The position numbers and the translations under genes are program-made. DNA of 36,039 bases from Komarekiella atlantica HA4396-MV6 (GTDB taxonomy: Bacteria > Cyanobacteriota > Cyanobacteriia > Cyanobacteriales > Nostocaceae). The stretch is from positions 1-36,039 of the forward strand of contig JAHHHK010000049.1 in assembly GCA_019359395.1 (NCBI GenBank), read 5' to 3'. The notes under the pieces are model-generated. The model did not search any database and had not been told where the DNA came from. It was given only the letters and a program-made list of their open reading frames with translations. Shown here one piece after another: positions 1 to 36,039 of this stretch. Within the stretch, counting starts at the first letter, position 1, and each line of letters opens with the position of its first letter.

Positions 1-2
1 TT

Positions 3-110
3 CTTTATCTTGTGGAACATCAAAAGCTCTTTGGATTAGTCAAAACTAGGCGTAAGCGCCATCGAGAGATTGACGCTTACACTCAACAAATTTGGGCTTT
101 ACCTTCTTAA
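3..110 (+). CDS. 3' end of an unidentified gene
   Basis: An open frame enters from the left edge and ends at a TAA, giving the last 35 residues of a protein. The tail is basic in the middle (KTRRKRHREID) and ends QIWALPS. No domain can be recognised from so short a piece. It lies just upstream of a dispersed repeat and reads in the same direction as the next gene. Even its being a real gene rests only on the open frame and plausible composition. Confidence 0.4.
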   Translation, partial: LYLVEHQKLFGLVKTRRKRHREIDAYTQQIWALPS

Positions 111-122
111 GTTGACACCAAT

Positions 123-187
123 GGGCACTGCCATGCCCCTACACCTGACGATGTAATGTTGTACCGCATCTGAATGGGAACCGCTAT
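123..187. repeat. dispersed repeat, copy A
   Basis: About 60 bases here are nearly identical to 5675-5741. The copy starts with a degraded REP half (GGGCAC..GCCATGCCCCTACA) and continues into a shared non-palindromic tail that includes GTACCGCATCTGAATGGGAA. The right-hand part is base-for-base the same in both copies. The REP half links it to the palindromes around the RAYT gene at 8015-8593. Confidence 0.8.
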
Positions 188-256
188 ACCTGTCTTAATT
201 ACGAATTACGTAGCTTGCTTCTCGCCCTTGGCGAATATTACGAATTACGAATTATT

Positions 257-1771
257 ATGATTCCCCGTGTTAGAGCGCCAGAATTACCACAAAATTACTC
301 TTGGCTAAACACCGATAAACCCTTATCTCTGAAACAACTCAAGGGTAGAGTCGTCATCTTAGACTTTTGGACATACTGTTGTATCAACTGTTTGCATATT
401 CTGCCAGACTTGAAATATTTAGAACAAAAATATAAAGATAGCCTGAGTGTTATTGGTGTCCATTCTGCCAAATTTGACAATGAAAAGGAAACCGAAAACA
501 TCCGCCAAGCTATTCTGCGCTACGACATCGAACATCCTGTTATAGTTGACAGCGGTTTCCGAGTTTGGCAAGAGTATACTGTGCGTGCTTGGCCGACGTT
601 GATGATCATCGACCCAGAAGGTTACGTGATTGGCTCCATTTCTGGTGAAGGAAATCGTGATGCTTTAGAGCAACTAATTCAACAATTAATTGAGCAACAC
701 CAAAATAAGGGTACGATTAATTTTCAAGAACTCAGCTTGACTTTAGAAAAACAGCGTCAACCATTAATTACACCTCTAGCTTTTCCTGGTAAAGTTCTAG
801 CTACTCCGGCGGGTTTGTTCATCGCTGACTCTGGACATCACCGCTTAGTTATGAGTAGCTTTGAGGACGAAATTTTGCATTTGATTGGTACTGGAAAATC
901 TGGCTTAACCGATGGTACGTTTCACGAAGCGCAGTTTTTTGCACCGCAGGGAATGACATTTGATGTAGAAAATCAGATTCTCTACGTTGCTGATACGGAA
1001 AATCATGGTCTGCGGCGAGTTGACTTGAAGCGCCAGGTAGTGGAAACTATTGCGGGAACAGGTGAGCAAAGCCGTAATATTCGCCCTCATGGCGGTGCTG
1101 GTTTAGAAACTGCGCTGAATTCTCCTTGGGATTTAGTGAAAGTGGAGAATACGCTTTTCATTGCGATGGCGGGGCCTCATCAAGTTTGGGAAATGGATTT
1201 GGAAACTGGTGTTATCAAAACTTATGCTGGGACTGGTGCAGAAGCTTGCGTTGATGGTTCACTTACTGAATCTGCTTTTGCTCAACCCAGTGGTATCACC
1301 ACTAATGGAAAGGAATTATATATTGCTGATAGTGAGGTTAGTTCAATTCGCGGTGTGGGATTGGTGGAACTGCGTCAAGTTAGAACAGTTTGCGGAAGTG
1401 GGGGTTTATTTGGCTTTGGTGATGTTGATGGACAAGGTGAAAATGTCCGATTGCAGCACTGTTTAGGAGTGGAATATGTTCAGAATTATTTATGGGTAGC
1501 AGATACTTACAATCACAAGATTAAATTAGTTAGTCCTAGTGGCAATTGTCAAACAGTTTTGGGCGATGGTTCTGCGGGTTTGCAAGATGGTCAAGGTAAA
1601 AATAGCCGCTTTTTTGAACCTTCGGGATTGAGTGTTGGGGGTTCACATTTGTATGTTGCTGATACAAATAATCACGCTATTCGTCGTGTAGATTTGAATA
1701 CTTTTGAGGTGACAACGTTACAATTTCCTGGTTTGTGTGCGCCAGATGTTTGTATTCCACCTAATTTATAA
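257..1771 (+). CDS. thioredoxin-like / NHL-repeat protein (NHLRC2-like)
   Basis: A 504-residue protein joining an N-terminal thioredoxin-like domain (about residues 10-150) to a C-terminal NHL-repeat beta-propeller. The thioredoxin part contains W-T-Y-C-C-I-N-C-L, a CxxC-type redox centre at the usual place after the first strand. The propeller has repeated GTG..DG / F..P.G / L.VADT.NH..R segments, about six blades, ending near residue 490. This matches the bacterial family related to animal NHLRC2. No signal peptide is visible, so a cytoplasmic thiol-linked role is likely, but no substrate is known. A TTG at 215 would extend the frame by 14 residues through repeat-like sequence; the ATG at 257 is preferred because the conserved protein begins there. 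Confidence 0.85.
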   Translation: MIPRVRAPELPQNYSWLNTDKPLSLKQLKGRVVILDFWTYCCINCLHILPDLKYLEQKYKDSLSVIGVHSAKFDNEKETENIRQAILRYDIEHPVIVDSGFRVWQEYTVRAWPTLMIIDPEGYVIGSISGEGNRDALEQLIQQLIEQHQNKGTINFQELSLTLEKQRQPLITPLAFPGKVLATPAGLFIADSGHHRLVMSSFEDEILHLIGTGKSGLTDGTFHEAQFFAPQGMTFDVENQILYVADTENHGLRRVDLKRQVVETIAGTGEQSRNIRPHGGAGLETALNSPWDLVKVENTLFIAMAGPHQVWEMDLETGVIKTYAGTGAEACVDGSLTESAFAQPSGITTNGKELYIADSEVSSIRGVGLVELRQVRTVCGSGGLFGFGDVDGQGENVRLQHCLGVEYVQNYLWVADTYNHKIKLVSPSGNCQTVLGDGSAGLQDGQGKNSRFFEPSGLSVGGSHLYVADTNNHAIRRVDLNTFEVTTLQFPGLCAPDVCIPPNL

Positions 1772-1884
1772 AATGATTATTTCGCGCAAAGGCGCTAAGA
1801 AAAACTCTGTGTCTCTGCGTGAGATTTAAAAGAAAATGTTGTTTGGCAAGGCTTTAATATTAACTGTAAGTTCCAAATATCTCT

Positions 1885-2235
1885 ATGAATACTATTCTCC
1901 ACATCACTAAACGCCAACAATGGCAAGAAGCAAACATAATTGAGAAATATCGCGCTGAATCACTCGACTCTGAAGGGTTTATCCACTGTTCAAAGGCAAC
2001 GCAAATAGTCAAAGTTGCAAATAGCTTCTTTCCTAAACAACAAGATTTAGTATTGCTGTTTATTGATTCTGATAAAGTCCAAGCTGAAATTCGTTATGAA
2101 GAAGCTGAGATAGGTGAATTATTTCCTCACGTTTATGGGGAATTGAATATTGATGCTGTGTATAAGGTGATTGATTTTGAAGCTGGTGAAGATGGGTTTT
2201 TTGTGTTGCCGCAAGAAGTTGTAGATTTAGGATAA
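1885..2235 (+). CDS. DUF952 family protein
   Basis: A 116-residue cytoplasmic protein starting MNTILHIT. It carries the DUF952 pattern: an N-terminal ILHIT..WQ segment, the S.GFIHCS motif at about residues 31-36, LLLFID at the centre, and FPHVYGELN followed by V..V..F near the C terminus. The family is small, single-domain and of unknown biochemical function; the SEGFIHCS loop is its most conserved part. It stands 113 bases after the NHL protein and 37 bases before the AtzG-like gene, all on the plus strand, so it may share a transcript with them. Confidence 0.85.
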   Translation: MNTILHITKRQQWQEANIIEKYRAESLDSEGFIHCSKATQIVKVANSFFPKQQDLVLLFIDSDKVQAEIRYEEAEIGELFPHVYGELNIDAVYKVIDFEAGEDGFFVLPQEVVDLG

Positions 2236-2272
2236 CGAACCGCAGAGGCGCGGAGGACGCGGAGGAGGAGAG

Positions 2273-2461
2273 ATGGAGAGTAGAGGATTTAATGTGGATG
2301 AGTATGTTGAGCAGATGGCGTTGTTGTTGGATTTGCAGTTGAGGGATGAGTATCGTGATGGGGTGGTGGCAAATTTTGAGAGAATAAGAGCGATCGCACA
2401 ATTAGTAAACTCTTTTCCCCTACCGGAGGAGGTTGAAGCTGCACCCGTGTTTGAACCATGA
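2273..2461 (+). CDS. AtzG-like small subunit (DUF4089)
   Basis: A 62-residue protein with the DUF4089 pattern: YVEQMALLLDLQL....YRDGVVANFERI..IAQLVNSFPLP. The family includes AtzG, the small GatC-like partner that stabilises the AtzE amidohydrolase of cyanuric acid and biuret breakdown. The ATG follows a purine-rich GGAGGAGGAGAG tract, a strong ribosome site that derives from a common GCGGAGG-type intergenic repeat. Its stop overlaps the next start in an ATGA, so it is translationally coupled to the AtzE-like gene. The partner role is established for the family; the substrate in this organism is not evident. Confidence 0.8.
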   Translation: MESRGFNVDEYVEQMALLLDLQLRDEYRDGVVANFERIRAIAQLVNSFPLPEEVEAAPVFEP

Positions 2462-3846
2462 ATGATGCTGTATCTATAGCTGCTGCTGTGCGGGAAGGTA
2501 AAGTTAGCGCGGTGGAAGTTACTAAATCTGCGTTAGCGCGAATAGCTGCGCGGGATGATGAACTTAACTGTTTTACGGCTGTGACTGCTGAGGCGGCTTT
2601 GACGGATGCAGCACGGATTGATAGGAAAGTTGCTCAAGGTAATAACGCTGGTGTGTTGGCTGGTGTACCTTTTGCGGTGAAGAATCTCTTCGATATTACT
2701 GGGTTAACAACTTTAGCAGGGTCAAAAATCAATGCAGAAAACCCAGCAGCTACTCAAGATGCAACAGCAATAGCAAAGCTGAAACAAGCTGGTGCTATAT
2801 TAGTTGGCGCTTTAAATATGGATGAGTACGCTTATGGGTTTGTGACGGAAAATTCTCATTACGGTGCTACTCATAATCCTCATGATTTACAGCGAGTAGC
2901 TGGAGGTTCATCGGGTGGTGCTGCGGCGGCGGTGGCTGCTGGGTTGGTTCCGCTAACGCTGGGTTCGGATACTAATGGATCTATTCGCGTTCCGGCTGCT
3001 TTGTGTGGGGTTTTTGGTTTTAAGCCAACTTATGGGCGGTTGTCTCGTGCTGGGGTAGCGTTATTTTCTAGTAGTTTTGATCATATTGGGCCTTTTGCTC
3101 GTTCGGTACAGGATATCGCTACGGCTTTTGATGTGCTTCAGGGAAAAGACGATCGCGATCCAATTTGTACAAAACGTCCACATGTACAGACGTTACATGT
3201 AACGTCTCTACATCATGTAACGTCTGTACATCAAAATATTAGAATTGCGATCGCTGATGATTATTTTACCAAAGGTGCAGAACCCGAAGCATTAGCAGCA
3301 GTGCAAAAGGTAGCAGATGCTTTGGATGTAACTGAATACGTAACCATACCAGAAGCACACCGCGCTCGTGCAGCCGCTTTTGTGATTACAGCTAGCGAGG
3401 GTGCAAATCTACATTTAGACAAATTGCGAGTGCGTCCCCAGGATTTTGATCCAGCTACACGCGATCGCTTTTTAGCAGGGGCGTTAATCCCCAGTAGTTG
3501 GTATCTGCAAGCACAACGCTTTAGAAGATGGTATCGCGATCGCGTCCGCGAAGTTTTTCAAAATGTCGATGTGATCCTCGCGCCAACTACACCAATTTCC
3601 GCACCGCTAATTGGTCAACAAACGATGATTTTGGACGGGGAAGAAATTCTTGTCCGTCCACATTTAGGGTTATTTACTCAGCCATTATCTTTTATTGGCT
3701 TACCCGTTTTATCAGTGCCAATTCAGCAACAAAATGCTTTACCTTTGGGTGTGCAATTGATAGCAGCGCCGGATAATGAAGCGTTAATTTTACGGGTTGC
3801 GGCTGTGTTAGAGGCAAAAGGTGTAGTATCAGCACCAATAGTGTAG
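2458..3846 (+). CDS. AtzE-family amidohydrolase (amidase signature)
   Basis: A 462-residue amidase-signature enzyme. The Ser-cisSer-Lys triad is visible: Lys75 in FAVKNLFD, the GGSSGG loop with the cis-Ser at about 151-152, and the nucleophile Ser175 in TNGSIR. Its closest recognisable group is the AtzE family (1-carboxybiuret hydrolase and relatives), supported by the overlapping AtzG-like gene. No urea or biuret genes are next to it, so the true substrate is uncertain. Residues about 241-258 are encoded by an inverted repeat inserted in frame (3182-3231), lying between the amidase core and the C-terminal half; normal family members should lack it. Several GCGATCGC sites lie inside the gene. 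Confidence 0.85.
   Translation: MNDAVSIAAAVREGKVSAVEVTKSALARIAARDDELNCFTAVTAEAALTDAARIDRKVAQGNNAGVLAGVPFAVKNLFDITGLTTLAGSKINAENPAATQDATAIAKLKQAGAILVGALNMDEYAYGFVTENSHYGATHNPHDLQRVAGGSSGGAAAAVAAGLVPLTLGSDTNGSIRVPAALCGVFGFKPTYGRLSRAGVALFSSSFDHIGPFARSVQDIATAFDVLQGKDDRDPICTKRPHVQTLHVTSLHHVTSVHQNIRIAIADDYFTKGAEPEALAAVQKVADALDVTEYVTIPEAHRARAAAFVITASEGANLHLDKLRVRPQDFDPATRDRFLAGALIPSSWYLQAQRFRRWYRDRVREVFQNVDVILAPTTPISAPLIGQQTMILDGEEILVRPHLGLFTQPLSFIGLPVLSVPIQQQNALPLGVQLIAAPDNEALILRVAAVLEAKGVVSAPIV
3182..3231. repeat. palindromic element inserted in frame in the AtzE-like gene
   Basis: Two perfect 18-base inverted arms, ATGTACAGACGTTACATG at 3182-3199 and its exact complement at 3214-3231, are separated by a 14-base loop that repeats part of the arm (AACGTCTCTACAT). 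The element keeps the reading frame and adds a His/Val/Thr-rich stretch (HVTS repeated) to the protein. It resembles the small GTAGAGACGTTACATG-type palindromes scattered in Nostoc genomes. Confidence 0.85.
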
Positions 3847-3873
3847 TTATAACAAATATGATATTTGAAAATT

Positions 3874-4581
3874 ATGAGTTTGCTTGAAAGATTCAAAGTT
3901 GTTTTACTTGACATGAATGGCACTTTTATGTTTGGAGGCGATCGCTTCTCTGAAAGCGAGGACTATGCAAAAACCTATCATGCCATTGGAGGTCAAAAAC
4001 TTACAGATTCTACAGTTAATAATGCTATTCAAGCCTGCTACAACACAATGGCAGTTTACTACGAAGATCTAGAGCGGTACAACTCTTTTCCGCAGATAGT
4101 AGACACCTTGCGAACATTTCCTCAAATTGCAGGTATAGAAGAACAAGACATTTTGTATCTCGCTCAAGTGATAGCATTACATGAACTTGGGAAAGTTCCG
4201 CCTGAGTATGCTGTTTTTTTAAAGAAACTTGCAACAACACACAAGCTAGGTTTGGTTGCAAATATCTGGGCAAAGAAACAACTTTGGTTAAAAGAACTAG
4301 ATCAAGTGGGTGTTGGAGAGCTATTTGAAACAATGATTTTCTCTTCTGATTCATCAAGTATTAAACCATCACCAAAGCTATTTGAGGAAGCACTGAGAGC
4401 ATTCAAAGTTGATAAATCGCAGGTAGTTTTTATTGGCGATAGCATAAAATTTGATATACAGGGTGCAAAAGCAGTTGGCTTGGCAACAATCTGGATTAAA
4501 GGTAAGCAAGAAGATAATAATGAGGCAGATATCGTGATTAACGATTTGTTAGATTTACAATCTGGAAGTATTAATAAATAG
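3874..4581 (+). CDS. HAD-family hydrolase
   Basis: A 235-residue haloacid-dehalogenase superfamily hydrolase. Motif I is LLDMNGTF (nucleophile Asp13; the usual second Asp is Asn15), motif III is the SSSIKPSPKLF lysine region, and motif IV is VFIGDS..FDI.GAKAVG near the C terminus. A helical cap domain fills the region between (about residues 20-110). The Asn in place of the second motif I aspartate is unusual, since that residue is the general acid/base in HAD phosphatases; activity may be altered. The ATG at 3874 is preferred over a TTG three codons earlier. The gene ends 6 bases from the convergent GNAT gene. Confidence 0.8.
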   Translation: MSLLERFKVVLLDMNGTFMFGGDRFSESEDYAKTYHAIGGQKLTDSTVNNAIQACYNTMAVYYEDLERYNSFPQIVDTLRTFPQIAGIEEQDILYLAQVIALHELGKVPPEYAVFLKKLATTHKLGLVANIWAKKQLWLKELDQVGVGELFETMIFSSDSSSIKPSPKLFEEALRAFKVDKSQVVFIGDSIKFDIQGAKAVGLATIWIKGKQEDNNEADIVINDLLDLQSGSINK

Positions 4582-4587
4582 GCTCAG

Positions 4588-5094
4588 TTATAGTCCGTGA
4601 AAAGCTGGTGGATAAACAACTTTACCCTTATACTTTTCCTGATAGTTTTGTAGTGGTTTAACCATAAAGACATCTTCTGGAACCGGAAAGGGAGACTCGA
4701 CTTGATAATCAACTGATGGTTTGAAGCCAAAGCGAGGATAGAAGTGGGGATGGCCAAGTACAATTACCATCGCTTCTCCTCTCGCATTTGCTCTTTCTAA
4801 CCCTGCTTCTACCAATTTGCTACCAATTAAGAGCCTTTGAAACTGTGGATGAACAGCCAGAGGTGCTAAACCAAGTACCTGTAAAGTTTCTTCACCCACT
4901 AAATCGATGTAACTGAAAAGAATGTGACCTACTACAATACCTTCAACCTCTGCAATCAATGATAATTCTGAAATATAACGGTCAGAATAACGAATTTCCT
5001 CCACAAGTTTAGCTTCATTTTCCTGTCCAAAAGCTAATGTATTTACCTCAGCTATTGCTGGATAATCTAATAAAGTTTCACTACGAATATTCAT
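4588..5094 (-). CDS. GNAT acetyltransferase, YhbS-like
   Basis: A 168-residue GNAT N-acetyltransferase beginning MNIRSETLLDYPAI. It has the beta-strand run LSLIAEVEGIVVGHILFS, LGLAPLAVHPQFQ at the acetyl-CoA site, and the signature IVLGHPHFYPRFGF seen in YhbS-like (COG3153) members. The acetyl-CoA loop reads QRLLIGSKL where the family normally has QR.GIG, so the first glycine is replaced by leucine. The start is the ATG whose bases overlap the upstream gene's stop (ATGA, 5091-5094), which favours it over any longer frame. Acceptor substrate unknown. Confidence 0.85.
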   Translation of the reverse strand: MNIRSETLLDYPAIAEVNTLAFGQENEAKLVEEIRYSDRYISELSLIAEVEGIVVGHILFSYIDLVGEETLQVLGLAPLAVHPQFQRLLIGSKLVEAGLERANARGEAMVIVLGHPHFYPRFGFKPSVDYQVESPFPVPEDVFMVKPLQNYQEKYKGKVVYPPAFHGL

Positions 5095-5603
5095 GATTTC
5101 AGTATCAATTCCATAAAAATCCAGTTGGCTCGATATTCTAAAGGAATCTCTTGTTTTTCTAAATACGGTTCGATATTTTGAAAGCCAAATACACGATAAA
5201 GTGCTTGGGCTTCCTTTGCAAATGGAGCGCTGTCTAAACAAATCTTTGAGTAACCAATCAAAGAAGCTTCATTTATAATAGCTTCTAATAATGCTCGACC
5301 TATTCCTTTTCTCCGAAATTCTGGTTTTACATACATCCTTTTTATTTCACCAAAATCCTCACCAATCTTTCGCAAGCAAGCGCAGCCGGCTATTTGTTCC
5401 TCATATTGCCCTAAAAGCAAGCGTCCTGTCGGCGGTACAAATTGATGAAGTTGAGTCATGTATTGCTCTAAAAATGTATTAACATCAAAATCGATATTCA
5501 ATTCACGGCTAAATATTAAGTTAGTCTCATTCAAATACTTCAAAAACAATTCGCCTATATGAGATTTATATTCTTCAATATCTACTGATATAATTTTGAG
5601 CAA
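5091..5603 (-). CDS. GNAT acetyltransferase
   Basis: A 170-residue single-domain GNAT acetyltransferase. It shows IAGCACLRKI (strands 2-3), EIKRMYVKPEFRRKGIGRALLEA with an intact R-R-K-G-I-G acetyl-CoA loop, and the C-terminal ALYRVFGF..IEPY motif typical of small-molecule and amino-group acetylators. The start is a TTG: there is no closer ATG, and GGAGG sits 7 bases upstream of it, a good Shine-Dalgarno. It overlaps the next GNAT gene by 4 bases, so the two enzymes are probably made together. Substrate unknown. Confidence 0.85.
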   Translation of the reverse strand: MLKIISVDIEEYKSHIGELFLKYLNETNLIFSRELNIDFDVNTFLEQYMTQLHQFVPPTGRLLLGQYEEQIAGCACLRKIGEDFGEIKRMYVKPEFRRKGIGRALLEAIINEASLIGYSKICLDSAPFAKEAQALYRVFGFQNIEPYLEKQEIPLEYRANWIFMELILKS

Positions 5604-5674
5604 AGTTTATGCCTCCGCTAAGTAATTCAAAATATACAGCGGTTCTCGTTTACGTGAGGTATACCCGTAGGAGC

Positions 5675-5741
5675 ACAGCACTGCCGTGTCCCTACACCTG
5701 ACGATGTAATGTTGTACCGCATCTGAATGGGAACCGCTATA
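5675..5741. repeat. dispersed repeat, copy B
   Basis: Second copy of the repeat at 123-187. It lies between the GNAT operon promoter side and the 5'-nucleotidase terminator side, with the same order: degraded REP half, then the GTACCGCATCTGAATGGGAA tail. A GCGATCGC octamer directly follows. The rest of 5604-5876 holds nothing else that I recognise. Confidence 0.8.
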
Positions 5742-5876
5742 GCGATCGCTTGACATTCAAGACTGTAGATAGGAAGTCAAAGATCATTAAAATGTCACTT
5801 TTCTTAACCAAAATAGAGTAGGGATACAACATTGTTATACCCCTATGCGCCCCAAACATATTTTATGTATGATAGA

Positions 5877-7382
5877 TTATTTTACAATCTGAATAGCAGT
5901 TGCTTGGCTCTTTAACTGATCAATCACAGCAAAACGAATATCTCGTTTTTCAGCAATCAGTTTAATCCCCGGTTGTTGAAGATTTAAGAAATCTAATCCG
6001 TTTTCTTTACCAGTAATTAAGAAATCATTAATAGCGACTTTGTAAGTTTGTTTAGGGTTAAGAAGTTGACCGTTAATTAACCAGTTTCCTGAACTTGTTT
6101 CTTGGCTAACTTTGGCTGTTTGCAGATAACCACCAGAGCCTTTATTAGCTTGTCCTTGATCTAAAACTCTTTTCAACAACGCACCATTTATTTCTATCGC
6201 CGCAATTTTACCTCCAAAAGGCAGTATGCGAATTACATCGTACTGGGTAATCGGGCCTGGTGGAATTACATCATCAATGCGAATTGAACCGCCATTAAAT
6301 ACGGCTAAATCTGCATTTTGTACTTCCTTCAACATCGCCTCAGCAATTAACTCTGTCATTTTTGTAGATTTATTGCGGACGCTAGATTCTAAACCATCTA
6401 GAGCAACTGGCATTTTTACAACTTCTTGCTCAGGCTCAAAACCATTGGCGCGAAACGCCTGATAACCTCTTTCGAGCCATTCCTTGACTACCTTTGCAGT
6501 CTTGGGTTCTTCAGGAATCTTTTCGGTAATCGGTACAAGCTGGGAGTTAATCTGGAGATTGCGCTTTGTAGTGTCATAGCTCAATTTGTGAACGTACACT
6601 GTACGGGCATTTGCATCTGCTTTAAAAATTGGTGTAAAATCCCGACCCCGCCATTGTTGAATATTTTCGTGTTCGTGTCCACCGAGAATGATATCAATTT
6701 CTGGTACAGTTTCCGCTAATTTGTGATCATCTTCAATTGACAGATGGCTAATAGCAACCACAATATCAACTTTACTCTTGAGCGCCTGAACCTGCTGTTT
6801 AGCTGTTTCAATCGGATTAGTGAAACTGACATACTGAGGCTGATTACTATTAAGAGTCACACCAATTAATCCTACCCTGACTAAAGCACCGCGATCGCCT
6901 TTAACATTTAATACTAGCGATCTAGGAACTCCTGTAAAAGGCTGCCCCTTGTTATTTGATACATTACTGGAAACCCAACGAAAACGAGATTCTTGCAATC
7001 GTTGGTAAAATAAGTTCTCCGGCAAATCAAATTCATGATTACCAAAAGTTGCATAGTCCAATCCTAAAGCATTCATCACAGCTACTATCTGCTGACCTGC
7101 TAAGGGTGTACCGTTAACTTTGGCAGTTCCTAAAGCCGAAGGGCTAAAGAAATCGCCAGCTAGAACAGTGTAAGTGCGAGGGTTTTCCTTGTAAAGTTGT
7201 TGTCGTAGGGTAGCGACACGCGCCAAACCGCCACGAGTTCCCCCCTCGACAGGAGTAATTTCGTAAATATCATTGAGTTGCAGCAGGTTAAGATTAACGA
7301 TTTCCGCAAGTACAGGAGTAGCGAAAGTAACGGTTGCTAATACCTGTAAAACTACGCTACATCCCTTCAAGATAAGTTTCAT
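5877..7382 (-). CDS. exported 5'-nucleotidase / UshA-type metallophosphatase
   Basis: A 501-residue protein with a signal peptide (about residues 1-26, ending TPVLA), so it acts in the periplasm or outside. The N-terminal calcineurin-like domain contains LQLNDIYEI (Asp38), LAGDFFSPS (Asp77), TFGNHEFD (Asn115-His116), AISHLS (His213) and LGGHEHE (His236, His238), the two-metal site of UshA/CpdB enzymes. The first motif has Tyr where NDxH usually has His. The C-terminal 5'-nucleotidase domain has VFNGGSIR and the LPFGGKI substrate region. It probably releases phosphate and nucleosides from external nucleotides or cyclic nucleotides. ATG start with no rival; it stands alone on the minus strand. 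Confidence 0.9.
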   Translation of the reverse strand: MKLILKGCSVVLQVLATVTFATPVLAEIVNLNLLQLNDIYEITPVEGGTRGGLARVATLRQQLYKENPRTYTVLAGDFFSPSALGTAKVNGTPLAGQQIVAVMNALGLDYATFGNHEFDLPENLFYQRLQESRFRWVSSNVSNNKGQPFTGVPRSLVLNVKGDRGALVRVGLIGVTLNSNQPQYVSFTNPIETAKQQVQALKSKVDIVVAISHLSIEDDHKLAETVPEIDIILGGHEHENIQQWRGRDFTPIFKADANARTVYVHKLSYDTTKRNLQINSQLVPITEKIPEEPKTAKVVKEWLERGYQAFRANGFEPEQEVVKMPVALDGLESSVRNKSTKMTELIAEAMLKEVQNADLAVFNGGSIRIDDVIPPGPITQYDVIRILPFGGKIAAIEINGALLKRVLDQGQANKGSGGYLQTAKVSQETSSGNWLINGQLLNPKQTYKVAINDFLITGKENGLDFLNLQQPGIKLIAEKRDIRFAVIDQLKSQATAIQIVK

Positions 7383-7669
7383 ATTTAGCTTTGACTGGCT
7401 CGTACTATACGGAATTGATTTTAAGGGATACTGTCAATCAAAGCTAGCCTCAAAGTAAAAGTCGGCTTTGTTGGGTGCGGTGATTATTGTGGAAATTTAG
7501 ATTTAATTATACTTGGAGATGATTAAACTCAAGGGACGAGACTAGCGATGCCTGCGGTGGGCTATTCAGCGTCGCACCATTCAACACAAAATCATCCTAT
7601 TTTTTACTATTTGAGAGTAAGCGATCGCTTTACAATCACTATAATTCACCCTTGGAACTGGGATGTTGC

Positions 7670-7785
7670 AGTTCAGAGGTCGAAATTCCGAGTTCTGAGC
7701 ACGAAATTCCGAGTTCTGAGCATGAAGTTTCAAGTTCTGAGCACGAAGTTTCAAGTTCTGAAGGTGAAAAGTGGAGTTCTGAGCC
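7670..7785. repeat. 21-bp minisatellite, about five units
   Basis: Units at 7681-7701, 7702-7722, 7723-7743, 7744-7764 and 7765-7785, preceded by a partial unit. The consensus ends GAGTTCTGAGCA; the first half changes from CGAAATTCC to TGAAGTTTC along the array. Because 21 is a multiple of three, one plus-strand frame stays open and would encode heptads of the form SSEHE(I/V)(P/S), but there is no good start or ribosome site. Confidence 0.85.
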
Positions 7786-7979
7786 TCAACATTGGAGATT
7801 AGAGGTTTATCTCTCCTGTTTTCTTCTGATTAATCCCTGTTTTTAGCTTCTTTAACAAGTTTAAAAGTACTTGTCGCATTCTAGTTTAAGTTCTGTGTTA
7901 ATAGTGTCAAAGAGGCGATCGCCTGTCACTTTTCCATGATCATTAGTGTTCTCTGGTGACAACCCAGCCAGCACACGAC

Positions 7980-8008
7980 GTAGGGGCACGGCATTGCCAT
8001 GCCCCTAC
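7980..8008. repeat. REP palindrome next to the RAYT 3' end
   Basis: A 29-base near-perfect palindrome, GTAGGGGCACGG.. with a 3' half ending ..CATGCCCCTAC. It sits 6 bases past the RAYT stop codon and matches the copies at 8289-8317 and 8639-8664. Confidence 0.9.
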
Positions 8009-8014
8009 AATGAT

Positions 8015-8593
8015 TCAGAAAGGGATATCGAATAGGAATTCGTAATCATCAAGATTTTGCTGTGGATTGTCTGGATCTTCAGCCCACCTCTGAGGATTGT
8101 CTAGGATATATTGTCGGATGTGATCCAAGGATTTTTGATCCCGGCTAATGTGTTCGTAAAAGTTGCGTTGCCAGATTGATTGCCCTTTGGTGTGCCAAAT
8201 AACATTAATGCTTTTGCTGACAGCGCTTTTATAGCTACCAATTACGGTTGAGATAGAACCGGGTACAGGTTTGCCAAATTGTTCTCTTGTAGGGGCACGG
8301 CATTGCCATGCCCCTACAGACGTGTTAGTAATTACCAATACCCCATGTAGATGATTAGGCATTACCACAAAAGTATCTAATTCAATGTGCGGAAAATGAT
8401 CGGGAATTGCCTCCCAGCAGTTGAAGGCAATATGACCTAAATAATTTAATTGCATTTCGCCCTTGACCACGTTGCCAAATAAACACTGCCGCCCGTGTGT
8501 GCAAAGCGTAATAAAATAGGCTCCTAGTTGGGTATAGTCATATCTTTTTAGGCGAATCGAACGACGGTGGTGTATTCGCGGGTCGTAAGGCAT
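8015..8593 (-). CDS. REP-associated tyrosine transposase (RAYT)
   Basis: A 192-residue Y1-type transposase. The N-terminal basic segment (HHRRSIRLKRYDY) precedes Y.VTLCT-like strand FITLCTHGRQCLFG; the metal-binding motif is the HLH form MPNHLHGVLVI; WQRNFYEHISRD precedes the catalytic-helix motif YILDNPQRW, whose Tyr is the expected nucleophile. These features define the RAYT branch, which moves or maintains REP palindromes. Matching palindromes lie directly at both sides (7980-8008, 8639-8664). A third copy is inside the gene (8289-8317) and is read in frame as VGAWQCRAPT. The catalytic motifs are all present, so the gene may still be active. Confidence 0.92.
   Translation of the reverse strand: MPYDPRIHHRRSIRLKRYDYTQLGAYFITLCTHGRQCLFGNVVKGEMQLNYLGHIAFNCWEAIPDHFPHIELDTFVVMPNHLHGVLVITNTSVGAWQCRAPTREQFGKPVPGSISTVIGSYKSAVSKSINVIWHTKGQSIWQRNFYEHISRDQKSLDHIRQYILDNPQRWAEDPDNPQQNLDDYEFLFDIPF
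8289..8317. repeat. REP palindrome inside the RAYT coding sequence
   Basis: The same 29 bases as at 7980-8008, read in frame on the minus strand to give about ten residues (VGAWQCRAPT) between the HLH motif and the conserved STVIGSYKSAVS segment. The frame is preserved on both sides. Confidence 0.9.
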
Positions 8594-8638
8594 TAATTTT
8601 TAAGTACGGTTATTTGTAAGTTGTGTTTATATTAACCT

Positions 8639-8664
8639 GGGGCACGGCATTGCCGTGCCCCTAC
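8639..8664. repeat. REP palindrome upstream of the RAYT gene
   Basis: GGGGCACGGCA / TGCCGTGCCCC arms around a short centre, with the shared CTAC tail. Its core palindrome is more perfect than in the other copies. It lies between the RAYT start and the divergent GH116 gene. Confidence 0.88.
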
Positions 8665-8739
8665 ATTGTTGTGCCCTTGAGAAAAATTGCACATCGCGCT
8701 AGTCTTCATTGACGTAACTGCACGCTGTAACATTAGGCG

Positions 8740-11145
8740 ATGACAAATCAATCCTCCCCAAAAATTCCGTCTTGCACTTGGAATCGTCCCATCGGTTTAG
8801 GCTGGGATAAGCCTTATACCGTCCGCTACGCTAGTAATATTGATGATGGCCCTTGGCATGGTATGCCTCTAGGTGGCTTCGGTGCAGGTTGCATCGGTCG
8901 TTCTTCACGGGGAGACTTTAATCTGTGGCACATTGATGGCGGTGAACATATCTTCAAAAATATCCCCGCCTGTCAATTCAGTGTATTTGAGTCTCATGGT
9001 GCATCTTCCCAAGCCTACGCTTTGTGTACGCAAGCGCCTGATGATGGTATTCTGCAAGCTTGGCACTGGTATCCGACACTTCCCGGTACAGAGGGGACGG
9101 GCAATTATCATGCGCTATATCCCCGTAGCTGGTTTGTGTATGAAAATGTATTTCAAGCACAGTTAACTTGTGAACAGTTTTCCCCAGTTTGGGCAGGCAA
9201 TTACCAAGAAACTAGTTACCCTGTGGCGGTGTTTCTCTGGAATGCTCATAACCCTACAGATGCACCTATTACTCTTAGCATTATGCTCACCTGGCAAAAT
9301 ATGGTGGGCTGGTTTACTAACGCTGTTAAATCCCCCCAAGTGCGGGTGCGCGATGATGGTAGTCCGGTTTACGAATACCAACCACGCTGGGGTGAAAGTC
9401 AAGGGAATTATAACCAGATTGTTGAAAATACACAACACTTTGGCTGTGTTTTCAGTCGGGTTGGTAGTGATGCTTTACAGGAAGGGGATGGAACGTGGTG
9501 TGTTGCTACGCCCAAACATCCGCAGGTGGAAGTATTTCATCACACTAGGTGGAATCCTGTGGGAATGGGTGATGATTTGTGGCAAAGTTTTGCTCAAGAT
9601 GGCTCTTTGCCTAATTATCTAGATGCAAATCCAGCTGTAGAAGGTGAACAGTTAGGGGCTGCGATCGCAATTCGTTTTACTCTCCAACCAGGGGAAACTC
9701 TCGAAATCCCCTTCGTACTGGCTTGGGATTTACCGATCACAGAATTTGCCGCCGGGGTTAACTATTACCGCAGATATACAGACTTTTTTGGTAATGATGG
9801 TAATAATGCCTGGGCGATCGCATCTACTGCTCTACAAGAATATCAAAGTTGGCGATCGCAGATTCAAAACTGGCAACAACCCATTCTCGAACGGGAAGAC
9901 TTACCTTCTTGGTTTAAGATGGCTCTATTTAATGAGCTTTACGACCTCACTAGCGGTGGTACTCTCTGGAGTGCTGCATCAGAACTTGACCCCATCGGTC
10001 AGTTTGCAGTATTAGAGTGCTTAGATTACCGCTGGTATGAAAGTTTAGATGTGCGATTGTATGGCTCTTTTGCCCTGCTGATGCTGTTTCCAGAATTAGA
10101 AAAATCGGTGATGCGGGCATTTGCACGAGCAATTCCCCAAGGTGATGATACTCCTCGAATAATTGGCTATTACTTGACAATCAAGGCAGAAAGTCCGATC
10201 GCAGTTCGCAAAGTTGCAGGTGCAACACCCCACGATTTGGGCGCACCCAATGAACACGTTTGGGAAAAAACTAACTACACCAGTTATCAAGATTGCAATT
10301 TATGGAAGGATTTAGGTAGTGATTTTGTATTGCAAGTATACCGAGATTTTCTGCTCACGGGTGCTGACGATGTGGAATTCTTAGCAGACTGCTGGGATGC
10401 AATTGTTCAAACTCTCGACTATTTGAAAACCTTTGACTTAGATGGCGATGGCATTCCCGAAAATTCTGGTGCGCCTGATCAAACTTTTGATGATTGGCGG
10501 TTACAGGGCGTAAGTGCTTATTGTGGTGGGTTGTGGTTAGCAGCGCTACAAGCAGCGATCGCCATCAGTGAAGTTTTATTAACGCACCGTAGAGGTAACA
10601 CAGCGGAGTTGGCGGTACAAAAATCCACCTATGAAGCTTGGTTAGAACAATCTCGCCCAATCTACGACAAAAAACTCTGGAATGGTCAATATTACAAACT
10701 CGACAGCGAGAGTGGTTCCGATGTGGTAATGGCAGATCAGTTGTGCGGCCAATTCTACGCCCGACTCCTGGATTTACCAGATATTGTACCGAGCGATCGC
10801 GCTCTCTGTGCCTTGAAAACTGTTTATGATGCTTGCTTTGTGAAATTCTGCCAAGGTGAGTTTGGGGCTGCTAATGGTGTTCGTCCCGACGGTTCACCAG
10901 AAAACCCCAAAGCGACTCATCCCTTGGAAGTCTGGACGGGAATTAACTTTGGGCTTGCAGCTTTTCTAATGCAAATGGGAATGAAGGATGAAGCATTTAA
11001 GTTGACACAAGCTGTGGTCAAACAAATTTACGACAATGGGCTGCAATTTCGCACACCTGAAGCTATCACCGCTGCTGGTACTTTCCGTGCTAGTACTTAC
11101 CTGCGAGCAATGGCAATTTGGGCAATTTACTTAACCATTAAGTAA
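8740..11145 (+). CDS. GH116 glycosidase (bile acid beta-glucosidase / GBA2-like)
   Basis: An 801-residue enzyme, the normal length for bacterial GH116. The N-terminal beta-rich domain begins with PLGGFGAGCIGRS.RGDF..WH, typical of the GBA2 N-domain. The C-terminal (alpha/alpha)6 barrel has LFNELYDL.SGGT.W, then LECLDYRWYESLDVR.YGSF (about 425-443), and DGDGIPENSGAPDQTFDDW (568-586) followed by SAYCGGLWLAAL. In this family the nucleophile Glu and acid/base Asp lie in the second and third of these regions. Substrates are beta-glucosides, including glucosylceramide in animals; cyanobacterial substrates are uncertain. There is no signal peptide, so it should be cytoplasmic. It ends with an ordinary barrel tail (TFRASTYLRAMAIWAI). 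Confidence 0.92.
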   Translation: MTNQSSPKIPSCTWNRPIGLGWDKPYTVRYASNIDDGPWHGMPLGGFGAGCIGRSSRGDFNLWHIDGGEHIFKNIPACQFSVFESHGASSQAYALCTQAPDDGILQAWHWYPTLPGTEGTGNYHALYPRSWFVYENVFQAQLTCEQFSPVWAGNYQETSYPVAVFLWNAHNPTDAPITLSIMLTWQNMVGWFTNAVKSPQVRVRDDGSPVYEYQPRWGESQGNYNQIVENTQHFGCVFSRVGSDALQEGDGTWCVATPKHPQVEVFHHTRWNPVGMGDDLWQSFAQDGSLPNYLDANPAVEGEQLGAAIAIRFTLQPGETLEIPFVLAWDLPITEFAAGVNYYRRYTDFFGNDGNNAWAIASTALQEYQSWRSQIQNWQQPILEREDLPSWFKMALFNELYDLTSGGTLWSAASELDPIGQFAVLECLDYRWYESLDVRLYGSFALLMLFPELEKSVMRAFARAIPQGDDTPRIIGYYLTIKAESPIAVRKVAGATPHDLGAPNEHVWEKTNYTSYQDCNLWKDLGSDFVLQVYRDFLLTGADDVEFLADCWDAIVQTLDYLKTFDLDGDGIPENSGAPDQTFDDWRLQGVSAYCGGLWLAALQAAIAISEVLLTHRRGNTAELAVQKSTYEAWLEQSRPIYDKKLWNGQYYKLDSESGSDVVMADQLCGQFYARLLDLPDIVPSDRALCALKTVYDACFVKFCQGEFGAANGVRPDGSPENPKATHPLEVWTGINFGLAAFLMQMGMKDEAFKLTQAVVKQIYDNGLQFRTPEAITAAGTFRASTYLRAMAIWAIYLTIK

Positions 11146-12012
11146 TAGCGCATCAACCAAGAGCATTTTAAATCTCAACAGTGGTCAGTTGTAATTACTA
11201 CTAACCACTGCTGATGAATTTTTAGAGAGTAGAGGTTCTAGGCATTTGCTCACAACGCTCTTAAGCTTGACGGTTACGTTATTGGTGGATTCAATCGCTG
11301 GGTAATCTAACTTTAAATTTGCAACTTTAGATACAAATAGATGTACATAGATGTTTTAATATATGCGCTTCAAAATGTACCTGATGTTCATCTAACAAAG
11401 CAGAGATTACATCTGAGATTTTATTTTCCGGGTGTTTCCGGAAACGAAAGAAAATTTAAGTAATGGTAAGAGTTGAAAGATTTAGAACTCCAGACTACTG
11501 GTTAAAAAAATGCCAATATCACTAGAACCAACCCTAAAAATTCCTAATATTTCCCAGATTATGTTGACAATTGACAAATTTCAACTGGAAAAAATTGACT
11601 TGCAAGCAATCTCAACTTAAAAATTAGGACAATTTAAGAAATGAATACTGGATAAAGTATGAAATGTTTATTGACGACAAGAGTCCAAGGCAGATGACTA
11701 ATACTTTGGTATAAACAGTAAACAGTTGGGGGATTTAAATCCGCCAGATAGCGCCTCGCACTAATCGGCTTTAGGTTATTAGTTTTCAGTTACAAGTACT
11801 CGCCCCCTAGTGGTTTTCCTTAAACCCAATTATCTTGATTGATAACTGTTTACCGTTTACTGATTACTGTTAAAAACACGGTTAATTGCGTTTTACAAAG
11901 GCTGTTGGAATGATGTAAAACCCAATCGGTCAGATATTTATCAACTTTTTTGCCCTCTAACTGCTCGCCTCACACAAGTTAAGAAGCTTACCCAAAAAAC
12001 CGAAATTAAACC
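11146..12012. other. intergenic region upstream of the hetC remnant
   Basis: No gene seen. It holds a hairpin (11179-11210) and a perfect 12-base palindrome GGATTTAAATCC (11731-11742) within apparently inserted GC-richer sequence. The expected NtcA site of hetC genes (GTA-N8-TAC) was not found here by eye. Confidence 0.6.
11179..11210 (+). terminator. probable terminator of the GH116 gene
   Basis: CAGTGGTCAGT at 11179-11189 pairs with ACTAACCACTG at 11200-11210 (one mismatch), followed about 10 bases later by a T-run (AATTTTTA). It lies 33 bases after the stop codon. The T-run is not immediately adjacent, so efficiency is uncertain. Confidence 0.5.
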
Positions 12013-12642
12013 ATGAACTCCTCTTCGTCATTAAGAGTTCAGGGAGGGCTGAAATATACAAGTAATCAGCAGTCTCCCACTCCGAAAGTTGCTATCCTCA
12101 AATTTTTGAGGTTAGTAATAGGGGATACAAGCCTAGAGTCAGAATTTAGCCAAGTTTGGGTTTTCTATGAGTTTCAACTTGGTGACGAATTGGCTAACTA
12201 CAGTTTAGATGGGATTGAAAATAGTAGCAGTTTTCTTTACCTAAAACATCTTCCTAACCCAAAATCAAACAGTCTGGTAGCCATTCGGGCTGCACCAGTT
12301 GAATTCCAAAACAGGAACAAGCCTCGTTCAATAACTAAATTGTGGCGTCCTTATGCCCTTTTTCAACAGCAAAATTCATTAGATTGTAGCGCGGCGTGTT
12401 TGGCAACGGTTAGCCAATACTGGGACACCCACTTGAGCCTGGATAGCCTGTGGAACTTAGCGGAGGTAAAACGTATAGGTGCGTTTTTCCAGAGTTTAGC
12501 AGAAGCAGCCCAAACTTTAGGATATGAAGTGCTATCGGTAAGGGCGAGCTTGAGTAAGCTGGACTCATATTATAACCCTTGGATAGCTCATTGGCAAGAA
12601 ACTCAGTTAGAGGCGATCGCGTATTGCGTGCTCACGCGATAG
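12013..12642 (+). pseudogene. hetC: truncated hetC-like C39 peptidase/ABC exporter remnant
   Basis: A 209-codon frame. Residues about 26-78 (VAILKFLRLVIGD.SLESEF..VW) look like the start of the N-terminal regulatory domain of large cyanobacterial peptidase/ABC exporters. Residues 112-195 are a C39 peptidase domain: QQQNSLDCSAACLATVSQYW with the nucleophile Cys125, then SLAEAAQTLGYEVLSVRASL and NPWIAHW. Right after HW the match stops; the normal HYVVV-type segment carrying the catalytic His, the later Asp, and all membrane and ATPase domains are missing. The break is next to a GCGATCGC-rich stretch. HetC is such an exporter and its gene precedes hetP in Anabaena, as here, so this is most simply a decayed hetC or hetC paralogue. 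The full family is about 1000 residues. Confidence 0.65.
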
Positions 12643-13140
12643 CTAAGCGATGGTTCTCGTACCCAGTGTTTGAAGCATTGCTTTAAAAGCACGGCGTCAA
12701 TACCTACTGGACATCAGGAACTCATGAGCAATTAGCAGTTTTTATTACTACTTACCTCCATGACAAGTGCATCTGTGATTTTACTTTCATCATTGGATTA
12801 GGTTTAAGAAATAGACATAAATAATCTTTCATATTGTTTAGTTGGATACAAGCCATAAATTAGCTAAGTTTACACAGTTTAAATTGCTATATCTTTATTG
12901 GTTAAAACATCCACATTAAGATATTTTAATATATTTCCTGATCGCTAGATAAAAAACAAATATTAATACCATAAATTCATAAACTCAACTATTTATCATC
13001 TGTTATTATTGACTATTACTCATAAAATAATCAGATAAAGTTGCTGTGGTTTATCAAATATTTATAGCTATAAGCCTTGTCAAAAAAGGCTTTTTTGTAT
13101 GCACAATACTTTTTTATGTATGATCTGTAAAAATATTTTT

Positions 13141-13278
13141 AGGACTTACGCAAAAACCCTCTTAAACTCTCATTTCTCCGTGACCTCAGCGCCTCTGTGG
13201 TACCCTTCGGGAAGCCACTTCTCTACGAGACGCTCCGCGAACGTGTCTACGATTTTCCGTAACCCATGCGTAAGTCCT
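13141..13278. mobile_element. MITE-like element, 138 bp
   Basis: Perfect 12-base terminal inverted repeats AGGACTTACGCA (13141-13152) and TGCGTAAGTCCT (13267-13278). The interior holds a second common Nostoc repeat (TTCGGGAAG..CTCTACGAGACG, about 13202-13256), so one repeat is nested in another. No transposase; no clear target duplication visible. It sits about 130 bases upstream of the HetR-type palindrome. Confidence 0.75.
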
Positions 13279-13411
13279 GATTTTCAATAACTATGTTCAG
13301 TAATAGTTTTTCTAATGTTAACTATCTCTCTATCAAATTGAAGGGTGTTACACCTCATAGTTAATAACAAATTTTCTAGTATATTAAAGATAATCAAAGT
13401 TCCAAGTAATA

Positions 13412-13440
13412 GTAACCGAGGGGTAAGACCCCCCATAAAT
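13412..13440 (+). promoter_or_regulatory. probable HetR-binding palindrome upstream of hetP
   Basis: The core GAGGGGTAAGACCCCCC (13418-13434) has inverted halves GGGGT and ACCCC around three bases. The known HetR target upstream of hetP in Anabaena has the same architecture, GAGGGGTCTAACCCCTC, and the flanks also agree (GTA..CG before, CAT after). The site is about 505 bases before the hetP start, consistent with the long leader reported for hetP. The site differs from the Anabaena core at the three central bases' left side and one C/T on the right arm. Confidence 0.72.
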
Positions 13441-13634
13441 TTACAAAAATGGACAAAGTTAAAAGTTGCACAATACATAAGGAAGTTTTTAAATATGTTC
13501 AGTAGATTTGATTCATGAAGATGCTAAATTAGCAGATGAACTTAAGAGCAATAACATAGTATAAATACGAATAATGCTCTTAATTTTCAAACATAAATAA
13601 TTTTTCTCTACTAGGCTAAAAAAGGTGCAGCTTT

Positions 13635-13667
13635 ACCGGATTCTTAATCAGGAAGAAATCTTATATG
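13635..13667 (+). promoter_or_regulatory. weak candidate promoter for hetP
   Basis: ACCGGA at 13635-13640 resembles the TCCGGA -35 motif reported for heterocyst-specific (DIF) promoters, followed by TATATG at 13662-13667. The spacing of 21 is longer than usual, so this is only a suggestion. Confidence 0.25.
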
Positions 13668-13938
13668 CAGGTGGTCAATTAGAGAAAATTAACTGAACTA
13701 AAAGTTTGAAAGTTCAAATAGGACAAAACTGCATCTATTAAAAATCACACCGAGGTTTTGGTCTTGCCAGTGGCACGACAACACAAGAAGTAAATTTTTA
13801 CCTTTCACTCACTAACAAACAAAAGCTACAGCCGAGAACCAACCAGCAGCAATGTCCTTGATTAATCGAGGTAAATCTGGGGAATTACGGTTGAGCAGCC
13901 AACAAACTTAATTAAAAACAGCAAGGCCACTAAATACT

Positions 13939-14277
13939 ATGAATCAAAACGTTTCTGGCATTAGTAGCAACTTAGACAAGACAATGAAAAATCAACATTT
14001 TGATAAAGTAGTAGAAGCAATTCTTGCCGGAAAGTATTCCTGGGCGTGTGTTTTAATGCTGCGATTTGCTGGCTACAATCCTCTACATTACATTCCCTAC
14101 CGCACATACAACAGATTGCTCAAAGAAAATACTCAAGCTAGTAGGTCAAATCAACAGCAAAATGAGAATATAAAAATAGTCAAACATTCTAATGATTCCA
14201 GGTCTGATAGTAATGTTTCACCAAGCTGCTTAAGCAAAATTAAAGATTTAGCTTATCTTGAAGTAGTTGGAAAGTAA
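13939..14277 (+). CDS. hetP: heterocyst commitment protein HetP
   Basis: A 112-residue protein with the HetP core [19 protein letters not shown] followed by [26 protein letters not shown] (about residues 20-67), which is highly characteristic of HetP and its paralogues. The C-terminal 45 residues are Asn/Ser-rich and variable, as in the family; the protein is somewhat shorter than Anabaena HetP. HetP acts in the differentiating cell downstream of HetR and drives commitment to heterocyst formation. The gene follows a hetC-like remnant and a HetR-type palindrome, the arrangement expected of the original hetC-hetP locus rather than of the dispersed paralogues. Confidence 0.93.
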
Positions 14278-14356
14278 AAAACAAAAATTCCTGGTGGCAG
14301 TCTAGATTCAGAATAATTTAGGTGAGGACATCATCTATAAATCAGCAATTGAAACT

Positions 14357-14388
14357 CAATACGCTTGGTGTTAGCGCCAAGTGTATTG
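14357..14388 (+). terminator. hairpin downstream of hetP
   Basis: CAATACGCTTGG (14357-14368) pairs with CCAAGTGTATTG (14377-14388) with one G.T pair, and the stem continues through GTG/CGC around a TTAG loop: about 14 pairs. No T-run follows, so it may be a 3' stabilising structure rather than a classical terminator. Confidence 0.5.
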
Positions 14389-15143
14389 ACTTATGGAATT
14401 ATTAAATTAATATTCTAGATAAAATGTAATTATTGTTACATATAACTACACAATTGCGTCATAGCCAACAAAGTATTATACATGAGCATGAGATGTAATA
14501 AATTTCATCAGCTATCTTCAAAAAGCTGCCAAAATGGCAAGTATATACTGATGAAATACTTTAAATTAAAAATAACAACTTAAACAAAAAGACAGAGGTA
14601 CTTGGCAAACAAATTAATTTTCTACTTATGACTGTGAAATACATCAAACTGATTGCTAAAACACTCAGTATTTCATGGATTAGATAGCTTCTACACCAAA
14701 ACCGACGATCTAACTGTTGCTGTTGGTGGTTCTTTTTCCGAGGAAGTCTGAGCAAATAAAACTTGGAGCGACTGCTTCCCAGAAGTCCGGGCGGAACTTC
14801 GTAAGTCAATCCATTTGTATGTCTTCCGTCGGTGGCAAACGGCAAAAGCATAGCTTGTAAAACTTCCTACAATAAGGGTTGTGTTGCTTGAGTTTAAAAA
14901 ACTCACTTTTAGCACCAGCACTAAGAACGGAAATAGAAAAGTAACGGTTAAATTGTTGTTATGGCTTGTAGAATTTAAAGCTAATACACTTCTGTTTTGG
15001 CTAACGTAATCCTTGTCCTCCTAACCGGGATTATGTCTGCTTTGTAAATTGGCAATTTATATAACAACTACTGGAAGCTATTCAAATTTTATAGCTTCCA
15101 GCTTTTTAATAAAGATGGTATCAATTAGATGGTACATTATATT

Positions 15144-15175
15144 GCGATCGCCTACGTCCCGCCGTAAGCGATCGC
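15144..15175. repeat. HIP1-flanked palindrome
   Basis: GCGATCGCCTACG and CGTAAGCGATCGC arms around TCCCGC. Two HIP1 octamers form the ends of a near-perfect inverted repeat, a common small intergenic element of Nostoc genomes. Confidence 0.75.
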
Positions 15176-15323
15176 ACCCTTACTAAAATTTAAAAGTAAT
15201 TCATCGATTAATTAAATTTACTAAAAATATAATAAATCCGTAGTACTATATTACAGGCATTAACTATCTTCAGCTATCTCTGATTGTTAGCGCTCCTAAA
15301 TTTACAATCAGTGAGAACATACC

Positions 15324-15962
15324 GTGAGCCTAACTCTTTATTTCCTTCGTCATGGACAGACAGAATGCAGTCGTAGCAATTCTTTTTGTGGTTCTATAGA
15401 TGCAGAACTTACTCCAGAAGGCTTGGAGATGGCAGAAGCTTTTGCCGCTGTATACAGTTCTATATCTTGGACAGCAATATTTTCTAGTCCTATGCGCCGA
15501 ACTGTAGCGACAGCAAAACCCCTATGTGCAGCCATCGGGATGGAACCACAACTGAGGGATGGTTTAAAGGAAATTAACTATGGCCAGTGGGAAGGAAAAA
15601 CGCCAGAAATAATTAGCCGTGAATATCATGATGATTATATTCGCTGGTCAGCCGACCCAGCTTGGTACGCTCCAACTGGTGGAGAAATGGCAGTAACAAT
15701 TGCTGCTCGTGCTTTACAGGTAATTGAAGAAATTAAGCAGTCTTACAGCAGTGGCAATGTTTTAGTTGTTGCTCATAAGGCAACTATCAGAATTATTTTG
15801 TGTAGTTTGCTAGGAATTGATGTGGGACGCTTTCGGTTTCGTTTGGGATGCCCTGTTGGTTCAGTCAGTATTGTAGAATTTGGCTCACATGGCCCACTAT
15901 TGAAGGCTTTGGCAGACCGCACTCATTTAGATGAGCGTTTGCGAAATTTACCAGGAACATAA
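15324..15962 (+). CDS. histidine phosphatase family protein (phosphoglycerate mutase-like)
   Basis: A 212-residue cytoplasmic phosphatase. The catalytic RHG motif is LRHGQTE (His10); SSPMRRT supplies the second Arg (Arg58/59); the general acid is Glu83 in LKEINYGQWEG; the second His is His151 in VVAHKATIR. This is the cofactor-dependent phosphoglycerate mutase/acid phosphatase branch; GQWEG and lack of mutase inserts favour a phosphatase. The start is GTG: no ATG lies near the beginning of the conserved YFLRHG strand and an in-frame extension upstream is not supported. Substrate unknown. Confidence 0.87.
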   Translation: MSLTLYFLRHGQTECSRSNSFCGSIDAELTPEGLEMAEAFAAVYSSISWTAIFSSPMRRTVATAKPLCAAIGMEPQLRDGLKEINYGQWEGKTPEIISREYHDDYIRWSADPAWYAPTGGEMAVTIAARALQVIEEIKQSYSSGNVLVVAHKATIRIILCSLLGIDVGRFRFRLGCPVGSVSIVEFGSHGPLLKALADRTHLDERLRNLPGT

Positions 15963-15978
15963 GGTAAGAGTCAGCAGT

Positions 15979-16114
15979 AGAGACGCGATTCATCGCGTCT
16001 GTACAGGATTCAGGAGACACGATTCATCACGTCTGTACAGGATTCAGGAGACACGATTCATCGCGTCTTTACAGGATTCAGGAGACGCGATTCATCGCGT
16101 CTTTACAGGATTCA
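15979..16114. repeat. 34-bp palindromic tandem repeat, four units
   Basis: Units begin at 15979, 16013, 16047 and 16081. Each contains the hairpin AGACGCGATTCATCGCGTCT (variants AGACACGATTCATCACGTCT) followed by TTACAGGATTCAGG. Some units carry compensating or single changes in the stem (CACGAT..ATCACG). The array starts 17 bases after the histidine phosphatase stop. Confidence 0.9.
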
Positions 16115-16254
16115 GTTATTCTTCCCCTGCTCTCCCTCACTCGTTGGCTCGGTATATTTGCAGAAAACGTTTATCCCAATTTTTAAAATATATAACACGA
16201 CGATTGTAGCTCGTCGTAGACATCGCAGTTCTGAATGACTAGCTTGTAATGACC

Positions 16255-16443
16255 AACATCGCGACATTCATAAGCAACATCGTGATATTCATTGTTAACA
16301 TCGCGATTTTTATTATCAATATCGCGACATTCATAAGCAACATCGCGATATTCATTGTTAACATCGCGATAGTGCTTATCAACACCGTGATATTCATCAT
16401 TAACATCGCGACATTTGTTCTTAATATCACGATATTTGGGCTT
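16255..16443. repeat. 21-bp minisatellite, nine units with 63-bp higher order
   Basis: Nine contiguous 21-base units of the form AA(C/T)ATCGCGA.ATTCAT.... Units 1, 4 and 7-8 differ from their neighbours in a pattern that repeats every three units: types ending CATAAGC, CATTGTT and TTATTATC/CTTATC alternate, giving a 63-base higher-order period. Both strands stay open: the plus strand would encode heptads such as NIATFIS/NIAIFIV, the minus strand MLTMNIA-type heptads. The plus frame has an ATG at 16249 but no ribosome site. Confidence 0.9.
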
Positions 16444-16481
16444 ATGCTTATGCGATCGCTAGCAATGCTTAAACAAAACTT

Positions 16482-16637
16482 ATGAATGAATAACACGCAC
16501 TAGTTGAAAAGCTGCCAGAACCTCAACTTCTTCAAGAAGTCGGGGATCTAAATCAACCTAGCTCATCCCGCGCTGCCCAAATTGCCTCGCGATACTCTCC
16601 AGCGCACTCCTCACCCGTCGCCTCGCGCCAAATGGCT
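16482..16637 (+). pseudogene. DUF2281-like antitoxin remnant with a nonsense codon
   Basis: Reading from ATG at 16482 gives MNE, a TAA stop, then in the same frame HALVEKLPEPQLLQEVGDL, which resembles the N terminus of DUF2281 proteins (often antitoxins: LLEKL..LP...QQEVLDF). After about 25 residues the match is lost, and a TGA ends the frame at 16637. The TAA could derive from a CAA glutamine codon. Small size makes the assignment tentative. Confidence 0.35.
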
Positions 16638-16943
16638 TGAAATTGGCTACTCCCAAGGCAAATTCAGCACCTCGGCGTTATCGGAAATAATACCCAGTTC
16701 ATTGCTGCTGTGCTGGTTTATTTGATGAGTAGCTTATTTGGATAATTCACGCAGAGACGCAGCGGAAAGTCTGAGCGGAGCGCAAAGTCTGATCAGAACT
16801 TTGTAAGAGAGGTTTCCTCCGAACAGAACTTTTCCAAGACAGAGACGCAGAGAGGAAGATTGAGTTTTGTTAATTCCTGCAAGTTGGTATGATTTGGGTT
16901 TGTGTGGCTTATCAATTTACTCAAATTATTACCGAATTGTTTC
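16638..16943. other. intergenic region with Nostoc-type interspersed repeat
   Basis: No gene seen before the ATG at 16944. The part 16745-16860 carries interspersed repeat words shared with 27440-27620, for example GCAAAGTCTGAGCGGAG and CAGAACTTTGTAAGAGAGG. Confidence 0.6.
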
Positions 16944-18071
16944 ATGCTGCCAGTTATTGAAAACATTGTATTACGTCAAATGGCTTCGGGCGATCGCCTA
17001 TACTTACAACTATACAAATTCATCGGCGCTCAACCCGGTAAAAAGGTTTACATTCAATCTAATCTACACGGTGCAGAGATTGCTGGTAATGCTGTTATTT
17101 ACCAACTAATTGAGTTTTTGCTAACTCTAAATAATACTGATTTAACTGGAGAAATTTGGCTAGTTCCTGTTTGTAATCCAATGGGTACAAATGAACGCGC
17201 TCAGCATTTCTCTCCTGGGCGGTATTGTGTTTACGAAGCCAAAGACTGGAACCGGATATTTTGGGACTACGAAAAAGAAGCTAATGATTTAGTAGCTTTT
17301 ACTAAATCTCAACTTGATATTGATAAAGAGGTCGTTCGACAAAATTATCTAACTCTAATTCAAGAAAAATTTGCCAAACTTATAGAAAAAATTAATTCTC
17401 CTATTAGCGTACCTTACACTGAAAAGTTTCGCTATCAATTACAATCTCTAAGTTTAGATGCGGACTACTTAATTGACTTACACAGTTCTACAAATCAAGC
17501 GTTAGACTACCTTTATTACTTCCGTAATCGAGAAGACAGTGCAAAATCCTTCTTGTTGGATTTCGGAATTTTACTTGATAAGTATGATGGGGATGCTTTT
17601 GATGAGGCGTTTATTAAACCTTGGTTAGCGCTAGAAGCTTCTTTTAAAGAGTTGGGTAGAGATCTTAGGTTTGATATAGAAGCTTGGACGCTTGAATTAG
17701 GAACAGGAATGCAAATGAATCCTGATTCAGTTTCTAAAGGTGTACGCGGTGTGAAAAACTATTTGGTGCAAAAAGGTGTATTGCAAATCCCTGATTACTC
17801 GCATGACACAAAAACCCATGAAATGACTTTTGCATCCAGCAGCAATAGGAAAAAATATTATGCGATCGCAGGTGGTATGATTCAATCCAGAATTGAATTA
17901 GGTAGCTTAGTAAAAGCTGGCGAAAGACTGTATCAAATTCTCAGTTTTAATAAAGAAGGTAAGTTACCAAGCGTAATTGATGTCTGTGCCCAAGATGACG
18001 GTTTGGTTTATGATGTTGCAACCAATCAAGCTGTGAATGAAGGCGAGTTTGTACTAGGCATTATTAGTTAG
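16944..18071 (+). CDS. succinylglutamate desuccinylase/aspartoacylase family protein
   Basis: A 375-residue zinc hydrolase of the AstE/AspA (M14-like) family. The metal ligands are visible: SNLHGAEIAGN (His42, Glu45) and LIDLHSST (His180). EAWTLELGTG near the C-terminal third corresponds to the catalytic Glu region. The last 70 residues form a biotinyl-lipoyl-like beta domain (AGGMIQSRIELGSLVKAGERLYQI), as in other long members. These enzymes cleave N-acyl groups from amino acids or related amides; the substrate here is unknown. A GTG at 16902 would add 14 hydrophobic residues; the ATG at 16944 is preferred, without a strong ribosome site to decide. Confidence 0.85.
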   Translation: MLPVIENIVLRQMASGDRLYLQLYKFIGAQPGKKVYIQSNLHGAEIAGNAVIYQLIEFLLTLNNTDLTGEIWLVPVCNPMGTNERAQHFSPGRYCVYEAKDWNRIFWDYEKEANDLVAFTKSQLDIDKEVVRQNYLTLIQEKFAKLIEKINSPISVPYTEKFRYQLQSLSLDADYLIDLHSSTNQALDYLYYFRNREDSAKSFLLDFGILLDKYDGDAFDEAFIKPWLALEASFKELGRDLRFDIEAWTLELGTGMQMNPDSVSKGVRGVKNYLVQKGVLQIPDYSHDTKTHEMTFASSSNRKKYYAIAGGMIQSRIELGSLVKAGERLYQILSFNKEGKLPSVIDVCAQDDGLVYDVATNQAVNEGEFVLGIIS

Positions 18072-18094
18072 GTTTAACCTTTTTCTTTGTACGG

Positions 18095-18182
18095 GCAGTT
18101 CGTTCAAGTAAAGCCACTGCCTTGCGGGGGTTCCCCCCGTTGTGGCAAGTGGCGCGGGAAACCCGCCCACACGGCTGCCCTC
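18095..18182. repeat. structured GC-rich intergenic repeat
   Basis: Nested inverted repeats: GCCACTGCC with GGCAAGTGGC as outer arms, CGGGGGTTCCCCCCG inside, and then CGGGAAACCCG. GC-rich in an AT-rich interval; a compound REP-like element. It lies between the two convergent genes and could also act as a two-way terminator. Confidence 0.65.
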
Positions 18183-18250
18183 GTCTTTGTGCCTCCGTGG
18201 TGACAAGAATTAATTAAACCACAAAGACACCAAGACACTAAGCACTGACT

Positions 18251-19348
18251 TCAGTCGCCTAAATAAATACCCATACCACGGGCGGTTTTAACCAAAGTAC
18301 CATTGGGATCGACGGCGCTATATTGAGCGATCGCTTCTGTAATTGGTACACTTAATACTCGGCGATTTTGCCATGTTACCATGTGATCGTATTTACCATC
18401 TGCAATCAGATTAACCGCTGCAACACCAAACACAGTAGCAACTAATCTATCTAATGGTGAAGCGGTTCCACCGCGTTGAATGTGTCCTAAAACTGTGACT
18501 CGCGTTTCTACGCCAATATGTTGGATGATTTTATCGGCTAAGTATTCACCAATTCCACCGTATCGAGATTGACCTAAGCGATTTGTAATCGTTACATTTT
18601 CCCCATCTTGGGTACGAACTGCTTCCGAAACAATAATCAAACAATAGTTTTTGCCTTTTTCTTGGCGTTCTTTGATTTTGTGGCAAATGTGATCAACTGT
18701 GTAGGGGATTTCAGGAATTAAAATTACATTTGCTCCTCCCGCAATTCCCGCAGCTATTGCTATGTGTCCTGCATCACGCCCCATGACTTCTAAAATCATG
18801 ACTCGGCTATGACTAGCAGCGGTAAAATGTAAACGATCTAAGGCTTCTGTGGCAATATTGACCGCTGTATCAAAACCGATAGCATGTTCAGTCACGCCAA
18901 TATCGTTATCAATAGTTTTGGGAATACCAACTAGGTTAATACCGCCTTGTTGGGCTAAGCGGCGAAGAATTGCTAAACTACCGTCGCCGCCAATACCAAT
19001 CAAAGCGTCTAACCCTAGTTCATGGTAGCCTGCGATGATTTCTGCTGAGCGATCGCATACACTTCCATCTGACATCGGAAAGGCAAAAGGATCGCCTTTA
19101 TTAGTTGTACCTAACATTGTGCCACCCGCAGTTAATAGCGAGTCTACTTGATCAATTTCTAGCTTTGTGGCTTGCGGCGGATGTGCCATTAATCCTAGAG
19201 TAGCTTGACGAATTCCCAAAACCTCCCAGTCGTAGGTATTCACAGCACAATTTACTACAGCTCTAATGACAGCATTTAAGCCAGAACAATCTCCTCCACT
19301 AGTCAGAATTCCAATGCGTTTGCGTTCTCCCATACCTTTTTTTGACAT
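18251..19348 (-). CDS. pfkA: 6-phosphofructokinase
   Basis: A 365-residue group A phosphofructokinase, which phosphorylates fructose 6-phosphate to fructose 1,6-bisphosphate in glycolysis. Motifs: GILTSGGDCSGLNAVIRA (nucleotide site), GIGGDGSL (120-125), PKTIDNDI (143-150, catalytic Asp region), MEVMGR-type EVMGRDAGH, and LGHIQRGG.ASPLDR. The GGDGS glycine is the residue linked to ATP use, but the Lys in PKTIDND is the one typical of pyrophosphate enzymes; the G-plus-K combination is also known in ATP-dependent actinobacterial enzymes. ATP is therefore likely but not certain. Start ATG at 19348; MGERKR five residues later is an alternative. Divergent from era. Confidence 0.93.
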   Translation of the reverse strand: MSKKGMGERKRIGILTSGGDCSGLNAVIRAVVNCAVNTYDWEVLGIRQATLGLMAHPPQATKLEIDQVDSLLTAGGTMLGTTNKGDPFAFPMSDGSVCDRSAEIIAGYHELGLDALIGIGGDGSLAILRRLAQQGGINLVGIPKTIDNDIGVTEHAIGFDTAVNIATEALDRLHFTAASHSRVMILEVMGRDAGHIAIAAGIAGGANVILIPEIPYTVDHICHKIKERQEKGKNYCLIIVSEAVRTQDGENVTITNRLGQSRYGGIGEYLADKIIQHIGVETRVTVLGHIQRGGTASPLDRLVATVFGVAAVNLIADGKYDHMVTWQNRRVLSVPITEAIAQYSAVDPNGTLVKTARGMGIYLGD

Positions 19349-19394
19349 TTTAATCCAAATATATTTAGTAGTAGATTAAACTTAAGCCAGGGTT

Positions 19395-19620
19395 AGTAGT
19401 AGATTAAACTCAGCAAAAGTTCTTTCTGTAAATGCCAAAGTAATTTTATGTTTGTTTTGTGTCTAAAAACAAAACAAAGTTGTCTCAGCTGTAAAATATA
19501 AGTGTAGAACCAGTAGTAGATTAAACGTAAGTAAAAAGCAATCCCCGAAAATATAGGGTGATTTTATGCTTGTTTCGTGTATAAGAAAAAACCAAGTTAT
19601 CCCAACTGTAAAATATGAGG
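19395..19620. repeat. tandem duplication of the pfkA-era promoter region
   Basis: Two copies, 117 bases apart, of a segment that begins AGTAGTAGATTAAAC (19395 and 19512) and continues with TTTTATG(T/C)TTGTTT(T/C)GTGT and (A/C)A(G/A)CTGTAAAATAT. A third copy of the first 15 bases is at 19367. In the first copy TTTGTTTTG (19451-19459) and CAAAACAAA (19470-19478) form a hairpin; the second copy has lost perfect pairing. The second copy runs up to the era start. Confidence 0.85.
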
Positions 19621-20589
19621 GTGGAGCCAAAGGTGACTAGTATTGATAATTACAACTTCTCTTTTTCAGGAGAAGTCACAATTCCCCAGGCTCCTCCTGA
19701 ATTTAGATCAGGTTTTATCGGCATTATTGGGCGTCCTAATGTCGGTAAATCTACCTTAATGAATCAATTGGTAGGGCAAAAAATTGCGATCACATCACCG
19801 ATAGCACAAACTACACGTAACCGTTTGCGCGGTATTTTAACTACACCAGAGGCGCAGTTAATTTTTGTAGATACACCAGGAATTCATAAACCCCATCATC
19901 AATTGGGAGAAGTTTTGGTACAAAATGCCAAAATTGCCATTGAATCTGTAGACGTAGTGTTGTTTGTAGTAGATGGCTCGGTAGCTTGTGGCGCAGGCGA
20001 TCGCTATATTGCCGATTTGCTATGTCGCAGCAAAACACCGCTGATTGTCGGTATAAATAAAACTGATCAACAACCTCAAGATTCTCAACTTATAGATGAG
20101 ACTTACGCTGAAATGGCTAAGTTTCATGAATGGGAAATTGTGAAATTTTCTGCAAAGACTAGTGCAGGATTGCCGCAACTTCAAAAATTATTAATTGGAC
20201 ATTTAGAAACCGGGCCGTTATACTATCCCCCTGACTTGGTAACTGATCAGCCAGAACGCTTCATTATGGGCGAATTAATCCGAGAACAAATCTTATTGTT
20301 GACTCGTGAGGAAGTGCCTCATTCAGTAGCGATCGCCATTGACCAAGTAGAAGAAACTCCCAGTATTACTCGTGTACTTGCAACTATAAATGTCGAACGT
20401 GATTCCCAAAAAGGAATACTAATTGGTAAAGGTGGATCGATGCTCAAAGCAATTGGTAGCGCAGCTCGTGAACAAATCCAAAAATTAATTGCTGGCAAGG
20501 TTTACCTAGAACTCTTTGTCAAAGTCCAGCCTAAATGGCGGCATTCTAGAGTAAGTTTAGCAGAGTTAGGCTACCGCGTGGAAGAATAG
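19615..20589 (+). CDS. era: GTPase Era
   Basis: A 324-residue GTPase needed for 16S rRNA maturation and 30S assembly. G1 GRPNVGKST (39-47), G2 around TTRNR, G3 DTPG (86-89), G4 NKTD (148-151) and G5 SAK (179-181) are all present, followed by the KH RNA-binding domain with GKGGS (270-274) and the C-terminal VKVQPKWR..... LAELGY tail. Start: ATG at 19615; GTG codons at 19621 and 19633 are possible alternatives, and the N-terminal 30 residues are poorly conserved, so the exact start is open. Its upstream region is a tandem duplication shared with pfkA. Confidence 0.96.
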   Translation: MRVEPKVTSIDNYNFSFSGEVTIPQAPPEFRSGFIGIIGRPNVGKSTLMNQLVGQKIAITSPIAQTTRNRLRGILTTPEAQLIFVDTPGIHKPHHQLGEVLVQNAKIAIESVDVVLFVVDGSVACGAGDRYIADLLCRSKTPLIVGINKTDQQPQDSQLIDETYAEMAKFHEWEIVKFSAKTSAGLPQLQKLLIGHLETGPLYYPPDLVTDQPERFIMGELIREQILLLTREEVPHSVAIAIDQVEETPSITRVLATINVERDSQKGILIGKGGSMLKAIGSAAREQIQKLIAGKVYLELFVKVQPKWRHSRVSLAELGYRVEE

Positions 20590-20664
20590 GAAAATTAAAC
20601 AGTTGTTATTTGTTATTGGTCACTTGTCATTGGACAAATGACCAGTGACAAAGGATTAATAAAA

Positions 20665-21342
20665 ATGTCTCCAAATACTGATTATCCTTTAAATTTGCCT
20701 GCTAATGCTCCCCCGTTGCGGGTGTTGATTGTCGAGGATGATCCGATGATGCAACTGGGACTAGAGCAATCGCTCATGGCCCATCCCCAATTAGAAATTG
20801 TTGGACAAGCAGAAGATGGCTATTTGGGAGTCCAAGCAGCACTGCGACTGAAGCCTGATTTAGTTGTGATGGATATTGGATTACCACGACTCGATGGGAT
20901 TGCAGCGACACAGCAAATTAAGGCTGCACTACCGACAACTCATGTAGTGATGCTAACATCCCATACAACAGAGACAGAAATTATCGCTGCACTGTCTAGC
21001 GGTGCAGATGCATATTGTATCAAAGGTGCAAGTGTAGAAAGACTATTGAGTGCGATCGCCGCCGCCGTTGATGGAGCAGCCTATCTCGATCCTCAAATTG
21101 CTCGACGAGTAATTGATAATCTTAAACCGCCTTCACTTACTAGCAACGCTGCTAACTTGTCTGGGCGTGAATTAGAAGTATTGAAACTCATGGTAGACGG
21201 GTTGAGCAATCCAGAGATAGCCCAAAAACTCTATCTCAGTCCCAATACTGTTAAAACTCACGTTCGAGGGATTATGAACAAACTAGCAGTTGATGATCGC
21301 GTACAAGCAGCAGTTGTCGCGCTCCGTTCTGGTTTGGTTTGA
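20665..21342 (+). CDS. NarL/FixJ-type response regulator
   Basis: A 225-residue two-domain regulator. The receiver has the acidic pair in LIVEDDP, phospho-acceptor Asp70 in VVMDIGLP, MLTSH with the switch Thr/Ser, and Lys120 in AYCIKGAS. The C-terminal LuxR-type helix-turn-helix is LSGRELEVLKLMVDGLSNPEIA... LSPNTVKTHVRGIM.KL. It binds DNA after phosphorylation by a partner kinase that is not encoded nearby. An ATG at 20638 would add nine residues, but that part lies in a TTGGTCACTTGTCATTGG-type intergenic repeat, and AAAGGA precedes the ATG at 20665, which is preferred. Confidence 0.9.
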   Translation: MSPNTDYPLNLPANAPPLRVLIVEDDPMMQLGLEQSLMAHPQLEIVGQAEDGYLGVQAALRLKPDLVVMDIGLPRLDGIAATQQIKAALPTTHVVMLTSHTTETEIIAALSSGADAYCIKGASVERLLSAIAAAVDGAAYLDPQIARRVIDNLKPPSLTSNAANLSGRELEVLKLMVDGLSNPEIAQKLYLSPNTVKTHVRGIMNKLAVDDRVQAAVVALRSGLV

Positions 21343-21650
21343 TCTGAGATCTTGCACTTCTCACAACAACCGCCTAGGAATGAATTCCAAGGCTAATAGC
21401 TAAAGTCGTCTAAAGACGACTGGTAAAGGGTTTTAGTCCATGTAAGCGTAGACTTGAATTACGAGCCGCTGCAATTTCTTACAGGACGGATGAGGGTGTT
21501 AATTGAAAATAGTGCAAGTTATCAGTTTGATTAAACTTGTGTACTCTTCTCAAACACATTTAAACAGTTGAGGGCGCACAGATGTGCATCCTCGCTAAAG
21601 CCGATTTATTTGTTGCAAAGTTTTTTGAAAATGATCCAGTTAAAAGAGAT
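21343..21650. other. intergenic region with hairpins
   Basis: No gene. A perfect hairpin AGTCGTCT-AA-AGACGACT (21404-21421), part of a repeat common in Nostoc genomes, lies after the response regulator and may help termination. A second imperfect hairpin is at 21570-21593 (GAGG..GCACA / TGTGC..CCTC). Confidence 0.6.
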
Positions 21651-21875
21651 TTAAAAACTATTGGGGTCTAAATTAACAGGAAATAAAAAAATTTCCTTAC
21701 CTGCTAACTTCGCTTGGTGATATAGCACAATTGCTTTTCCCAAGTAACAATATTTGATTGGAACCCACCCATCATTGTAAAAATAGACTGTCACTCGGCT
21801 CATTGCAGACTGTTCCATCGGCAGTGGAATGTGCCAGGACGAGTCCATAATTTGAACCTTACCTGTCGAGTCCAT
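21651..21875 (-). CDS. small protein of unknown function
   Basis: A 74-residue protein (65 if the second ATG is used). It reads MDSSWHIPLPMEQSAMSRV..YFYNDGWVPIKYCYLGKAI, with aromatic residues spaced as in a compact beta-rich fold, and ends FPVNLDPNSF. No family recognised, no signal peptide or membrane segment. Two nearly identical start modules exist, at 21875 and 21848, each with an AGGT(G/A)AGG ribosome site, because of a 27-base tandem duplication. The coding look and the ribosome sites make it a probable real gene. Confidence 0.6.
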   Translation of the reverse strand: MDSTGKVQIMDSSWHIPLPMEQSAMSRVTVYFYNDGWVPIKYCYLGKAIVLYHQAKLAGKEIFLFPVNLDPNSF

Positions 21876-21894
21876 GCTTTGAACCTCACCTATA
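21841..21894 (-). repeat. 27-bp tandem duplication of ribosome site plus start codon
   Basis: On the minus strand AGGTGAGGTTCAAAGC ATGGACTCG is followed at once by AGGTAAGGTTCAAATT ATGGACTCG. Both copies (21868-21894 and 21841-21867) contain a purine-rich ribosome site 8 bases before an in-frame ATG, so the gene has two starts nine codons apart. Confidence 0.85.
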
Positions 21895-22044
21895 TTAGGT
21901 ATATTTACTCTGACTTATTTAGAGTAGTTCTCGCAACTATCATAAGTAATAAGTTATCTCATTCTTATGATTAAGCTGAACTTTTCCCCGTATAGATGTA
22001 CTAAACACACGAAAAAGATTACGAGTTCATTAGCAATATTCAGC

Positions 22045-22743
22045 CTACTCTGTGTCTCCAGAAGCGATCGCATCTAATTTCTGTGCATCAAGTATCGTAA
22101 TCTGACCACCCCGACTATAAGCAACTACTGAGTTAATACTTTTAATTAAACGCACGCATTCTTCATAAGTAATCCCGCTACTCCGAGCCATCCGGTAGTA
22201 AGATAATTTGACTTTTAAAGATGTACCTTGGGGACTTGATTTAGTTCCAAATTCGGTAGCAAAATATTGAATTAATCTAGCAAGACGAACAATAGCTCTT
22301 TCAGAAACTAATCCGTGAACTGTTTCATGAAGTAGCTGAATCCGAGTGTTAAAAATCATCAGCATCCGTAGGGCAATATCAGGATTCTGTTGAATAGCTT
22401 TTAATAAAGCATCACGCTGGATAGTGAGAATTTCACAATCAGATTCAGCGGTTACAGTCGCCGGAGAAATTCCATTGCCTAATAGAGCCGGTGCAGCAAA
22501 AATTTCACCAGCAGTCAAGGCGCGGAGAATAGTTTCTTTTCCTGTTGCTGCTGTTTTGGTAACTTGAATTGAGCCACTAACAACAGCATATAGCTTTGCT
22601 GGTAAGCGATCGCCTTCGTGCAAAATAATCTCCCCTTTAGGATGATGTTGCACCAAAGTGTGAGGTTGCAAACTTATTTGATCTGCTGTTTCTAAACCTG
22701 CAAACACGATAATTTGTGAAAGTTGTTCAAGGGATGCCTGCAT
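22045..22743 (-). CDS. Crp/Fnr-family transcription regulator
   Basis: A 232-residue regulator. The cyclic-nucleotide-binding-like jelly roll spans about residues 10-130 (GEIILHEGD.....YAVVSGSIQV, ILRALTAGEIFAAPALLG, ATVTAESDCEILTI). The long C helix follows, and a winged helix-turn-helix ends the protein (LSYYRMARSSGITYEECVRLI). The typical cAMP phosphate-binding FGE..AL..... R(T/S) set is replaced by IFAAPALLGNGISPATV, so cAMP binding is doubtful. It lies 15 bases downstream of the amidase gene on the same strand, so the two are likely co-transcribed. Its ligand and target genes are unknown. Confidence 0.87.
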   Translation of the reverse strand: MQASLEQLSQIIVFAGLETADQISLQPHTLVQHHPKGEIILHEGDRLPAKLYAVVSGSIQVTKTAATGKETILRALTAGEIFAAPALLGNGISPATVTAESDCEILTIQRDALLKAIQQNPDIALRMLMIFNTRIQLLHETVHGLVSERAIVRLARLIQYFATEFGTKSSPQGTSLKVKLSYYRMARSSGITYEECVRLIKSINSVVAYSRGGQITILDAQKLDAIASGDTE

Positions 22744-22758
22744 AAGGCTAATTCGTAA

Positions 22759-24156
22759 TTATGTTGCAAATGCTGGACGATGTTGAATCCAAGGTTTAGC
22801 CGCTTCAATCTGTGCCGCTAGGCTGATCAGAGTAGCTTCGGCGGCTGGTTTGCCAATTAGCTGCACACTAATGGGTAAACCATTACTATCAAAACCTACA
22901 GGAAGTGCGATCGCAGGTTGTCCAGTTGCATTAGTCGGCGGACAAGGAGCAATCCAGTGAATAATATTTTGAAATGTCTCTTCTAAACTTAGAGAAGCCC
23001 ATTCTCCCACCCGAATCGGTGAATGTAAATAAACTGGCAAGACTAGCACATCTACAGTATCGAAAAACGCCACAATTTGCCGTGCCACTACCTGCATTTG
23101 GGAAACCGCCTGGAGGTACTCAGCAACCGAACCTGTTCGTGCCAAAAGCCAACGATTCATCGGCTGTAATATCTCAACTGGAATTCCTGATGCAGCTACC
23201 CCAGCTTGCCAAACGATTTGAAACGGTTCAACTAAACCGCTGAAATCTGGACATTTTGCCTCAACTTTATGGCCAAGTTGTTCTAATAACTGGACTGTTT
23301 GCAAAACACCTTGCTGACAGTTGGCATCAGCTTCACCTAAAGGAGGGATGCTAGTAGCAAAGGCAATTTGCAGAGTATTGGGTTTTTGCTGTGTGGCAGA
23401 CAAAAATGATGATTCTGGATCTGGTAGCCAATAAGGATCTCCGGTAACGTAGCCAGATATTGCATCCAAAAGCGCAGCAGCATCAGCGACAGTACGAGCT
23501 ATTGGCCCATTAGTAGCAATTCCGGCAAGGCGATCGCCTACAGGTGCTTTACTGACTCTTCCCCGTGATGGCTTAATTCCCACCAAACCACAACAAGCCG
23601 CAGGCCCCCGAATCGAACCACCACCATCAGAACCTTGAGCGATCGCACACAATCCAGCGGCTACGGCTGCGGCTGCACCGCCACTAGAACCACCGGGTGT
23701 GTATTCCAAATTCCACGGATTTCTGGCTGGGGGAAATCCCATCGGTTCACTGTAAGGAAGCGAACCTATTTCTGAAGTTGCAGTTTTACCGAGAATAGTA
23801 AACCCAGCTTGCTTAATCCGCTCTACAATCCCGTCATTATAGTTAGGGATATTGTTCAGTAATACTGGATTTCCGTAAGTACAAGGCACACCCGCTACAG
23901 CGTTAAGGTCTTTAATGGAAATCGGCACACCAAAAAATGGTGGTAGTTCTGAGGTAGTCGTGAGAGTTTCTGTTTTGGCTTTGGCATCTGCGATCGCCAA
24001 TTCTGCCATCACCGTAAAATAACTTCCCAGTTGGGGATTTAAGCGCTCAATCCTTTCTAAATATATTTCCACCAACTCTAATGGCGACACTTCCCGGCGA
24101 CGGATTAATTGTGCCAACTCTAATGCTGGGGTAAAAACTAAGTCAATTTCATTCAT
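22759..24156 (-). CDS. amidase (amidase signature family)
   Basis: A 465-residue amidase-signature enzyme, the second in this window. The triad is Lys82 (VPISIKDLN), the GGSSGG cis-Ser loop (155-160) and the nucleophile Ser181 (DGGGSIRGPAA). The C-terminal part reads TGQPAIALPVG....LPISVQLIG, typical of the general amidase/GatA-like group without GatB/C partners. It probably hydrolyses small amides; the substrate cannot be told. ATG start at 24156. It is followed closely by the Crp/Fnr gene, which may regulate it. Confidence 0.88.
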   Translation of the reverse strand: MNEIDLVFTPALELAQLIRRREVSPLELVEIYLERIERLNPQLGSYFTVMAELAIADAKAKTETLTTTSELPPFFGVPISIKDLNAVAGVPCTYGNPVLLNNIPNYNDGIVERIKQAGFTILGKTATSEIGSLPYSEPMGFPPARNPWNLEYTPGGSSGGAAAAVAAGLCAIAQGSDGGGSIRGPAACCGLVGIKPSRGRVSKAPVGDRLAGIATNGPIARTVADAAALLDAISGYVTGDPYWLPDPESSFLSATQQKPNTLQIAFATSIPPLGEADANCQQGVLQTVQLLEQLGHKVEAKCPDFSGLVEPFQIVWQAGVAASGIPVEILQPMNRWLLARTGSVAEYLQAVSQMQVVARQIVAFFDTVDVLVLPVYLHSPIRVGEWASLSLEETFQNIIHWIAPCPPTNATGQPAIALPVGFDSNGLPISVQLIGKPAAEATLISLAAQIEAAKPWIQHRPAFAT

Positions 24157-24371
24157 AAGTTAGCTAAATAGGTAGTTTTATCTTCCTCTACAACTTTGCA
24201 ACTTAAATTGTTACTTTAGCAGGATTTCCGGGAACTATAAATCTATCGCTCCTGAGATTTATTAATTAGCTAGGATGCCTAGCTTCAACAGGCGTGGTTA
24301 CGCTATAACCTCGCTGCATAGACATTTTAATTGTTCCGCATAAACTTTCAACAAATCCCCAAGGGATATTT

Positions 24372-25892
24372 ATGGCTGACCTAGAAATGCTTGTCAATGA
24401 GCTACCAAAACTTGTTTATAGCTTAAAGCTAAATATTGGTACTTCTCATAAAATCATGGAAGAAATTATCCTGATAAATAGTGTTCAGGAACAGCTACGA
24501 AATATCAAAAAAGTGATTACTCAAGAAATAAGTTTTACCAAAACTATAAATACCACAGTTAGTACAATTCCTGGTTTAGCTTCAACCGCTTTGGTTATCC
24601 CTAATATTTCTTTGTCAGATGATTTTATTAATAGTCCAAGAGAATTTTTTACTGCAAAGTTTGGCAAATTAGAAACAGAAATATCATTAACTAATTTACA
24701 AACAAAAATTGATTCTTGGATTGAATGGGGTTATTTAATCCAGGCTATAGCCACAGATATATTAAGTGATTCTCGGTTAGTATCTCAACTGGATTCTCAT
24801 ATTAACTATTTAAGCTTATCCACTGAAATTCAAAATATCGATGAAAGCTTAAAGATTGATTTAGGCTTTGCTAATCCTAAACTTTTGCAACAGCAAATTA
24901 ATAAAATAAGTTATGTTCAAGAGGAGTTATTACAAACACAACAAAAACTTGATTATATAGTTAATACTATTCAAAATAGCCAGAATATGTTAACAATATT
25001 GCTGGGAGTCTCATGTTTTTGTGGTAAATCTGGCTTTGCCTTAGAATGGTTGGATGATGATCATGAATTAATTATATCTAGTGAAGGTAATTTACAAGAG
25101 TTAACAGATATTCTCAATACTTGTGATTCTTTTAAAGAAAAGGTATCTAATTTAGTTCTACATAGTAATTCTTTAAAAGAACAGGCAGAAAAAGCGCTGA
25201 TCAAGATTGAACAAAAAAATAGTAAAAAAACAGTTATTAATCCTCAACTAGAAAAATCAGCAGTTATAAATCTTCAATCAGAAGAAGTACCGAAGTTTTC
25301 AACACAAAAAATCATAAGTTTGACTTTAGTGATAGCTTCAAGTTTAGTAGTATTAAGTTTTGGTAGTCAGATAATCAATAACCAAAATCCACGACTTCAG
25401 CAGATGAATCTGATTTTCACTCAGGAAGAAAGTGCGTTCGCCAATTTTAAATCTGCTCAAAACCTTGGTATGGAGGCTGCTGCTCTAGTTCAAAATCCGC
25501 CTCATCCTCTTGCAGTTTGGCAACAAGCAGCAACTAAATGGCAACAGGCAATAGAATTATTACAAAGTATTCCTGAAGAAACAGCGATTTCTCTGCAAGC
25601 AAAGAAGCAACTGGACAGCTATCGTGTTAACTATAACGTCATCATTAAAAGACTCTTGACTGAAAAACAAGCAGTAGCAAACTTAGAATCAGCCCAAAAA
25701 CTAGCAACAGAGGCTACTTTTTTTGTGCAAAATTCGCCTGATTCAGAGCAGCAAGCAAAAGACAAATTAGAGCAAGCAATCAATTTATTAGAAGCTATTC
25801 CAGAGGGTACATCTGTTTTTATCCAGGCTCAAGAGATGCTCCCTATTTATCAAACTAACTATGCAGGTATCGGTACTAAAATACAAAACTAA
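24372..25892 (+). CDS. membrane protein of unknown function with two C-terminal helical repeats
   Basis: A 506-residue protein, not recognised by function. The first 310 residues are helical and polar. One clear membrane segment lies at about 315-334 (IISLTLVIASSLVVLSFG). After it come two related repeats, about 351-418 and 430-500, each with ANF.SAQ.L..EA..., a Trp/Lys-rich (W)QQAI.LL..IPE.T and YR.NY..I, a pattern found in several cyanobacterial anchored proteins and resembling TPR-like hairpins. An AAGGGA ribosome site precedes the ATG. The domain order suggests a cytoplasmic N-part and an outward or periplasmic repeat part, or the reverse. Confidence 0.8.
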   Translation: MADLEMLVNELPKLVYSLKLNIGTSHKIMEEIILINSVQEQLRNIKKVITQEISFTKTINTTVSTIPGLASTALVIPNISLSDDFINSPREFFTAKFGKLETEISLTNLQTKIDSWIEWGYLIQAIATDILSDSRLVSQLDSHINYLSLSTEIQNIDESLKIDLGFANPKLLQQQINKISYVQEELLQTQQKLDYIVNTIQNSQNMLTILLGVSCFCGKSGFALEWLDDDHELIISSEGNLQELTDILNTCDSFKEKVSNLVLHSNSLKEQAEKALIKIEQKNSKKTVINPQLEKSAVINLQSEEVPKFSTQKIISLTLVIASSLVVLSFGSQIINNQNPRLQQMNLIFTQEESAFANFKSAQNLGMEAAALVQNPPHPLAVWQQAATKWQQAIELLQSIPEETAISLQAKKQLDSYRVNYNVIIKRLLTEKQAVANLESAQKLATEATFFVQNSPDSEQQAKDKLEQAINLLEAIPEGTSVFIQAQEMLPIYQTNYAGIGTKIQN

Positions 25893-26098
25893 AAGACTGA
25901 ATTTATTTATAAACAATAATCCAATACTCAGGCACTTTTAACAGAGCATAATCGAATTCACAAGATGATTTATAATCGATTGGAAATAAATATTGGCTAG
26001 AATAACTAAAATTAGGAACTACTAAAAGGCACTATTTATAGAGCCTATAGTTGCTAAAGGTGTAAAATAACACGATAAATTTATAAATTGATTCAGCT

Positions 26099-27409
26099 AT
26101 GCAAACAGAATATCGGCAGCGTCGCGAGCAGTTAATGGCAAAAATTGGTAATGGTACTGCCATTTTCCGCAGTGCGCCAATGGCAGTAATGCACAACGAT
26201 GTCGAATACGCTTATCGCCAAGATAGTGATTTTTTCTATCTGACTGGCTTTAACGAAGCGCAAGCCGTGGCGGTGTTAGCGCCGCACCATGCAGAACATC
26301 GGTTTGTGTTGTTTGTTCAACCGAAAGATCGAGAGAAGGAAGTTTGGAGTGGTTATCGCTGTGGGGTAGATGCAGCGAAGGAAATTTATGGTGCAGATGA
26401 AGCTTATCCAATTAGCGAACTGGATGAAAAATTGCCGCAGTATTTGGAAAAAGCCGATCGCATTTATTACCACTTAGGACGCGATCGCAGTTTTAATGAC
26501 ACAATTCTGTGGCATTATCAAAGTTTACTGCGGACTTATCCCAAGCGCGGCACAGGGCCAATTGCCATCGAAGATACGGGGCCAATACTCCACAGCATGA
26601 GACTTGTTAAAAGTGAAACCGAGTTGGAATTGATGCGTCAAGCTGCGGCGATCGCAACTGAAGCACACAATTACGCACTAGAAATTAGCGCACCCGGACG
26701 TTATGAGTATGAGATCCAGGCTGAAATGGAACGCATCTTTCGGCTACGGGGGGGAATGGGCCCAGCTTATCCTTCAATTGTGGCTTCCGGCGCGAATGCT
26801 TGCGTCCTTCACTACATCGAGAATGTGCGCCAGATGCAGGATGGGGAATTGCTCCTAATTGATGCAGGTTGTGCTTACGGTTATTACAACTCTGATATTA
26901 CCCGGACATTTCCGGTAGGTGGTAAGTTTACACCAGAACAAAAAACATTGTATGAGATTGTTTTAGAAGCGCAAAAACAAGCGATCGCCCAAATACAACC
27001 AGGTAATCCCCACAAATTAGTTCACGATACAGCCGTGCGCGTCCTTACCGAAGGCTTAGTAGAGCTTGGCATCCTCAAAGGTGAAATTGACAAGTTAATA
27101 GAGGAAGAGAAATACAAGCCATATTATATGCACCGCACCAGTCATTGGTTAGGCTTAGATGTTCATGATGTCGGTGTTTACCAACATGGTGATGATAAAC
27201 CGCAGATTTTACAACCTGGTCAAATTCTCACGGTGGAACCAGGACTTTATATTGTCCCAGATACTAAATTAGCAGAAGACCAACCAGAGACTAACCCGCG
27301 ATGGATTGGTATTGGCATTCGTATTGAGGATGATGTGTTAGTTACACCTGGTGGACACGAGGTATTAACTGCCGGGGTTCCCAAAGCAGTGGATGAAGTG
27401 CAACGATAA
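26099..27409 (+). CDS. pepP: Xaa-Pro aminopeptidase (PepP-type, M24)
   Basis: A 436-residue metallopeptidase that removes N-terminal residues preceding proline. The N-terminal AMP_N domain (YRQRREQL...F.......YAYRQDSDFFYLTGF) is followed by the M24 pita-bread domain. Metal ligands seen are Asp255 and Asp266 (LLIDAGCAYGYYNSDITRTFP), His349 (SHWLGLDVHDVG), and Glu residues in LTVEPGLY and IRIEDD. Length and motif order match E. coli PepP. Several GCGATCGC sites are inside the gene. It stands alone on the plus strand. Confidence 0.93.
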   Translation: MQTEYRQRREQLMAKIGNGTAIFRSAPMAVMHNDVEYAYRQDSDFFYLTGFNEAQAVAVLAPHHAEHRFVLFVQPKDREKEVWSGYRCGVDAAKEIYGADEAYPISELDEKLPQYLEKADRIYYHLGRDRSFNDTILWHYQSLLRTYPKRGTGPIAIEDTGPILHSMRLVKSETELELMRQAAAIATEAHNYALEISAPGRYEYEIQAEMERIFRLRGGMGPAYPSIVASGANACVLHYIENVRQMQDGELLLIDAGCAYGYYNSDITRTFPVGGKFTPEQKTLYEIVLEAQKQAIAQIQPGNPHKLVHDTAVRVLTEGLVELGILKGEIDKLIEEEKYKPYYMHRTSHWLGLDVHDVGVYQHGDDKPQILQPGQILTVEPGLYIVPDTKLAEDQPETNPRWIGIGIRIEDDVLVTPGGHEVLTAGVPKAVDEVQR

Positions 27410-27735
27410 AAACGCATAGAGGCAAAGGTTAAAGGGAAAAGCGCAAAGTCTGAGCGGAGGCTTCCTCCGATGGTCTGTTCACTGCCGAGAGGCGCAAAGC
27501 CTTGCGCCTCTCCCTTGTGTCCTCTGGACACAAGGCAACCGTTCTTTTAGAACGGTTGGGCAATAGACCCGCATAGCGATGGCTCCGCCAACGCCAAGGC
27601 GAACAGAACTTTGTAAGAGAGGGAAAAGGGGTAAACAGGTCGGCAAAAAAGCAGGCGTTAGCGCGTAGCCGGACGTTCGCGTTCATCGTCTCGTAGAGAA
27701 GTTCGGTTTTTACCTTTCCCTCTGAGCCTTCTTGA
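27410..27735. repeat. composite interspersed repeat between pepP and psbA
   Basis: GC-rich mosaic with no gene. It contains a CGGAGG-CTT-CCTCCG hairpin (27455-27469), three abutting hairpins (27487-27558), CAGAACTTTGTAAGAGAGG (shared with about 16795-16814) and CTCGTAGAGAAG (shared, inverted, with the repeat nested in the MITE near 13223). Several repeat families have inserted side by side. Confidence 0.75.
27487..27558. repeat. three perfect hairpins directly abutting
   Basis: Hairpin 1: GAGAGGCGCAA-AGCC-TTGCGCCTCTC (27487-27512). Hairpin 2: CCTTGTGTCC-TCT-GGACACAAGG (27513-27535). Hairpin 3: CAACCGTTCT-TTT-AGAACGGTTG (27536-27558). Each stem is perfect (11, 10 and 10 pairs), and there is no base between them. 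Confidence 0.92.
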
Positions 27736-27766
27736 TAAAAAAGTAGGGATGGTATCTACCATCCCC
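27736..27766 (-). terminator. psbA rho-independent terminator
   Basis: On the minus strand GGGATGGTA-GA-TACCATCCC (plus 27746-27765 region) is followed by TAC and then a TTTTTT run. The stem is perfect (9 pairs), 22 bases after the psbA stop codon. A textbook intrinsic terminator for a highly expressed gene. Confidence 0.92.
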
Positions 27767-27787
27767 ACGATAATTTAAAGTTAAACC

Positions 27788-28870
27788 TTAGCCGTGGATA
27801 GCAGGAGCCGTTAGAGCAACTGGTGCTGCTTCACCTGCTGCTAAATCTAGAGGGAAGTTGTGAGCATTACGTTCGTGCATTACTTCCATCCCTAAATTGG
27901 CACGGTTAATTACATCCGCCCAAGTGCTAATTACACGCCCTTGGGAGTCGATTACAGATTGGTTGAAGTTGAATCCATTCAGGTTAAATGCCATTGTGCT
28001 GATACCCAAAGCAGTAAACCAGATACCAATCACTGGCAAAGCTGCTAAAACAAAGTGCAGCCATCGGGAGTTTTGGAAGCTGACATATTGCCAGAAAAGC
28101 CGTCCCAGATAGCCATGAGCAGCTACTATATTGTAGGTTTCCTGTTCTTGACCAAACTTATAACCGTAGTTTGCGGATTCGATTTCGCTGGTTTCACGTA
28201 CTAAGGTTGAAGTCACCAAGGAACCGTGCATCGCGGAAACTAAAGCACCACCAAATACACCAATTACACCCAACTGATGGAACGGATGCATCAAGATATT
28301 GTGTTCAGCTTGGAACACCAGCATAAAGTTGAAAGTTCCAGAGATACCTAGAGGCATACCATCAGAGAAGGAGCCTTGACCAATGGGGTAAATTAAGAAT
28401 ACTGCGGTAGCACTAGCCAGAGGTGCGCTATAAGCTACACAGATCCAAGGACGCATTCCTAGGCGGTAGCTCAACTCCCATTGGCGTCCCATGTAGCAAG
28501 CACAGCCAATCAAGAAGTGGAAGATGATTAGCTGGTAGGGGCCACCGTTGTAGAGCCACTCATCCAAGGAAGCAGCTTCCCAAATGGGGTAGAAGTGCAA
28601 ACCGATCGCATTGGAAGAAGGAACAACCGCGCCAGAAATAATGTTGTTGCCATAGATTAAAGAACCTGCAACAGGCTCCCGAATACCATCGATATCTACG
28701 GGAGGCGCGGCGATAAAGGCGATGATGAAACAGGTGGTAGCGGTGAGCAGAGTGGGAATCATCAGCACACCAAACCAACCGATGTATAGACGGTTGTCAG
28801 TGCTAGTGATCCACTCACAGAAGCGCTCCCAGACATTGGCGCTAGAGCGTCTTTGTAAGGTTGTAGTCAT
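27788..28870 (-). CDS. psbA: photosystem II D1 protein
   Basis: A 360-residue D1 reaction-centre protein, full length. Key residues are all in place: Tyr161 (YZ), Asp170, Glu189, His190 and His198 (P680 side), His215 and Ser264 (QB pocket), and His332, Glu333, His337, Asp342, Ala344 (Mn4CaO5 ligands and mature C terminus). A 16-residue extension after Ala344 would be removed by CtpA. Residue 130 is Gln ([12 protein letters not shown]), the D1:1 form usual at low light, rather than the Glu130 high-light form. It forms five membrane helices in the thylakoid. The gene has its own terminator and reads away from the NB-ARC gene, which starts 154 bases from its start. Confidence 0.99.
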
Positions 28871-29024
28871 AGTTTAAAATGATTTCGTTGATGATTTAAA
28901 ATTGTTGTTTCTTTGGGAATCAACAACTGATAGCATGTTAAAAAAGTTGCTGAATCTTTGCAGTAACTAAAAGTTATTACAAGTTATAAGTTTAAGTTAG
29001 TTTTAGTAAGCAACATGTAGGCAA
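28871..29024. promoter_or_regulatory. divergent psbA / NB-ARC promoter region
   Basis: 154 bases between two outward-reading starts must hold both promoters. A GTTGTT.../AACAAC inverted repeat (about 28903-28928) lies in the psbA leader side. No -10/-35 pair is clear enough to assign. No strong ribosome site is visible before psbA. Confidence 0.5.
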
Positions 29025-32000
29025 ATGACTGTCGAAGAAGCCTTAGCCATTGTTGAAATCATTCTGGGAAAAACATCTCTAAATGACTTGCAAGAAGTTA
29101 TTTTCCGACAGTCTTGGGAACATAAAACATATCCAGAAATTGCTGAAAAGTTTGGTTATGATGCTGACTACATCAAAATTGTAGGTTTTCGACTCTGGAA
29201 AATACTCTCTAAAGCAGTGGGTGAGAAAGTTACTAAAGATAACCTCCGCTCATCTTTAAGAAGATGGTCTTCTCGTCAACTCAACACCACTCCCCACTCC
29301 TTACGGGCTAAATGCCCCGCTACCGCTAACAGCAACCATTACTGTGATTGGGGTGAAGCCATTGATGTTTCTATTTTTTACGGACGTACCCAAGAAATTG
29401 CAACTTTAGAGCAATGGATTATCCAAGAACGTTGTCGGTTAGTAGCGCTATTGGGAATTGGTGGAATTGGTAAAACTTCTTTATCTGTGAAGTTGAGTGA
29501 GAAAATTCAGGAAAACTTTGAGTATGTTATTTGGCGATCGCTCCACAATGCCCCAACTATTGAATCGTTACTCATTAGCTTAATTCAAGTTCTTTCTCAG
29601 CACCAAGAAGGCGATTTACCTGAGTCTATAAGCGATAAAATTTTTCGCCTACTTACCCATTTACAAAAACATCGATGTCTCCTAATTCTCGATAATGCAG
29701 AGATAATTCTGACTAGCAGTGAGGGTCGAACAGGTCAATATCGCTCTGGCTATGAAGGGTACGGTGAACTTTTTAAGCGGATTGGCGAGTTTCGTCACCA
29801 AAGTTGTTTGGTTCTAACAAGTCGAGAAAAGCCTAAAGAGGTAGCAGTACTAGAAGGCGAAACATTGCCAGTTAGAACTATGCAATTATCAGGTTTATCA
29901 ATTGCTGATGGGCAAGCAATTTTTAGTTGTAAAGGTAGTTTTACTGGTTCAATCTATGAATGGCAAATTTTAATTCAATCTTATGCAGGTAATCCCCTGG
30001 CGCTGAAGATCGTAGCAACAACCATTCGTGATTTATTTGACAGTAGTATTACAAACTTTCTTGCTGAGGGTGCTGTTGTATTCGGTGACATTCAAGATTT
30101 GCTAGAACAACAATTTCAACATTTGTCAGTTTTAGAAAAAAAAGTCATGTATTGGTTGGCAATCAATCGCGAACCTGTAACATTTAAAGAAATACAGGCT
30201 GATTTACTATTTGCTATCTCATCTTCTCAACTACTAGAAGTACTGGAGGCTTTAGAAAGGCGTAGTCTTATTGAGATAGGCAGTGGGTTATTTACGCTAC
30301 AGCCTGTATTGATGGAGTACATGACTAGTTGTTTGATCCAACAGGTTTGTGTTGAAGTTGAAACTCAAAACATTTCCCTCTTCAAAACTCATGCACTGAT
30401 TAAAGCTACTGCAAAAGACTATATTAAAGAGATTCAAATTTACCTGATTCTTAACCCTGTTATTAAACAGTTACTTTCGGTTTTTGGAACTGCAAATAGA
30501 ATTGAAATGCAGTTAATGACCATTCTGTCATCACTGCGGAGACTGAAACCAATCGATACTGGATATGTAGGCGGTAATACAATCAATTTGTTCCGCCAAC
30601 TGCAAGTGAATTTAAGCGATCGCAACTTTTCTAGTTTGACGATTTGGCAAGCTGATTTAAAGGGTGTTAACTTGCACCGGACAAACTTCGCCTACTCAGA
30701 TTTAACAAAATCTACCTTTACTGCAAATCTAAGCTACACCTTTACACTGGCAGTTAGTCCAGATGGTAGCCTTCTGGCAATAGGGGATACTCTCGGTAAA
30801 ATTTCTTTGTGGCAAACAACAGACGGACAGCAATGCTTAACCTGGGAAGCACACGCAGGTTGGGCGCGTTCTATTGTGTTTAGTGCTGATGGTCAAACCT
30901 TATTTAGTGGCAGCGATGACCAAACTGTTAAACAATGGGATCTTACAGGTCGATGCCTGCAAGTATTTAGCAGGATGCACACAGGCTTTGTTTGGTCTGT
31001 AGCTCAAGCTCGGCAACAAAATTTAAGTGGCAGTTATTCAGTCCTTGCCAGTGGTGGTATGGATCAAATGGTAAAAATCTGGGACATTCAGACAGGTGAG
31101 TGTTTGAAAACCCTGCAAGGACACACAGATTGGATCTGGTCAATCGCTCTCAGTAAAGACGGTCAAACTTTAGCCAGTGGCAGCGCTGACCATACGATCA
31201 AACTTTGGCATGTCAATACAGGAGAGTGCTTGAAAACTCTCCAAGGACACACGAGTATTGTTTGGTCTGTAGCATTTAGCGCAGATGACAAAATGTTGGT
31301 AAGTGGTAGTGCTGATGGTACTGTGAGGATTTGGGATGTAGAAACAATGCAGTGTCTACATACTCTCCACGGTCATACAGCTCATGTCTGGTGTGTGGCT
31401 TGTAGTACTGATGGTAAAACAATAGCAAGTGGCAGTGGTGACACAACGATTCGATTCTGGGATATTTACACTGGGGAATGTCTGAAAAGCATACAAGGAC
31501 ACACCCATACTGTGCGATCGCTAACATTTAGTCCTGATGGACAAACTTTGATTGTCAGTGATGACAACCAAAATGTAAAGTTTTGGAACATTCGCACAAA
31601 ACAGTGTTTCAGAACCTTTTGCGGACATGGTAGCGGTGTCTGGGCATTAGCCACTTCTCCAGTTAATGATTCCGATCACAGCCAAATCTTAGCGAGCGGT
31701 GAAGACCAAACCGTTAAACTCTGGGATATTCACACTGGTCAGTGCATCAAAACCTTGAGGGGACATACTAATTGGGTGCGAACCGTGGCTTTCCATCCTC
31801 AAGGTAAGACCATTGCTAGCGCAGGTGCCGATGAAACAGTGAGAATTTGGGATGTAGATACAGGAAAATGCTTGCATATATTGCAGAGTCATACAAACTG
31901 GTTGCTTTCAGTCACCTTTAGTCCAGATGGAAAAACTCTAGCCAGTGGTGGTAGTGACAAACAGGTGCGAATTTGGGATGTCAAGACTGGGCAGTGTCTT

Positions 32001-32645
32001 GGCGTGTTATGTAGTCATAGCAATATTGTCTCGTCACTTGTTTATAGTCCCGATGGCAAGATGCTAATTAGTTGCTGTGCAGATGCCCTAATTAGAGCTT
32101 GGGACGTGGCTACAGGGGAATGTCTTAAAACCTTTCGTGGGCATACAAACGGGATTTGGTCAGCTAAATTCAGCCCAGATGGGCAAACCTTAGTAAGTAG
32201 CAGTCAAGATACAACAATCAAAATCTGGAATTTCGAGACGTGCCAATGCCTAAAAACCTTTGAGGGACATACTCAAGCTGTAATTACTGTAGCTTTCAGT
32301 CCTGATGGTCGCCTTCTGGCAAGTGGAGGAACTGACCAAACCGTGAGGATTTGGAATATTAAAACTGGCGAGTGTTTGAGGGTTTTGAAGGGTCACACGC
32401 GATGGATTTATGCGATTGCTTTTATCCATTCTCGCCCAGGACAAAATCCCATCCTCGCTAGCAGTAGTGAAGACCAGACTATCCAGCTTTGGGATACCGA
32501 GACTGGTCAGTGTCTCAAAATTCTTAGAAGTCCAAGACCTTATGAGGACATGAACATTACAGGGGTCGTGGGTTTAGCAAAGTCGCAGCGAGCAACACTT
32601 TTGGCTTTGGGAGCAGTTGAAGGAACTGAGTCTGATAGCTGTTGA
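29025..32645 (+). CDS. STAND-type NB-ARC ATPase with 14 WD40 blades
   Basis: A 1206-residue protein. Residues 1-80 form a small helical HTH-like domain (MTVEEALAIVEIIL..., YPEIAEKFGYDADYI) seen at the N terminus of cyanobacterial signalling ATPases. The NB-ARC core has the P-loop GIGGIGKT (144-151), LLILDNAE (Walker B) and CLVLTSREK. A winged-helix/linker region follows, then a short pentapeptide-like stretch (ADLKGVNLHRTNFAYSDL, about 540-560). From about 572 to 1170 there are 14 WD40 repeats (GHT..V.SVAFSPDG..LASGS.D.T...WD), enough for two seven-blade propellers. Such proteins are signal-sensing switches related to plant NLRs; some act in phage defence, others in regulation. No effector enzyme is visible at either end. 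Confidence 0.92.
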   Translation: MTVEEALAIVEIILGKTSLNDLQEVIFRQSWEHKTYPEIAEKFGYDADYIKIVGFRLWKILSKAVGEKVTKDNLRSSLRRWSSRQLNTTPHSLRAKCPATANSNHYCDWGEAIDVSIFYGRTQEIATLEQWIIQERCRLVALLGIGGIGKTSLSVKLSEKIQENFEYVIWRSLHNAPTIESLLISLIQVLSQHQEGDLPESISDKIFRLLTHLQKHRCLLILDNAEIILTSSEGRTGQYRSGYEGYGELFKRIGEFRHQSCLVLTSREKPKEVAVLEGETLPVRTMQLSGLSIADGQAIFSCKGSFTGSIYEWQILIQSYAGNPLALKIVATTIRDLFDSSITNFLAEGAVVFGDIQDLLEQQFQHLSVLEKKVMYWLAINREPVTFKEIQADLLFAISSSQLLEVLEALERRSLIEIGSGLFTLQPVLMEYMTSCLIQQVCVEVETQNISLFKTHALIKATAKDYIKEIQIYLILNPVIKQLLSVFGTANRIEMQLMTILSSLRRLKPIDTGYVGGNTINLFRQLQVNLSDRNFSSLTIWQADLKGVNLHRTNFAYSDLTKSTFTANLSYTFTLAVSPDGSLLAIGDTLGKISLWQTTDGQQCLTWEAHAGWARSIVFSADGQTLFSGSDDQTVKQWDLTGRCLQVFSRMHTGFVWSVAQARQQNLSGSYSVLASGGMDQMVKIWDIQTGECLKTLQGHTDWIWSIALSKDGQTLASGSADHTIKLWHVNTGECLKTLQGHTSIVWSVAFSADDKMLVSGSADGTVRIWDVETMQCLHTLHGHTAHVWCVACSTDGKTIASGSGDTTIRFWDIYTGECLKSIQGHTHTVRSLTFSPDGQTLIVSDDNQNVKFWNIRTKQCFRTFCGHGSGVWALATSPVNDSDHSQILASGEDQTVKLWDIHTGQCIKTLRGHTNWVRTVAFHPQGKTIASAGADETVRIWDVDTGKCLHILQSHTNWLLSVTFSPDGKTLASGGSDKQVRIWDVKTGQCLGVLCSHSNIVSSLVYSPDGKMLISCCADALIRAWDVATGECLKTFRGHTNGIWSAKFSPDGQTLVSSSQDTTIKIWNFETCQCLKTFEGHTQAVITVAFSPDGRLLASGGTDQTVRIWNIKTGECLRVLKGHTRWIYAIAFIHSRPGQNPILASSSEDQTIQLWDTETGQCLKILRSPRPYEDMNITGVVGLAKSQRATLLALGAVEGTESDSC

Positions 32646-33361
32646 TTGGGAAGTTCTGCGAAATACTAATTTCAATTAGTACCCTTCCCGCCCATAACCC
32701 AAATTCTGCACTAGTGGCCCAATACGCTTGGGATAAGACAATTTCACGACCGCTAACTTCTGTAGAGACGTTGCATTGCAATTTCTTTACTATTAGTGGA
32801 AGTTATCAGATCGTATACACTCGATCAAAGTAAATATAAGTAATACTTATTTAAGAATAATAAACTATTGCATTCATTTCTGTAACATTCATTTAATGTT
32901 CAAAAGTAAGAACATACTTATGTTTTGCTCTTGTTATTACGATTTTCAAACCTAAGCAATGCTAGGTGTGATGAAGGTCTGAGACATTACAGGAGGTTGT
33001 CGTTTAAACACAGAGCGATCGCTTCACACCAGTTTAAGCAAACTGCCAGAGATGATGGTAGCGAAATAACAGGCTGAAAACCGAATTTTATCATTGCCTG
33101 TAATCACAAACTTTGCAAACTTAGACAATGCAAGAGCAAACAATCAGGTATTTCATAGCATGAAAAGTGCAAAATCTTGTTTGACTCCACTGAGTTGGTT
33201 GAGATGCTCAAACTGTAATATTTAAAGCACAAGACCGACCCTGTACTTATATCAATCATTATTCTTTGCTCACCGAAATTATATTTTGATTCAGTAATGT
33301 CCAAATTTTTTAAACGGCCTACTGCTGAACTCATAGCGCCTGACAAAGAAGGACGTGCCAG
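32646..33361. other. intergenic region before the sigma factor gene
   Basis: AT-rich, no gene supported. Contains a GTAGAGACGTTGCATTGCAA repeat fragment (about 32762-32781), a small palindrome ATAAGTA-AT-ACTTAT near 32836, and a GCGATCGC near 33016. The 5' region of the sigma factor gene is presumably here. Confidence 0.6.
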
Positions 33362-34006
33362 ATGATATCAAAACAACAATCAGAATGTTATTATCAGGAG
33401 CTACTGCGCGATTCGTGCTATTGCCATAATCTGGAAAAGATTGCTCGCAAATATACTAGGAACACAGGCTTATCTTGGGAAGATGCTATCCAGTCGGCTC
33501 ATTTAAAAGTTTTTCAAGCTGTTCAAGCTGCCAAATTTCGACAAGGTGGAGTAGAAGAATTTTCTCACTGGGCGGCTACAGTAGCTAAATGTGAAATCAT
33601 TGATTTTGTTCGTAAAGAAAGTCTACGGAAATGCCAGAGTTTAGACTGTAACATTCCTGGAACAGATATATCGCTGTTAGATACGATTCCCGATGAATTT
33701 TGTACTTTAGAGGCAACAGAGCGGGCAGATTTAATTGTTAAAGCGATAGAGGCAATTTACCAACTTGATCAAAGCTATCCTCATCAAAAGTATCTCAAAC
33801 TGTGGCAAGAGAAGATTAACGGGAAAACTCAAACTCAAATTGCTGCGGAATTGGAAGTTAGCCAGGGTGAAATATCCAAGCGGTGGGAGCAACTTGTAGG
33901 ACGCATTGCTGAGGTGCTAGGATTACTAAAATTTGAAGATGTTCAGCGACAACAGGCAAATTGCAAGCAGAAGACAGGACGCGATCGCTCAACAAAGCAG
34001 TGGTAA
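33362..34006 (+). CDS. sigma-70 family RNA polymerase sigma factor (ECF-like)
   Basis: A 214-residue protein with a region 2 (GLSWEDAIQSAHLKVFQAVQ..... FSHWAATVAKCEIIDFVRKE, about residues 38-83) and a region 4 helix-turn-helix (YLKLWQEKINGKTQTQIAAE followed by LEVSQGEISKRWEQL, about 140-180); regions 1.1 and 3 are absent, as in extracytoplasmic-function factors. The C-terminal 25 residues are basic and Gln-rich. GAAGGA precedes the ATG by about 10 bases. The gene is followed after 140 bases by a gene of unknown function that may be regulated or act with it; no anti-sigma factor is obvious. Confidence 0.85.
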   Translation: MISKQQSECYYQELLRDSCYCHNLEKIARKYTRNTGLSWEDAIQSAHLKVFQAVQAAKFRQGGVEEFSHWAATVAKCEIIDFVRKESLRKCQSLDCNIPGTDISLLDTIPDEFCTLEATERADLIVKAIEAIYQLDQSYPHQKYLKLWQEKINGKTQTQIAAELEVSQGEISKRWEQLVGRIAEVLGLLKFEDVQRQQANCKQKTGRDRSTKQW

Positions 34007-34085
34007 ATGAACAAAGCGATTGTCCAGAATTATAAAGATTAAAACAAGTCGTTATAATTGGACGCGATCGCTCGTTAACTTACAT

Positions 34086-34157
34086 ATGGATACAACTAAA
34101 CTCACAATCCCAACTCGTCAGCCATTCGTGTCGGGAAATATAGATTTATGCGTATAA
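34086..34157 (+). CDS. possible short upstream reading frame
   Basis: ATG at 34086 opens 23 codons (MDTTKLTIPTRQPFVSGNID then LCV) that end with TAA at 34155-34157, overlapping the next gene's start by 10 bases. Ribosomes finishing here could re-start at 34148. There is no strong ribosome site, so this may be chance. Confidence 0.25.
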   Translation: MDTTKLTIPTRQPFVSGNIDLCV

Positions 34158-34813
34158 ACTTGAGTAACCAGCAAGGATGTAATTTGCCAATACCGCAACC
34201 AGGAGAAATCTGGGAAGTGAGTCGCTTGGTGCAAAGTCCTTTAGAGTTCTCAAGTAAAGAGCAACAGATTTTATACTCTTCTTCAGTAAAAAGGTTTTTG
34301 GCAAATAACTCCCCACCCCGCTATGTGATGATTGTCAAAGATCCTGAATCACTCATAGAGACACAACAATGTCTGATTGTTTCTGTGATGATGTTCTCCG
34401 TAAAAACAGATTTTATAAGTGATGTAGATTTGCTAATTCCTACAAAGATATCAGGGCTAGCTCAAGATTTGCTAGCTGAGACTTGGCATATAATTCCTGC
34501 ATTAACTTGTAACTTGTTACAGTCAGTTGGTAAAAGAATATCCCGCCAAATTTATGACTATCTGCTGACAGTAGGAGATTATTATCACGGCTTAATTGAT
34601 GAATTGCCAGCGATATCAGAAATGCATCGTTTAGGGTTAATAAATGCAAGCTTATCTGCCAAACAAAACTTAATAATCCAAGATTTTCATAAGCAAGAAA
34701 AAGCTTGGAGTGATGTTTTAACTCTGCCAGTAGCAGCTTACCAAACATATTTAAAAAGTAACAAATTTACGAATGCAGTATTAGATGAGGCGTTGGATTT
34801 AGAACAAGATTAA
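34148..34813 (+). CDS. protein of unknown function downstream of the sigma factor
   Basis: A 221-residue soluble protein. Its N-terminal half has an SH3-like/MazF-like outline (IPQPGEIWEVSR, PPRYVMIVKDPE, CLIVSVMMFSVKTDFISDVDLLIP, ETWHI), that is, a PGE(I/V)W start followed by alternating strands. The C-terminal half is helical (ISRQIYDYLLTVGDYYHGLIDEL). No catalytic residues can be assigned. It follows the sigma factor gene on the same strand with only 141 bases between, a pairing that suggests a shared function. The ATG at 34148 has no clear ribosome site; translation may depend on the short frame that overlaps it. Confidence 0.7.
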   Translation: MRINLSNQQGCNLPIPQPGEIWEVSRLVQSPLEFSSKEQQILYSSSVKRFLANNSPPRYVMIVKDPESLIETQQCLIVSVMMFSVKTDFISDVDLLIPTKISGLAQDLLAETWHIIPALTCNLLQSVGKRISRQIYDYLLTVGDYYHGLIDELPAISEMHRLGLINASLSAKQNLIIQDFHKQEKAWSDVLTLPVAAYQTYLKSNKFTNAVLDEALDLEQD

Positions 34814-35243
34814 GTTAAATACTATCGAGTTTTATATCAAACACTACGTAACACCTGTTTTGTCTCATTCCAAAATAAATTTATAGACATGGTAGACCAA
34901 ATATTGGTAAGCCAAAATTTATGTTTTGTAAAAACAAGCAAGTAAAGGTAAGTAGATTTCAGATAACAACTTCGTTCATAGTTAGCGATTTATCGCTCTG
35001 TGTAATGCTTTAAATAGCTTTAGCTCTCTACTACGAACTATTCTATTTTTGCCTTGGCAATGACTTCTGCTTGGTTATAAGGACAAAGGACTAAATTACA
35101 AAGACAACAAATCTATGTCTGTCGGACTCAAGAAAAAGATAGAAATAGAAAACGGCACAGTAATTTTTGGATAGGTTTATACGGACAAAATTGGATAACT
35201 GCTTTTCATGAGTGTCAAATATGGGTTGAGGAACTCATATTAT
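34814..35243. other. intergenic region up to the IS630-like element
   Basis: No supported gene. A small hairpin AGCGAT-TT-ATCGCT lies at 34984-34997. An open stretch at about 35080-35255 (reading RKRHSNFWIGLYGQNWITAF) runs into the terminal repeat of the element and may be the edge of an interrupted gene; it is not recognised. Confidence 0.5.
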
Positions 35244-35873
35244 GTCCGGTTAATTAGTTACGATGCTCATCCTCACACCAAAACTCAACTTTTGCATCTG
35301 GATAAGCAGCTTGAATTTGTTCTACTTCGATGGCGAGTTTTTTTTTCCAGGCTTCTTGCTCGAAATAATCACTTTTTGTGTGGCATGGCCGAGGAACTCT
35401 CAGTCTAAAACTCATCTGCCGCAATATCTCCCATCCCCTCTGTCTGCTGATATGAGTTCCTGTCATTTCGCTTAACCAATCTGCCACCTTCCTGCCATTC
35501 CATAATCCTCCATCTGGTGCTTTTTCTTGTAACGCCTGCCATAACTGTGCTTGCTGGATATCATCTACCAAAGGCTGTTTACCTTGGTTTGAGTCTCTGC
35601 GATCGCCTAAACCTTCCACCCCTAATTCGTTGTATCTTTTTACCAATGCGTATATCCATGTTCTGCTGTAGCCAGTTATTTCCTCTACTTCTTCGGTTTT
35701 TTTTCCTTGTGCTAATAACCAAATAATCTGATACTGACGGCTTTCTACCCCATCACTAGCTTGACGGTAACTTTGTTCTAGCTTTTCAATACTTAGATGT
35801 GTAGCTACACCAATTCGTTTCGGCATTGCTCATCCTTGCACTCACTACTTTTATCGGAAGTAATTAACCGGAC
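35244..35873. mobile_element. internally deleted IS630-family element
   Basis: Perfect 13-base terminal inverted repeats GTCCGGTTAATTA (35244-35256) and TAATTAACCGGAC (35861-35873) enclose one truncated transposase frame. At about 630 bp it is roughly half the normal IS630 length. The outer flanks (ATAT..., ...ATAT) may extend the imperfect repeat; a TA duplication is not clear. Confidence 0.82.
35254..35826 (-). CDS. truncated IS630 transposase (DNA-binding half)
   Basis: A 190-residue frame with the IS630 N-terminal part: two helix-turn-helix units (QIIWLLAQGKKTEEVEEITGYSRTWIYALVKRYNELGVEGL), the winged HTH region (LWNGRKVADWLSEMTGTHISRQRGWEILRQM) and the start of the catalytic fold (PDAKVEFWCEDEHR). 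The last motif contains the first Asp of the DDE triad; the protein then stops after one more residue, at the terminal repeat. The other two catalytic residues are lost, so it cannot transpose alone but may still bind the element ends. ATG at 35826. Confidence 0.88.
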   Translation of the reverse strand: MPKRIGVATHLSIEKLEQSYRQASDGVESRQYQIIWLLAQGKKTEEVEEITGYSRTWIYALVKRYNELGVEGLGDRRDSNQGKQPLVDDIQQAQLWQALQEKAPDGGLWNGRKVADWLSEMTGTHISRQRGWEILRQMSFRLRVPRPCHTKSDYFEQEAWKKKLAIEVEQIQAAYPDAKVEFWCEDEHRN

Positions 35874-35898
35874 TTGATATCATGGGTTCTATCGGGAC

Positions 35899-36039
35899 TT
35901 AGACAAAAATTAGGCGAGATGCTTGCTCAACAACTTGTTCTATACGCGGGAGAAAAATTTCCCATTTTTGCAATAGTTTCCGCGACTTTACGGCATCCGA
36001 CTTATCAAGAATTGTCTTCACTTTTTCAGCTTGTTTAAT
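35899..36039 (-). pseudogene. C-terminal piece of an ISNCY-like transposase, broken
   Basis: A minus-strand frame entering from the right edge reads QAEKVKTILDKSDAVKSRKL then LQKWEIFLPRIEQVVEQASR and stops after LIFV. The (W)E.FLPR(I/V).QVVEQ motif is familiar from the C-terminal part of ISNCY-family transposases, which normally continue well beyond this with a SLFEPHT-type segment. The stop right after VEQASR suggests it is broken here, 26 bases from the IS630-like element. The 5' part is outside the window. Confidence 0.5.

Follow-up and report, generated by a model that had tools for sequence, protein, structure and literature searches.

Decay of hetC beside an intact hetP in Komarekiella atlantica, with an upstream element retained across hetC-less relatives

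Introduction

HetC is a peptidase-containing ABC exporter which Anabaena PCC 7120 needs to finish its heterocysts, and to our knowledge no cargo of HetC has been established. The locus described here raises the question of how a cyanobacterium comes to possess a hetC that stops within its peptidase domain directly upstream of an intact hetP, and what the loss means for the control of hetP. The stretch of DNA analyzed, called the window below, is the whole contig C43 (36,039 bases) of the draft genome of Komarekiella atlantica HA4396-MV6 (7.78 Mb, 80 contigs, 99.86% complete). HetC counts as essential for heterocysts. Its repeated loss where hetR is kept offers natural experiments on its function, on whatever replaces it and on its former cargo.

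Results

Identity of the frame upstream of hetP

The features of the locus are collected in Table 1. A first-pass annotation of the window had described a hetC-like C39 peptidase frame upstream of a clear hetP, and both were found, at 12013-12642 and 13939-14277; hetP scores well above the cut-off of its family model. By Pfam, Peptidase_C39 occupies residues 116-197 of the frame and covers profile positions 4-85 of 133 only. The Q...DCSAAC segment is present and the segment after PWIAHW, which carries the His, is missing, so that the frame does end inside the peptidase domain. Membrane and ABC ATPase domains are absent from the frame by Pfam, as had been stated, and there is no Pfam match to the cNMP-binding domain either. 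The intact HetC of Desmonostoc vinosum (L053) has C39, ABC_membrane and ABC_tran matches, and its cNMP match lies just below the cut-off (27.2 versus 27.5 bits).

Table 1. Features of the hetC-hetP locus in the window.
Feature	Position	Strand	Basis or remark
Conserved upstream neighbour, 801 aa, used for the locus tree	8740..11145	+	Alignment, locus tree
Conserved hetC-upstream element with DIF1 motif TCCGGA; conservation extends to about 11555	11400..11509	+	Cross-genome alignment
Element core TTTATTTTCCGGGTGTTTCCGGAA	11420-11443	+	About 0.6 kb upstream of the former hetC start
hetC remnant, 209-aa open frame from the native start	12013..12642	+	Sequence alignment and Pfam
HetC residues 1-77: N-terminal extension and start of the cNMP region	12013..12243	+	Alignment with HetC-type proteins
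Truncated C39 peptidase, profile 4-85 of 133, Cys present, His segment missing	12358..12603	+	Pfam
Frameshifted C39 tail, GDRVLRAHAIAKRWFSYPVFEALL-stop	12610..12686	+	Other-frame translation and alignment
HetR-site-like inverted repeat GAGGGGTAAGACCCCCC upstream of hetP	13418..13434	+	Sequence comparison
hetP, intact, 112 aa	13939..14277	+	NCBIfam HetP_family NF037966, 119 bits, cut-off 45

The frame joins, in frame, HetC residues 1-77 and the first two thirds of the C39 domain. These two pieces (residues 1-77 and about 83-198 of the remnant) align with intact HetC, where they lie some 220 residues further apart, and the remnant is therefore not a simple truncation. The in-frame internal deletion runs from HetC residue 77 to about 294-309 and has thus taken most of the cNMP domain; it was missed in the first-pass annotation, as was the loss throughout the genus described below. 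Since 12610-12686 still codes for the HetC-like GDRVLRAHAIAKRWFSYPVFEALL-stop in another frame, the His segment was taken by an out-of-frame deletion that, of five aligned remnant rows, only the window shows.

Seventy-five exporters chosen by their C39 motif were compared with the remnant. Those of HetC type whose N-terminus is complete align over both pieces, at up to 71% in 1-77 and at up to 65% in about 83-198; the remaining ones align over the C39 piece alone, at no more than 46% identity. A chance likeness to HetC is thereby excluded. C39 domains are common to bacteriocin-type exporters and several are present in this genome, which could suggest that the frame derives from such an exporter unrelated to HetC. 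That origin is refuted, and its probability is negligible: the N-terminal 77 residues, which make up the HetC-type extension, match HetC-type proteins alone among the exporters examined, the locus is syntenic, and the best match is HetC. This is the original hetC locus.

Likeness to HetC of Nostoc/Anabaena PCC 7120 (alr2817) was judged through the intact HetC of relatives rather than the alr2817 sequence itself. The remnant resembles it in the N-terminal extension, in a C39 start with Q and Cys, and in its position upstream of hetP on the same strand. It differs in its near-neutral evolution and in having lost the membrane and ATPase domains altogether, together with the catalytic His and most of the cNMP domain. 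According to passages of PMC10986499, the cNMP domain and the ATPase Glu are required in PCC 7120 HetC, as is the Cys-His pair, whose two residues were changed together. The window keeps the Cys without the His, L050 has lost the catalytic Cys instead, and the Nostoc-A remnant forms are missing the Cys segment, all of which argues for a dead exporter. The disabling deletions and the relaxed selection reported below together confirm, by sequence comparison, the frame 12013-12642 as a hetC pseudogene.

The window is a single contig of an 80-contig draft, and an assembly or sequencing error in a strain with an intact hetC was therefore weighed. Related remnants, and no intact hetC, occur in four separately deposited near genomes, and the internal deletion is shared with them; the error is thus refuted, with next to no probability left to it.

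Other in-frame shortened hetC forms were seen in L083 (Cylindrospermum FACHB-282) and in L092 and L098 (Nostoc sp. 106C and T09). They run from the native start to about the native end with 291, 349 and 339 aa, respectively, and the form of L083 retains most of the ATPase domain (profile 14-137 of 137).

C39 exporters and heterocyst genes in the genome

A profile search of the genome gave eight places that match C39 above the cut-off, including the remnant locus. No second hetC was found in the genome, the best other place being 42% identical to the remnant frame over the C39 part alone. The claim of a decayed hetC without a second copy thus stands, and what falls is the view of it as a condition special to this strain, since it is common to the genus and recurrent in the family. 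Three of the C39 exporters adjoin what we take to be a HlyD-like gene, two of these presumably together with a regulator-like frame.

In L080-L082, L085-L087, L089, L090, L092-L094, L100 and others, a further C39 exporter of about 1015-1040 aa, roughly 38-47% identical to HetC, is encoded about 3-8 kb downstream of hetP, also where hetC is lost. In the genome of the window such exporters are located elsewhere, on contigs C11, C24 and C56.

The genome has a 307-aa hetR frame and a 518-aa nifD frame without interruption. The earlier suggestion that the strain may make no heterocysts is not supported by these frames, nor by the hetC-free heterocyst formers described in passages of PMC2821919 and PMC3610870. 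Passages of PMC8527099 describe heterocytes in two Komarekiella species, represented by other strains of unknown hetC status, which in the wording of the paper "could grow" when combined nitrogen was lacking. Heterocyst differentiation in hetC-less lineages would run without HetC.

Recurrent loss of hetC

Judged by hetP, the named genomes closest to that of the window are Nostoc sp. B(2019), Komarekiella delphini-convector, Nostoc sp. MG11 and Aff. Roholtiella sp. LEGE 12411, and the label Komarekiella-type rests on them. Among the best 80 of 152 loci, 34 named loci are of Komarekiella- or Nostoc-type (L049-L052, L054-L079, L084, L091, L095, L112). An intact hetC lies beside hetP in 0 of 32 of these, L079 and L095 being left out for too little upstream DNA.

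The family was surveyed with the HetC N-terminus (320 residues) as query, which matched in 111 of 217 genomes and was unmatched in 106. The matches include fragments and some weak paralogue matches, so intact hetC is present in fewer than 111 genomes. Group g7, with 53 genomes, has no intact hetC and eight N-terminal fragments; it is called Nostoc here on account of frames of equal length in named Nostoc loci (for example G190/L065, G206/L060, G212/L058). In the genus of the window intact hetC is found in none of five genomes and an N-terminal fragment in four. HetR_C was found in 213 of the 217 genomes and in 104 of the 106 without a HetC match, the two misses being 72 and 85% complete. NifD gave a match in all 217 genomes, above the cut-off in 171.

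A locus tree was built on the conserved 801-aa upstream gene with 87 rows, after removal of L141, L145 and L149 as duplicates; other near-identical pairs were retained, and most Anabaena-type hetC-plus loci have too little of this gene to be included. On this tree the state of hetC needs seven changes, at least five of which are forced by starred branches. Loss of hetC is thus recurrent in the family. Both states occur within group g41, where G080, G129 and G040 have long hetC frames (that of G040 with one TAG within the match) and G103 and G117 are unmatched; G103 retains the element core upstream of hetP. Such a group, with both states, belongs among the natural experiments mentioned above. 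The 801-aa neighbour itself is presumably of the glucosylceramidase type, a name that the profile search did not confirm.

For Cylindrospermopsis raciborskii CS-505, passages of PMC2821919 report hetC missing, and passages of PMC3610870 do so for Nodularia spumigena CCY9414; both strains form heterocysts. Unlike in those passages, a remnant is still in place here, the loss is traced over 217 genomes, and an upstream element is described. No report of hetC loss throughout Nostoc was found in the open-access literature, to which the search was confined.

The candidate co-lost partner patC (asr2819) was rejected, its primer sequences being unmatched within four substitutions in any of 101 loci. 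Clustering of small ORFs around hetP gave mostly antisense or in-gene frames. With no asr2819 match and uninformative clusters, no profile of a HetC substrate was obtained.

Selection on the remnants

Codon models gave an omega of 0.79 for four Komarekiella-type remnants (199 columns; 2 delta lnL 1.2 against omega = 1) and of 1.07 for five Nostoc remnants that share one junction (259 columns; 2 delta lnL 0.2), and neither differs from 1. The hetP genes of the same strains gave 0.045 and 0.12, with 2 delta lnL of 46 and 56 to set against the 1.2 and 0.2 of the remnants; hetP of the Komarekiella-type set that includes the window is thus under purifying selection. Two sets of intact hetC gave 0.34 and 0.235 (2 delta lnL 272 and 660). 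The pair L092/L098 gave 0.735, not different from 1. Simple counts yield lower ratios, of 0.50-0.61, in the Komarekiella-type rows and 0.44-1.18 in the Nostoc rows. Omega near 1 indicates that constraint at the protein level is weak or gone, and evolution of the remnants is near-neutral by the codon models.

Some of the reading frames are more persistent than this would lead one to expect. From the native start, 13 of 18 hetC-minus loci stay in frame for at least 163 aa and 5 stop within 84. In neutral simulations at least four of five Nostoc-A rows were stop-free in 1 of 2000 runs, and all four Komarekiella-type rows in 3 of 2000. Pairwise, stop-free outcomes numbered 4 (L092/L098), 11 (L060/L065) and 54 (L058/L071) of 5000, and for the window with L050 they were not rare (623 of 5000). 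The simulations take as ancestor a consensus sequence or, for a pair, one of its two members, ignore frameshifts and count L061 and L049 over their in-frame part only, and the groups were chosen after the loci had been seen. A pseudogene frame should be no more open than neutral decay predicts; the tree simulations and the other three pairs depart from this expectation and the window/L050 pair does not. We read the more frequent openness of some remnant frames as a real oddity, for which simple decay gives no account, and not as proof of a mini-protein.

The short frame could otherwise be read as a mini-HetC that works: a small protein built of the N-terminal extension and part of the C39 domain, held open by selection for a new or regulatory function. 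The 13 long frames from the native ATG and the rarity of open frames in the simulations of the two trees and of L092/L098 speak for it. It is nevertheless improbable, since omega is indistinguishable from 1 in the Komarekiella-type and Nostoc-A sets and in the L092/L098 pair, the pieces retained differ between lineages, the frame is wholly lost in near relatives, and open frames are not rare in the simulation of the window with L050.

A conserved element upstream of the lost hetC start

The core of the element is the sole place in the genome within three mismatches of TTTATTTTCCGGGTGTTTCCGGAA (control 0). With four candidates scored per genome, the 110-nt element has one match each in 119 of 217 family genomes and is unmatched in 98. 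It is present in 52 of the 53 g7 genomes, the remaining one being 72% complete, and in all five genomes of the window's genus. Over 33 Nostoc and Komarekiella-type rows, none with an intact hetC, conservation is 0.96 at 11420-11475 and 0.86 at 11476-11555, with 0.46 and 0.37 in the flanks. A rearrangement in L077 has its breakpoint directly behind the core, which it spares. Another 18 loci without intact hetC were chosen because the element occurs in their genomes; in these it precedes hetP by 1589-2777 bp on the same strand.

Within three mismatches the core is found upstream of hetP in 41 of 52 hetC-minus loci and in 20 of 49 hetC-plus loci, three of the latter being duplicates. Of the 11 hetC-minus loci without it, two have too little DNA and two others, L084 and L093, match the element by BLAST. 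Nine Anabaena-type hetC-plus loci (L130, L131, L133-L138, L140) have a GTAN8TAC site in the hetC upstream region and the core about 100 bp behind it. A different TCCGGA-bearing element stands upstream of hetC in Scytonema-type loci (L080, L081, L087), and it is retained in L085 and in the Brasilonema-type loci L110, L119 and L121, where hetC is lost. The element of the window probably formerly switched hetC on.

TCCGGA is the DIF1 motif of the hetR, patS, patX and nsiR promoters, as given in passages of PMC7377430. It is present and conserved in the element. The element resembles the DIF1 promoters of those passages in carrying TCCGGA upstream of a heterocyst gene locus, and differs from them, in the window, in a second TTTCCGG 11 bp upstream, and in a longer conserved block around it; we regard the element as a putative promoter. 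A retained element with a DIF1 motif upstream of a lost start seems to be new, and no report of one was found in the open-access literature, the range of our search.

Gain of DIF1 as a general cause of hetC loss was considered and rejected. The core is without the strict TCCGGA in L092, L098, L124 and L168-L170, all without intact hetC, so DIF1 is not needed for the loss, and the strict motif is present in the hetC-plus loci L053, L082 and L144. A small ORF in the element (MVRVE...) was likewise rejected as a coding gene, since in 41 loci with its start pattern it ends after 5 to 69 codons and its stops in different places show that it is not kept as such.

Instead, the element might serve the upstream 801-aa gene, or a small RNA of its own whose promoter and 5' end it would form, and play no part in hetP expression. 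We consider this possible though rather unlikely. Its distance from hetP in loci without intact hetC (about 0.95-3.4 kb) would fit, as would the HetR-type site that hetP often has of its own, and DIF1 promoters also drive the small RNA nsiR according to the same passages of PMC7377430. Against a small RNA, 11000-15400 has no Rfam match at E up to 1, the fold of 11470-11555 over the 33 rows is weak at -0.7 kcal/mol, although shuffled columns reach -0.01 with an s.d. of 0.09, and conservation peaks in the promoter-like 56 bp rather than in the stretch downstream.

Control of hetP and proposed explanation

The inverted repeat upstream of hetP was recognized by the HetR site sequence for PCC 7120 in a passage of PMC4192349. 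With a HetR-type site of its own, hetP may not need the element. Passages of PMC4133259 report for PCC 7120 that extra hetP expression leads to over-differentiation, that a hetR mutant forms heterocyst-like cells under ectopic hetP, and that a hetC mutant differentiates once patS is inactivated; bypass routes thus exist.

We propose, with a probability of roughly 0.8 for the explanation as a whole, that hetC is a pseudogene here and that hetP and the element were retained, a transcript from the element reaching hetP and making HetC dispensable. The alignments show that an in-frame deletion common to the window and its close kin took out most of the cNMP domain, that all that followed the C39 domain was lost, and that a further out-of-frame deletion in this strain took the catalytic His segment. 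At the same locus in several lineages hetC has decayed or vanished while hetP stayed, in most of them together with the element. The element would be a promoter, and hetP would be driven both from it and from its own HetR-bound promoter. HetP supplied through the element would make HetC dispensable, and the element may survive because it still starts a transcript that reaches hetP. That the element now feeds hetP is what we infer from its retention, and it amounts to a precise, testable claim on hetP control in hetC-free Nostoc.

A more far-reaching version holds that the promoter outlived its gene: in the Nostoc-Komarekiella lineage and its kin the element took over hetP as its chief target, HetC thereby became dispensable, hetC was then lost many times, and in some lineages the former coding region turned into a translated leader. 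It is doubtful in this full form. If it applied, the open frame of the leader, and not its amino-acid sequence, would be under selection.

Other features of the window and related loci

An ORF of 185-204 aa that starts M(K)(Q/K)IIR..AVET occurs between the element and hetP in loci without hetC (L160-L163, L165, L171, L172, L174, L175), at about -900 to -260 from hetP. A similar start was seen in L142, and the ORF is absent from the window. Within the interval between hetC and hetP of the window, the stretch 13141-13278 lies between inverted ends, AGGACTTACGCA and TGCGTAAGTCCT, and resembles a small mobile element. The frames at 8015-8593 and 35254-35826, the second near the contig end, are what we take to be transposase-like. 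Finally, 15931-16500 is repetitive, with DAIHRV/FTGF-coding units followed by an array open on both strands (NIAIFIINIA-like).
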